From Pseudomonas lalkuanensis (GTDB lineage Bacteria; Pseudomonadota; Gammaproteobacteria; Pseudomonadales; Pseudomonadaceae), in the NCBI RefSeq assembly GCF_008807375.1, contig NZ_CP043311.1:5992954-6056953 (forward strand): a stretch of DNA of 64,000 nucleotides. Reading direction: 5' to 3'. A program made the translations under genes and the position numbers. Under the pieces are notes generated by a model. That model was not told the DNA's origin, did not search any database, and worked only from the letters and a program-made list of their open reading frames with translations. This document shows, piece by piece, positions 1-64,000 of the stretch (its first letter is position 1; each line of letters begins with the position of its first letter).

Positions 1-1157
1 CGCAATACCTTGCCGTCCTCGTCCCGCTCCACCACGCGGCCGCGGTCTTCCACCCAGACCCAGTGGCCATCGGTGTGGCGTACCCGGTAGTCGATGGCAT
101 AGCCATCGGTGCGGCCCTTCAGGTGTTCCACCAGGGCCCGGCGCAACAGCGGCAGGTCGTCCGGGTGCAGGCGCGGCTTGAGGTCGCTGAGTACGCGGGT
201 TACGTCGTCGGCCTCGATGCCGAAGATGGCTTTCAGCTGCGAGTGGTGGACTTCGTCCGTTTCCAGGTTCCAGTCCCACAGGCCCAGTTCGCTGGCCTCC
301 AGGGCCAGGGCCAGGCGCGCCTCGCTCTTCACCAGGGCGTGGCTGGCGTCGGCCAGCTCCAGGGTGCGCTGAGCCACGCGCATCTCCAGCTCGCCGTGGG
401 CACGACGCAGTTCGCGCTCGGCGCGGCGGCGCTGCTCCACTTCGCGGGCCAGTTCTTCGTTGAGGCCTTCGGCGCGGCCCTTGGCCTGTTCCAGGTGGCT
501 GATCAGTGCCTGGTTCTGGAAGCGCTGCAAAAGGCTGCGCTGCACCAACCGGTTGACCTGCCAGGCCACCACCATGAGCGAGGTAGCGAGGATCACCCCG
601 AGTACGCCCCAGCCGCGCAGCAGCGGCGTATCGCCCAGCAGCAGCCAGGTGATGGAGGGCAGCAGGCAGGGCAAGGCAAAGGTGAGAAAGGCCGAAAGGC
701 TGACGGCATAGGCAACACTGGCGGAGAGGATCGCGGCGGCGATGAGTCCATAGACCAGTGCCTGGGTCAGGAAGGCGTCCGGCGGCACCAGCGCCACGGC
801 GGCGAACGCCAGGGTGAGGCCGGAAGCACCGGCGCCCAGCAGGAAGGCCCTGCGCCAGCGCGGGCAAGCCTGCTCCGAGGGCAGCGCCTGCTTGAACGCG
901 GCAACCTGGGTCAGGCGCAGGATGGCCAGCAGCACCAGCCATGCCAGCCAACCGCCGAGCAGCAGGCTGTTGCCCGGCCCCCAGAGCAGGTAGGCGCAGG
1001 CCAGGCCGTTGAGCAGCATGAACAGGGTCGGGACCTGGGACCCCTGGTAAAGAAGGCGCGTGCGTTCGGCCGCAATGTCGGTCGCGAACTGCTGGCGAAT
1101 CTCGCGGCTGTCGGCCAGGGACAGCGTCTGGCCGGCAAGCATTGAATTAGCGGTCAT
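1..1157 (-). CDS. Membrane-anchored PAS sensor protein, probably a c-di-GMP signalling enzyme (3' part outside the window)
   Basis: Translating the reverse strand gives 385 codons without a stop, running off the left edge. About six hydrophobic segments lie at residues 42-201, followed by an Arg/Glu-rich heptad-like linker at about 205-280 and a PAS_3-type fold from about 283 (GLWDWNLET, HPDDLPLLRRAL, YRVRHTDGHWVWVEDRGRV). This layout is typical of diguanylate cyclases and phosphodiesterases of the GGDEF/EAL class, but the catalytic part is not in the window, so that role is inferred. ATG at 1157 is used; an in-frame ATG at 1142 is possible and neither has a clear Shine-Dalgarno. It is divergent from uvrD, a neighbourhood I recall from P. 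aeruginosa. Confidence 0.8.
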   Translation of the reverse strand, partial: MTANSMLAGQTLSLADSREIRQQFATDIAAERTRLLYQGSQVPTLFMLLNGLACAYLLWGPGNSLLLGGWLAWLVLLAILRLTQVAAFKQALPSEQACPRWRRAFLLGAGASGLTLAFAAVALVPPDAFLTQALVYGLIAAAILSASVAYAVSLSAFLTFALPCLLPSITWLLLGDTPLLRGWGVLGVILATSLMVVAWQVNRLVQRSLLQRFQNQALISHLEQAKGRAEGLNEELAREVEQRRRAERELRRAHGELEMRVAQRTLELADASHALVKSEARLALALEASELGLWDWNLETDEVHHSQLKAIFGIEADDVTRVLSDLKPRLHPDDLPLLRRALVEHLKGRTDGYAIDYRVRHTDGHWVWVEDRGRVVERDEDGKVL

Positions 1158-1305
1158 AGGCGCTTGTTTTTGTCTTGGTCTGCCTAAGCGAGCCCGGAGC
1201 TTACCCGAGCGGGGAGAAGCTGCAATAGCTTTATGTGCGAGGTTCCGGACGAGCGTCCCCCAACTTTAGGAGGGTCGCCGGCCCTGGCATCGGCGACCGT
1301 CCAGC

Positions 1306-1319
1306 TGACCATCCGGTCA
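1306..1319. promoter_or_regulatory. Inverted repeat upstream of uvrD
   Basis: TGACC-N4-GGTCA lies about 40 bp before the uvrD start, between two divergent genes. It could be an operator, but no cognate regulator is evident and no LexA box is obvious in this gap. Only the symmetry is seen. Confidence 0.25.
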
Positions 1320-1359
1320 TCGGTTTGCCCTGCCCCGGCCGCCCCCCTAGAATGCCGCG

Positions 1360-3540
1360 ATGCATGACGATCTCTCCCTCCTCCTGAACTCCCTCAACGA
1401 CGCTCAACGCCAGGCCGTAGCGGCCTCGCTGGGACGTCAACTGGTGCTTGCCGGCGCCGGTTCCGGCAAGACCCGCGTGCTGGTGCACCGCATCGCCTGG
1501 CTGATCCAGGTGGAGCAGGCCTCGCCGCATTCGATCCTGTCGGTCACCTTCACCAACAAGGCCGCCGCCGAGATGCGCCAGCGCATCGAGCAACTGCTGG
1601 GGATCAACCCGGCGGGCATGTGGGTCGGCACCTTCCACGGCTTGGCGCACCGCCTGTTGCGCGCCCACTGGCAGGAAGCGGGCCTGGCCGAGAATTTCCA
1701 GATCCTCGACAGCGACGACCAGCAGCGCCTGGTCAAGCGGGTGATCCGCGACCTGGGCCTCGACGAGCAGCGCTGGCCGGCACGCCAGGCGCAGTGGTTC
1801 ATCAACGGGCAGAAGGACGAGGGCATCCGTCCGCAGCACATCCAGGCCGGCGGCGACCTGTTCCTCGGCACCATGCTGAAGATCTATGAAGCCTACGAGG
1901 CGGCCTGCGCGCGCACCGGGGTGATCGACTTCTCCGAACTGCTGCTGCGCGCCCTCGACCTCTGGCGCGACCGCCCGAGCCTGCTGGAGCACTACCAGCG
2001 GCGCTTCCGCCACGTGCTGGTGGACGAGTTCCAGGACACCAACGCCGTGCAGTACGCCTGGCTGCGCCTGCTGGCCAAGGGTGGCCAGAGCCTGATGGTG
2101 GTGGGTGACGACGACCAGTCGATCTACGGCTGGCGCGGCGCGCGGATCGAGAACATCCAGCAGTTCTCCAGCGATTTCCCCGACACCGAGGTAATTCGCC
2201 TGGAGCAGAACTACCGCTCCACCGCGGGCATCCTCAAGGCCGCCAACGCCCTGATCGCCAATAACCAGGGGCGCTTGGGCAAGGAGCTGTGGACCGAGGG
2301 CGAAGACGGCGAACCCATCGGCCTGTATGCCGCGTTCAACGAGCACGACGAAGCCCGCTACGTGGTGGAGAGCATCGAGAGCGCCTTGAAAGACGGCATG
2401 GCCCGCAGCGAGATCGCCATCCTCTACCGCTCCAACGCCCAGTCGCGGGTGCTGGAAGAGGCCCTGCTGCGGGAAAAGATCCCCTACCGCATCTATGGCG
2501 GCCAGCGCTTCTTCGAACGTGCCGAGATCAAGAACGCCATGGCCTACCTGCGCCTGCTCGACGGCCGTGGCAACGACGCCGCGCTGGAGCGGGTGATCAA
2601 CGTACCGCCGCGCGGCATCGGCGAGAAAACCGTGGAAAGCATCCGCGAGTTCTCCCGCGTCAACGACGTCTCGATGTGGGAAGCGATGCGCCTGATGATC
2701 GCCAACAAGGCCCTGGCCGGTCGCGCCTCCAGTGCCCTGGGGGCCTTCATGGAGCTGATCGAGAACCTCACCGCCAAGTGCCTGGACATGCCCCTGCACC
2801 TGATGACCCAGACGGTCATCGAGCAGAGCGGCCTGGTGGCCTATCACAAGGACGAGAAGGGCGAGAAAGGTCAGGCCCGGGTGGAAAACCTGGAAGAACT
2901 GGTCAGCGCCGCCCGCGCCTTCGAGAACGAAGAGCCCGAGGACGACCTCACCCCGCTGCAGGCCTTCCTCAGCCACGCCTCGCTGGAGGCCGGGGAAACC
3001 CAGGCCGATGCCTTCGAGGACAGCGTGCAACTGATGACCCTGCACAGCGCCAAGGGCCTGGAATTCCCGCTGGTGTTCCTGGTGGGCATGGAAGAAGGCC
3101 TGTTCCCGCACAAGATGAGCATGGAAGACCCGACCCGCCTGGAGGAGGAGCGCCGCCTGGCCTACGTCGGCGTCACCCGTGCCATGCAGCGGCTGGTGCT
3201 GACCTATGCCGAAACCCGCCGCCTCTACGGCAGCGAGACCTACAACAAGGTCTCGCGTTTCGTCCGCGAAGTGCCGCCGCAGCTGATTCGCGAAGTGCGC
3301 CTGAACAACAGCATCAGCCGTCCCATGGGCGCCGGCAGCCGCCACGGTTCCATCTTCGATGGCGCCGCCGTACCGGAAACGCCCTTCTCCCTGGGCCAGC
3401 GGGTGCAGCACGCCTTGTTCGGCGAAGGCACCATCCTCAACTTCGAAGGCGCCGGCGCCCAGGCGCGGGTGCAGGTGAAATTCGAGAGCGAGGGCAGCAA
3501 GTGGCTGATGCTGGCCTACGCCAAGCTGCAGCCGCTCTGA
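1360..3540 (+). CDS. uvrD: DNA helicase II (UvrD)
   Basis: A 726-residue SF1 3'-5' helicase that removes UvrC and excised strands in nucleotide excision repair and unwinds nicked DNA in mismatch repair. Walker A GAGSGKT is at residues 32-38. Further motifs follow in order: DEFQDTN (II), GDDDQSIYGWRGA (III), QNYRS (IV), LHSAKGLEF (V) and EEERRLAYVGVTRA (VI). The C-terminal end has the short Tudor-like fold typical of UvrD/PcrA (VQHALFGEGTILNFEG). Length matches the roughly 720 residues of the family. A perfect 40-bp palindrome follows directly and may end transcription. Confidence 0.97.
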   Translation: MHDDLSLLLNSLNDAQRQAVAASLGRQLVLAGAGSGKTRVLVHRIAWLIQVEQASPHSILSVTFTNKAAAEMRQRIEQLLGINPAGMWVGTFHGLAHRLLRAHWQEAGLAENFQILDSDDQQRLVKRVIRDLGLDEQRWPARQAQWFINGQKDEGIRPQHIQAGGDLFLGTMLKIYEAYEAACARTGVIDFSELLLRALDLWRDRPSLLEHYQRRFRHVLVDEFQDTNAVQYAWLRLLAKGGQSLMVVGDDDQSIYGWRGARIENIQQFSSDFPDTEVIRLEQNYRSTAGILKAANALIANNQGRLGKELWTEGEDGEPIGLYAAFNEHDEARYVVESIESALKDGMARSEIAILYRSNAQSRVLEEALLREKIPYRIYGGQRFFERAEIKNAMAYLRLLDGRGNDAALERVINVPPRGIGEKTVESIREFSRVNDVSMWEAMRLMIANKALAGRASSALGAFMELIENLTAKCLDMPLHLMTQTVIEQSGLVAYHKDEKGEKGQARVENLEELVSAARAFENEEPEDDLTPLQAFLSHASLEAGETQADAFEDSVQLMTLHSAKGLEFPLVFLVGMEEGLFPHKMSMEDPTRLEEERRLAYVGVTRAMQRLVLTYAETRRLYGSETYNKVSRFVREVPPQLIREVRLNNSISRPMGAGSRHGSIFDGAAVPETPFSLGQRVQHALFGEGTILNFEGAGAQARVQVKFESEGSKWLMLAYAKLQPL

Positions 3541-3548
3541 CCCCACCC

Positions 3549-3588
3549 TGTGGGAGCGAATTCATTCGCGAATGAATTCGCTCCCACA
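3549..3588. repeat. Perfect 40-bp palindrome after uvrD (Pseudomonas REP-like element)
   Basis: The 40 bases equal their own reverse complement. Each arm holds GGGAGCGAATTCATTCGC, the type of short extragenic palindrome common in Pseudomonas. It starts 9 bp after the uvrD stop and could act as an RNA hairpin terminator or stabiliser. No U-run follows. Confidence 0.75.
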
Positions 3589-3674
3589 AAGACCTGCCCC
3601 GCTCTCCCCTCCGCCCGTCCGATGCCGCTGTCGACTCCGCGCGCTTGGCCATACTCAGTGGCGGAGGTAATTCC

Positions 3675-4250
3675 ATGCCCCGCTCCCCCAGCGCCCAACA
3701 GATTCTCGATTGCGCCCTGAACCTGGCCGACAATTGCGGCTGGGAGCAGTTGCACCTGTTCGAGGTAGCCAACCAGCTCGGCGTCGGCCTCGACGCCATC
3801 GCCAAGCATTTCCGCCAGAAGGATGACCTGGTGGAAGCCTGGTTCGATCGCGCCGACCTGGCGCTGCTGGAGCGCGGCAAGGGCGGCGACCTGACGGCGC
3901 TGAATGCCGAAAAGCGTCTGGAAGAACTGCTGATGGCCTGGCTCGGTGCCCTGGCGCCGCATCGTTCCGTGACCGGGCAGATGCTGCTCTACAAGCTGGA
4001 GCCCGGCCATTTTCACTTGCAACTGGCAGGCCTGTTGCGAATCAGCCGCACCGTGCAGTGGTGGCGCGAGGCGGCACAGCGGGAAACCCTGCATCTATGC
4101 CGCATCGCCGAGGAAAGCCTGCTCACCGGTGCCTACCTGCGTACCTTCGTCCACTGGCTGCGCCACCCCACGGAGGAAGAGGCCGACCTGCGCGCCCTGC
4201 TGCGCCGGCAACTGCGTTGCGGCCCGTTGATCCTGCTACTGCGCAGATGA
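3675..4250 (+). CDS. TetR-family transcriptional regulator
   Basis: A 191-residue protein. The N-terminal 60 residues form a TetR-type helix-turn-helix (ILDCALNLADNCGWEQLHLFEVANQLGV, then IAKHFRQKDDLVEAWFDRAD). The C-terminal ligand domain has no recognisable signature. The start at 3675 is chosen over an upstream in-frame ATG at 3645 because GGAGG ends 7 bp before it. It stands alone between uvrD and a Tim44-domain gene, so the target and ligand are unknown. Confidence 0.75.
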   Translation: MPRSPSAQQILDCALNLADNCGWEQLHLFEVANQLGVGLDAIAKHFRQKDDLVEAWFDRADLALLERGKGGDLTALNAEKRLEELLMAWLGALAPHRSVTGQMLLYKLEPGHFHLQLAGLLRISRTVQWWREAAQRETLHLCRIAEESLLTGAYLRTFVHWLRHPTEEEADLRALLRRQLRCGPLILLLRR

Positions 4251-4374
4251 ACGGCATGGCCGGAAAAGGCCGATTTCACCGCCAGACAAAATCCCGAAAC
4301 ACTCTGCCCCTAGCTATCGTGCGACTGACTGTGCAGCATGGCGCGCGTAGATTCATAACCAAGAGAAGCCTCTG

Positions 4375-5229
4375 ATGCGCCGATTCCTCAGTATTGCCCT
4401 GGCCCTCTGCGTCGGCCTGACGCTGAGCCTGGATGTCAACGCCGCCAAGCGTATGGGCGGCGGCAAGTCCTTTGGCTCCGCGCCGACTCACCAGACCCGC
4501 CAGGCCGCACCTGCCCAGCAAACCCCGAATGCCGCGGCTCCCGCTGTAGCCGGCAAACCCGCCGCCGCAAGCGGCGCGTCCCGCTGGCTGGGCCCGCTGG
4601 CCGGCATCGCCGCCGGTGGCCTGCTCGCCTCCATGTTCATGGGCGACGGCTTCGACGGCATGCAGATCTTCGACTTCCTCATCATCGGCCTGATCGCCTT
4701 CCTGATCTTCCGCTTCCTGGCCGCGCGCAAACGCGCCCAGCAGCAGGGTCAGCCCGCCATGGCCGGCCACGCGCCGTTCCAGCGTGAAATGCCGCAGATG
4801 CCGCAACAGGCGCCGATCTTCGGCAGCGCCACCGCGGTGGCCCAGCCGGCCTTCAACGCCCCGAGCTGGTTCAACGAGCAGCGCTTCGTCGAAGCCGGCC
4901 GCGAGCACTTCATGGCCCTGCAGCAGCACTGGGACGCGGCGGAGATGGACAAGATCGCCGAGTTCGTCACCCCGCAGATGCTGAACTTCCTCAAGGAAGA
5001 ACGCGCCAGCATGGGCGACGCCTACCAGTCCACCTACATCGACAACCTCCAGGTGCAACTGGATGGCATCGACGAGCTGGCCGACAAGACCGTCGCCACC
5101 CTGACCTTCAGCGGCATCTCCAAATCCTCGCGCTTCGACCAGGGCGAGGCGTTCAGCGAGAGCTGGCGCATGGAGCGTGTGAACGGCGACAACCAGCCCT
5201 GGCTGGTGGCGGGCATCCGTCAGAACTGA
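4375..5229 (+). CDS. Tim44-like domain membrane protein
   Basis: A 284-residue protein. It begins with a signal-like segment (residues 1-23) and a Gly/Ala/Pro-rich linker. Two hydrophobic segments lie at about 65-85 and 95-115, and a Tim44-like domain fills the last 120 residues (FNEQRFVEAGREHFMALQQHWDAAEMDKIAEFVTP). Bacterial Tim44 proteins sit at the inner membrane; their function is poorly defined. AAGAGAAG precedes the ATG and a strong terminator follows the stop, so this is probably a monocistronic unit. Confidence 0.82.
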   Translation: MRRFLSIALALCVGLTLSLDVNAAKRMGGGKSFGSAPTHQTRQAAPAQQTPNAAAPAVAGKPAAASGASRWLGPLAGIAAGGLLASMFMGDGFDGMQIFDFLIIGLIAFLIFRFLAARKRAQQQGQPAMAGHAPFQREMPQMPQQAPIFGSATAVAQPAFNAPSWFNEQRFVEAGREHFMALQQHWDAAEMDKIAEFVTPQMLNFLKEERASMGDAYQSTYIDNLQVQLDGIDELADKTVATLTFSGISKSSRFDQGEAFSESWRMERVNGDNQPWLVAGIRQN

Positions 5230-5243
5230 TCGCTGGTGCACTG

Positions 5244-5275
5244 AAAAAACCCCGGGCTTGTCCCGGGGTTTTTCT
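5244..5275 (+). terminator. Rho-independent terminator after the Tim44 gene
   Basis: An A-run is followed by the stem AACCCCGGG / CCCGGGGTT with a short loop and then a T-rich run. It begins 15 bp after the Tim44-gene stop. The A-run on the left lets it work in the opposite direction too. Confidence 0.9.
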
Positions 5276-5277
5276 TT

Positions 5278-5382
5278 TCACTGGCGCCGACCTCCACCTC
5301 GCCGCCACCGTCGACGGGCGATGGAGCGACGGAACCAGAATGGCGGCGGTTGCGGCGGCCGAACGCCTTTGAGCCTGTTCAT
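5278..5382 (-). CDS. Possible small Arg/Pro-rich protein (34 aa)
   Basis: An ATG-TGA frame on the reverse strand encodes MNRLKGVRPPQPPPFWFRRS and a tail of Arg and Gly. It lies between ybaK and the bidirectional-looking terminator, in the same direction as ybaK. There is no strong Shine-Dalgarno, and GC-rich DNA easily makes Arg/Gly/Pro-rich frames, so coding is uncertain. I do not recognise the product. Confidence 0.25.
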   Translation of the reverse strand: MNRLKGVRPPQPPPFWFRRSIARRRWRRGGGRRQ

Positions 5383-5418
5383 GGTCCAGTGTGAGCGCCG
5401 CGCAGCAAATCATGCCCC

Positions 5419-5883
5419 CTAATGGCAGAGTTCGCAGACTTCGGCATCCGGCACCAGCTTCAGGTAGTCGTCCATGCGCATGTGCACCAGGTTCTCGTGG
5501 TCACCCGCTTCCAGGTAAATGTCCTTCTGCCGGGTCAGCTGCGGGTCCACCACCATATTCATGCCGTAGGGCTCGCCCACTGCCGGCACGGCGCCGAGTT
5601 CACAGTCCTTGAACAGCCGGGCCAGGTCGGCCTCGTGGGTGAGCTGCCAGAGCCTCGCGTCCTTGCGCACCTTGCCCACGTCCAGATGGCGGCTGGCAGG
5701 TACCACCGCCATGAGGAAATGACCTTGGCGATCGTCGAGGATCACCGTCTTGGCCAGGCGCTCGGCCGGGATGTTGGCGACCCGCGCCGATTCGAGGCTC
5801 GTGGCCGAATGCGGGTGTGGCACCACATCGAACCGGGTATGGGCACGTGCCAGGCTGCGCTGCAGGGTTGCGGCCATTCGCAT
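5419..5883 (-). CDS. YbaK/aminoacyl-tRNA deacylase-like domain protein
   Basis: A 154-residue single-domain protein of the YbaK/ProX/EbsC type, a family that hydrolyses mischarged aminoacyl-tRNA in trans. The family look is in FDVVPHPHSATSLESARVA, LAKTVILDDRQGHFLMAVVPA and the GEPYGMNMVVDPQL region. The start at 5883 is set by AGGAGG just upstream; a longer frame to 5946 has no such signal. A perfect DnaA box (5895-5903) abuts the ribosome binding site. Substrate cannot be told from sequence. Confidence 0.8.
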   Translation of the reverse strand: MRMAATLQRSLARAHTRFDVVPHPHSATSLESARVANIPAERLAKTVILDDRQGHFLMAVVPASRHLDVGKVRKDARLWQLTHEADLARLFKDCELGAVPAVGEPYGMNMVVDPQLTRQKDIYLEAGDHENLVHMRMDDYLKLVPDAEVCELCH

Positions 5884-6021
5884 GATGCACCTCCTGTGGA
5901 TAACCAGGGATGGTTGGCTGCCCCGGGGGCCGCCGTATCGGTGCACAAAGTTTAGCCAGCGAGCCCCCGCCGGGCTGAAGCAGTTGGTACTGAGCCGCCC
6001 CCGTCAAAAGCAGTTTGAGGT

Positions 6022-6474
6022 CTAAGCGCGACGCATGCCGATGTGCGGAATGCCGTCGTCCAGGTAGACCTCGGTCACCGGCGAGAAGCCATATCGGCCG
6101 TAATAGCCCTGCAGATGCGCCTGGGCGGAGAGGTACACCGGCATCCCCGGCCAGCGCCTTCCGGCCTCATCCAGGGCACGCTCCATCAACCCGTGCCCCA
6201 GGCCACGGCCACGCGCCTCGGCCGCACTGACCACCCGCCCGATCACCACGTCGCCGCCCTGGGTCGCCGGGTCCAGCAGGCGCAGGTAAGCCAGCAGCGC
6301 GCCATCTTCCCAGGCCATCACATGGCAGGTATCGGCTTCCAGGTCCTGGCCGTCGACATCCAGGTAAGGACAGTTCTGCTCCACCACGAATACCTGGCAA
6401 CGCAGGGCCAGGAAGCCATAGAGCTCGCGGGTATCGAGTTCGCTGTGGTGCTTGCAGGTCCAGGTTATGGCCAT
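6022..6474 (-). CDS. ElaA-type GNAT acetyltransferase
   Basis: A 150-residue GCN5-related N-acetyltransferase. It opens with the ElaA-like start WTCKHHSELDTRELYGFLALR and VFVVEQNCPYLDVDGQDLEA. The acetyl-CoA binding loop is VIGRVVSAAEARGRGLGHGLM, and the fold ends YYGRYGFSPVTEVYLDDGIPHIGM. A GAGGA precedes the ATG at 6474. The substrate is not known for this family. It is divergent from the SMI1/KNR4 gene. Confidence 0.85.
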   Translation of the reverse strand: MAITWTCKHHSELDTRELYGFLALRCQVFVVEQNCPYLDVDGQDLEADTCHVMAWEDGALLAYLRLLDPATQGGDVVIGRVVSAAEARGRGLGHGLMERALDEAGRRWPGMPVYLSAQAHLQGYYGRYGFSPVTEVYLDDGIPHIGMRRA

Positions 6475-6607
6475 GAACGGGTCCTCGGAAAAGGTCGAGC
6501 TTAACGGTTTGATGGAGCCATGCGCCTGCAGGTGACGATCAGGTGCTTTTCTTCCCACGCCCCGGCTACTGTATAAAGCGCATCCCAATGCATGAGGGCC
6601 TGCCGCC

Positions 6608-7015
6608 ATGGAAGAAGTCATCGAACAGCTGCGCGAACTCAACGAGCCGGTGCCGGTTCCCCTGGAACTCCCGGACGAGGAGTTGCTGGTGGAGATCGAG
6701 GAGCAGTTGCTGATCAACCTGCCCTTCGAGCTGCGTGAGTTCCTGCTCAAGGTCAGCGACGTGGTCTATGGCCGCCTGGAGCCGGTGACCGCCACCGACC
6801 CGCAATCCCACACCTTCCTGCCGGAAGTCGCCGCCGTGGCCTGGGACCTGGGCGTCCCCCGCGACCTGGTGCCGCTGTGCCAGGATGGCCGCGACTACTA
6901 CGTGGTCGATGGCGAAGGCGAAGTGCTGCTGTGGGACGGCGACGAAGGCGAGCTCACCGACGAAAGCTGGGATTCGGTCTGGCACTGGGCCAGGGACGTG
7001 TGGCTCGCGAGCTGA
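6608..7015 (+). CDS. SMI1/KNR4 family protein
   Basis: A 135-residue acidic protein with the SMI1/KNR4 (SUKH) pattern: an N-terminal helix rich in Glu, then LPFELREFLLKVSDVVYG, AWDLGVPRDLVPLCQDGRDYYVVD and a closing WHWARDVWL. SUKH proteins include immunity proteins to secreted nuclease toxins, but no toxin, VgrG, Rhs or PAAR gene is nearby, so a solitary cytosolic role is as likely. It is followed by the convergent antiporter gene. Confidence 0.75.
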   Translation: MEEVIEQLRELNEPVPVPLELPDEELLVEIEEQLLINLPFELREFLLKVSDVVYGRLEPVTATDPQSHTFLPEVAAVAWDLGVPRDLVPLCQDGRDYYVVDGEGEVLLWDGDEGELTDESWDSVWHWARDVWLAS

Positions 7016-7081
7016 TCCGCTCCCCACAATGACACCAGCTCCGCAAGCGCAGGCCTGCGGGGCTTCTTCGCTTTCGCGCCA

Positions 7082-8845
7082 TCAGCGGTGATGCTGGTCC
7101 TGGTTCTGCTCCAGGGTCTCCATCAGCGCGATCTGCATCCGCGAATGCACACGGATCAGCCAGCGCCAGAGCAGTGCGCTGACGCCCGCCGCCAGCAGGG
7201 CGATCAGCACCAGCAGTTCCAGCGTCGGCAGGATGCTCGCCGACAGCGCCATCAGCAGCAGCATGATGCCCAGCAGCGACAGCAGGGGAATCACCTCGGC
7301 GATCACCTTGCGCACCCGCTCGGTGTGGCGACCGGCCTTGTCCGGCGTCACGCCCATTTCCGCCAGCAGCATGGAAAGCGCCTTGAGCTTGCGATAGGCG
7401 GCGATCAGGAAGGGCAGCGATAGCAGCAGCGCGCCGCCCCAGATCAGCGCCTTCTGCAGGTTGGGCGAGGCCACCCACTCGCTCAGGTAGCCGGCCAGGG
7501 TTCCGGCGAAATAGGCACTGCCCAGGAAGATGGCCACCACCAGCGCCAGGTTGACGATCACCTGCAGCAGGATCTTGCGGATCATCCCCGCCAGCACCGC
7601 GCTCTGGCCCTGGGGCTGGATGCTGCGCAGCCAATCGCCGTAGTAGCCGAACACCCGCGCCAGCGGGCGTGGCATGGCCTTGGCCAGCTTGATCGACAGA
7701 GGATCGGCGGCGCGGATCAGGTAGGGCGTCAGCAGGGTGGTGATGGCGGACACGGCCACGGCCACCGGGTAGAGGAAGTCGCTGGTGACCTGCAGGGTGA
7801 TGCCGAGCGCAGCGATGATGAAGCTGAACTCGCCGATCTGCGACAGGCCCATGCCGACTCGCAGCGAGGTGCGGCCGTCATTGCCGGCGATGAAGGCGCC
7901 AAGGCCGCAGGAAACCATCTTGCCCAGCACCACCGCCAGGGTGATGACGACGATGGGCCAGGCGTACTCCACCAGGATCCCGGGGTCGATCAACAGGCCG
8001 ATGGCGACGAAGAAGATCGCGCTGAACATGTCGCGCACCGGTTCGATCAGCCGTTCGATCTGCCCCAGCTGACGCGACTCGGCCATGATCGCGCCGATCA
8101 GGAAGGCGCCCAGCACCATGCTGTATTCCAGCTTCACCACCAGCAGGCAGAAACCGAAGCAGAGCCCGAGCACCGTCACCAGCAGCATCTCGTTGCTCTC
8201 GAACTTCGCCACGTAGGCGAGCAGGCGCGGCACCAGCAGGATGCCGATGACCAGCGCAACGATCATGAACAGGGTGAGCTTGCCCACGGTGGCGAACACT
8301 TCCCCGGTCTCCACCGAGCCGCTCACGGCGATGCCCGAGAGCAGCGCGATGATGCCGATGCCGAGGATGTCCTCGACTATCAGCACACCGAAGATCAGCT
8401 GCGCGAAGCGCTCGTTCTTCATCTTCAGGTCGCTGAGCGCCTTGACGATGATGGTGGTGGAGGAGATCGCCAGGATCGCGCCGAGGAACAGCGAATCCAT
8501 GGTCTTCCAGCCGAAGTAGCTGCCGATCTCGTAGCCGATCCAGATCATCAGCACGATTTCCAGGAAGGCCGCGATGAACGCAGTGGCCCCTACCTTGAAC
8601 AGCTTGGCCAGGCTGAATTCCAGGCCCAGGCAGAACATCAGGAAGATCACCCCAAGCTCGGCGAGGGTCTTGATGGTCTCCTCGTCTTGGATCAGCTCGA
8701 AGGGCGGTGTGTGCGGGCCGATGATGAAGCCGGCGACGATGTAGCCCAGCACCACCGGTTGTTTGAAGCGGTGGAAAAGGATGGTCACCATGCCCGCGAC
8801 CAGCATGATCACGGCAAGATCCTGGATGAAAGCGATGGCATGCAT
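7082..8845 (-). CDS. KefB-like monovalent cation:proton antiporter (CPA2), without a C-terminal RCK domain
   Basis: A 587-residue inner-membrane protein. Residues 1-390 form the CPA2 Na+/H+ exchanger domain of about 12 segments (LGYIVAGFIIGPHTPP, LFLGAILAISSTTIIVKALSD, IFGVLIVEDILGIG, LGAFLIGAIMAESR, LSQIGEFSFIIAALG). Instead of the nucleotide-binding RCK/TrkA-N domain of KefB/KefC, the C-terminal 190 residues hold three or four further hydrophobic segments and a polar tail. The start at 8845 follows AAGGAG; a longer frame to 8998 lacks support. It probably exports K+ or Na+ for protons, but ion and gating are unknown. Confidence 0.85.
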   Translation of the reverse strand: MHAIAFIQDLAVIMLVAGMVTILFHRFKQPVVLGYIVAGFIIGPHTPPFELIQDEETIKTLAELGVIFLMFCLGLEFSLAKLFKVGATAFIAAFLEIVLMIWIGYEIGSYFGWKTMDSLFLGAILAISSTTIIVKALSDLKMKNERFAQLIFGVLIVEDILGIGIIALLSGIAVSGSVETGEVFATVGKLTLFMIVALVIGILLVPRLLAYVAKFESNEMLLVTVLGLCFGFCLLVVKLEYSMVLGAFLIGAIMAESRQLGQIERLIEPVRDMFSAIFFVAIGLLIDPGILVEYAWPIVVITLAVVLGKMVSCGLGAFIAGNDGRTSLRVGMGLSQIGEFSFIIAALGITLQVTSDFLYPVAVAVSAITTLLTPYLIRAADPLSIKLAKAMPRPLARVFGYYGDWLRSIQPQGQSAVLAGMIRKILLQVIVNLALVVAIFLGSAYFAGTLAGYLSEWVASPNLQKALIWGGALLLSLPFLIAAYRKLKALSMLLAEMGVTPDKAGRHTERVRKVIAEVIPLLSLLGIMLLLMALSASILPTLELLVLIALLAAGVSALLWRWLIRVHSRMQIALMETLEQNQDQHHR

Positions 8846-9029
8846 GGCGATGGACTCCTTTTTCTGCAATGCGCGGCACAGCGGTCCCGCGCGCGGGCGA
8901 CTCGCTCGGCTCCAGTGGAGCCACGTAGGAATTAGGGAAAGTGAGGCTAGGAACGGCCGCAGATTATCATCGCGAACTTTCCCTCCAGGGCGATGCAATA
9001 TGCAGTAACACTTGCCTGAAACGTCCTAC

Positions 9030-9052
9030 GGGAGCGAGGCCGGCCCGCTCCC
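9030..9052. repeat. REP-like inverted repeat between antiporter and GntR gene
   Basis: GGGAGCG ... CGCTCCC arms flank a GC-rich loop, part of the same family of short extragenic palindromes seen after uvrD. It lies 14 bp past the stop of the GntR gene and may also serve as its terminator. Confidence 0.5.
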
Positions 9053-9065
9053 GCGGAATGGCTGG

Positions 9066-9734
9066 TCAGCCGCTGCGGGCCTGGGCGAAGTCCAGTTCCA
9101 GCAGGTTGAGGAGGAATTGGCCGAAATAGGTGAGGTCCTGCTCGATGGCGAAGCGCGCGGCCTTGCCATCACCGGCCTGCAAGGCCTTGTAGGCATCTTC
9201 GTGGAAGTCGTTGAGACGCAACGACAGGTCCGCCTCGGTGAACAGGCGATTGAAGAAGGGGCCGACCTGCAGCCAGAGGTTTTCGATGGTGCGCAACAGG
9301 ACCGGGTTGCCACAGGCGCCATACAGCACCCGGTGGAACTGGCTGTTGTCGGTCAGGTAGCCCTGCACGTCGCGCTGCTCGATGGCAGCGTCCATGCGCT
9401 CCATGCAGCCCTGCAGGATATCCAGCTCGTCGGGGGAAAGCCGGCCCGCCGCCGCCTCCACCGCCATGCCTTCCAGCGCCATGCGCACCTGGAAGATCTG
9501 CTTGAAGCGTTCGCGGGTCATGGGCGGCACGCGCACCGAGCGCTGCGGCTCGCCCTCCAGGGCACCTTCGGCCACCAGGCGCTGCAAGGCGGCACGCACG
9601 GGCATCGGACTGGTGCCCCAGGCAGCGGCGAGATCGCGAATCTTCAGGCGCTCGCCGGGTTTGAAATGGCCTGCCAGCAGGCCCTCGCGTAGTCGTTGGT
9701 AAAGCTGTTCCTGCAGGTTCTCGGCCATGGGCAT
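9066..9734 (-). CDS. GntR-family (FadR/FCD subgroup) transcriptional regulator
   Basis: A 222-residue regulator. The N-terminal winged helix is visible (LYQRLREGLLAGHFKPGERL, DLAAAWGTSPMPVRAALQRLVAEGAL), followed by an FCD ligand-binding domain (FQVRMALEGMAVEAAAGRL, LTDNSQFHRVLYGACGNPVL). ATG at 9734 is used; ATG 9728 and TTG 9746 are alternatives without better ribosome sites. It is divergent from the aminotransferase-ligase pair, and two identical palindromes in the gap are its likely operators. The ligand is probably a substrate or intermediate of that pathway. Confidence 0.88.
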   Translation of the reverse strand: MPMAENLQEQLYQRLREGLLAGHFKPGERLKIRDLAAAWGTSPMPVRAALQRLVAEGALEGEPQRSVRVPPMTRERFKQIFQVRMALEGMAVEAAAGRLSPDELDILQGCMERMDAAIEQRDVQGYLTDNSQFHRVLYGACGNPVLLRTIENLWLQVGPFFNRLFTEADLSLRLNDFHEDAYKALQAGDGKAARFAIEQDLTYFGQFLLNLLELDFAQARSG

Positions 9735-9889
9735 ATCACCGTGCAAGGGCCGGCGGCGCCGGCAGTTGGTTCAGGGTCAGGCTGCAGTTACGCATGCTCT
9801 TGGTCGCCTTCTGTTGCTGGGTTGATCGCTCCGACCACGGGTCGAGTCCAGGCCAGCGGAGACTTTCCATCTGGTCTATCGTTCGATCC

Positions 9890-9901
9890 TGTGATCACAA
9901 A
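9890..9901. promoter_or_regulatory. Upstream operator copy for the GntR regulator
   Basis: TGTGATCACAAA contains the 10-bp palindrome TGTGATCACA, fitting the T-GT-N-AC-A pattern of FadR-type operators. Its centre lies 63 bp, six helical turns, from the centre of the identical downstream copy, so both would sit on one face of the helix. Confidence 0.65.
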
Positions 9902-9942
9902 TATGCTTTCAAGTTAATTTTCAGGGGCTTTTTTCGCAAGCC

Positions 9943-9971
9943 TTGACAGAATTGTGATCACAAAACACGAT
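9943..9971 (+). promoter_or_regulatory. Promoter of the aminotransferase-ligase operon with embedded operator
   Basis: A consensus -35 TTGACA is at 9943-9948. The operator TTGTGATCACAA at 9952-9963 fills the spacer, and a weak -10 (CACGAT) follows at a 17-bp spacing. A regulator bound in the spacer would block RNA polymerase, suggesting repression relieved by a ligand. Confidence 0.6.
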
Positions 9972-9999
9972 GTGCAGAAATTCGAACGAGGTGTTCAAC

Positions 10000-11391
10000 A
10001 TGACTGCCAGTGGAATCAGCCAAGCCGCCGTGGAAACTTTTGCCGCCCGCGAGCGCGCCCGTTTCCTGGAGCGCAATCCGAAATCCGTCGCCCTCGCCGA
10101 ACGCGCGCACAAGTCCCTCTACGCCGGCGTGCCGATGCACTGGATGGCCGACTGGTCCACGCCTTGCCCGCTGTTCGTCGAGCGCGCCAAGGGCGCCCGC
10201 TTCTATGACGTCGACGGCCATGAGTACATCGACTTCTGCCTGGGCGACACCGGCACCATGTTCGGCCACTCCCCGGACCCCATCGCCCGCGCCATCGCCG
10301 AGCAGGCCAACAACGGCCTGACCACCATGCTGCCGGGTGAAGACGCCGTGGTCTGCGGCGAGCTGCTGGCCCAGCGCTTCGGCCTGCCCTACTGGCAGGT
10401 GACCGCCACCGCCACCGACTCCAACCGCTACGTGCTGCGCTGGGCCCGCGCCATCACCCAGCGCAAGACCCTGCTGGTGTTCGACGGCTGCTATCACGGT
10501 ACCGTCGACGACGTGATGGTGCGCTATCGCGATGGCGAGACCGTGCCGCGCTCCGGCCTGGTGGGCCAGGCCTACGACCTGACCCAATACAGCCGCTCCA
10601 TCCCCTTCAACGACGTCGAAGCGCTGGAAGCCGCGCTGGCCAAGGGCGATGTCTGCGCCCTGCTCTGCGAACCGGCCATGACCAACATCGGCATGGTCCT
10701 GCCCGATCCGGGCTTCATGCAGAAGTGCCGCGAGCTGACCCGCAAGTACGGCAGCCTGCTGATCATCGACGAAACCCACACCATCTCGACCGACATCGGC
10801 GGCTGCACCCGCCTGTGGAACCTCGACCCGGACTTCTTCGTGGTCGGCAAGCCGATCGCCGGCGGTGTGCCCTGCGGCATCTTCGGCTGCAGCGCGGAGA
10901 TGGCGGAACGGATGCTCGCCTCACGCAAGAAGGCCCAGGAAGACAGCCACGGTCACGGCCACAGCGGCATGGGCACCACCCTCTCGGCCAACGCCCTGGC
11001 CATGCATTGCATGCGTGCCAACCTGGAACAGGTGATGACCCAGGCCGCCTACGACCACATGCTGCCGCTGGCCAAGCGGCTGGCCGACGGCTTCCGCAGC
11101 CTGATCGCCAAGTACGACCTGAAGTGGTCGGTGACTGAACTCGGCGCCCGCAGCGAATTCCAGTTCTGCCCGGTGTCGCCGCGTACCGGCGCCGAGGCCG
11201 AAGCCGCCTTCCACGACGAGCTGCAGATGGCCCTCCACCTCTACCTGATCAACCGCGGCATCCTGATCACGCCGTTCCACAACATGACCCTCTGCTGCCC
11301 GGCCACCACCGCAGCCGACGTGGATGAGCTGATCGCCACCCTGGACGAAGCCATCGGCGAGCTGCTGGCCATCCCCGGCGTCCGCGAGTGA
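10000..11391 (+). CDS. Class III PLP-dependent aminotransferase
   Basis: A 463-residue fold-type I enzyme of the subgroup that includes glutamate-1-semialdehyde aminomutase. Seen: FCLGDTGTMFGHSPDPIA near 80, VFDGCYHGTVDDVM near 162, IIDETHTISTDIGG with Asp257, and the Schiff-base Lys284 in VVGKPIAGGVPCG. Subgroup members act as transaminases on amines or amino acids in catabolic operons. GAGGTG precedes the ATG at 10000, favoured over 9970. It is followed by a glutamine synthetase-like ligase and controlled by the divergent GntR gene, suggesting degradation of an amine or unusual amino acid. The substrate is unknown. Confidence 0.87.
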   Translation: MTASGISQAAVETFAARERARFLERNPKSVALAERAHKSLYAGVPMHWMADWSTPCPLFVERAKGARFYDVDGHEYIDFCLGDTGTMFGHSPDPIARAIAEQANNGLTTMLPGEDAVVCGELLAQRFGLPYWQVTATATDSNRYVLRWARAITQRKTLLVFDGCYHGTVDDVMVRYRDGETVPRSGLVGQAYDLTQYSRSIPFNDVEALEAALAKGDVCALLCEPAMTNIGMVLPDPGFMQKCRELTRKYGSLLIIDETHTISTDIGGCTRLWNLDPDFFVVGKPIAGGVPCGIFGCSAEMAERMLASRKKAQEDSHGHGHSGMGTTLSANALAMHCMRANLEQVMTQAAYDHMLPLAKRLADGFRSLIAKYDLKWSVTELGARSEFQFCPVSPRTGAEAEAAFHDELQMALHLYLINRGILITPFHNMTLCCPATTAADVDELIATLDEAIGELLAIPGVRE

Positions 11392-11406
11392 GCCACGTGA
11401 ACGAAC

Positions 11407-11457
11407 GTAGGATGGGTTGAGCGAAGCGATACCCATCAAGCCCGACGATGGGGTATT
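11407..11457. repeat. REP-like repeat between aminotransferase and ligase genes
   Basis: GTAGGATGGGTTGAGCGAAG followed by GATACCCATC forms a GATGGGT...ACCCATC hairpin, with a further GATGGGGT nearby. This is the widely scattered Pseudomonas extragenic repeat type. It interrupts the pair but need not end transcription. Confidence 0.65.
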
Positions 11458-11494
11458 GCCTCATCAAAGACAGGCCAACCACCGAGCCCTGACC

Positions 11495-12862
11495 ATGCAA
11501 TTCGCCAATCCCCAGGAAGCCCGCGACTTCCTCGAACAACATCCCGAGGTGCGCAGCATCGAGCTGATGCTGATCGACGCCAACGGCATTCCGCGCGGCA
11601 AGCTGCTGCACCGTGACGAACTGTTGCCGATCTTCGAGAACGGCCGCCCGCTCCCCAGCTCCATCCTCTCCCTGACCATCCAGGGCGAGGACGTCGAAGC
11701 CAGTGGCCTGGTCTGGGAAGTCGCCGACGCCGACTGCTGGACCTACCCGGTGCCCGGCTCGCTGTCGCTGCAGCCCTGGCGCGCCACGCCCACCGGCCAG
11801 GTGCAGGTGAGCATGCACCCGACCCAGGGACTGCCCGCGACCCCCGGCGACCCGCGCCATGTGCTGGCACGCACCATCGACCGCCTCAAGGCCGACGGCT
11901 ACCACCCGGTGATGGCGGTGGAACTGGAGTTCTACCTGCTGGACAAGCATCGCGACGCCAACGGTCGTCCGCAGCCGGCGCTGCAGGCGAACGGCGTGCG
12001 CCCGCAGGCCCCCCAGGTTTATGGCGTCTACGAGTTGGAGCAACTGCAGCCCTTCCTCGATGACCTCTACGCCGCGTGCGAGGTCCAGGGCCTGCCGGTG
12101 CGCACCGCCATCTCCGAGTACGCGCCCGGCCAGCTGGAACTGACCCTGGAGCACCGCTTCGACGCGCTCCAGGCGGTGGACGAAGGCATCCGCTACAAGC
12201 GCCTGGTCAAGGGCGTCGCCAACAAGCACGGGCTGGTTGCATGCTTCATGGCCAAGCCTTTCGGCGACCTCGCCGGCAGCGGCCTGCACATGCACGTGAG
12301 CCTGGCCGACGAGCAGGGCAACAACCTGATGGCCAGCGAAAACCCGCACGGCACGCCGCTGCTGCGCCATGCCATCGGCGGCATGATGGCGACGCTGAAC
12401 GACGCGCTGGCGATCTTCTGCCCCAACGCCAACTCCTACCGTCGCTTCCAGGCCAACAGCTATGCGCCGTTGGCGAAAAGCTGGGGCGTGAACAACCGCA
12501 CGGTGTCCTTCCGCGTACCGGGTGGCCCGGCCAAGAGTCGTCACGTGGAACACCGCATCTGCGGCGCCGACGCCAACCCCTACCTGGCGGCCGCGGCGAT
12601 CCTTGCCGGCATCCACAAGGGCATCCGCGAGCAGATCGATCCGGGTGAGCCCATCGTCGGCAACGGCTACGAGCAGGCCCGCGAAACCCTGCCCACCGAC
12701 TGGCTCACCGCCCTGCGCAACCTGGAGCAGTCGACCTGGGCCAGGGACGCCCTGGGCGAGGACTTCCTGAAGATCTTCCTCGCCATCAAGTGGGAAGAAT
12801 TCCGCCAGTTCGTCAGCGAAGTGGGTGAGCAGGATTGGCGCTGGTACCTGACCCACGCCTGA
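11495..12862 (+). CDS. Glutamine synthetase family ligase (PuuA/GlnA3-like)
   Basis: A 455-residue glutamine synthetase-fold enzyme. It has an N-terminal beta-grasp domain (SIELMLIDANGIPRGKLL) and a catalytic domain with AVELEFYLLD, GSGLHMHVSL, PNANSYRRFQ, NRTVSFRVPG and ADANPYLAAAAILAG. Pseudomonas has many such paralogues that gamma-glutamylate amines (PuuA/SpuI group) rather than ammonia; pairing with an aminotransferase supports that. The start at 11495 is preferred over an upstream frame passing through the repeat, though its ribosome site is weak. A hairpin follows the stop. Confidence 0.87.
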   Translation: MQFANPQEARDFLEQHPEVRSIELMLIDANGIPRGKLLHRDELLPIFENGRPLPSSILSLTIQGEDVEASGLVWEVADADCWTYPVPGSLSLQPWRATPTGQVQVSMHPTQGLPATPGDPRHVLARTIDRLKADGYHPVMAVELEFYLLDKHRDANGRPQPALQANGVRPQAPQVYGVYELEQLQPFLDDLYAACEVQGLPVRTAISEYAPGQLELTLEHRFDALQAVDEGIRYKRLVKGVANKHGLVACFMAKPFGDLAGSGLHMHVSLADEQGNNLMASENPHGTPLLRHAIGGMMATLNDALAIFCPNANSYRRFQANSYAPLAKSWGVNNRTVSFRVPGGPAKSRHVEHRICGADANPYLAAAAILAGIHKGIREQIDPGEPIVGNGYEQARETLPTDWLTALRNLEQSTWARDALGEDFLKIFLAIKWEEFRQFVSEVGEQDWRWYLTHA

Positions 12863-12884
12863 TGGCGGACGCAAGGTCCGACAG

Positions 12885-12911
12885 AGTGCCCGGCCGGTCC
12901 GGCCGGGCACT
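12885..12911 (+). terminator. Strong hairpin after the ligase gene
   Basis: AGTGCCCGGCC / GGCCGGGCACT is a near-perfect GC-rich stem 22 bp after the stop codon. Only a short T-run follows, so it is a probable intrinsic terminator of moderate strength. Confidence 0.7.
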
Positions 12912-12971
12912 GATGTTTCCCCGGGCGGCTGCTAGGCTGAAGGTCATTCCCTACCCTTCCAGGCCCGCCCG

Positions 12972-13766
12972 ATGAAGGCTGCGATGTTCGCGCTGCTGTT
13001 CCTGGCCCTCGGCGTCTGCCAAGCGGAGCCACTGCGCATCGGCCTGGAAAGCCACGACTACCTCCCTTATTACCGCGCCCTCCCCGGCAAGCCCGCCGAA
13101 GGCTATGCGATCGCTGTTCTGCAGCTCTTTGCCTCCAGCCAGGGCCTCGCCCTCGAACTGGAAGCCCTGCCGATCAACCGCCTGCACCGTAATCTGCAGA
13201 CCACCGACCGGCTGACGCTGGTGTTCCCCGACAACCCCGCCTGGTCGCGCCAGCTCAAGGGCGATGCGCGCATGCATTACAGCCGTCCGGTGATCCGCGT
13301 GGTGGATGGCAGCCTGGTGCTGCGCGAACACCTGGGACGGGGTGTCGACTCGGTACGGCGCCTCGGCACCGTGCGCGGTTTCACCCCGGAAGCCTGGCAG
13401 GAACGCCTGCGTGACGGCCAGGTGCAGCTGGTGGAAGCCAGCGACATCGCCAGCCTGGTGCGCATGCTGCTGCGCCTGCGCATCGATGCCATCTACGCCA
13501 ACCCGGAAGTGCTGCATCACTACCTGGAGACCAGCACCAACCTGGGTGGCGACCGCCTGTTGCTGGACCCGGATTTACCCCTGGCGCAGACCGCCTTCCA
13601 CGCCAGCAGCCTGAAGCACCCGGAGGTACTCGAAGCCTTTGACCGCTTCCTGGTCGAGCAGAGTGGCGAGCTGGCGCAGCTGCGCCGCGAACACGGCCTG
13701 GCCTGCGGTCCCAGCGACCTGGTGGAAGAACGGCCCGCCTGCCAACAACCCGCCAAGGCGCCCTGA
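12972..13766 (+). CDS. Periplasmic substrate-binding protein-like (SBP_bac_3 type), orphan
   Basis: A 264-residue secreted protein with an 18-residue signal peptide ending CQA. The mature part starts EPLRIGLESHDYLPYY and has the bilobed solute-binding pattern of amino-acid ABC transporters (YSRPVIRVVDGSLVLREHLG, LRIDAIYANPEVLHHYL). No permease or ATPase gene is adjacent. Such orphans are common in Pseudomonas and may feed another transporter. No lipobox is seen. Confidence 0.75.
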   Translation: MKAAMFALLFLALGVCQAEPLRIGLESHDYLPYYRALPGKPAEGYAIAVLQLFASSQGLALELEALPINRLHRNLQTTDRLTLVFPDNPAWSRQLKGDARMHYSRPVIRVVDGSLVLREHLGRGVDSVRRLGTVRGFTPEAWQERLRDGQVQLVEASDIASLVRMLLRLRIDAIYANPEVLHHYLETSTNLGGDRLLLDPDLPLAQTAFHASSLKHPEVLEAFDRFLVEQSGELAQLRREHGLACGPSDLVEERPACQQPAKAP

Positions 13767-13875
13767 CCACAAGGTTATCCACAGCAGGTCCCGGATTTGC
13801 GCGGCACTGCGACTGTGGCGCCCAGGCGCCGACCCGCGTCTATCCCGGACAGACCCCACAGCGACGAGGCCAGTA

Positions 13876-14358
13876 ATGGAACCCGGAACCGCACAACTGT
13901 CGATGACCGTCCTGATGACCCCGGACATGGCCAATTTCTCCGGCAACGTCCACGGCGGCACCCTGCTCAAGTACCTCGATGAAGTGGCCTACGCCTGCGC
14001 CAGCCGCTACGCCGGCCGCTACGTCGTCACCCTCTCGGTGGACCAGGTGATCTTCCGCGAGCCCATTCACGTGGGCGAACTGGTCACCTTCCTCGCTTCG
14101 GTGAACTACACCGGCAACACCTCGATGGAAGTCGGTATCAAGGTGGTCACCGAGAACATCCGTGAGCGTTCGGTGCGCCACACCAACAGCTGCTTCTTCA
14201 CCATGGTGGCCCTGGATGACGAGCGGCGCCCCGCTGCGGTTCCGCCGCTGCAGCCGGCATCCCCCGACGAAAAGCGCCGTTACGCCCAGGCCAAGCAGCG
14301 CCGCCAGATCCGCCAGGAACTGGAACAGCGCTACCAGGAAATGCGCGAGGGCAACTGA
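13876..14358 (+). CDS. Acyl-CoA thioesterase, hotdog fold (YciA/BACH type)
   Basis: A 160-residue hotdog thioesterase that hydrolyses acyl-CoA in the cytosol. The active-site helix NVHGGTLLKYLDEVAYACAS has Asn24, His26 and Asp35. It is followed by VSVDQVIFREPIHVGELV-like strands and CFFTMVALDD. The tail is charged. An exact DnaA box (13775-13783) lies in the gap before it. Confidence 0.88.
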   Translation: MEPGTAQLSMTVLMTPDMANFSGNVHGGTLLKYLDEVAYACASRYAGRYVVTLSVDQVIFREPIHVGELVTFLASVNYTGNTSMEVGIKVVTENIRERSVRHTNSCFFTMVALDDERRPAAVPPLQPASPDEKRRYAQAKQRRQIRQELEQRYQEMREGN

Positions 14359-14582
14359 GCCCTCGCTTTTCCACCCTGTTCCCCAAAATCAGTGGAAGGG
14401 CCTGTGGGTAAGGTGTAGACCGAGTTCCAGACCCCGCGCCACGCGGGCCTCCCCATGATTTGGCGATTTTCTGAACGATTTCAACGACTTGGCCTGTGCA
14501 CTGCTCACAGTTGCTGTGCAACAGGCTGTTGATAACCTGTTCGGATTCTGCTCTGGGCCCCGCCATTACTGGCCTCCCGACG

Positions 14583-14599
14583 ATTGATCAACTTCTGAT
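14583..14599. repeat. TGATCA pair, first copy
   Basis: TGATCA-ACTTC-TGATCA, two 6-bp palindromes 11 bp apart. The same layout recurs at 15254 and 15574, each near the end of a type A unit of the array. Eleven bp is one helical turn, suggesting a dimeric protein bound on one face, or paired GATC methylation sites. Confidence 0.6.
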
Positions 14600-15253
14600 C
14601 AATCTTTCGCAGCCGCGAAACACCTGGCCCGGCACCGGGCCGCCTCCCGGCTGTAATTCCCATTGCAGAGCCGTTTCCCCCATTTTCCGTGGATGCCACT
14701 GTGGATAAATTGTCGATGGATGCCTGGGAAGCAGGCACGACGCAGCTTTCCACCATCCGGCTATTTTTCGAGCAAAATCATAGGGATAACTGCTTCGTTG
14801 CACACAATATCTGTGCAGCCATCTGTGAATAACTTGTGAGGACAATGCTGAAATCCCCGCGACCCGTGACCTGCAGGGCATTGATCAGTTTTCACACAAG
14901 TCTGATTGGATACCCTCCTGCTGTGAATAACAGATTGACGCCGTCGCCGGATGGAGGACGTTCCCTCGGCAATGGACGGCTCATCCGTGGGTATCAAGCG
15001 CTGTTTCGACCCCGATTCGCGTGCTCGTCAGCGATCTGTTCACAGGTTGGCGGAGTTTTTACCCAGATCCCGTGGATGCTGTTGTGGATAAGCTGTAGTT
15101 CGAATGCCAGGCGCCAGAGCAGCCGCGGCTTTTCGCGTCTTGTTCATTTTTCGTTCTGATTCAAATACTTGGCCCACAAATTCTGTGTAGCCATCTGTGG
15201 ATAAGCTGTTTGGACATGGTTGTGGCCCAGCAAGGATGCGGCCTGTGACGTTG

Positions 15254-15270
15254 TGATCACTATTTGATCA
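15254..15270. repeat. TGATCA pair, second copy
   Basis: TGATCA-CTATT-TGATCA with the same 11-bp period as the first copy. The spacer differs, so the conserved element is the pair of palindromes and not a long repeat. Confidence 0.6.
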
Positions 15271-15573
15271 GCCTTGCCGGCGGAATCGGGCAGCGTTCCG
15301 CCAGGCCAGGCCCGGTCGATCTCCGCGCCATCAATCCACAAGCGCCATCACCAGCAACTCCACGCTTGTGCCCAAATTGCGTGGACTGGTCTGTGCATAA
15401 GTTGTCCATGGATGGCTGCAGGCCAGGCAGTGCAAGGCCTGCTGAAGAACGTACATTTTTCGAGCAATATCAACGAGTTAACCAGCCGGATGCACACAGG
15501 ATCTGTGCACCCCGCTGTGGATAGCCTGTGAGGACAGCGCTGCAGCCTACGAATGGCGGGCCTTGCGCGCGAC

Positions 15574-15590
15574 TGATCAATAAGTGATCA
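15574..15590. repeat. TGATCA pair, third copy
   Basis: TGATCA-ATAAG-TGATCA, ending the last type A unit just before the convergent end of the cytochrome-lectin gene. In the second type A unit only one intact TGATCA (14882-14887) remains. Confidence 0.6.
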
Positions 15591-15607
15591 GGCGCCCCAC
15601 GGCCGAC

Positions 15608-17008
15608 TTATCCCCCGCAACAACCGCAGACCGACATGGCGCCGGGCTCCGTGGTCTTCCAGTTACCGTTCCAGCCGCCCTTGTTGCTGCACACCTGCGG
15701 ACAGGTCTGCGCGGCCTGGCCGTTGTTCCAGATAGGACCGGCCTGCACGTCCTGCGGCGTGGTGCACTGGCCCTGCATCACGTCATCGAAGATGTGGCTC
15801 AGCTTCGCCCAGGGGATGGTGTTGCTGTTCCCGCTGCCATTGAAGTTGTGGCAACCAAAGCAGTTGGAGATGAACGACTGGGTCGGGTCCACGTTCTGGT
15901 AGGTGGTTTCCATCACGGTGTTGGCCAGGCGCATGGAGCCGCGCTGGTTGGAGAAGTTGGAGGACGGCTGGGTGACGTCGTTCTCCCAGATGGCGCCGAC
16001 ATTCATGTAGTTCTGCCAGACGGCCATCGGATTGTCGCTGGACAGCGCCGAGAGGAAGCCCTGGATCTGGGTATTGAGGCTATCGATGTCGGCGATGTTG
16101 TCCGAGGCCTCGTGGTCCGAGACATCGGTGCCGTCGTGGTAGACCCGGCAGATTTCCGAAGGCGTGCCGGTGAGGCTGGAGCTCGGCTGCGCCTGGTTCA
16201 TGTTGCAGCTCGCGGGTGGGTTATCCACAGCGCAGGTGGCGCTGGTGAAGGACCAGCCACCTGCAGGCGCAGTGGCCGGGTTGCTGCATTCCGGCACGTT
16301 GCTGCGGTGCTCGAAGGTGGCCCAGATGAACTCCGGGTGCAGCGCGGTGGCGATGGCCATGTGGAATCCGACCATGCCCAGCAGTTCATTGCCCGGCACA
16401 CCGTCCACGTTGGCTTCGATCCAGAAGTAGTCGGGTTTGTCGGCATCCGTGATGATTCGCCACGCACTCTTCAGCTCGGTGGTTCCACTCGGGTAGTTCA
16501 GCGCGCTCTGGATCTGCGGGATGTTGCAAAGGCTCTGGCTGAAGCGGATCTCGTAGAAGACCACGTTGCCGTTCTGGTCGAAGATGGTGTCGCCGCCACC
16601 AGCCTGGCCGGTGCGATCCGGAATCTGGAAGGGGGTGTCGGCGGCCGCGGGCTTCTCCCGGTGCACGAACACCCGTTCGGCCTGCTGCGACGGGTCGCAG
16701 GAGTTGGTTCCGCTGGCCTGGAGGATCGGGTAGTTGGCGTTGACCTGGAAGTTGCGCAGGCTGGGGTCGCTGGTCGATGGGCTGACCAGTTGGAAGAACC
16801 ATTGCCAGGCAAACTGGTAGAAGTCGCAGAAGTCTGCGTTGCTGCCTTCGGGTATCTCGCTGGGCGGGTTGGGGCTGGTGATCCAGTCCTGGCTGGCACT
16901 GCAGGCGGGGCTCGCCGCTTGTGCCGGGCCGGCCACCAGCAAGGGACTGGCGCAGGCAAGCATCAGGACCAGCAGCCAGGCGACACGGAATGTCCTTGTA
17001 GCGTTCAT
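15608..17008 (-). CDS. Secreted cytochrome c-like protein with C-terminal MVL (mannan-binding) lectin-like domain
   Basis: A 466-residue exported protein with a signal peptide of about 31 residues ending AQA. The central region (WATFEHRSNVPEC, MGVGFH-like segments) matches no family I can name. A single haem c motif CFGCH is at 383-387. The last 47 residues (DVQAGPIWNNGQAA ... GGWNGNWKTTEPGAMSVC) look like one repeat of MVL, a mannan-binding lectin, here with extra Cys (CPQVC, CGCCGG) that may form disulfides. It may bind a glycan while carrying a haem. The partner is unknown. It is flanked by the DnaA-box array and the copper genes. Confidence 0.75.
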   Translation of the reverse strand: MNATRTFRVAWLLVLMLACASPLLVAGPAQAASPACSASQDWITSPNPPSEIPEGSNADFCDFYQFAWQWFFQLVSPSTSDPSLRNFQVNANYPILQASGTNSCDPSQQAERVFVHREKPAAADTPFQIPDRTGQAGGGDTIFDQNGNVVFYEIRFSQSLCNIPQIQSALNYPSGTTELKSAWRIITDADKPDYFWIEANVDGVPGNELLGMVGFHMAIATALHPEFIWATFEHRSNVPECSNPATAPAGGWSFTSATCAVDNPPASCNMNQAQPSSSLTGTPSEICRVYHDGTDVSDHEASDNIADIDSLNTQIQGFLSALSSDNPMAVWQNYMNVGAIWENDVTQPSSNFSNQRGSMRLANTVMETTYQNVDPTQSFISNCFGCHNFNGSGNSNTIPWAKLSHIFDDVMQGQCTTPQDVQAGPIWNNGQAAQTCPQVCSNKGGWNGNWKTTEPGAMSVCGCCGG

Positions 17009-17284
17009 CTTCCCTCTCCTTTTCTGCTCATCAGGGCACGGGCTGGCGGAGCGCTGCGAAACACGCAGCGCCCTGGCCCAAGCGGTGCATCGCCAGGGAA
17101 CAGTGAGGGCAGATGATTCAAGCGGGGCCGCGCAATGCGCGGCGCTGGCGTCCTGCCGGCGGGTGCTCCATGCGATGGAATCAGGCTAGAAGAGGCGCCG
17201 CGCCTCGGCAAACCATGCCGCCGAGCGGCATTGTGGATAACTGGGCGGGGAAGGCGCGGGGCCGGTCGACCCCGCGAGGAGGCG

Positions 17285-17755
17285 TCAGTGCTGGTGCTCG
17301 GCGGTAACCGCCGGTGCCTGCGTCTGCACGTGGACTTCCACGTCCAGGTCGCCGGCCTTCTGGAAGTGCAGGGTCATGGGGAACTTGTCGCCATCGTTCA
17401 GCGGCTGCTTCAGGCCGAACATCATCAGGTGGTAGCCGCCCTGCTCGAAGCGTGCTTGGCCGCCAGCGGGAATCGCCACGCCACCCTCGACCTTCTGCAT
17501 CTTCATCAGGCCGTCCTTGTGCAGATGCTCGTGGATCTCGGTCTTGCCGGCGCGGACGGTGTCGGCACCCAGCAGCATGTCCGTGTCCGTGCCCCTGTTG
17601 TGGATAACCAGGTAGGCGGCGCCGTTGGGCGATACCGCGGGCACGGCCATGGCCCAGGGGTGCTCGATGTGCAGCGAACCCAGGTTGTAGTCATGGGCGG
17701 CCAGGGTGCCGGAAAAGCTCAGCAGGGCCCCCAGGGCCAGCAACGTCTTGCGCAT
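17285..17755 (-). CDS. Periplasmic copper chaperone PCu(A)C
   Basis: A 156-residue protein with a 20-residue signal peptide. The mature domain shows the PCuAC (DUF461) pattern: AYLVIHNRGTDTDMLLGADT, then the copper ligands in IHEHLHKDGLMKM and GGYHLMMFGLKQPL. A His-rich end (AEHQH) may add metal binding. The family delivers Cu(I) to cytochrome oxidase Cu centres or to uptake systems. It is last in a minus-strand group after PepSY and DUF2946 genes, a grouping typical of copper acquisition. A DnaA box lies inside it at 17599. Confidence 0.9.
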   Translation of the reverse strand: MRKTLLALGALLSFSGTLAAHDYNLGSLHIEHPWAMAVPAVSPNGAAYLVIHNRGTDTDMLLGADTVRAGKTEIHEHLHKDGLMKMQKVEGGVAIPAGGQARFEQGGYHLMMFGLKQPLNDGDKFPMTLHFQKAGDLDVEVHVQTQAPAVTAEHQH

Positions 17756-17856
17756 GTCGGAACTCCATTCATTCGATTGACTGGCACCCACCCCCGGCAG
17801 GTACCGATTGCTCTCCATCGCGGACGCAGCCCATGGGCTACGCCTGCAAAACCGGC

Positions 17857-19230
17857 CTAGTCGGCCACCACCTTGCCGCCGCCAATGCGCGACAGCACCA
17901 CCCAGTCCAGCGCCCAGATCGCCAGCAGGGACAACCCCACCAGCGGGAAGGCGATGCCGAGGCCGATCATGATCACCACCGCGGTTTTCCACAACGGCAG
18001 GTCATGGCGCAACGGCGGTACGCCCAGGCTGCCTTGCGGGCGGCGCTTCCACCACATCACCAGGCCGCTCACGGAGCTCAGCAGGATCAGCAGGCAGACG
18101 GCGAACATCAGCAGCTGGTTGGCCAGGCCGAAGAACTTGCCTTCGTGCAGCACCACGCCCATTTCCACGCTCCTGGCCACCACGCCGTAGTCCTGCCAGC
18201 GGATGTCGGCCAGCACCTTGCCGCTGTACTGGTCCAGGTGCAGGGTCGCGTCGTTGCGCGGGTCATCGGCGAACACCGCGATGCTGTAAACCCCGGTCTC
18301 GTCGGCCGGCAGGGTGATGCTGTAGCCCGGTACCACACCGCGCTCGGCGGCGGTGTCCACCACCCGCTGCAGGCTCACCTGCCCGCTTGGCGCGGCCATG
18401 CCGGTGGCGCTGCGCCCCTTGTGTGCAGCGTGGGGATCGGAGGCCGGCAACGGGGTGTTTTCCACCGCCCAGGCCACGGTCTGGTCGGCGGCGGTGTTCA
18501 GGCTGCGAGCCTGCTGGTCGGACCTGGGCACCTCGTTCCACATGGCGGCGGGGAAGCGGTTCCACACATCGGCGAATTTCTCGCCCCAGAAGCCGGTCCA
18601 GGTCATTCCGGTGAGCAACATGAACAGCAGTACCAGCGAGCCCCAGAAACCGGTGACCGCGTGCAGGTCCCGCCAGAACAGCCGCCCGCGATTGGCCAGG
18701 CGCGGCCAGAACACGCCACGCATGCCCTGGCCCCGAGGCCACCAGAGGTAAAGGCCGGACACCACCAGGACGATCGCCCAGCCGGCGGCCAGTTCGATCA
18801 ACCGGTCGCCGACCATCCCGATCAAGAGGGTGCCGTGCAGCGAGCGGGCGATGGCCTGGAGGTTGTTCTGCGCGTCCTGGGTGCCCAGCACCTGGCCGCT
18901 GTAGGGGTCGAGGAACAGGTTGGTCTTGCGCCCGTCGAGGCTGACCACGAACTGCGCACTGTGCTCGGCGTCCACCGGCGGCAGGTACTGGCCGACGGTG
19001 GCCTGCGGGTAGGCCTGGCGCAGCTTGTCCAGCTGCTGGTCGGCGCTGAGCGCCTGCCCGGCCGGGCGGACCAGCATCAGATCGCTGTAGAGCAGGTTGT
19101 CCAACTGGGGTTTGAACAGATAGATGCTGCCGGTAACCGCGAGCATGATCATGAAGGGGATGACGAACAGCCCGGCATAGAAATGCCAGCGCCACGCCAG
19201 GTTGTAAAAGGAGACAGTGTTCGCCGACAT
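17857..19230 (-). CDS. PepSY-associated transmembrane protein (PiuB-like)
   Basis: A 457-residue inner-membrane protein with four main hydrophobic segments: near 12-35 (HFYAGLFVIPFMIMLAVTGS), about 135-160, 185-215 (DLHAVTGFWGSLVLLFMLLT) and 370-440 as two segments. PepSY-like periplasmic regions lie between them. Conserved membrane His residues suggest haem or metal handling; relatives are thought to reduce ferric or cupric ligands after TonB uptake. GGAG precedes the ATG at 19230. It sits between a DUF2946 gene and a PCuAC gene, which points to copper. Confidence 0.87.
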   Translation of the reverse strand: MSANTVSFYNLAWRWHFYAGLFVIPFMIMLAVTGSIYLFKPQLDNLLYSDLMLVRPAGQALSADQQLDKLRQAYPQATVGQYLPPVDAEHSAQFVVSLDGRKTNLFLDPYSGQVLGTQDAQNNLQAIARSLHGTLLIGMVGDRLIELAAGWAIVLVVSGLYLWWPRGQGMRGVFWPRLANRGRLFWRDLHAVTGFWGSLVLLFMLLTGMTWTGFWGEKFADVWNRFPAAMWNEVPRSDQQARSLNTAADQTVAWAVENTPLPASDPHAAHKGRSATGMAAPSGQVSLQRVVDTAAERGVVPGYSITLPADETGVYSIAVFADDPRNDATLHLDQYSGKVLADIRWQDYGVVARSVEMGVVLHEGKFFGLANQLLMFAVCLLILLSSVSGLVMWWKRRPQGSLGVPPLRHDLPLWKTAVVIMIGLGIAFPLVGLSLLAIWALDWVVLSRIGGGKVVAD

Positions 19231-19313
19231 TGTCGTGCTCCCTGATGAACCAGTGGTCCGCGCGCACGCGCGCCTGAACAGGGCGTGCGCACGGTAAGGA
19301 AAGGTTGTGTGGA

Positions 19314-19745
19314 TCAGGAAAGCGCGAAGGGAGGTGCGCGGGTCAGCGAGCCAGGGAAGACAGCCCGTCCGCCGTGGCCGGCAAGGGGCGCCAGCGCAGC
19401 ATGCGGACTGGTGAGACCGGCCAGGTCCAACCCGGGCAGGGTGGCGGGGCTCAGGGCCGGGGAGTTGAACAGCAGGGTGCAGTAGCCGCACTTGGCCCAG
19501 GACATCTCGTGGTCGGGCATCGCCGGCTGGTGGCTCGAACCGCCGTGCCCGGCGGAGCAGGCCAGCTCGCCCATCCACTCGGGCACGCCGCCCTGCCCCA
19601 TGTCCCGCGCCTGGGAAACCAGCGGACCGACGAGCACCAGCAGCATGGCCAGAAGGCCAAGCCAGGCGCCGCGTTGTCGTGCTCTGCCGTAGGTCACAGG
19701 AAGGGTTCCATGCCGGTCGATCCGGGGGGCGCCTATGCTAGCCAT
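19314..19745 (-). CDS. DUF2946 family protein
   Basis: A 143-residue protein with one N-terminal hydrophobic segment (LGLLAMLLVLVGPLVSQA) and a periplasmic part with MPDHEMSWAKCGYCTLLFNSP, the His/Cys signature of DUF2946. These small proteins occur next to copper genes and TonB receptors. ATG at 19745 is used; other starts nearer the hydrophobic segment are possible. It is first in the minus-strand group with PepSY and PCuAC. No TonB receptor is in the window. Confidence 0.75.
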   Translation of the reverse strand: MASIGAPRIDRHGTLPVTYGRARQRGAWLGLLAMLLVLVGPLVSQARDMGQGGVPEWMGELACSAGHGGSSHQPAMPDHEMSWAKCGYCTLLFNSPALSPATLPGLDLAGLTSPHAALAPLAGHGGRAVFPGSLTRAPPFALS

Positions 19746-19800
19746 GCGCCTGCCTGGGTTGAAGCCTAGTCGCTGGGACAGAAGGACGCAGGCCGGGCGC

Positions 19801-19911
19801 TCGATATTTCCAACCGTTGGGCAACGAGACAGGTCGACCTGGGGGATGGCCGATGCTGCGCTGTACCGTGCCAAGCAACTGGGAAGAAACCGTATCGAGC
19901 TGGCCCTCTGA
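19801..19911 (+). pseudogene. Relic of a GGDEF domain C-terminus
   Basis: The plus-strand frame ending at TGA 19909-19911 reads MADAALYRAKQLGRNRIELAL, the diagnostic end of diguanylate cyclase GGDEF domains. The upstream in-frame residues (SIFPTVGQRDRSTWG) resemble the preceding part but are decayed. No start, signature GGDEF motif or rest of the domain is visible, and the upstream DNA is the divergent DUF2946 gene. It appears to be the 3' remnant of a lost cyclase gene. Confidence 0.8.
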
Positions 19912-19958
19912 AACCACCGTGGATGGTTTAAGCTTGGGTCTAGGTTTCCGGAGTCATC

Positions 19959-20363
19959 ATGCTGAGCCTGGCTGACGTTTTCCTGCTGATGTTGTTCGCC
20001 GCCGGCGCGGCCTGGTTGTGGCGCGGGCACGGCGTGCGCGAGCGCGCCCTGGTGCTGGCCAAGCAGCACTGCGCGCGACTGGATGTGGAACTGCTGGACG
20101 GCAACGTCGCCTTCCGCCGCCTGGCGATGGTCCGCGACGGCAAGGGCAATCGCCGCCTGGCGCGTATCTACGACTTCGAGTTCACCGTGACCGGCGAGCA
20201 GCGCCTGACCGGGAGCATCCAGATGTTCGGCAACCACCTGGGCCGCATCGATGTCGAAGCCCATCCCTTCCGGGCCGAAGCCCAGCACGACGGCAAGGTC
20301 ATCCACATGAGCGAGTGGCGGCGCAGCCACCCCAAAGCGGACGAGCAGCGACGGGTGGATTAG
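19959..20363 (+). CDS. DUF3301 domain protein
   Basis: A 134-residue protein with one N-terminal membrane segment (LADVFLLMLFAAGAAWLW) and a basic soluble domain (HCARLDVELLDGNVAFRRL, RIYDFEFTVTGEQRLTGSIQMFG), the DUF3301 pattern of gammaproteobacteria. Function is unknown. GGAGTCATC precedes the ATG. It stands alone between the GGDEF relic and a convergent hydrolase gene. Confidence 0.85.
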   Translation: MLSLADVFLLMLFAAGAAWLWRGHGVRERALVLAKQHCARLDVELLDGNVAFRRLAMVRDGKGNRRLARIYDFEFTVTGEQRLTGSIQMFGNHLGRIDVEAHPFRAEAQHDGKVIHMSEWRRSHPKADEQRRVD

Positions 20364-20467
20364 CGGGCCGGACCACGCTTCACCGGTCCACCATTCACGC
20401 TCCGAACTGATTCCGATGGTGGATGTAGAAGACGACATCCCCCTACCGCCAGCCTCAGCAGCAGCAC

Positions 20468-21343
20468 TCATCCACGCAATAGAAACTCGGTCACGCGCTC
20501 GGCGCTGGCCTGTGGATATTCCTGCATGAAGCAGTGACCTCCCTCCACCACCTGGGCGCTGACATGGCCATTGAGCGCGGTCAGGCGTGCCACTGACTTG
20601 GCCACGAAGGGATAGCTGTGCTGCCCGTGGAGGATCAGGGTCGGCGTGACGATGCGGCCCAGCGACGGCCACAGGCGCTTGGGGAAAGAACTGAAGATCT
20701 CCGCTTCGCGACTCGGCCGGCACTTCAGTTCGACGCCGTTATCCACAGCCTTGATGGCGTGCTCCACATAGCCCCGCAGCGCCTCTTCGGTCCAGCCCTT
20801 GAAGATGCCGCGGCCATGCAGGCCGTTCCACGCTGCCTCGCGGTCGGCCCAGTGGCTGCGCCGGGCACGCGCGCGGCTGGCCATGGTGGTGCGGCGATGC
20901 AGGCCAAGCACTTCGGAAAAGGCCATGGCTCCGACCATGGTCGGGGTGAAGATCACCGGGTCGAGCAATACGGCGCGGCGGAACAGCTCGGGATGGCGGG
21001 CGAGGATCAGGCTGCTCAGCACCCCGCCGAAGCTGTGCCCCACCGCCATCCGCGGGACCTCGCCAAACTGCCCGCGCCCGGCCTCGAAGGCTTCCACAGC
21101 CAGCTCGGCATTGCGGTTCCAGCCCAGGAAGCGACCACCATGGTCGCTGTCGCCATGGCCCTGGATGTCGCAGAGCCAGAGATCGAAGTCCTCGACCAGG
21201 ACCTCCAGCATCGGCGTATAGGTGCGGCCACAGAAACCGTTGCCATGGAGAAAGTGCAGGAGCGGCTTGCCGGAGGCCGGCGTGTGCCAGCCGCGCAGAG
21301 TGAATCCGGCGGAAGAGGAGTGGGACCAGGGGATCAATTGCAT
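20468..21343 (-). CDS. Alpha/beta hydrolase
   Basis: A 291-residue alpha/beta hydrolase. The oxyanion region is LLHFLHGNGFCGRTY, the nucleophile elbow is AVGHSFGG (Ser), the acid is probably in LILHGQHSYPFV, and the His is in VEGGHCFMQEYPQ. The substrate is unknown. The start at 21343 leaves a 110-bp gap to the divergent MifS-type kinase gene, an arrangement I recall in P. aeruginosa. A DnaA box is inside at 20739. Confidence 0.87.
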   Translation of the reverse strand: MQLIPWSHSSSAGFTLRGWHTPASGKPLLHFLHGNGFCGRTYTPMLEVLVEDFDLWLCDIQGHGDSDHGGRFLGWNRNAELAVEAFEAGRGQFGEVPRMAVGHSFGGVLSSLILARHPELFRRAVLLDPVIFTPTMVGAMAFSEVLGLHRRTTMASRARARRSHWADREAAWNGLHGRGIFKGWTEEALRGYVEHAIKAVDNGVELKCRPSREAEIFSSFPKRLWPSLGRIVTPTLILHGQHSYPFVAKSVARLTALNGHVSAQVVEGGHCFMQEYPQASAERVTEFLLRG

Positions 21344-21453
21344 CGAACGTGCCTCGAAATGACTGCGCGAAGTGTATCCGCAGACTTCCGTCCGGAGCAG
21401 TGGGCAGGGTCGGCCGTGGTATCGTCGCCGCCTCTGACCTGCGGACGCCACCC

Positions 21454-23210
21454 TTGATTTCCCGCCAACTGCGCATCGCCCTGCTGATCCTGCTGCTGCT
21501 CGCCGGCCTGTTCCTGGCGATGCACCTGGCTGGCCGCCAGGCCGAACGACAGGCACTGCGCGACGAAGGTGAACAGGCCCGCGAGCAACTGACCCTGTAT
21601 GCCGGCAGCCTGCGCACGCTGATCGACCGTTTCCGCGCCCTGCCCGCCGTTCTGGCGCTGGACCCGGAGTTGCGCGGCACCTTGGGCGGACCTGTGGATA
21701 ACGCCGCACAACACATGCTCAACCTCAAGCTGGAGCAGATGAACCGCGCCGCAGGCTCCACCACCCTGGAACTGCTGGACCGCGAGGGCCTGGCCGTGGC
21801 CGCCAGCAACTGGCGCCTGCCCACCAGCTTCGTCGGCCACAACTACGGCTTTCGCCCCTACTTCGTCGAGGCTCGACGCCTGGGCAGCGGCCGCTTCTAC
21901 GCAGTGGGCGTGACCAGCGGGATTCCCGGCTACTTCCTCGCCAGCGCCGTGCGCGGCGCGGAGGACACCTTCATCGGCGCCATCGTGGTGAAGCTGGAAT
22001 TTCCCGAACTGGAGCAGGAATGGGGACAGCGTTCGGACATCATCCTGGTCAGCGACGCCCGTGGCGTGGTGTTCATCGCCAACCAGCCCGGATGGCGCTA
22101 CCGCGAGCTGCAACCCATCTCCGCCGAGGGCCGCGCCGAGATGGCGGCGACCCGGCAGTATGACAAACAGCCACTGGCACCACTTATCCACAGCACCCGG
22201 ATCAATTTCGGCGATGACAGCCGGCTGGTCCGGGTCGAAGGACCTGATGGCCCCCGAGACTACCTCTGGGAAAGCCTGCCGCTGCCCAGCGAAGGCTGGA
22301 CCCTGCACCTGCTGCGCACCCCGCAGGAGGCCGCCAGCAGCGCCCGCGCCGCCAGCCTTGCTGCCGGGGGCGCGTGGCTGGCGGTGTTCTTCCTGGTGCT
22401 GTTCCTGCACCAGCGCTGGCGCCTGGCACGCATCCGCCAGCGCAGCCGGGAGGAGCTGGAGCAATTGGTGGAACAACGCACAGCCGCCCTGCGCACCGCC
22501 CAGGACGGACTGATCCAGGCCGCCAAGCTGGCCGCACTCGGACAGATGTCCACAGCCCTGGCCCACGAAATCAACCAGCCGCTCACCGCCCTGCAGATGC
22601 ACCTGGCGAGCCTGCGCCTGATGCTCGACAACGGCCAGTTGGAGCAGGCCCGCAAAGCCCTGGGGCGCCATGACGAACTCCTGCAGCGCATGGCTTCCCT
22701 CACTGGCCATCTGAAGACCTACGCGCGCAAGACGCCCGGCGGCCTGCGCGAGTGCCTGGAGCTGGGCAGCGTTGTGGATAAATCCCTGCAACTGCTGGCA
22801 CCCAACCTGCGCGACGCGAAGGTGCGGATCAGCCAGGAGCTGGCGGTGCCGGCCTGGGTTTCGGGCGACGCCATTCGCCTGGAGCAGGTGCTGGTCAACT
22901 TGCTGCGCAACGCCCTGGACGCGGTGGCCGGCGAGGCCGATCCACAATTGTGGATAACCCTGCGACGGGACGGCGACCACTGGGTGCTGGAAGTGGCCGA
23001 CAACGGCGGCGGCATCGCGGAAGACGACCTGCAACGGGTCTTCGACCCCTTCTTCACCACCAAGCCGGCGGGTGCTGGCCTTGGAATCGGACTGGCGGTG
23101 TCCTACGCCATCGTCCATGAACTGGGCGGCACCCTGAGCGCCGCCAACCAGGGCGAGGGCGCGCTGTTCAGCCTGCGCCTGCCTGTGGATAAGACCAGAG
23201 AGGAACTGCC

Positions 23211-23214
<4 letters not shown>
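21454..23214 (+). CDS. mifS: Sensor histidine kinase, DctB/MifS type
   Basis: A 586-residue membrane kinase. A first membrane segment (about 6-25) is followed by a periplasmic double-PAS/Cache-like sensor up to about 285, a second segment (AAGGAWLAVFFLVLFL), a coiled linker, the HisKA box MSTALAHEINQPLTALQMHL, and an HATPase with NLLRNALDA, DNGGGIAEDDL and GAGLGIGLAVSYAIV. It phosphorylates the overlapping response regulator. The TTG at 21454 fits the membrane segment best; an in-frame ATG at 21349 would add an improbable leader. By synteny and the adjacent permease it is probably the alpha-ketoglutarate sensor MifS. Five exact DnaA boxes lie within it. Confidence 0.85.
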
Positions 23215-24551
<1,337 letters not shown>

Positions 24552-24805
24552 GAGTGCTCCAGCACTGGGCCTTCCGGACGCCGCGCTAGCCGACTCCGCC
24601 CTCACCCCCGCCCCTCTCCCTGAAGAGGAGAGAGGTGACTCGCGCCGGCAAATCCAAAGTCATCCTGAAGCCCATACGCCGCTTGCAGCTGGGCAGAAAC
24701 GGTGGGGCGGCAACTCCGCCCCTTCAGGAGGCCGAGCGGAATCGTTGCACAGGGGGACGAGTGGCATGGATGCCGCGAATTGAAATCGCCCCCACATCCA
24801 GCAAC

Positions 24806-24851
24806 CCGCCATCGGCGGAATCTTGCTCATCGCCAATCCGGCATCGGCAGG
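24806..24851. promoter_or_regulatory. Probable MifR-type activator binding sites (two copies)
   Basis: CCGCCATCGGCGG (24806-24818, inverted repeat 5-3-5) and CCGGCATCGGCAGG (24838-24851) are near-copies about 32 bp, three helical turns, apart. Each is followed by AATC. They lie 63-108 bp upstream of the -24/-12 promoter, the usual place for sigma54 enhancer sites. Confidence 0.6.
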
Positions 24852-24913
24852 AATCCGCGCATGATCGCCGCGAAATCACGCTGAAACCCCTCTATTCCAG
24901 GGCTTTCCTCCCC

Positions 24914-24929
24914 TGGCACAGCTCCTGCT
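24914..24929 (+). promoter_or_regulatory. Sigma54 (-24/-12) promoter of the permease gene
   Basis: TGGCAC-N5-CTGCT matches the RpoN consensus TGGCAC-N5-TTGCW except for one base, with the required 10-bp spacing between the invariant GG and GC. It lies 72 bp before the permease ATG and directly after a gene for a sigma54 activator. Confidence 0.75.
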
Positions 24930-25000
24930 TTATGCCTGGTGCCCGAAGCGCGCCGCCACAGAGCAGCGCCTCCACAACAACAACTACGCGTCGAGGAAAG

Positions 25001-26311
25001 ATGATGGATAACTCCAGCACCCTGGCTGCCTCTGCAGAACCCCGCACGACATCGCAACGCATCAAATCGATTTTCAGTGGCTCGGTAGGCAACCTGGTCG
25101 AGTGGTACGACTGGTACGTCTACGCGGCCTTCTCACTGTACTTCGCCAAGGCATTCTTCCCCCAGGGCGACATGACCGCCCAACTGCTCAACACCGCCGC
25201 GATCTTCGCCGTGGGCTTCCTGATGCGCCCCATCGGCGGTTGGCTGATGGGCATCTACGCCGACCGCAAGGGCCGCAAGGCTGCCCTGCTGGCCTCGGTG
25301 CTGCTGATGTGCTTCGGCTCGCTGATCATCGCCCTGACCCCCAGCTACGAGACCATCGGCGTCGCCGCACCGATCCTGCTGGTGGTCGCTCGCCTGCTGC
25401 AGGGCCTCTCGGTAGGCGGTGAATACGGGACCTCGGCCACTTACCTGTCGGAGATGGCGACCAAGGAACAACGTGGCTTCTTCTCCAGCTTCCAGTACGT
25501 GACCCTGATTTCCGGCCAGCTCATCGCCCTGGCCGTGCTGATCATCCTCCAGCAGACCCTGACCACCGAGCAGCTGGAAAGCTGGGGCTGGCGCGTGCCC
25601 TTCTTCATCGGCGCCCTGTGCGCGGTGGTCGCCATGTTCCTGCGTCGTGGCATGGAAGAGACCGATTCCTTCACCAAGAAAAAGGACAAGCCGAAGGAAA
25701 GCCTGCTGCGTACCCTGCTGCGCCACCCGAAGGAAGTACTGACCGTAGTCGGCCTGACCATGGGCGGCACCCTGGCCTTCTACACCTACACCACCTACAT
25801 GCAGAAGTACCTGGTGAACACCGTGGGCATGAGCAAGGACGACTCGACCATGATCTCGGCCGCCACGCTGTTCCTGTTCATGCTGCTGCAACCCATCGTC
25901 GGCGGGCTTTCCGACAAGATCGGCCGTCGCCCGATCCTGATTGCCTTCGGTGTGATGGGCACCTTGTTCACCTACCCGATCCTGAGCACCCTGCACAGCA
26001 TCGAAACCTGGTGGGGTGCGTTCTTCCTGATCATGGCGGCGCTGATCATCGTCAGCGGCTACACCTCGATCAACGCCGTGGTGAAGGCCGAGCTGTTCCC
26101 TACCGAGATCCGCGCCCTGGGCGTGGGCCTGCCCTACGCGCTCACCGTGTCCATCTTCGGCGGCACCGCCGAGTACGTGGCCCTGTGGTTCAAGAGCATC
26201 GGCATGGAAAGCGGCTTCTACTGGTACGTCACCGCGTGCATCGCCTGCTCGCTGCTGGTGTACGTGTTCATGAAGGACACCCGCACCCATTCGCGGATGA
26301 ACCAGGACTGA
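25001..26311 (+). CDS. MFS dicarboxylate / alpha-ketoglutarate permease (KgtP/PcaT type)
   Basis: A 436-residue major facilitator of the metabolite:H+ symporter family with 12 predicted segments. Seen: SGSVGNLVEWYDWYVYAAFS at the first segment, the loop 2-3 motif GIYADRKGRKAALL, and LLQGLSVGGEYGTSATYLSE in segment 4-5. These are hallmarks of KgtP, ProP and PcaT. GAGGAAAG precedes the ATG at 25001, and ATG 25004 is also possible. The sigma54 promoter and the adjacent MifSR-like pair make alpha-ketoglutarate or another C5-dicarboxylate the likely substrate. A terminator follows. Confidence 0.88.
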   Translation: MMDNSSTLAASAEPRTTSQRIKSIFSGSVGNLVEWYDWYVYAAFSLYFAKAFFPQGDMTAQLLNTAAIFAVGFLMRPIGGWLMGIYADRKGRKAALLASVLLMCFGSLIIALTPSYETIGVAAPILLVVARLLQGLSVGGEYGTSATYLSEMATKEQRGFFSSFQYVTLISGQLIALAVLIILQQTLTTEQLESWGWRVPFFIGALCAVVAMFLRRGMEETDSFTKKKDKPKESLLRTLLRHPKEVLTVVGLTMGGTLAFYTYTTYMQKYLVNTVGMSKDDSTMISAATLFLFMLLQPIVGGLSDKIGRRPILIAFGVMGTLFTYPILSTLHSIETWWGAFFLIMAALIIVSGYTSINAVVKAELFPTEIRALGVGLPYALTVSIFGGTAEYVALWFKSIGMESGFYWYVTACIACSLLVYVFMKDTRTHSRMNQD

Positions 26312-26334
26312 CCCCTCCCCCGCAGCGACACGAG

Positions 26335-26360
26335 ACGGGCCCTTCGGGGCCCGTTTTCGT
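26335..26360 (+). terminator. Intrinsic terminator after the permease gene
   Basis: ACGGGCCC-TTCG-GGGCCCGT is a perfect stem with a stable UUCG tetraloop, followed by TTTTCGTTT. It begins 23 bp after the stop codon. Confidence 0.92.
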
Positions 26361-26430
26361 TTCTCGGGCGTTTCTCGCAGAGGCGAGTCCGTCCCTTGCA
26401 CAAGGTCGATCCTTCAGCTCGGTCTGGACC

Positions 26431-26510
26431 GCAGGGTGCACTTCGCGCACCGATTCCAGTGTCCGCCCCGGCACAAGGTCAAACCGCCGGTGCGCACGGC
26501 GCACCCTACC
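26431..26510. repeat. Pair of inverted REP-like elements
   Basis: GCAGGGTGCACTTCGCGCAC (26431-26450) and CGGTGCGCACGGCGCACCCT (from 26488) are two copies of a common Pseudomonas extragenic repeat facing each other, each with its own GTGCGC hairpin. Together they form a BIME-like unit in the gap between convergent genes. Confidence 0.7.
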
Positions 26511-26569
26511 CAATCGGCCTGATCCTGATAGCCCGACACAGGCAGAGCCGCCAATTCTCAGCCCTTATC

Positions 26570-27535
26570 TCAATCCAACCGGCACGCCGCCATTCCCACC
26601 TTCAGCGCCGCCTCGTCCTGGGGCCCCGCGAAGATCAGTTCCAGACGCGAATCCTTGCGCCATTCGCTGGCCTGCCAGTGGATCGGCGCGCCGTCCAGGG
26701 CGTTGCCGGAGAGCCATCCGGCGTTGGTCTGCAGCACCAGCTTGGCGCGGCGCCAGGGCAGGCTGGCCAGCCACAGCTGGAGGCGCATCAGCTCGAATCT
26801 TTGGCTCGGGTGCCAACGCCAACCCATGCTCCAGCCGTCGTCGTTTGCCTGGATCTGGCAGATGGGTTCGGCCGGATTCCTCCACAGGACCGGAGGCTTA
26901 TCCACACCTGTTGGTAAGTCTTTGATACCAACAGCTTTTCCAGAATGTGAATGAATGCCTGGAAGCTTCTGGATATCGAGCCTCCCTTGAGTCGTCCACA
27001 GCAGCGGGACACTGGGAAGTTTCGCGGCAAGTTGTTCACAGGTGGATGAATCCAGGCTTTCGGCCTTATTTAGTAGCACTAGGCCAGCATCCAAAAGTGC
27101 CGCCCGCTGGCTGTCTGGCAGTAGCTGGCCCGTAGCCAGCGCCGCCGCATCGAGCACCATGACGCTCGGCTGTAGCGCCAGGACGCCCTCCCACGGGGGT
27201 TCGCGTAGCTGTCGCAGTAGCTCGACCGGGTGTCCGAGTCCGGAGGGTTCGATCAGTAGCCGGTCTGGCCGCGCCTTGCGCAGTAGCCGGCCAAGTCCGA
27301 CCTGGAAGGGCGCGCCGTTGACGCAGCAGACGCAGCCGCCCGCCACCTCGGCGATGGCGATGCCGTCGTCGCTGCTGGTGAGCAGTGCCGCGTCCAGGCC
27401 GATCTGGCCGAATTCGTTGATCAGCACCGCCCAGCGTTCATGGGCAGGCCGCTGCGCCAGCAGCTGGCGGATCAGGCTGGTCTTGCCGGCGCCCAGGGGC
27501 CCGGCGATGAGATGGGTAGGGATGTGAGTAAGCAT
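26570..27535 (-). CDS. COG0523 (CobW/ZNG-type) metal-chaperone GTPase
   Basis: A 321-residue G3E GTPase. Walker A GPLGAGKTS is at 12-20, the metal-binding motif CVCC at 68-71, then LLIEPSGLGHPVELL and the guanine motif NKAE. Such proteins load or allocate zinc, cobalt or other metals. The C-terminal CobW_C domain is shortened and has few His. ATG at 27535 is used. It lies at the edge of a zinc-starvation cluster with a second COG0523 gene, so zinc is the likely metal, although no Zur box is seen at its own start. Confidence 0.9.
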   Translation of the reverse strand: MLTHIPTHLIAGPLGAGKTSLIRQLLAQRPAHERWAVLINEFGQIGLDAALLTSSDDGIAIAEVAGGCVCCVNGAPFQVGLGRLLRKARPDRLLIEPSGLGHPVELLRQLREPPWEGVLALQPSVMVLDAAALATGQLLPDSQRAALLDAGLVLLNKAESLDSSTCEQLAAKLPSVPLLWTTQGRLDIQKLPGIHSHSGKAVGIKDLPTGVDKPPVLWRNPAEPICQIQANDDGWSMGWRWHPSQRFELMRLQLWLASLPWRRAKLVLQTNAGWLSGNALDGAPIHWQASEWRKDSRLELIFAGPQDEAALKVGMAACRLD

Positions 27536-27614
27536 GGACCTATGGTGCTGCTTCACAGCCCGCCGAGAAAGCCTCGTGCTAGAGTCGCGTGCTTCATGAC
27601 CCGGAAGACCTCCC

Positions 27615-27962
27615 ATGCGTACCTGGTTGCTGCCCGTTTTGCTGTTGCTATCGGTCGAAGTCCGTGCCGAAGCCTGTGTTGTCCACAGCCAGGGCAACGG
27701 CCTCGACGTGAAGCTCTGTCAACAAAACCGTAGCATCCCGCCGCAACTCTTTCGTGACGGCTTCTGCAAGCCGGAGATGAAGGGACAGAAAGTGGAAGTG
27801 AGCTTTGTGGATAACTGCCCGACCGGTGCGTTCGGTGTATGCCGCAACGCCAAGGTCAGCAATCAGCTCTACCGCCAGGATATCCACTACTACGGCGTGG
27901 CCAGCGATGCGCGCTACCTGAAACCCTTCTGCGAAACCCAGAGCCAGGGCAAGTGGGAGTGA
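27615..27962 (+). CDS. Secreted Cys-rich protein of unknown function
   Basis: A 115-residue protein with an 18-residue signal peptide (ending VRA). The mature part has six Cys at even spacing, consistent with three disulfides in the periplasm. I do not recognise a characterised family. It is divergent from the COG0523 gene at an 80-bp distance, and a DnaA box (27806) falls in codons for FVDN. A role in metal stress is only suggested by position. Confidence 0.75.
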   Translation: MRTWLLPVLLLLSVEVRAEACVVHSQGNGLDVKLCQQNRSIPPQLFRDGFCKPEMKGQKVEVSFVDNCPTGAFGVCRNAKVSNQLYRQDIHYYGVASDARYLKPFCETQSQGKWE

Positions 27963-27980
27963 GGCGATTCCTCCCGATCC

Positions 27981-28010
27981 CTGCAGGAGCGAAGTCATTC
28001 GCCGGGCAGG
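27981..28010. repeat. REP-like element
   Basis: CTGCAGGAGCGAAGTCATTC followed by GCCGGGCAGG is a copy of the GGAGCGA...TCATTCGC repeat family also found after uvrD. It lies between two convergent genes. Confidence 0.6.
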
Positions 28011-28049
28011 CCGCAGGCCTGCTCTGAATCCCCCCTTCTGGTAAAGCGC

Positions 28050-28694
28050 CTATCCCAGCCAATCCAGCGTCAGCAACAGGCGGCTCTCACCCGATTCCGG
28101 CTGTGGCGACCTGTGGATAATTCCACGCCCCTCATTGCCGAGCCACTTCTCTCCCTTGAACAGGGCCACATGGCCGGCCTGCATTTGCTGGTTATCCACA
28201 ATGGCGGCAGGTTCGGCAGTGGGATCGCCCAATCCCGAGCGTGGCATGTCACCCTCTCGCAGCCACTGGCTGCCGACGCCGGCATAGGTGGTGATCAACC
28301 GCAGCGGTACGTGATCGACGTGAAAACGCGGGCACATGGCCCTGTCGAGGCGGCGCAGACGCAGGCCAATGCGCCGGGCATCCACCAGGCAGGCGAAGGC
28401 CCGCACCAGCCACGCCACATCGGCGACGAAGCCCTGGTGCCCTTCCAGGTCGGCAAAGCCTGCGGCGAGGCCACTGAGGTCAGGCTCGCTTTCGGCAACG
28501 ACGAGCTCCAGCGTCAAGGATTCGGCCAGCGGCTCACCCAACGCCAGCAGGCTGTTGGCGAAGCCTTGCACGTGCAACGGCAGCTGCCGGCGCCAGATGG
28601 TCAGATTGACCCCATCCCGCAGGGCTTCGCCCAGAACGTCCGGGCCATCCCCCAGCACCTGCCGTGGAGATGGCTCCCACTGCCGCGCGAGCAT
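28050..28694 (-). CDS. DUF1826 domain protein of the zinc cluster
   Basis: A 214-residue protein of the DUF1826 family, which occurs next to COG0523 GTPase genes in Zur regulons. Visible: AMCPRFHVDHVPLRLITTYAGVGSQWL with Cys and two His in a likely metal site, then PPAVIDN-like and GKGEKW-like segments and a closing RLLLTLDWLG. Its start overlaps the GTPase stop (TGATG), so translation is coupled. Function is unknown. Two DnaA boxes (28112, 28192) lie inside. Confidence 0.82.
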   Translation of the reverse strand: MLARQWEPSPRQVLGDGPDVLGEALRDGVNLTIWRRQLPLHVQGFANSLLALGEPLAESLTLELVVAESEPDLSGLAAGFADLEGHQGFVADVAWLVRAFACLVDARRIGLRLRRLDRAMCPRFHVDHVPLRLITTYAGVGSQWLREGDMPRSGLGDPTAEPAAIVDNQQMQAGHVALFKGEKWLGNEGRGIIHRSPQPESGESRLLLTLDWLG

Positions 28695-29902
28695 CAGGCC
28701 GCCTCCTCGTCGTGCCAGGGGCCGAAAGGATCGGGCAGCAGCGCCCAGGCTTCCGGGCCTTCGGCCATCTCGTTGTCGTCCAGCAGACAGGCGTCCAGCT
28801 CAGTTCTCAGGCGTTCGAAGTCGATTCCCTGGCCGATGAAGACCAGCTCCTGGCGGCAATCGCCGGTCCCCGCTATCCAGTGCTTGAGAACGGCGCTCAA
28901 GCCATCCCGGTCATCCGGCCAGCGTTCGCGCGGCACGAAGCGCCACCAGCGGCCAGCCAGGGCGTGGCGCATCAGGCCGCCGGCCTGGGACCAGCTGCCC
29001 GCCTCGCGGTAACGGCTGGCGAGCCAGAAGAATCCCTTGGAGCGCAGCAGGCGGCCATTGCTCCAGTCGCGATTGATGAAGCGGAAGAAGCGCTGAGGGT
29101 GGAACGGACGCCGCGCTCGGTACGCCGTGGAGGCGATGCCGTACTCCTCGGTTTCCGGCCTGTGCTCGCCGCGTAGTTCCTTCAACCAGCCAGGCGCCTC
29201 GGCGGCGCGGTCGAAGTCGAAACGGCCGGTGTCGAGGATGCGCCCGAGGTCGACCTGGCCCATCACCATCGGCAGCACCTCCGCCTCGGGATTGAGCCGC
29301 CTGAGGATGGCGGTCAGCTCATCACGCTCGGCGCTGGTAATCAGGTCGGCCTTGCTGATGAGCAGCACGTCGGCAAACTCCACCTGCTCGATCAGCAGGT
29401 CGCTGATGGTGCGTTCGTCGTCCATCCCCAGCGATTCGCCGCGGCTGTCGAGGCTTTCCGCCGCCAGGTAGTCACGCAGGAAGTTAACGCCGTCGACGAC
29501 GGTGACCAGGGTATCCAGGCGCGCCAGGTCGGACAGGCTCAGGCCCTGTTCGTCGCGGAAGGTAAAGGTTTCGGCTACCGGCAGCGGCTCGGAAATCCCG
29601 GTGGATTCGATCAGCAGGTAGTCGAAGCGACCATCGCGGGCCAGGCGGCTGACTTCTTCCAGCAAGTCTTCGCGCAGGGTGCAACAGATGCAGCCATTGC
29701 TCATTTCCACCAGCCGTTCCTCGGCGCGATTCAGGCTGACGTCGCGCTGGACCTCGCTGGCATCGATGTTGATTTCACTCATGTCATTGACGATCACCGC
29801 CACGCGCAACTGGTCGCGGTTCTTCAACACGTGGTTGAGCAGGGTGCTCTTGCCGGCGCCGAGGAAGCCGGAAAGCAGGGTGACGGGTAGGCGTTGATCC
29901 AT
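28694..29902 (-). CDS. COG0523 zinc-metallochaperone GTPase (ZigA/YciC-like)
   Basis: A 402-residue G3E GTPase. Walker [10 protein letters not shown] is at 12-20, the CICC metal motif at 71-74, then [18 protein letters not shown] and the guanine motif SKAD. A full CobW_C domain follows ([12 protein letters not shown], then KGFFWLASR), typical of the zinc-starvation subgroup. GAGAGGA precedes the ATG. It lies just downstream of dksA2, 11 bp from its stop, and is translationally coupled to DUF1826, so all three form one Zur-controlled unit. Confidence 0.92.
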
Positions 29903-29913
29903 GGGGTTTCCTC

Positions 29914-30333
29914 TCAGACGGGGCGCTGGTGGCGTTCCTGTTGTTCCTGGCGCTGCTTGGCTTCCAGGCAAAGGGTCGCGGTGGGCCGCAGCAGCAGGCG
30001 GCGCAGGCCGATGGGCTCGCCACTTTCTTCGCACCAGCCGTACTCGCCACTGGCGAGGCGATTCAGGGATTGGTCGATCTTGTCCAGCAGGCGCTTCTCG
30101 CGCTCCAGCAGCCGGAGCTGCCACAGGCGCTGTTCCTCGCGGCTGGCGAGGTCACTCTCATCGCTTACCGGCTCCACCTCGCGCAGGGCACCGAACTCGG
30201 TGTCGATGCGCTGGCGCAACTCTTCACGCTGGCGCTCCAGGAGGTCGCGAAAAAATGCCCTTTGCGCCTCGTTCATGTAGTCCTCGGCGGGCAGGGCAAG
30301 GAGTTCTTCGCGGTTGAGCAGAGTGTCTGGCAT
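29914..30333 (-). CDS. dksA2: DksA2, zinc-independent DksA paralogue
   Basis: A 139-residue DksA/TraR protein that binds the RNA polymerase secondary channel and works with ppGpp. It has the N-terminal coiled coil and the [20 protein letters not shown] region. Only two of the four zinc-finger Cys remain (Cys101 and Cys122; Ser104 and Thr119 replace the others), the mark of DksA2, which functions without zinc. The start at 30333 is chosen by homology. A Zur box lies 26 bp upstream, shared with folE2. Confidence 0.93.
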
Positions 30334-30358
30334 GGTGGCGATCTTCACAGGCTTTATT

Positions 30359-30373
30359 TGTTATAACATAACA
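30359..30373. promoter_or_regulatory. Zur box between dksA2 and folE2
   Basis: TGTTATAACATAACA is a palindrome (TGTTAT-N3-ATAACA) that differs by one base from the gammaproteobacterial Zur core TGTTATANTATAACA. It lies between two divergent genes for zinc-independent replacements, so one zinc-Zur dimer could silence both. Confidence 0.85.
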
Positions 30374-30401
30374 CTTACTGTCTATTTCAAGAGCCCGACC
30401 G

Positions 30402-31292
30402 ATGAACGCCCTCTCCCTCCCGGATATCGCCGCACAAACCTCGTCCCTCGAGCTGCCCCTGGACTGGGTCGGCATGTGCGGAATTGCCCAACCCGTGGTA
30501 CTGGCGGGACAACGCATCGCCGCGCAGGTCGATGCTGGCGTCAGCCTGGATGACGTCAGTGCCCGTGGCATCCACATGTCGCGCCTCTACCTGGCACTGG
30601 AGGAACTGGAACGGGAGGAGCTGTCCGGCACCCTGTTGCGCCGGGTGCTGGCGCGCTTCCTCGATAGCCACCAGGGCCTGTCCGCCAGCGCCAGCCTGAA
30701 CCTGCGTGGCGAGGCCCTGCTGCAGCGTCCAGCGCTGGTAAGCCCGCTGGCCGGATGGAAGGCTTATCCCTTCGAGGTCCGTGCACGCCAGGATCGGTGG
30801 GGGTTCCACGTGGAACTTCAATTGCAATTGGCCTATTCCTCCACCTGCCCCTGCTCGGCCGCCCTTGCCCGCCAACTGATCCAGCAGCGCTTCGTAGAGG
30901 AATTCCCTGACCAGAATCCGGCTCGGGAAAGGGTGTTCGCCTGGCTGGGCAGCAGCCAGGGCATAGTCGCAACGCCCCACAGCCAACGCAGCACCGCCAC
31001 CTTCTGGCTGCACCTGGGTGCGAAAGAGAACATCCCTCTGCTCCGTCTGGTCGATCTGGCGGAGCAGAGCCTGGGCACAGCCGTGCAGACGGCGGTAAAA
31101 CGGGCGGACGAGCAGGCCTTCGCCCTGGCCAACGGCCAGAACCTGATGTTCTGCGAAGACGCCGCCAGGCGCCTGGGTAGCGCCTTGCAGAAGCAGGACT
31201 GGCTGGAGGGATTCAGGCTACGGGTCGTGCACGCGGAGAGCCTCCACGCACACGACGCCGTTGCCGAATATGCCTGGCGCTATCGCACGTAG
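30402..31292 (+). CDS. folE2: GTP cyclohydrolase FolE2 (type IB)
   Basis: A 296-residue enzyme that makes dihydroneopterin triphosphate from GTP for folate synthesis without depending on zinc. Conserved parts: GIHMSRLY near 56-63, the CPCS site with Cys149 and Cys151, PHSQRS near 193, and the FCEDAARRL end. It replaces zinc-dependent FolE in zinc starvation, in accord with the Zur box 29 bp upstream. Its 3' end overlaps the convergent cfa gene by 13 bp. A parS-like palindrome lies inside at 30803. Confidence 0.93.
   Translation: MNALSLPDIAAQTSSLELPLDWVGMCGIAQPVVLAGQRIAAQVDAGVSLDDVSARGIHMSRLYLALEELEREELSGTLLRRVLARFLDSHQGLSASASLNLRGEALLQRPALVSPLAGWKAYPFEVRARQDRWGFHVELQLQLAYSSTCPCSAALARQLIQQRFVEEFPDQNPARERVFAWLGSSQGIVATPHSQRSTATFWLHLGAKENIPLLRLVDLAEQSLGTAVQTAVKRADEQAFALANGQNLMFCEDAARRLGSALQKQDWLEGFRLRVVHAESLHAHDAVAEYAWRYRT
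30803..30816. promoter_or_regulatory. parS site within folE2
   Basis: GTTCCACGTGGAAC is a perfect 14-bp palindrome matching the core of Pseudomonas parS (TGTTCCACGTGGAACA type). It is about 33 kb from dnaA and 24 kb from parAB. ParB would load here and spread. No second perfect copy was found in the window. Confidence 0.75.
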
Positions 31293-32467
31293 AGGTCCGC
31301 CCGACTCCACGGCAACTCGTGAGAGCCATCCGCGCGGGGCTTGGTGGCGAGTATCTGGTGCAGGTTGATCCAGCCCTTCTGGAAGGCATGGGAGCAGCCC
31401 GCCAGGTACAGTCGCCAGATGCGCAGGGCCTGCTCCGGAACCAGCCGGGCAGCCTTTGCCAGGTTGGCTTCCAGGTTGGCACTCCAGAACTCCAACGTGC
31501 GCGCGTAGTGCAGGCGCAGGCTTTCCACATCCACCACTTCCATGCCGGCCAGACTCAGCTCGGTGACCATGGTGGCCAGATGCGGCAGCTCGCCGTGGGG
31601 GAAGACATAGCGATCGATGAACTCACCGGCGCCACGCCCCACCGGACGGCCATCCGGGTGCCGCGAGGTGATGCCATGGTTCATCACCAAACCGCCGGCA
31701 CGCACGGCGCCGAACAGGCTCTGGCAATAGACCGGCATGTTGGCGTGGCCGACGTGCTCGAACATGCCAACGCTCACCACCTTGTCGAAGCGGCCGTCCT
31801 GGGGCAGGTCGCGGTAATCCAGCAGCTCCAGCTCTACCTGCCCTTCCAGCCCATCGGCCTTGACCCGCTTCTGGCCAAGGGCCAGCTGTTCACGGCTCAG
31901 GGTAATGCCGAAAACCCGGACGCCGTACTCGCGGGCGGCGAACCTTGCCAGGCCGCCCCAGCCACAGCCCACGTCCAGCAGGTACTCGCCCTGCTTCAGG
32001 CGCAGCTTGCGGCAGAGGTGATGCAGCTTGGCCTGCTGGGCACTGTCGAGGTCCTCGGTGCCGGTGGGGAAATAGGCACAGGAGTAGACCATCTCGCGGT
32101 CCAGCCAGAGGGCATAGAAGTCGTTGGAAAGGTCGTAGTGGTAGGAGATGGCTGCCGCGTCGGTGGCCTTGTCGTGGGACTGGCGCGGCGCTACCGAATC
32201 GTCGTCGTCGCCCACCAGCGCCTCGCTCAGGGCGTCGCCAACCCGGATCACCTCCAGGATCGGCCCGGTCAATTCCACGCGCCCTTCCACATAGGCTGAC
32301 CCCAGTGTTCCGAGGCTCGGGCGGCTCAACAGGGAGACCGCGCTGGGATCCTTCACCGTCATGGTCACGGTCGGGTTCGGGCCGAGATCGATTTCCTTGC
32401 CATCCCAGAGCTGCAGCCGTAACGGCAGCTTCAGATCGCGCAGGACCGGTGGAAGTTGCGCAAACAT
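31280..32467 (-). CDS. cfa: Cyclopropane-fatty-acyl-phospholipid synthase
   Basis: A 395-residue SAM-dependent methyltransferase that adds a methylene bridge to unsaturated phospholipid acyl chains at the inner membrane. The SAM site is LLDVGCGWGGLARFAA, followed by GITLSREQLALGQ, VVSVGMFEHVGHANMPVY and FIDRYVFPHGELPHL. The N-terminal lipid-binding region is about 110 residues. AAGGAGG sets the start at 32467. Pseudomonas often has two such genes; which one this is cannot be told. Confidence 0.92.
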   Translation of the reverse strand: MFAQLPPVLRDLKLPLRLQLWDGKEIDLGPNPTVTMTVKDPSAVSLLSRPSLGTLGSAYVEGRVELTGPILEVIRVGDALSEALVGDDDDSVAPRQSHDKATDAAAISYHYDLSNDFYALWLDREMVYSCAYFPTGTEDLDSAQQAKLHHLCRKLRLKQGEYLLDVGCGWGGLARFAAREYGVRVFGITLSREQLALGQKRVKADGLEGQVELELLDYRDLPQDGRFDKVVSVGMFEHVGHANMPVYCQSLFGAVRAGGLVMNHGITSRHPDGRPVGRGAGEFIDRYVFPHGELPHLATMVTELSLAGMEVVDVESLRLHYARTLEFWSANLEANLAKAARLVPEQALRIWRLYLAGCSHAFQKGWINLHQILATKPRADGSHELPWSRADLYVR

Positions 32468-32848
32468 GGGAACTCCTCCTTTTCCAGGAACACTGGAAAG
32501 GTAGACCACCCTGGACAGTTGTCAGGCTATCGATTCGATAGTCCCCCTGAATCGAGCGGTCCGCAAGCGACTTCAATATGCACTTTCGGGGCACTCGTGG
32601 CATTTGACCACCCGTCCATGACAATCGCTCAACCGGTTTCTCGGCGCGCACTGGAACATGACCGTCATTCACAAGTTCATTGATTACAGAATTGTAATCA
32701 GCAACTCATCTCCAAGTTATCTCCCGCTTGCAACGATAAGCACCGGCTGGTTCCGGGAGATACGCAATTACCTCTCTAGGCACGGCCCCATAACAACAAT
32801 TCCTGGCAACAAGAAGACCAACAACTGCCGACATGAGAGGAGCAATCA
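32468..32848. other. Gap between cfa and the OprD-family porin
   Basis: A 381-bp non-coding stretch, AT-richer than its surroundings from 32650 on. It holds the promoter of cfa on the left and, at 32681, a 20-bp palindrome 150 bp before the porin start. No small gene is convincing. Confidence 0.6.
32681..32700. promoter_or_regulatory. Putative metal response-regulator box upstream of the porin gene
   Basis: TGATTACAGAATTGTAATCA is a perfect inverted repeat with arms TGATTACA/TGTAATCA and a 4-bp spacer. The inner ATTACA-N4-TGTAAT also occurs in the czcC-czcR gap (40840-40855). CzcR/CopR/CusR-type regulators bind such TKACA-N4-TGTMA sites, so the neighbouring czcR product is the prime candidate. 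Confidence 0.65.
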
Positions 32849-34174
32849 ATGCGCAATAAAAGACCCCGCTTGTCCATCGCCATACTGTGCTCGCTGGCTT
32901 CCGGCACCACGCTGAATGCGGCCGAGGAGTCCGCGGAAGGGTTCATCGAAGGCAGCAGCCTGTCGATCCTCAACCGCAACTTCTACGTGAACCGCGATTT
33001 TCGCCATGGCCAGTCCAGCCCCAGCGACAACGGCTACAGCGAGGCCTGGGCACAAGGCATCATCGGCCGCTTCGAATCCGGCTTCACCCAGGGCACTGTG
33101 GGCTTGGGCATCGATGCCTTCGCCATGCTCGGCCTCAAGCTGGATACCGGCGACGGCCGACACGGCCCGGGCGGGAGCGTGAACCTGCTGCCGGTCAACA
33201 GCCAAGGCGAAGCCGAGGACCAGTACTCCAAGCTGGGGGGCGCGCTAAAGGCGCGACTGTTCGACACAGTGGTCAGGGCCGGTGACGTGTTCCCCACCAC
33301 CCCGGTGGTGCACTACGGCGACTCCCGTCTGCTGCCGGAAAGCTTCCGCGGCGTGACCCTGGAGAACGCCGGCATCGACGGCCTGAAGCTCCAGGGCGGA
33401 CGTCTGCACGCCATGAGCCAGCCACAGCAGAGCGGCATGCGCGGCGACTTCGCCACCTTCTACGGCGGCACGGTGGACTCGCCCTGGGTGGCGTATTTCG
33501 GCGGTGATTACCGGGTCAACGACAACCTTTCCGTCAGTCTCTACAGCAGCCGCCTGGAAGACGCCTGGAACCAGCATTACGCAGGCCTTTACGGCGAGTA
33601 TCCGCTGGCCGACGTACTGACCCTGTTCAGCGGCCTGAATTACTACAAGGCCGTGGACCAGGGGCAGAAACTGCTGGGCGAGTTCGACAACGACATCTAC
33701 AGCGGCAAGGTCGGCGTCCGCCATGGCGGCCACAGCCTGGCCCTGTCGTACCAGCGCAACGCCGGTGACGACGACTTCGACTACCTGCGCCAGTCCGACT
33801 CGATCTTCCTCGACAACTCCATCCAGTACAGCGACTTCAACTCACCGGGGGAGCGCTCCTGGATGCTCCGCTATGACCTGGACATGACCAGCTTCGGCAT
33901 CCCCGGCCTGTCCTTCATGACCCGCTACGCCCGTGGCAGCGATGCCGACTACTCCAACGCCAATGCCACCTACATGCGCCGCGACGCCAATGGCGACCCG
34001 CTGGTGGATCAGAAGCGCTGGGAGCGCAACATCGAGGCGAAGTACGTGGTGCAGACCGGCTCGTTGAAGGACATGTCCTTCCGCGTGCGCCAGATGACCA
34101 CCCGCGCCACGGACTTCGAATCCGATCTCGATGAAGTTCGCCTGATCGTCGAATACCCGCTGGAAGTTCTCTGA
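32849..34174 (+). CDS. OprD-family outer-membrane porin
   Basis: A 441-residue 18-strand porin for basic amino acids, peptides or small carboxylates. The signal peptide ends near residue 23. FIEGSSLSILNRNFYVNRDF is the family start and RLIVEYPLEVL the final strand. Length agrees with OprD (about 420 mature residues). GAGAGGAG precedes the ATG. The upstream palindrome also found at czc suggests control by the metal-sensing CzcRS, as reported for oprD in P. aeruginosa. Which substrate it admits cannot be read from the sequence. Confidence 0.9.
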   Translation: MRNKRPRLSIAILCSLASGTTLNAAEESAEGFIEGSSLSILNRNFYVNRDFRHGQSSPSDNGYSEAWAQGIIGRFESGFTQGTVGLGIDAFAMLGLKLDTGDGRHGPGGSVNLLPVNSQGEAEDQYSKLGGALKARLFDTVVRAGDVFPTTPVVHYGDSRLLPESFRGVTLENAGIDGLKLQGGRLHAMSQPQQSGMRGDFATFYGGTVDSPWVAYFGGDYRVNDNLSVSLYSSRLEDAWNQHYAGLYGEYPLADVLTLFSGLNYYKAVDQGQKLLGEFDNDIYSGKVGVRHGGHSLALSYQRNAGDDDFDYLRQSDSIFLDNSIQYSDFNSPGERSWMLRYDLDMTSFGIPGLSFMTRYARGSDADYSNANATYMRRDANGDPLVDQKRWERNIEAKYVVQTGSLKDMSFRVRQMTTRATDFESDLDEVRLIVEYPLEVL

Positions 34175-34220
34175 AGCCATTCAAGCGCGGGCGAAGTCCA
34201 GCAACTTCGCTCGCTCTTTC

Positions 34221-34235
34221 TGTCACAAATGTAAT
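34221..34235. promoter_or_regulatory. Possible weak metal response-regulator site before the small periplasmic gene
   Basis: TGTCACAAATGTAAT has one exact TGTAAT half-site of the motif seen at 32681 and 40839. The other half is TGTCA, giving a direct and not an inverted arrangement. It is about 90 bp before the start of the PtrA-like gene. This is a weak match. Confidence 0.3.
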
Positions 34236-34322
34236 GTTCGCCTCACCTTGTCGTTAGTTCCGTCTTTTTAAGATTCAGGAGTAGTTGCAGGACTCCGAAT
34301 GAATCGAAACGAGGCGAACTTC

Positions 34323-34547
34323 ATGAACGTACGCAAACTTCTCCTGATTACCCTCCTCGGCCTGGGTTCCACCGCCGCGCTGGCCGAAGACGGCTACGGC
34401 CGCTCCCTGCAGATGGTGCAGGAATTCCGCGCCAGCCAGGCCGAACTCAAGGGCAAGCAGTTCTTCGCCGGTGACAACGACAAGGCCTCCGACAGCAAGG
34501 CCGAGACCCGGCAGCTCAGCGCGCATAACGCCCCCAAGGAAGACTGA
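34323..34547 (+). CDS. Small periplasmic protein, PtrA-like
   Basis: A 74-residue exported protein with a 21-residue signal peptide (ending ALA) and a mature part EDGYGRSLQMVQEFRASQAE then a polar, acidic tail. This resembles the N-terminal pattern of PtrA, a small copper-induced periplasmic protein in P. aeruginosa; the match is from memory and moderate. The start at 34323 fits the signal peptide better than 34299. Position between an OprD porin and czcCBA suggests metal-induced expression. A strong terminator follows. Confidence 0.65.
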   Translation: MNVRKLLLITLLGLGSTAALAEDGYGRSLQMVQEFRASQAELKGKQFFAGDNDKASDSKAETRQLSAHNAPKED

Positions 34548-34609
34548 TTTCCCCCGGCAAGACCGTTCACCTTCAAAAGCTCCACGCTCCTATTGGTCGA
34601 GGTGAACCC

Positions 34610-34636
34610 TGGGCGCCCCATGTGGGCGCCTTTTTT
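34610..34636 (+). terminator. Intrinsic terminator after the PtrA-like gene
   Basis: GGGCGCCC-CATG-TGGGCGCC is followed by TTTTTT, a classical intrinsic terminator for the plus-strand gene. Confidence 0.9.
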
Positions 34637-34813
34637 ATTGGCCAATGAATCCGGCACTTGCTCATTTCCAGGGGCCGCCGTGTGCTGGAGTCGTGGGATC
34701 GGTACCGCTCGATTCCCATCCTCGAACGCTGCCGCCAACGTAAATGCGTTACCCATGTCCCCCGACTGGACTCTGTGCGCACCGATTGCGCGATCGGCAG
34801 CGCCGCACCTCTG

Positions 34814-34838
34814 CTTCGCGAGCAAAGCTCGCTCCTAA
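34814..34838. repeat. REP-like element
   Basis: CTTCGCGAGCAAAGCTCGCT followed by CCTAA, the reverse complement of the Pseudomonas GGAGCGAGCTTTGCTCGC repeat. It lies between terminators of convergent genes. Confidence 0.6.
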
Positions 34839-34863
34839 TGGGGCTTGGGTTGTGGGAAACGGG

Positions 34864-34892
34864 AAGGCCCCTCGCCATGTGCGAGGGGCCTT
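34864..34892 (-). terminator. Hairpin terminator after czcA
   Basis: AAGGCCCCTCGC / GCGAGGGGCCTT forms a 12-bp stem 6 bp after the czcA stop. In the minus direction it is followed by CCCGTTTCCC, a weak U-run. Confidence 0.75.
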
Positions 34893-34897
34893 GCGGG

Positions 34898-38056
<3,159 letters not shown>

Positions 38057-39247
38057 TCAGTGGGCGTGCTCGGCGCTGGCCTTGCCCAGCTCGGACTTGA
38101 GGATGAAGCTGCCGGCGGCGGCAAGCTCGGTGCCGGCGGCAAGGCCCCCGGTGATTTCCACGTGGCCGTCGTCGCGCTCGCCCAGCGCCACTTCCTGGGC
38201 CAGGAAGCCGCCCGGCACACGGACGAACACCACGGGTTTGTCCTCGAGGGTCTGAATCGCCTGCTGCGGAACCGTGACCTTCACATCACGGGATTCGGTG
38301 GCCAGCAGCACGGTAACGAACAGGCCGGGGCGCCAGGCGCCTTCGGGGTTCTCCAGGGTGGCACGAGCGATGGCGCTGCGGGTCTGCTCGCCCAGCAGGT
38401 TGCCGACGTAGGCCACCGAGCCGCTGACTTCCGCACCCAGCTCCGGCGCGCTGATCCGCACAGGCCGGCCAACCCGCACCAGGCGCAGGTCCTTGGCTGA
38501 GACGTTGAAGGTGGCCCAGACCCGCGAGAGGTCGGAAAGGATGAAGGCGTTGGTCGCGTCGCTGACCACCTCGCCCGGCACCAGGTGCTTCTCCACCACC
38601 ACGGCATCGAAAGGCGCGCGCAGCTCGTAGCGGTTGCCGCCGGCCAGGGTGACGCTGCCGCTCAGGGCACTCATCTTCTGGCGCGCGTTGTCCAGCGCGA
38701 TCTCCGCTTCTTCCAGGGCCTGGCGCGCCTGCAGGTAGTCCTGCTCGGCGGAGACGCCGTCGCGCCAGAGCTGGCGCTCGCGTTCCAGGGTGGTCCGCGC
38801 CAGCCCGGCACGGTGTTCTGCGGCAGCCAGTTCGCTGCGCTGGTCCGACACCTGCTGGCTGGCGATCACCGCCAACAGCTCACCCTTCTTCACGGCCTGG
38901 CCCAGGTTCACCCGCACCGCCTCCACGACGCCGCCGGCACGGGGAACGATGTGGGCCGTGCGGTCGTCGTCCAGACGAATCTCGCCGGCCAGGGAAATGC
39001 GCTTGCTCAGGGTGCGCGGCGCGGCCCTGGCCAGCTCGATACCGGCAGCCTCGATCTGCGCCGCGCTGAGCTCCAGGCGGCCCTCCTCGGCGTGGCCTTC
39101 CTCCTCCTCGGAATGCTCGCCACCATCATCGGCGTGGCCGTTCTCGCTCGCCACCGGCTGGCCGGCGCGGTCACTCAGGAGCAGGGGGCCGAGCCCCAGG
39201 CCGAAGGCCAGCAGCAGGGCCAGGGCGGTGCCTCGTTTCTTGTCCAT
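38057..39247 (-). CDS. czcB: CzcB, membrane fusion protein of the heavy-metal efflux pump
   Basis: A 396-residue periplasmic adaptor with an N-terminal membrane anchor (LALLLAFGLGLGPLLL) and a His/Glu-rich stretch (DDGGEHSEEEEGHAEEG, about 40-56) that probably captures metal. It is followed by a barrel-sandwich/coiled-coil hairpin (AGGVVEAVRVNLGQAVKKGELL; LARTTLERERQLWRDGVSAEQD) and a beta-barrel domain. The end is again His-containing (EHAH). It bridges CzcA and CzcC. Confidence 0.95.
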   Translation of the reverse strand: MDKKRGTALALLLAFGLGLGPLLLSDRAGQPVASENGHADDGGEHSEEEEGHAEEGRLELSAAQIEAAGIELARAAPRTLSKRISLAGEIRLDDDRTAHIVPRAGGVVEAVRVNLGQAVKKGELLAVIASQQVSDQRSELAAAEHRAGLARTTLERERQLWRDGVSAEQDYLQARQALEEAEIALDNARQKMSALSGSVTLAGGNRYELRAPFDAVVVEKHLVPGEVVSDATNAFILSDLSRVWATFNVSAKDLRLVRVGRPVRISAPELGAEVSGSVAYVGNLLGEQTRSAIARATLENPEGAWRPGLFVTVLLATESRDVKVTVPQQAIQTLEDKPVVFVRVPGGFLAQEVALGERDDGHVEITGGLAAGTELAAAGSFILKSELGKASAEHAH

Positions 39248-39279
39248 GGATGTTCCTCGGTTGATTCGTTTCCCGGCCG

Positions 39280-39447
39280 TCAGGGCTGCCGCTCAGGCCA
39301 GGAGAGGGAGATGCGCAGAACGCGATACAGGTCGTGGCGACACCAGTGACCGGACTGCGCCGGCATTACGCCGGCGAGCAAGCCAACGCCCGTGAGCAAG
39401 GCGAGCAGGCATAGCCAGTGGCGCAGCAAGCGGCCGTTGGCGTTCAT
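39280..39447 (-). CDS. Small exported or membrane protein between czcC and czcB
   Basis: A 55-residue frame starting 5 bp after the czcC stop and ending 32 bp before czcB, in the same direction. It has a basic start, a hydrophobic stretch (WLCLLALLTGVGLLAGV) and a tail with GHWCRHDLYR, whose Cys and His residues could bind metal. I do not recognise a family. Tight spacing in the operon and the signal-like start favour a real gene; there is no strong Shine-Dalgarno, but coupling from czcC is possible. Confidence 0.6.
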   Translation of the reverse strand: MNANGRLLRHWLCLLALLTGVGLLAGVMPAQSGHWCRHDLYRVLRISLSWPERQP

Positions 39448-39452
39448 GGAAT

Positions 39453-40703
39453 TCAGGCCCCGACCGGGTTGGAGAGATCGCCATAGAGGCGCACCAGAGC
39501 GGCCCAGGCATCGGTGGCCTCGGCGACGGCCTGCAGGTAGCGGCCACGGGAGTCGATCAGGGTGCGCTGGGCGTCCAGCACGTCGAGGAAGGCGAACTTG
39601 CCCATCTGGAAGCCGCGCGTGGCAGCGTCCACAGCACGCCGGGCCGCCGGCAGGATGGACTGCTCGAACGCACGGATATCCGCTGCCGCGCTGCTCCACT
39701 GCTCCAGTGCCTGGCGGGTTTCGCTGCGCAGACGCAGCTCGGTGGCATTGCGCAGGTCGCGCGCCTGATCGGCACGTCGCGCCGCCGCCAGAACGTTGCC
39801 CTGATTGCGGTCGAACAATGGAATGGGCATGGACAGCCCCACCAGATTGACGCGCTCGCGGTCCTCCGCGCTGTACTGGCTACCGACGCTGATGCTGAGG
39901 TCGGGGATGCGGTTGGCCTTCTCCAGCACCAGCGATGCCTCCTGCTGCCCGACCTGGCGGTCGGCCAGGCGCAGCTCTGCGGTTTCGTCCAGGCGCCCGA
40001 GGAGGACGGCGGCGGCAGGTAGCGCCGGCAGCGCACCGGGCTCGCCCTGCACACGGCTGAAGCCGGGCCGCGCCTCGCCCATCAGCGCAGCCAGTCGCTG
40101 GTAGGCCGCCTCGCGCTCGGCACGGGCGCGGCCCAGCTCAAGGCGCGTCTCGGAGCGCTGCACATCGGCACGCAATGCTTCCACCGGCGCCACCTTGCCC
40201 GCGCGAATCCGCGCCTCGGCGACCGACAGGCCACGTTCGGCCAGACGCAGGGACTCCTCCGCCAGCTCCACCCGAGCCTGGGTACGCAACGCCCCGTGGA
40301 AGGCAACGATGGTGTCCGCGCGCAGGCCGTTGCGCTTCTGCTCCAGCTCCAGGGCAGCGATGTCCTGACCGCGCTCCGCCACCTCGATCCGCGCACCCCG
40401 CTTGCCACCCAGCTCTATGGGCTGGCTGATCTGCACGGTGGTAGTGCGGGTATCGCTACGGGTGTCTTCGGCCTCCCAGGAAAGCTCCGGGTTGGGGATG
40501 ACCCCGGCCTGGCGGCGCTCGCCTTCGGCGATGCCGATGTTCCAGCCGACAGCGGCCAGATCCGGGTTGTTGCGGTAAGCGGCGTCCAGCGCACGCTGGA
40601 AGTCCAGGCTGGAGGGGTCGGACGCCAGCAGCGGGCCGCTGAACAACGCCAGGACGCCGAACAGGGAAGCTCGCCAGCGTTCGCGAAAGAGTGATCCGTG
40701 CAA
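39453..40703 (-). CDS. czcC: CzcC, outer-membrane factor of the heavy-metal efflux pump
   Basis: A TolC-like outer-membrane channel of about 416 residues with two OEP repeats (FQRALDAAYRNNPDLAAVGW; RADQARDLRNATELRLRSETRQALEQW) and long coiled helices. Starting at TTG 40703, with GAGGA upstream, gives a clean signal peptide ending LLASDP. The longer frame to ATG 40742 or 40760 would bury it behind a non-signal leader. First gene of the czcCBA operon, divergent from czcR, with an operator-like palindrome between. Confidence 0.9.
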   Translation of the reverse strand: MHGSLFRERWRASLFGVLALFSGPLLASDPSSLDFQRALDAAYRNNPDLAAVGWNIGIAEGERRQAGVIPNPELSWEAEDTRSDTRTTTVQISQPIELGGKRGARIEVAERGQDIAALELEQKRNGLRADTIVAFHGALRTQARVELAEESLRLAERGLSVAEARIRAGKVAPVEALRADVQRSETRLELGRARAEREAAYQRLAALMGEARPGFSRVQGEPGALPALPAAAVLLGRLDETAELRLADRQVGQQEASLVLEKANRIPDLSISVGSQYSAEDRERVNLVGLSMPIPLFDRNQGNVLAAARRADQARDLRNATELRLRSETRQALEQWSSAAADIRAFEQSILPAARRAVDAATRGFQMGKFAFLDVLDAQRTLIDSRGRYLQAVAEATDAWAALVRLYGDLSNPVGA

Positions 40704-41167
40704 TGGGAAGGTCCTCTGCAACTCGAAAGGGTGCCCGGCCATGCAAAGCGGAAGTTGCACGGCACACTGAGATGTCTGGGGCTATTCGATATTCGGGAGG
40801 ACTTTAGTTATTCGCGCTTATCCGCAAGGTGACTACAAAATTACAAATATGTAATTGGCGAATATTGGTGTTTCGCCTGTATTAGCATTACTCCCGCTGC
40901 GGATATCCGGGGGATAACTTCCGTAGCAAAAAGAAACAACTTATCCACACCCCAAAACTGCCAACCGACGTACCCGCGATGCAGTTCCACGCCTGCAAGG
41001 CCCGTGTATCAACGCCCTGGCATTGACCCTTGAGCTGCTACAGGGTTTAGCCTCCAGACCCGCTCGCCGCCCTGTCAGTGGTGGAAAAGTTTTAATTTCA
41101 AATAGGAACATGGCCCACATGAACAATTACCACAGGGGCATGGCACCAACTTGCAGGATGAATTGAC
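40704..41167. promoter_or_regulatory. Divergent control region between czcCBA and czcRS
   Basis: A non-coding stretch of about 460 bp with an AT-rich centre. It holds the operator-like palindrome at 40839, an exact DnaA box at 40941-40949, and the start region of czcR, which has no strong ribosome site. Frames here are short and lack support. Confidence 0.65.
40839..40856. promoter_or_regulatory. Putative CzcR box
   Basis: AATTACAAATATGTAATT is an inverted repeat with arms AATTACA/TGTAATT and a 4-bp spacer, placed between the divergent czcC and czcR genes. It shares ATTACA-N4-TGTAAT with the site upstream of the OprD porin. Autoregulation and activation of czcCBA by CzcR are known in P. aeruginosa. 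Confidence 0.7.
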
Positions 41168-41842
41168 ATGCGAATCCTTATTGTCGAGGACGAACCCAAG
41201 ACTGCCGAATATCTGCATCAGGGCCTGAGTGAAAGTGGCTATATCGTGGACAGCGCCAACAATGGCATCGACGGTATCCACCTGGCCCGCCAGCACGCCT
41301 ATGACCTGGTGATCCTCGACGTGAACCTCCCGGAAGTCGACGGCTTCGGGGTACTCGCCAACATCCGCCAGTGCGGCAACACACGGGTGATGATGCTCAC
41401 CGCCCGTGGACGACTCGCGGACAAGGTTCGCGGCCTCGATCTTGGCGCCGATGATTACCTGGTTAAGCCCTTCGAGTTTCCCGAACTGCTGGCACGGGTG
41501 CGCAGCCTGTTGCGGCGCAGCGAGCAGATCCAGTTGCCGGAGGTGCTGCGCGTGGCCGACCTGGAACTCGACCCGGGCCGCCACCGGGCCTTTCGCGGCA
41601 CCCGGCGCATCGACCTGACCACCAAGGAATTCGCCCTGCTGCACCTGCTGATGCGGCGCAGCGGGGAAGTGCTGTCACGAACCCAGATCATCTCGATGGT
41701 CTGGGACATGAACTTCGACTGCGACACCAATGTGGTGGAGGTATCGATCCGCCGCCTGCGGGGGAAGATCGACGATCCCTTCGACAGAAAACTTATCCAC
41801 ACCCTGCGGGGCGTCGGCTACGTACTGGAGGACCGTGGATGA
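41168..41842 (+). CDS. czcR: Heavy-metal response regulator CzcR (OmpR/PhoB family)
   Basis: A 224-residue regulator. The receiver has the acidic pocket VEDEP, Asp51 ([13 protein letters not shown]) and the Lys of [15 protein letters not shown]. The winged-helix domain ([44 protein letters not shown]) follows. It overlaps czcS by four bases (ATGA). CopR is a close relative, so copper sensing cannot be excluded; adjacency to czcCBA favours Zn/Cd/Co. A DnaA box lies near its end (41793). Confidence 0.92.
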
Positions 41843-43236
41843 AACCGGCCAGCCTGTCGGCGCGTCTGGGACTGTGGGTAAGTCTGATGGGCGCTGCGCT
41901 GGTGGTCCTGCTGTCGGCACTGGCCTACCTGGTCCTCGCCCACGAGCTGGAAAACCTCGCCCGGCGCGAACTGGAGGCCAAGCTGGCACAGATCGAGCAC
42001 AGCCTGGCGCTGGACCTGAGTACCCGTGCCGAAAACCTACGCCCGCATATCCTCGGCGACCAGGTGAAAGGCCATGACGACCTGCAACTGACCATATTCA
42101 CCAGCGAGGTGGGCGGGCCGGCACTGCTCAGCCTTGGCCGCCATGTCCTGGAACGACGCCTGGCCGGCATTCCCGCCGGCACCGATACCCGCTTCCAGGC
42201 CACGGTCGACGAGGACGGCGATCGTGCCCTCAGCGCCTACCGCGAGATGATCCTGCCCGATGGAGACAGGGTGCGCGTCTTCCTCTCGCTCGACCGGCGC
42301 AGCGACCTTGCCCTGCTCGCCGCCTACGTCAAATCCACCCTGGTCGCCCTGCCCTTCGTGCTGTTGCTGATCGGCCTTGGCGCGCACTTCGTGGTGCAGC
42401 GCGGGCTGGCGCCCCTGGCACAGTTCCGCCGGGTGGCGGCCAAGGTTTCCGCCCAGGACCTCACCCATCGCATCCCGGTGGACCAGCTGCCCCGGGAACT
42501 GCATGACCTGGCCCAGGGCATCAACGTCATGCTGCATCGCCTGGACGGCGGCGTGCAGCAGCTCGCGCAGTTCTCCGACGATCTCGCCCATGAACTGCGC
42601 TCGCCCATCAGCAACCTGATGGGCAAGGCGCAGGTGACGCTGTCGCGGGAGCGCCAGCCGGACGAGTACAAGGCAGTGCTGGAATCCTGCATTGAGGAGC
42701 TGGAGCGGGTCTCGCGCATCGTCGCCGACATGCTGTTCCTGGCCCAGGTCAGCCACCCCGCGGCACTGGTCAGGTTCGAACGCATCAGCCTGCAGGCTGA
42801 AGCGCGGCGCGTGTTGGACCTGTTCGCCCTGGCGGCCGAGGAGAAACTCATCGCCCTGGAAATCAGCGGTGAGGGCGCGCCACTCGGCGACCGCCTGATG
42901 ATCCAGCGAGCGATCTCCAACCTGCTGTCCAATGCCATCCGCCACAGTCCGCCCCGCAGCCTGGTGCGGCTGCGCATCGAATCGCTTGTGGATAACTTTG
43001 CGCTGGCGGTGGAGAACCCCGGAGCGGGCATTCCGGCCCGTCACCTGCCGCACCTGTTCGAGCGCTTCTACCGGGTGGACGCCAGCCGCGCCAGGGCCGA
43101 TGGCGGCACCGGCCTCGGGTTGGCCATCGTGCGTTCGATCATGAGCCTGCATGGCGGCAGGGTGGAGGCCAGCAGCGAGCCGGAGGGGCTCACCAGATTC
43201 CGCCTGCTGTTCCCGAAAGCACGAACGGCGCCCTGA
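41839..43236 (+). CDS. czcS: Heavy-metal sensor histidine kinase CzcS
   Basis: A 465-residue membrane kinase with two segments (about 10-33 and 166-186) flanking a periplasmic sensor, a HAMP region ([20 protein letters not shown]), the HisKA box [20 protein letters not shown] and an HATPase with [10 protein letters not shown] and [19 protein letters not shown]. The HAMP and kinase pattern is that of the CusS/CopS/CzcS group. It phosphorylates the overlapping czcR product when periplasmic metal rises. Its stop lies within a bidirectional hairpin shared with glmS. Confidence 0.92.
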
Positions 43237-43244
43237 GGCGCCGT
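43225..43244. terminator. Bidirectional hairpin between czcS and glmS
   Basis: ACGGCGCCCTGAGGCGCCGT is a perfect 8-bp stem with a CTGA loop. It contains the czcS stop codon and lies 20 bp after the glmS stop, so it may end both convergent transcripts. The T-rich tracts are weak. Confidence 0.6.
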
Positions 43245-43263
43245 CGTTCACGCGGGCTGTGGA

Positions 43264-45099
<1,836 letters not shown>

Positions 45100-45114
45100 G
45101 GCTTTTCTCCTATC

Positions 45115-45882
45115 TCACTCTATGCGCGCGCAGATCAGCTTGATCCCGCGCGCGGCTATCTGTTCGCGCGCTTCGGCAGAAAGGCGCTCATCGGTAACCA
45201 GGGTGTGGATGCTGCTCCAGGGCAGCTCCAGGTTGGGAATGCGCCGGCCGACCTTGTCGGACTCGGCCATGACGATCACTTCGCGGGCCACTTCGGCCAT
45301 GACGCGCGAGAGGCCCAGCAGCTCGTTGAAGGTGGTGGTGCCACGCTGCAGGTCGATGCCATCGGCGCCGATGAACAACTGGTCGAAGTCGTAGGAACGC
45401 AGGACCTGCTCGGCCACCTGGCCCTGGAAGGATTCGGAGTGCGGGTCCCAGGTGCCGCCGGTCATCAGCAGCACGGGCTCATGTTCCAGCTCGCGCAGGG
45501 CATTGGCGACATTCAGTGAATTGGTCATCACCACGAGGCCCGGCTTTCGCCCGAGCTCCGGGATCATGGCGGCGGTGGTGCTGCCGCTGTCGATGATGAT
45601 GCGCGCGTGCTCGCGGATGCAGCCGACAGCGGCACGGGCGATCGCAAGTTTGTACGAGGAAACCGGCTGGTTACCTTCACCGATCAGCTCCTGCGGCATC
45701 GGCACTGCACCGCCATAGCGACGCAGGAGCAAGCCGTTCTTTTCCAGTGCGGTCAGGTCCTTGCGAATGGTCACTTCGGACGTGGCGAAAGCTTTGGCCA
45801 ACTCGTCGACACTCACCTCGCCCTGCTCGTCGAGCAGCGCAAGGATCGCGTGGCGGCGTTGGGGAGTATTGCGTTTCGTCAT
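45115..45882 (-). CDS. glmR: DeoR/GlpR-family regulator of amino-sugar synthesis (GlmR)
   Basis: A 255-residue DeoR-type regulator. It has an N-terminal winged helix (RRHAILALLDEQGEVSVDELAKAFATSEVTIRKDL) and a C-terminal sugar-phosphate sensor (IIDSGSTTAAMIPELG, FIGADGIDL). Between glmU and glmS it matches the gene named glmR in P. aeruginosa. The start is ATG 45882; TTG 45885 is possible, and no strong ribosome site is seen. Overlapping CGAAA/TTTCG half-sites directly upstream suggest autoregulation. Confidence 0.88.
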   Translation of the reverse strand: MTKRNTPQRRHAILALLDEQGEVSVDELAKAFATSEVTIRKDLTALEKNGLLLRRYGGAVPMPQELIGEGNQPVSSYKLAIARAAVGCIREHARIIIDSGSTTAAMIPELGRKPGLVVMTNSLNVANALRELEHEPVLLMTGGTWDPHSESFQGQVAEQVLRSYDFDQLFIGADGIDLQRGTTTFNELLGLSRVMAEVAREVIVMAESDKVGRRIPNLELPWSSIHTLVTDERLSAEAREQIAARGIKLICARIE

Positions 45883-45885
45883 CAA

Positions 45886-45905
45886 CGAAAGTTTCGATTC
45901 GAAAG
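45886..45905. promoter_or_regulatory. Probable GlmR operator
   Basis: CGAAAGTTTCGATTCGAAAG contains three alternating CGAAA/TTTCG half-sites, forming two overlapping palindromes 4 bp before the glmR start. DeoR-family proteins commonly bind such repeated half-sites. Confidence 0.6.
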
Positions 45906-45958
45906 ATAATGGCGCGAATCAAAACCTAACGAAGCTTTAGCGTCAACCCTGAAAACGA

Positions 45959-45985
45959 CAAAAGGCGGCCTGAGCCGCCTTTTTG
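45959..45985 (-). terminator. Terminator after glmU
   Basis: AAAGGCGGC-CTGA-GCCGCCTTT forms a stem flanked by A and T runs. In the minus direction it ends with CCTTTTGTCG, about 40 bp after the glmU stop. It separates glmU from glmR. Confidence 0.85.
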
Positions 45986-46026
45986 TCCGGGTCATGATTT
46001 ATCCACAACCCGGGTTTTCCACACGC

Positions 46027-47391
46027 TCACTTCTTGATTTTTACCGGGCGCTTCCAGCCTTCGATGTTGCGCTGCTTGCCGCGGCCGACGGCGAGCGCGG
46101 CTGCCGGAACGTCCTGGGTAATGGTCGAACCCGCACCGGTGGTGGCGCCATCGCCCAAATTGACCGGAGCCACCAGAGAACTGTTGGAGCCGATGAATAC
46201 ATCCTCGCCCATGACAGTGCGGAACTTGTTCGCACCATCGTAATTGCAGGTGATAGTGCCGGCGCCGATGTTGGTGCGCGCGCCGATCTCGGCATCGCCC
46301 AGGTAAGACAGGTGACCGGCCTTGGCGCCCTCGCCCATCACGGCGTTCTTCAGTTCGACGAAGTTGCCCACATGGGCCTTGGCGCCCAGTACGGCGCCCG
46401 GACGCAGGCGTGCGAACGGACCGCAATCCGCGCCCTCGCCCAATTCTGCACCTTCCAGGTGGCTGTTGGCCTTGACCACGGCGCCACGGCGCAGGGTGCT
46501 GTCCTTGATGACGCAGTTCGGGCCGATCTGCACACCATCCTCGATGACGACCTTGCCTTCGAGAATGACGTTCACGTCGATCAGCACATCGCGGCCGACA
46601 CTGGCTTCGCCGCGCAGGTCGAAGCGGGCCGGGTCCAGCAGGGTCACGCCCTGGGCCATCAGGCGGCGGGCAGCGCGCTTCTGGTAGTGGCGCTCGAGGT
46701 CGGCGAGCTGGATACGGTCGTTGGCACCCTGCACTTCCATGGCGTCGTGGGGGTGTTCGGTGGCAACCACCAGGCCGTCGGCCACGGCCATGGCAATCAC
46801 GTCGGTGAGGTAGTACTCGCCCTGGGCGTTGTTGTTGGACAGGCGGCCCAGCCAGTCGGCCAGGCGCTTGCCGGGCACCGCGAGGATGCCGGTGTTGCCC
46901 TCGCGAATGGCGCGCTGCTCGGGGGTCGCGTCCTTGTGCTCGACGATAGCCCTCACCACACCAGCGGAATCACGGACGATGCGGCCATAGCCGGTAGGGT
47001 CGTCGAGTTCGACCGTGAGCAGGGCGAGCTGGTCATCCTTCACCTTCTCCAGCAGGCGCTGAAGGGTTTCCACCTCGATCAGCGGCACGTCGCCATAGAG
47101 GATCAGTACGCGCTCGGCAGTCAGCTGTGGCAGGGCCTGGGCGACGGCATGGCCGGTACCCAGCTGTTCAGCCTGGAGGACGAAATTCAGGTCATCGGCA
47201 GCCAGGCGCTCACGCACGGTCTCGGCGCCATGGCCGATCACCACATGAATGCCCTTGGGCTCGAGTTTGCGGGCCGAGTCGATGACGTGGCCGAGCATGG
47301 CCTTGCCGGCCACTGGATGCAGGACCTTGGGCAGGGCCGAACGCATACGCGTGCCCTGGCCGGCGGCGAGGATGACGATATCGAGGGACAT
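46027..47391 (-). CDS. glmU: Bifunctional GlcN-1-P acetyltransferase / GlcNAc-1-P uridyltransferase
   Basis: A 454-residue enzyme for the last two steps of UDP-GlcNAc synthesis. The N-terminal pyrophosphorylase has [20 protein letters not shown], and [19 protein letters not shown] follow. The C-terminal left-handed beta-helix acetyltransferase has hexapeptide repeats ([37 protein letters not shown]). ATG 47391 ([11 protein letters not shown]) is taken; the frame also opens at GTG 47403. It lies after the atp operon terminator. Confidence 0.97.
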
Positions 47392-47435
47392 GGAGGGGAT
47401 CACCGAATCAGGCTGGTAAGCGAAAACCGGAATGC

Positions 47436-47469
47436 CGGAAAAGAAAAAGGGTAGCCAAGGCTACCCTTT
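47436..47469 (-). terminator. Intrinsic terminator of the atp operon
   Basis: AAAGGGTAGC / GCTACCCTTT forms an 11-bp stem that in the minus direction is followed by TTTTTCTTTTCC. It begins 28 bp after the atpC stop, marking the end of the ATP synthase operon. Confidence 0.92.
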
Positions 47470-47496
47470 AACTTGTCTGCAATGAAGCCTTGGGCC

Positions 47497-47922
47497 TTAG
47501 CCGCCGAACTTCTTGCGGATCTGCTGGACGGTACGCAGCTGGGCCGCGGCCTCGGCCAGACGAGCAGAAGCGGCAGAGTAATCGAACTCCGCGCCCTTCT
47601 CGTGCAGGGCCTTCTCAGCAGCCTTGAGGGACTCCTGAGCAGCAGCTTCGTCCAGGTCGCCGGCGCGCAGCACGGTGTCGGCAAGGACCTTCACCATGTT
47701 CGGCTGGACTTCGAGGAAACCGCCGGAGATGTAGTACACCTCCTCCTCACCACCCTGTTTGACCAGGCGGATCGGACCCGGCTTGAGGTCGGTGATCAGC
47801 GGGGCGTGACCCGGAGCGATACCCAGATCGCCCAGGTGGCCGTGCGCAATCACCATCTCCACCAGACCGGAGAAGATCTCCGCTTCGGCGCTGACGATAT
47901 CGCAATGGACAGTAATAGCCAT
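47497..47922 (-). CDS. atpC: ATP synthase subunit epsilon
   Basis: A 141-residue F1 subunit that turns with gamma and inhibits ATP hydrolysis. The N-terminal beta-sandwich ([41 protein letters not shown]) and the C-terminal two-helix region ([20 protein letters not shown]) are both present. Last gene of atpIBEFHAGDC, 43 bp after atpD, with a strong terminator downstream. Confidence 0.97.
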
Positions 47923-47965
47923 ACGCTTGCCTCACGTAAGCGCCCGTTGCCGGGCGCTCAGGGGG

Positions 47966-49372
<1,407 letters not shown>

Positions 49373-50233
49373 TTAAACCGCGGCAGCGCCGCCGACGATT
49401 TCCGAAATCTCTTGAGTGATCGCTGCCTGACGCGCCTTGTTGTAGATCAGCTGGAGGTTGCTGATCAGATCACCGGCGTTGTCGGTGGCGTTCTTCATCG
49501 CGATCATCCGTGCTGCCTGCTCGCAGGCGTTGTTTTCAACCACGGACTGATACACCTGGGATTCCACGTAGCGCACCAGCAGACCCTCGAGGATTTCCTT
49601 GGCGTCGGGCTCGTAGAGATAGTCCCAGTGGTGCTTCAACTCTTGATCGGCGTCGGCCACCAGCGGAACCAGTTGGTCCACGGTCGGCTTCTGCGTCATG
49701 GTGTTGACGAACTTGTTGGAAACCACGAACAGGCGGTCGATACGGCCGTCCAGGTATGCGTCGAGCATGACCTTGACGCTGCCGATCAGGTCGTTGATCG
49801 AAGGTTCCTCGCCGATGTGGCTGATAGCTGCCACGACGTTGCCGCCGTAGTTGCGGAAGAAGGCCGCACCCTTGCTACCAATCACGCAGAGGTCGATCTC
49901 CACGCCTTGTTCACGGTAACCCGCCATGTCCTTGACCAGGGCCTTGAACAGGTTGATGTTCAAGCCGCCACACAGACCACGGTCGCTGCTCACCACGACG
50001 TAACCGACGCGCTTGACTTCACGGTCGATCATGAACGGGTGGCGGTACTCCGGGTTCGCGTTGGCCAAATGACCGATCACCTGGCGGATGCGCTCCGCGT
50101 AGGGGCGGCTGGCAGCCATACGCAGTTGAGCCCTGCGCATCTTGCTGACCGCCACCTTTTCCATGGCGCTGGTGATCTTCTGCGTGCTTTTGATGCTCGC
50201 AATCTTGCTGCGAATCTCTTTTGCGCCTGCCAT
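49373..50233 (-). CDS. atpG: ATP synthase subunit gamma
   Basis: A 286-residue rotor shaft. The N- and C-terminal helices that form the coiled coil are clear ([52 protein letters not shown]). A GC-rich hairpin sits in the 52-bp gap after atpA and may tune expression. Confidence 0.97.
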
Positions 50234-50255
50234 GTAACACCTATCGGGTTAGCAG

Positions 50256-50279
50256 GCGGGGGGCCTTTCGACCCCCCGC
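50256..50279 (-). promoter_or_regulatory. Intercistronic hairpin between atpA and atpG
   Basis: GCGGGGGG and CCCCCCGC arms with an 8-base loop lie 7 bp after the atpA stop and 22 bp before the atpG start. No U-run follows, so it is more likely an mRNA processing or stability element than a terminator. Confidence 0.6.
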
Positions 50280-50285
50280 TGCGGC

Positions 50286-51830
<1,545 letters not shown>

Positions 51831-51851
51831 TGCTCTGCTGCCCCTTCAAAC

Positions 51852-52388
51852 TCAGGATTTCAACGCTTCGGCCAGTTTCGCGATCTTGCCGCGAACCGAG
51901 CCATCGATAACCAGGTCGCCGGCGCGGATGACTACACCACCAATGAGGCTGGAGTCTTCCACGGCGTGCAGACGCACTTCCCGGCTGAGCCGTGCGCTGA
52001 GAACCTTGGCGAGTTTGTCTTGCTGTTCATCGCTCAATGCGAAGGCACTGGTGACTTCCACATCTACCGATTTCTCTTGTTCGGCCTTGTACAGCTCGAA
52101 CTGTTCGGCGATTTCCGGCAGCAGCACGAGGCGGCCGTTCTCGGAAACAACGTGGATGAAGTTCTGTGCCTGGGCGTCGAACTTGTCGCCAACTACCTCG
52201 ACAAAGGCATTGGCTTTCTCTGCGCTCGTCAGACGCGGGGCTTTGAGCACGCGCTGCATGGTGTCGTCCTGCGACACCGCAGCGGCCAGGCCTAGCATGG
52301 CCGACCAGGCGGCCAGCTGCTGATGGGCCTGGGCGTACTCGAAAGCAGCCTTGGCGTAAGGTCGGGCCAGCGTGGTCAGTTCTGCCAT
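51852..52388 (-). CDS. atpH: ATP synthase subunit delta
   Basis: A 178-residue stator subunit linking F1 alpha to the b subunits. The N-terminal helical domain ([20 protein letters not shown]) and the C-terminal part ([40 protein letters not shown]) match OSCP/delta. It starts 12 bp after atpF. Confidence 0.97.
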
Positions 52389-52400
52389 GATCGCCCTCGC

Positions 52401-52871
52401 TTAAATTTCGGCTGCCAGTTTGTTAACCAGCTCCGCGTGCGCGTTTTGATCGATAGTGGCACCCAGGATCTTCTCGGCACCATTGACCGCCAGGCTACCC
52501 AGCTGGGCGCGCAGCGCGTCTTTGACGCTGTTCAGTTCCTGTTCGATCTCGGCCTGAGCTTGCGCCTTCAGGCGCTCGCCTTCAGCACGTGCCTGATCGC
52601 GAGCTTCGTCGACGATCTGGGTAGCGCGCTTTTTGGCTTGCTCGATGATTTCAGCTGCCTGAGCCTTGGCTTCGCGCAGTTGCTGACCCACTTTTTCATG
52701 GGCCAGCTCCAGGTCACGAGCCGCACGGTTGGCAGCGTCCAGGCCATCAGCGATCTTCTTCTGACGTTCACGCAGAGCAGTGATGACCGGCGGCCACACG
52801 AACTTCATGCAGAACAGTACGAAGATGAAGAACGCAACGGACTGGCCGATCAGGGTTGCATTAATGTTCAC
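52401..52871 (-). CDS. atpF: ATP synthase subunit b
   Basis: A 156-residue peripheral-stalk subunit. One N-terminal membrane helix ([20 protein letters not shown]) is followed by a long charged coiled coil ([20 protein letters not shown]) that dimerises and reaches delta. It lies 49 bp after atpE. Confidence 0.97.
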
Positions 52872-52920
52872 GCCAACACCTCGCTCGTTCGTTGTCAGTC
52901 GAATCCTCGAAAATCGAGGA

Positions 52921-53337
<417 letters not shown>

Positions 53338-53359
53338 TCAGCAGTTGCGCAGCGCGTTT

Positions 53360-54653
<1,294 letters not shown>

Positions 54654-54731
54654 CGCAGCAGTTCCTCTGGCGTCGGCCGCTGAATTCAACGACTTGGCAT
54701 ACTTTGTGCCGACAAAATTGCGCGCAGAGTA

Positions 54732-54746
54732 TAGGGGGGGAACCCC
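54732..54746. terminator. G/C hairpin between atpI and parB
   Basis: GGGGGG-AA-CCCCCC(C) lies between the parB stop (54801) and the atpI start (54653). It could end the parB transcript, but there is no U-run, so the call is weak. Confidence 0.4.
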
Positions 54747-54800
54747 CCCTGTTCAACTGCCGGGTAGTGAAATCCGACCGCTGCTACAGCGCCAAGTGTT

Positions 54801-55673
54801 TCAGCGGATGTGGGCCAGAACACCCTGCAATTCGTCGAGGGAGTTGTAGCGGATGACCAGTTGGCCTTTGCCTTTCTGGCCATGCTTGATCTGCACCGGA
54901 GCGCCCAGCCGCTCAGCCAGGCGCTGTTCGAGGCGGCTGATGTCCGGATCGGCCTTGACCGGTTCGACAGCTTTCTCCTTGCTGTTCAACCAGTGCCGTA
55001 CCAGTGCCTCTGTTTGGCGCACGGTGAGGCCTCGTGCGACAACATGTCGCGCCCCTTCCACCTGACGCTCCAGGGGAAGGCCGAGCAGAGCACGGGCGTG
55101 TCCCATCTCCAGGTCACCGTGGGAAAGCAGGGTCTTGATCTCTTCAGGCAGGCCAATCAGGCGCAGCAGGTTGGTGATGGTGACACGCGACTTGCCGACC
55201 GCTTCCGCCACCTGTTGCTGGGTGAGCTGGAATTCCTGCTGCAGGCGCTGCAGGGCGATGGCTTCCTCGATGGGATTGAGATCTTCACGCTGGATGTTCT
55301 CGATCAGCGCCATGGCAATGGCGGCTTCGTCCGGCACTTCGCGCACCAGGGCCGGGATCTTCTCCAGTCCGGCCTGGTGGCTGGCACGCCAACGGCGTTC
55401 GCCGGCGATGATCTCGTAGCGGCCCGCACCAATCGGGCGCACCACGATGGGCTGCATCACCCCCTGGGCCTTTATGGACTGAGCCAGTTCCTCCAGGGCG
55501 GTGGGGTCCATGTCACGGCGGGGCTGGTACTTGCCACGCTGGATCAGGTCCAGGGGCAGATGCTGCAGCTCGCGGGTGTCGATTTGGACGGCTTCTTCTT
55601 CGAGTTTTGTGACGGTACTGCCGCCCAGCAGGGCGTCCAAGCCACGGCCCAGACCTCGTTTTTTCGCGGCCAT
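54801..55673 (-). CDS. parB: Chromosome partition protein ParB
   Basis: A 290-residue CTP-dependent parS clamp. The start is MAAKKRGLGRGLDALLGG. The CTPase/ParB core has GKYQPRRDMDP, GERRWRASHQAGL and LIENIQREDLNPIEEA, followed by a helix-turn-helix (LTQQQVAEAVGKSRVTITNLLRL) and a C-terminal dimerisation domain. It starts 9 bp after parA. A parS core occurs at 30803 in this window. Confidence 0.98.
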   Translation of the reverse strand: MAAKKRGLGRGLDALLGGSTVTKLEEEAVQIDTRELQHLPLDLIQRGKYQPRRDMDPTALEELAQSIKAQGVMQPIVVRPIGAGRYEIIAGERRWRASHQAGLEKIPALVREVPDEAAIAMALIENIQREDLNPIEEAIALQRLQQEFQLTQQQVAEAVGKSRVTITNLLRLIGLPEEIKTLLSHGDLEMGHARALLGLPLERQVEGARHVVARGLTVRQTEALVRHWLNSKEKAVEPVKADPDISRLEQRLAERLGAPVQIKHGQKGKGQLVIRYNSLDELQGVLAHIR

Positions 55674-55682
55674 GCGGATTCC

Positions 55683-56471
55683 TTATGCGGTAGCGGTTTT
55701 GGCTTTGGCGCGCTGGCGGCGAACCAGTTCACCTGCCAGCGCCAGATAGGCGACGGCGCCACGGGATTGCTTGTCGTAGACCAGTGCAGGCATGCCGAAG
55801 CTCGGCGCTTCCGCCAGGCGGACGTTGCGCGGTATCACGGCGTCGTAGAGCTGGTCGCCGAAATGCTCCTTGAGCTGGGCCGAGACTTCATTGGTCAGGC
55901 TGATGCGCGGGTCGTACATCGTGCGCAACAGGCCTTCGATCTTCAGACTCGGGTTCAGCAGCTGACCGATGCGCTGGATGCTGTTGACCAGGTCCGACAA
56001 GCCTTCGAGTGCGTAGTACTCGCACTGCATGGGAATGATCACGCCATCGGACGCCGCCAGGGCGTTGATGGTGAGCATCGACAGCGAGGGTGGGCAGTCG
56101 ATGAGGATGTAGTCGTAGTTCTCGCGGATCGGTGCGAGGGCCTCACGCAGGCGATGTTCCTTGTTCGGCACATTGAGCAGGGCCACTTCAGCCGCAGTGA
56201 GGTCGCGGTTGGCGGGCAGCAGTTGGTAACCGCCGTGCTCGGAAAACTGCATGGCGGTCGCCAGGTCGCACTCTCCGGTCAGCACGTCGTAGATGGAGTG
56301 CTCCAGTGCGAGCTTGTCGATGCCGCTCCCCATGGTGGCGTTGCCCTGGGGGTCGAGGTCGATCAGCAGCACGCGCCTCTTGGTGGCGACCAGCGACGCG
56401 GCGAGGTTTACACAGGTGGTGGTCTTGCCGACCCCGCCCTTCTGATTGGCAATAGCGAATACCTTGGCCAT
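55683..56471 (-). CDS. parA: Chromosome partition ATPase ParA (Soj)
   Basis: A 262-residue deviant Walker ATPase that moves ParB-parS complexes. The P-loop KGGVGKTTT is at 11-19, followed by VLLIDLDPQGNATMGSG and IDCPPSLSMLTINALAA. The start at 56471 follows GGGGGAAGG; the upstream frame to 56531 is not used. It lies 14 bp after rsmG in one transcription unit. Confidence 0.98.
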   Translation of the reverse strand: MAKVFAIANQKGGVGKTTTCVNLAASLVATKRRVLLIDLDPQGNATMGSGIDKLALEHSIYDVLTGECDLATAMQFSEHGGYQLLPANRDLTAAEVALLNVPNKEHRLREALAPIRENYDYILIDCPPSLSMLTINALAASDGVIIPMQCEYYALEGLSDLVNSIQRIGQLLNPSLKIEGLLRTMYDPRISLTNEVSAQLKEHFGDQLYDAVIPRNVRLAEAPSFGMPALVYDKQSRGAVAYLALAGELVRRQRAKAKTATA

Positions 56472-56485
56472 GGCTGCCTTCCCCC

Positions 56486-57132
56486 TCATAGCGTGCGGCG
56501 CAGTATCAGCAGATGGCGCTGACCTTGGCAACCAGGAACCTCCAGCTGATGCGCGGACTCGACGTGGAAGTCCGCCGGCAGTGCCTGCAGCTCGTCGTCC
56601 GGGTGCAGTCCCTTCATCGCCAGCCAGCGGGTTTCACCATCGCCGAGATGGCGGGTCCAGTTGCTGAAGTCCTCCAGCGAGCTGAACGCACGCGAGACGA
56701 TTCCACTGAACGGTTGCGCAGGCGTGAATGCTTCGACGCGGTTGTGGACCACTTCGAGGTTGGCGAGTTTCAGCTCCAGTTTCACCTGAGTGAGAAAGCG
56801 GGTCTTCTTGCCATTGGAGTCGAGCAAGGTGAAGTGTCGCTCGGGGAACAGGATGGCCAGCGGGATGCCGGGCATGCCGCCGCCACTGCCGACGTCGAGC
56901 CAGTTATCCCCAAGCGCCTCGACAAAAGGCACGACGCTGAGGCTGTCGAGCAGGTGACGCGAGACCATCTCATCCGGATTGCGCACGGCAGTCAGGTTGT
57001 AGGCCTTGTTCCACTTGATCAGCAGGGCCAGGTAAGCCAGGAGCTTTGCCTGGGTCTCCGCAGTGAGTTCGACGGCGAGTTGCTGTGCGCCACGGGACAG
57101 TTCGTCTGCGTGGCGCGGGGTGACCAGTGACA

Positions 57133-57133
<1 letters not shown>
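56486..57133 (-). CDS. rsmG: 16S rRNA (guanine527-N7)-methyltransferase
   Basis: A 215-residue SAM methyltransferase (GidB). The SAM loop is [20 protein letters not shown], with [12 protein letters not shown] after it. Its ATG overlaps the mnmG stop (TGATG), so translation is coupled. Confidence 0.97.
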
Positions 57134-59025
<1,892 letters not shown>

Positions 59026-59542
59026 CGCGCACCTCGTGCCTGTTCAAGGCTGGGAAATAGAGAAAGCCGCACAGTATAGGGGAATTCCCCTCTCTGCTTG
59101 AAGCCGTCTGGCCAAAAAATAGCCAACCCATCCGATCAGTGCATTTTCATGAAAGTTATCCAGCTGGGGAAAAGTGGTTGTGGGTAAAAGAAAACAAGAG
59201 AGAAGAATTTCTTAAAAAGCCTGTTTTTATTTTTATACCTTAGGAGAAGGCCTTTCTGTGGATAAGTTGTCTGAGACCAAGCAAGCCAATGGTTTCAACG
59301 AATGATAACCCTGTTACGTTCCTGCCTGTAGCCGTTGTGTATGCGGTCAGAAACCTGTGTACTCGGAAGGCAGTTATTCACAGGCCATTTATCCATCGGC
59401 TTTTCACCAGGCTTATGGACTGGGTTACAGGCAACTTATCAACAGGGTTCAGGAACGGAATTTTTCAGGCGCACAGGCACGAACGGACCGCCCGGCAAGC
59501 AGGCAGTCGCGTTCGCTGTGGATAAGCAGGAGGGGCTTCGGC
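59026..59542. other. Origin-like non-coding region between mnmG and mnmE
   Basis: A 517-bp stretch with exact DnaA boxes at 59257-59265 and 59517-59525, and single-mismatch boxes at 59179 and 59374. It has an AT-rich block near 59186-59240. AGAAGAATTTCTTAAAAAGC (59201-59220) closely resembles a block in oriC (63591-63613). The CTGTGGATAAGTTGT at 59256 equals the core of the 14.4-15.6 kb array. It includes the mnmG promoter region. A second autonomous origin-like sequence has been described in pseudomonads; whether it is this one I cannot say. Confidence 0.6.
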
Positions 59543-60910
59543 TTATTTGCCGATGCAGAAGCTGGAGAAGATGCGACCGAGCAGGTCATCCGAGCTGAAG
59601 GCGCCGGTAATTTCACCCAGGGCTTGCTGGGCCTGGCGCAAGTCTTCTGCCAACAGTTCGCCGGCGCCCGCCAGGGTGAGCTGCGAACGGCCATGATCGA
59701 GGAAGGTGTCAGCCTGGCGCAGGGCTTCCAGGTGGCGTCGGCGGGCGCTGAAGCTGCTTTCGGACGTCTGTTCATAACCCATGCAGGCCTTGAGATGCTC
59801 TCGCAGGAGCTCCAGGCCGTCTCCTGAGCGCGCGGACAGGCTCAAGGTGACATGGCCGTCGTCGCTTACTTCCAGGCCTATGGTTTCACCACTGAGGTCT
59901 GCCTTGTTTCGGATCAGGGTGACCTTGGCCGGATCGGGCTTCTGGTCGAGGAACTCAGGCCACAAGGCGAATGGATCAGCCGCCTCGGGTGCAGTGGCGT
60001 CGACCACCAGCAGCACGCGATCTGCTTCACCAATGGCCTTCAGGGCGCGCTCGACGCCAATCTTTTCCACATGGTCGTCGGTATCGCGCAGGCCAGCAGT
60101 GTCCACCACATGCAGGGGCATCCCATCGATGTGGATATGTTCGCGCAGCACGTCCCGAGTGGTACCGGCGATGTCGGTCACGATGGCCGCCTCACGCCCT
60201 GCGAGAGCGTTCAACAGACTGGATTTTCCAGCGTTCGGGCGCCCCGCGATCACCACGGTCATGCCGTCGCGCAGCAACGCTCCTTGACCTGCTTCGCGGA
60301 TGACTGTGGATAAATTTTCCCGCACTCCATCCAGCAGCCGCAGGACGTGGCCATCCGCTAGAAAATCGATTTCCTCCTCAGGAAAGTCGATCGCCGCTTC
60401 CACGTAGATGCGTAGCTCAATCAGCTTCTCGGTCAGCTCATGCACCCGTTTCGAGAAGGCCCCCTGCAGCGAGCGCAGGGCGTTACGTGCGGCCTGTTCG
60501 GAACTGGCCTCGATGAGGTCGGCGATGGCTTCGGCCTGGGCCAGGTCGAGCTTGTCGTTGAGAAACGCGCGCTCGCTGAACTCCCCCGGGCGGGCCTGGC
60601 GAGCCCCCAGCTCCATGCAGCGGTGCAGCAGCAAGTCGAGCACTACGGGGCCGCCGTGGCCTTGCAGCTCGAAGACATCCTCACCGGTGAAGGAGTTGGG
60701 GCCGGGGAAGTACAAGGCGATGCCCTGGTCCAGGGTATGCCCATTGCGATCGAGAAAGGGGCCGTAGTGGGCGAAGCGGGGCTTGGGGATCCGGCCGCTG
60801 ATGGCTTCGGCTATCCGCGCGGCGAGTGGCCCGGATACGCGGACGATGCCGACCCCGCCACGACCCTGGGCGGTGGCGACGGCGGCGATGGTGTCACGGA
60901 CAGGATTCAT
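59543..60910 (-). CDS. mnmE: tRNA modification GTPase MnmE
   Basis: A 455-residue GTPase (TrmE). The N-terminal formyl-THF domain starts [22 protein letters not shown]. The G domain has [22 protein letters not shown] and NKADL, and the C-terminal CIGK motif carries the conserved Cys. It works with MnmG on the wobble uridine. An exact DnaA box lies inside (60305). Confidence 0.98.
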
Positions 60911-60946
60911 CTGTGGATACCTTGAGGTCTGCGGATGGCGGATAGC

Positions 60947-60971
60947 AAGACGCCCCCAGAGGGGGCGTCTT
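60947..60971 (-). terminator. Terminator after yidC
   Basis: AAGACGCCCCC / GGGGGCGTCTT is a strong stem 24 bp after the yidC stop in the minus direction, followed by TTGCTATCC. It separates the rpmH-rnpA-yidD-yidC group from mnmE. Confidence 0.82.
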
Positions 60972-60994
60972 GTTCAAGCTGTCTGGCGTCGCTG

Positions 60995-62674
60995 TCAGGC
61001 TGCTGCCTTCTTGCTGGCCGCCTCGATCTGCCGGGTAATGTACCACTGCTGCGCGATCGACAGGACGTTGTTGACCACCCAGTACAGGACCAGGCCGGCC
61101 GGGAACCACAGGAAGAAGAAGGTGAAGATGATTGGCATCAGCTTCAGTACCTTGGCCTGCATGGGGTCCGGCGGAGTCGGGTTCAGCTGCTGCTGGATGA
61201 ACATGGTGGCACCCATGATGATGGGCAGGATGAAGAACGGATCCTTGATCGACAGGTCGGTGATCCAGAACATCCACGGGGCCTGGCGCATCTCGACGCT
61301 TTCCAGCAGTACCCAGTAGAGCGCGAGGAAGACCGGCATCTGTACCAGGATCGGCAGGCAGCCGCCCAGCGGATTGATCTTCTCCTTCTTGTACAGCTCC
61401 ATCATCGCCTGGGACATCTTCTGGCGATCGTCACCGAACTGTTCCTTCAGCGCCTGCAGCTTGGGCGAGACGGCACGCATGCGCGCCATGGACTTGTAGC
61501 TGGCGGCCGAAAGCGGGAAGAAGGCGCCCTTGATCAGGATGGTCAGGACGATGATGGACCAGCCCCAGTTGCCCAGCAGGCTGTGGATATGTTGAAGCAG
61601 CCAGAAGATCGGCTGGGCGATGAACCACAGGAAGCCGTAGTCGACGGTCAGCTCCAGGCCCGGGGACAGTTCCTTCAGGTGGCTCTGGACCTTCGGACCG
61701 GCGTACAGGGTGGCGGAGGTCTCGGCGGAGGCCCCGGCTGGAATGTTCAGCGAGGAACCCACTAGGCCAACGATGTAGTTGCCCTTGGAATCCTTGCGAG
61801 TCTGAATGACGTTGTTCTGGTCCTTGCTCGCGACCCAAGCGGTCACGAAGTAATGCTGCAGCCAGGCAACCCAGCCGCCCTGGACAGTTTCCTTGAAGGG
61901 CTGCTTGTCCATGTCCTTCATGGAGATCTTCTTGTACGGCTCGTCCGGGGTCCAGACCGCAGCTCCCAGGTAGGTGGATACGCCGGTAGCGGTGGTGGAG
62001 GACGGGTCGGCGCTGGCGTCACGCTTCAGCTGGGCATACATGCTGCCGGTCCAGGGCTGGGCGCTCTGGTTGTCGATCTTGTACGACACCTGCAGCTCGT
62101 ACTTGCCGCGAGTCAGGGTGAAGCGCTTGGTGTAGTTGACGCCGGCCTCGCTGAAGGTCAGGTCCACGACCAGTTGCTCCTGGCCATCGGCCAGCTTGTA
62201 GCTGCGTTGAGTTGCGCTATACACCGGGCGACCGTTGGCGCGAGCATCCGGGCCATTGGCACCTACCAGGCCGCTTTGCGCCTGGTAGAGGCGCTCGCCG
62301 CCATTGTCGAACAGCTGGAACGGCACGTCAGGACGGTCCTGGCGGCGCGGGAACTTCGGCAGGGTCAGTTGGACGATGTCACCGCCGTTCGGATCGATGG
62401 CCAGATTGAGCACATCGGTTTCAACGCGGATCAGATCGCTGCTGGGCGCAACCTGGGTGACTGCCGGCTCGTTGCGCTCGGCACTGGCGGCAGTCGGCAC
62501 GTCGTCGTTGGACTTGGCGGTTGCGGTGTCGTCCGGCAGGGTCGCTTGAGCGCTGCTTGCGCTGGTGCCCGCGGTCGGCAGGGCGGCTTGACCGTAGTCC
62601 TGGTTCCACTGGAGAACCATGAGGTAGGACACGATTGCCAGGGCGACGATCAGGATCGAGCGTTGAATATCCAT
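60995..62674 (-). CDS. yidC: Membrane protein insertase YidC
   Basis: A 559-residue inner-membrane insertase. The N-terminal anchor (SILIVALAIVSYLMVLQW) is followed by a large periplasmic beta-domain (about 50-340) and the five-segment core with the hydrophilic-groove Arg in FPLSAASYKSMARMRAV-type sequence and NPLGGCLPILVQMPVFLALYW. It lies 2 bp after yidD and uses ATG 62674. Confidence 0.98.
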   Translation of the reverse strand: MDIQRSILIVALAIVSYLMVLQWNQDYGQAALPTAGTSASSAQATLPDDTATAKSNDDVPTAASAERNEPAVTQVAPSSDLIRVETDVLNLAIDPNGGDIVQLTLPKFPRRQDRPDVPFQLFDNGGERLYQAQSGLVGANGPDARANGRPVYSATQRSYKLADGQEQLVVDLTFSEAGVNYTKRFTLTRGKYELQVSYKIDNQSAQPWTGSMYAQLKRDASADPSSTTATGVSTYLGAAVWTPDEPYKKISMKDMDKQPFKETVQGGWVAWLQHYFVTAWVASKDQNNVIQTRKDSKGNYIVGLVGSSLNIPAGASAETSATLYAGPKVQSHLKELSPGLELTVDYGFLWFIAQPIFWLLQHIHSLLGNWGWSIIVLTILIKGAFFPLSAASYKSMARMRAVSPKLQALKEQFGDDRQKMSQAMMELYKKEKINPLGGCLPILVQMPVFLALYWVLLESVEMRQAPWMFWITDLSIKDPFFILPIIMGATMFIQQQLNPTPPDPMQAKVLKLMPIIFTFFFLWFPAGLVLYWVVNNVLSIAQQWYITRQIEAASKKAAA

Positions 62675-62676
62675 GA

Positions 62677-62922
62677 TTACTCGGCCATCGAAGAGGATTG
62701 GGAAGTGTTGGCGGGTGGCACCGGGTCATAGCCGCCCGGATTCCACGGATGACAACGGCCCAGCCGACGCAGGGTCAGCCAGCCGCCACGCAGGACGCCA
62801 TGCTGTTCGATGGCTTCCTGCGCGTAGCAGGAACAACTGGGATAGAAACGACAGTGACTGGCCATCAGTGGGCTGATGGCGTAGCGGTAGAACTGGATCG
62901 GAGCGAGGGCCAGTTTACGCAT
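62677..62922 (-). CDS. yidD: Membrane protein insertion efficiency factor YidD
   Basis: An 81-residue protein with the conserved Cys pattern [20 protein letters not shown] and [15 protein letters not shown]. It overlaps the end of rnpA by eight bases, the usual arrangement. Confidence 0.96.
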
Positions 62923-63319
62923 GGGGACTGTCGGACACCCCTGATCCGGTTGATGGTTCAGGGCGAGCCCGGCTGCGCGCTAGGCGCTTCCAGAGTTTGC
63001 CGAACTGATGTCTCAGCTCGGGATTCTCCAGGTCGCCAATGCCTTTGCGCGCCACGATCACGATATCCCAGCCGGCCAGCAACTCGAGGTTATGGCGGAA
63101 GGATTCGCGAATCTGACGTTTGAGGCGGTTGCGCTCTACGGAGAGCTTGACGCTCTTCTTGCCGATCACCAGACCCAGGCGGGGATGATCGAGACCGTTG
63201 TCGCGCGCGAGGAGCAGGACGTGCTTGCCGGGAACCTTCCCGGTCGGTGAGTCGAAGACTGCCTTGAATTGTCGGGGAACCAGCAGACGCTTTTCCCGAC
63301 CGAAGCCCTGACTCACCAC
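62915..63319 (-). CDS. rnpA: Ribonuclease P protein component
   Basis: A 134-residue basic protein that binds the M1 RNA. The signature is [20 protein letters not shown]. It follows rpmH by 13 bp and overlaps yidD. Confidence 0.97.
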
Positions 63320-63332
63320 CCGTTCCGGATAA

Positions 63333-63467
63333 TCAGACGGTCAGGCGCTTGCGGCCCTTGGCGCGACGACGCGACAGGACTTGGCGGCCGTTCTTGGTGG
63401 CCATGCGGGCACGGAAACCGTGGGTGCGAGCGCGCTTGATGGTGCTGGGTTGGAAAGTGCGTTTCAT
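63333..63467 (-). CDS. rpmH: 50S ribosomal protein L34
   Basis: A 44-residue protein starting [20 protein letters not shown] and ending KGRKRLTV, nearly invariant in gammaproteobacteria. First gene of the minus-strand operon leading away from oriC. Confidence 0.98.
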
Positions 63468-63479
63468 GATGCTTTACCT

Positions 63480-63994
63480 GGTGGTCACTACGGGCCGGAA
63501 GTGGCCCCCGTTTAAAGAGACCGGCAATTCTAGTGAAACGGTGCGGGCAGGTCAATTTCCAACCAGTGCCGCCGAGCGAAAGAATATAGAAAGAAGGAAT
63601 TCTTAAAGAAAGGCTGGTTGTGTTTTTTAAAGCTGGGCCCCGGGTCCGCCTGTGGAAAACCCCTCTGGACCCGCATGCCGCCTGTTGATGAGCTTACTAA
63701 CAACCCTGTCGAAAATCGGTTATCCGGCTGTGGGGGATCTGGGTGAAAGCTGGGGGCGAATCGACGATTTACCCACAGGAAGGTTGTTCATGGTGTTTTC
63801 CCCAAGGCTGAATGGGTGGTTATCGCGTGGTTATCCACAAGATTCATGCCAATCACAGGTGTATCCGGCGCGGTGAATAACACATTGATTTTATTCAACC
63901 ATTGCCCATCTTTCGTGTGGATAACTCCTCCCGTGGCAGCTACAATGACGGCTGTTTTTTTGCGTCCGGCATCTTTCCGACTTGGGGGACATCC
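63480..63994. other. Chromosomal origin oriC between rpmH and dnaA
   Basis: A non-coding 515-bp region with exact DnaA boxes at 63831-63839 and 63916-63924 and near-matches (for example TTACCCACA near 63770 and TTATCCGGC near 63719). It has an AT-rich unwinding-like block near 63582-63630 including AGAAGGAATTCTTAAAGAAA. The location between rpmH and dnaA is the functional origin position in Pseudomonas. It also holds the divergent rpmH and dnaA promoters. Confidence 0.9.
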
Positions 63995-64000
63995 GTGTCA
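63995..64000 (+). CDS. dnaA: Chromosomal replication initiator DnaA (first two codons only)
   Basis: GTGTCA at the window edge, with GGGGGAC upstream, fits the GTG start and MS beginning of Pseudomonas dnaA. Only two codons are in the window, so the call rests on position next to rpmH and oriC. Confidence 0.75.

Follow-up and report, generated by a model that had tools for sequence, protein, structure and literature searches.

In Escherichia coli, DARS1 lies between bioD and uvrB and DARS2 between rppH and mutH, and we know of no requirement for IHF or Fis at DARS1. Replication timing is, to our knowledge, less worked out in Pseudomonas than in E. coli. The accessible text of two papers describes a common core of three DnaA boxes in DARS1 and DARS2 (PMC4245941, PMC10380432); the first adds that relatives of E. 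coli among the gamma-proteobacteria conserve the DARS2 core (PMC4245941), and the second, a review, that sequences similar to DARS1 and DARS2 are conserved in many proteobacterial species (PMC10380432). Single DARS-like cores may already be known in Pseudomonas; the open-access literature, as far as its accessible text goes, gave no description in this genus of sites such as those analysed here.

A modular array of DnaA-box cores near the origin

The DNA analysed (the window) is a stretch of 64,000 nucleotides that ends the 6,056,953-base chromosome record of Pseudomonas lalkuanensis. Since dnaA (486 aa, identified by sequence) starts at base 1 of that record, the array described here, which spans window positions 14377-15590, lies about 48 kb before it, as an earlier sequence-only reading had placed it. 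The array occupies a gene-poor stretch between a thioesterase gene (4HBT, + strand, end 14358) and an MVL-domain gene (- strand, 3' end 15608), which are convergent according to the ORF list and Pfam. A rough gene pick accepted no gene in 14359-15607, in agreement with the earlier view that no credible gene lies there; that pick overlooked the thioesterase as well, however, and the stretch does contain small ORFs, the longest one entirely within it being 107 aa. The GC content is 0.554 in the array region and 0.640 in the window. We rejected a coding region because the pick places no gene there, and an array of promoters because the flanking genes converge and no promoter excess was detected in the array, which has no terminator excess either. 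A vestigial origin, which had also been suggested, found no support, as no AT-rich unwinding region or AT-rich tandem element was seen by eye beside the boxes.

The array contains nine DnaA-box cores, all in the same orientation, as the sequence-only reading had claimed; eight of the nine starts that it listed are correct, the second core beginning at 14526 and not at 14523. TTATCCACA is exact in three of the cores (box starts 14700, 15083 and 15196), again as claimed, and the remaining six, described before as one or two bases off, all differ by one base. Allowing up to three mismatches, CTGTGGATAANNTGT has 38 matches in the window against 5.9 expected, the largest count in 100 shuffles being 13. 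Eight of the nine cores make up four modules, in each of which core A is followed by an IHF-like site, then core B and then a Fis-like site (Table 1). The two alternating longer units noted previously are core A and core B, which lie 124 bp apart (113 bp in module 3). In fuller form, and counted from the strong box of core A, a Fis-like site lies at +59, the IHF-like site at +76 and core B at +124, and a Fis-like palindrome, TGATCA-N5-TGATCA, begins at +58 from the strong box of core B. For comparison across genomes we used an alignment of 51 module copies from 14 genomes, chosen for strong boxes exactly 124 bp apart, so that modules with 113, 123 or 134 bp, including module 3 here, were left out. 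The ninth core (14922) stands 98 bp past core B of module 2, and the equivalent place is filled in 21 of the 51 aligned modules.

Table 1. Window coordinates of the cores and of the IHF-like and Fis-like sites in the array.
Feature	Position	Strand	Details
Module 1 core A	14377..14411	+	box I 14377-14385, box II 14391-14399, box III 14403-14411 (TGTGGGTAA)
Module 1 Fis-like (14462-14476) and IHF-like (14479-14491) sites	14462..14491	+	+59 and +76 from box III, by alignment offsets
Module 1 core B	14501..14535	+	box I 14501-14509, box II 14515-14523, box III 14527-14535
Module 1 Fis-like palindrome TGATCA-N5-TGATCA	14585..14601	.	from sequence
Module 2 core A	14674..14708	+	box III 14700-14708, exact
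Module 2 Fis-like (14759-14773) and IHF-like (14776-14788) sites	14759..14788	+	by offsets; IHF match weak
Module 2 core B	14798..14832	+	box III 14824-14832 (TGTGAATAA)
Module 2 Fis-like site	14882..14898	.	one TGATCA half exact
Lone ninth box C	14922..14930	+	98 bp past module 2 core B; DARS-type core absent around the box
Module 3 core A	15057..15091	+	box I TTTTACCCA; box III 15083-15091, exact
Module 3 Fis-like (15142-15156) and IHF-like (15159-15171) sites	15142..15171	+	placed by eye, with offsets as in the other modules; outside the 51-copy set
Module 3 core B	15170..15204	+	box III 15196-15204, exact; A-B 113 bp
Module 3 Fis-like palindrome	15254..15270	.	from sequence
Module 4 core A	15366..15400	+	box III 15392-15400 (TGTGCATAA)
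Module 4 Fis-like (15451-15465) and IHF-like (15468-15480; TATCAACGAGTTA) sites	15451..15480	+	by offsets and sequence
Module 4 core B	15490..15524	+	box III 15516-15524 (TGTGGATAG); over the mismatch limit of the triple scan
Module 4 Fis-like palindrome	15574..15590	.	end of the array; from sequence

Core geometry and accessory sites compared with DARS1, DARS2 and datA

Each half-unit consists of a weak box I (+), 5 bp, a weak box II (-), 3 bp and a strong box III (-): box III has the TGTGGATAA orientation, box II is co-oriented 12 bp ahead of it, and box I faces both, 14 bp ahead of box II. The weak boxes are TTGCACACA-like and TGTGCAGCC-like in the B units and TTTTACCCA-like and cGTGGATGcc-like in the A units; they depart from the consensus, most of all in the A units (CCCA instead of CACA). 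Box III fits TTWTNCACA. Among the 51 aligned copies, which were picked by box likeness, its TGT is invariant in both A and B (51/51), the most variable base of box III of A is the N position (12/51), and in box III of B the last base varies too (13/51).

We scanned the 64-kb window for triples of I(+)/II(-)/III(-) with at most six mismatches in total over 121 spacing pairs. The 14/12 spacing came out on top with seven triples, all of them inside the array, followed by 16/12 with five, the mean being 0.69; the seven triples are paralogues and thus represent one observation repeated, not independent ones, and the eighth core, that of module 4 B, falls beyond the mismatch limit. In the genome as a whole, the pattern CACANNNNNTGTGNANNNNNNTGTGNATAA with up to two mismatches gave 21 matches, compared with one for the reversed control. 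With the gaps left free (0-12 and 2-18), 16 of 39 family genomes yielded 43 matches in total, and the reversed control yielded none. In 33 of the 43 the gaps, counted by eye, were 5 and 8, that is the 14/12 geometry, part of these being orthologous loci and hence not an independent set; two of the other ten are repeat readings of sites already counted.

Scanning E. coli K-12 gave TTATCCACT-5-TGTGGATAA-3-TGTGTATTA for DARS1 and TTATTCACC-5-TGTGGATAG-3-TGTGAAGAA for DARS2, where the labels I, II and III are our own assignment. DARS1 thus has a core identical in orientation and spacing to those of the array, and DARS2, which is likewise non-coding, carries I(+)/II(-)/III(-) at 14 and 12 bp. The array therefore shares with both a box I that faces II and III over a fixed distance, with boxes I and II of the array being weak matches. 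The order of affinities is not shared, since the strong box is II in E. coli and III in the array. DARS1 moreover has a single core, whereas the array, unlike DARS2, has two cores per module in four tandem modules and lies 48 kb from the origin. When core sequences were compared, a profile built from Pseudomonas only gave 11.4 bits for DARS2 (E 0.0037 over 16 kb) and, in a broken alignment, 7.8 bits for DARS1; ordinary boxes at DARS2, oriC and datA reached 11.2, 10.9 and 8.9 bits, so that the DARS cores did no better. A strong box at II, as in E. coli, was found at three other loci of this genome (4612, 5734 and 875 kb), which may be closer counterparts of DARS than the array is. They are listed as L150 5876-5920, which adjoins rmuC, L153 6870-6914 and G000:C1:874671-874695, G000 being this genome.

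The IHF and Fis consensus forms were taken as printed in the accessible text of PMC10380432, with 200 shuffles as control. An IHF-like site with at least 8 of 9 informative bases was present in the A spacer of 31 of the 51 copies (shuffles: mean 1.9, largest 6), with a best mean offset of +76 from box III of A, and after core B in 1 of 51 (shuffles: mean 0.9), so that no such site is recognised there. Conversely, a full Fis-like site (6/6) follows core B in 28 of 51 copies (shuffles: mean 2.9, largest 8) and core A in 12 of 51 (mean 3.1, largest 9), the latter being a modest excess only. The genome encodes Fis and IHF-alpha, both above curated cut-offs. In E. coli DARS2 the same scan placed IHF-like sites at +67 and +83 from box III and its sole full Fis-like match at +119; the place of IHF therefore agrees with that in the array (+76), whereas the place of Fis does not (+59). 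IHF-like and Fis-like sites downstream of the core, the arrangement of the DARS2 subtype, thus occur in the array at fixed offsets beyond the shuffled level, as consensus matches and with a Fis offset unlike that found in E. coli DARS2. Fis is needed at DARS2 in E. coli, according to the accessible text of two papers (PMC4245941, PMC10380432), and a Fis-like site is present here.

This arrangement also bears on a reading in terms of datA, in which IHF would loop two co-oriented strong boxes and stimulate hydrolysis of DnaA-bound ATP, leaving less active DnaA after initiation. Each module does run strong box, IHF-like site, strong box in one orientation, and our scan of datA, read on the opposite strand, gives box-IHF-box in the same orientation, so that the topology is alike. 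The distance between the boxes, however, is 124 bp here and 162 bp between the two datA boxes as assigned here, which we take to be boxes 2 and 3 in the datA numbering; in addition, the datA region lacks a good 14/12 core, yielding only one poor triple with six mismatches. The accessible text of PMC10380432 reports datA near oriC, which fits the position of the array, states that spacing matters for datA function, and names no Fis site for datA. On balance, we consider a datA-like role unlikely, if still a serious contender.

Conservation, recurrence and the DnaA-box landscape

A related array directly follows the thioesterase gene in 14 of 18 genus genomes; in the other four (G003, G007, G008 and G017) the thioesterase is present, but no box with up to one mismatch occurs in the following 1.5 kb. 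In G003, which has no array by the thioesterase (C22:93511-93981), three nearly whole modules lie on the opposite strand about 9 kb further on (G003:C22:102821-103779). The 51-copy alignment has a mean identity of 66%; 36 of its columns are invariant and a further 29 nearly so, and columns 1-224 are free of gaps. As the boxes and the A-B distance were the rule of selection, only conservation beyond them is free evidence, and the selection itself partly accounts for the absence of indels between A and B.

Conservation of this kind, in which a TGT at +11 never varies and stretches beyond the named sites are also kept, exceeds what a single DnaA box explains. It could mean that the array binds some other protein, such as a transcription factor or nucleoid organiser, whose site shares the letters of the box by chance. 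Since the letters of the DnaA box are among those conserved, exact boxes cluster around the origin and the flanking genes are convergent, we regard such a protein as very unlikely. A family of structured RNAs, another of the options offered earlier, looked attractive at first, as the palindromic stretches fold and RNAalifold gave -23.6 for the ungapped 3' half against -7.7 (sd 2.8) in column-shuffled controls. On that 3'-half structure, however, pairs with changes on both sides numbered 8 compared with 8.2 in shuffles; none of the seven pairs predicted for the whole alignment changed on both sides, and eight single half-unit folds had z values from -0.04 to -2.28. With covariation not above shuffles, no match of the array to Rfam at gathering scores and no excess of promoters or terminators, we rejected the RNA reading as highly improbable.

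The three aligned modules of this genome are 55-62% identical to each other and 88-91% identical to the module at the same place in the nearest other genome. For all 51 copies the nearest neighbour in another genome shares the positional class (first, inner or last), which argues against a mobile repeat, a candidate we rejected on this ground. In G001 and G014 the inner modules are closer to each other (0.84-0.88) than to modules elsewhere, suggesting recent local tandem duplication in these two genomes. Overall, the modules resemble old copies that have been retained separately, rather than the product of recent mobile spread.

Modules or half-units also recur outside the array. With R1, a sequence-only profile built from the modules, we found at least 24 matches in this genome at E<=1 among the 150 of 1992 candidates that were scored: four in the array and at least 20 in nine other regions (445-453, 806, 875, 4588, 4612, 5293, 5302, 5448 and 5734 kb), with none between 0.88 and 4.58 Mb among those same 150. 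Among these matches, those outside the array that take in nearly a whole module are confined to the 445-453 kb region, and the other matches each span roughly one half-unit. The sequence-only reading had named a scattered, dispersed repeat as the finding that would speak against it; the recurrence fits that picture, whereas the retention of positional classes is unlike a mobile repeat. As to direction, those of the 24 R1 matches that lie on the right arm of this genome read towards the origin in 10 of 10 cases and those on the left arm in 9 of 14. At E<=1e-4, R1 matches all 18 genus genomes and, under stricter filters, 184 of 198 family genomes in 18 of 19 genera, where matches can be partial.

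We further examined the best 80 of 584 confirmed loci in other Pseudomonas, for which box lists show an array in the 3 kb past the thioesterase only in L047 and L048; these are most likely the same genomes as G012 and G014 and hence no additional ones. Three loci (L054, L094 and L096) end too early to judge, and the module profile agreed with the box lists on 18 of the 80. Many other Pseudomonas among these best 80 have a few boxes about 1.2-2 kb downstream of the thioesterase, which in L075 (12022-12264) lie within an ORF that is CobW-like by eye.

The genome contains 131 exact boxes (reversed control 9), which crowd the origin side, with 39 within 200 kb, 128 within 1.8 Mb and 3 beyond. The window, 1.06% of the genome, holds 29 of them, 18 between 13.7 and 28.2 kb. 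At 21693-24341 of the window, seven boxes (six exact, one with one mismatch) lie in histidine kinase and sigma-54 response regulator genes (Pfam), which we take to be mifS and mifR. The spacing of these seven is unchanged across 14 genomes, where by eye 9 of the 98 copies differ from the reference box. Third-codon-position conservation at these boxes is 0.956 compared with 0.806 elsewhere in the 14 genomes, a value reached in none of 5000 random draws, in a test biased by the fact that the boxes were picked for recurrence and the alignment was placed by them. A second cluster, of six boxes with up to one mismatch, lies at 58914-59525, presumably near an mnmG-mnmE-like boundary; it has no R1 match, and R2 gives only 12.8 bits there.

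Such a landscape raises the prospect that the array is a plain sink, a set of strong boxes that would titrate DnaA around the origin with no nucleotide chemistry. Both the crowding of exact boxes and the recurring kinase and regulator boxes, with the bias just stated, are consistent with it. An origin-near excess of DnaA boxes in E. coli and Salmonella, read as titration in E. coli, is likewise described in the accessible text of PMC12371093, which concerns a density of boxes, whereas here an ordered array of modules stands within such a density. Titration, however, requires neither a fixed A-B spacing, nor weak flanking boxes at 14/12, nor IHF-like and Fis-like sites at fixed offsets, and as a full account of the array we find it unlikely, although it and a datA-like role are the chief rivals of the reading given below.

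Candidate function of the array

Judged by its sequence, the array has the make-up of a DnaA-IHF-Fis regulatory locus. Of the options that the sequence-only reading had offered, a DARS-like locus is the best backed, by core orientation and spacing and by the IHF-like and Fis-like sites at fixed offsets, and we favour it for this core geometry and these sites. Our reading, which we judge to stand at about even chances, is that the array would be a cis-acting locus at which four DARS-like modules in tandem bind DnaA, and that it would act like DARS2. Against it stand the strong box at III instead of II, a core profile that scores about as ordinary boxes do, the datA-like topology, the weak IHF match in module 2, the Fis offset unlike that of DARS2, and the 4 of 18 genus genomes with no array at this place.

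What was computed is the lettering of the boxes with their orientation and spacing, the offsets of the IHF-like and Fis-like sites, the conservation and the absence of RNA covariation; from these we infer binding of DnaA, IHF and Fis as follows. The strong box III of each half-unit would anchor DnaA, and the weak boxes II (head-to-tail) and I (facing) would hold more DnaA in the geometry of DARS1 and DARS2. IHF would bend the spacer that separates the two cores, and Fis would bind past core B, so that the cores may be joined in one complex. Most likely in the manner of DARS2, ADP-DnaA would assemble on the array, release its ADP and leave able to take up ATP. At 48 kb from the origin the array would be doubled soon after initiation and, given this presumed timing, would be expected to titrate DnaA as well.

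More tentatively, as a possibility short of probable, these data may reflect a many-site form of DnaA control in Pseudomonas. Its unit would be two DARS-type cores round an IHF site and would in principle be capable of reactivating as well as inactivating DnaA; it would occur in tandem near the origin, with related modules or half-units in some nine further regions, and would be ancient across the Pseudomonadaceae, with the array in the window as an origin-near amplification at the edge of a box-rich stretch.

If the sites do work as DARS, this group may rely on far more of them to time the copying of its DNA than E. coli, where two are known. Being family-wide and having the core geometry of DARS, the element would provide named, deletable sites at which reactivation, inactivation and titration could be separated, and the tandem form near the origin would make the role of copy number and of distance from the origin directly testable.
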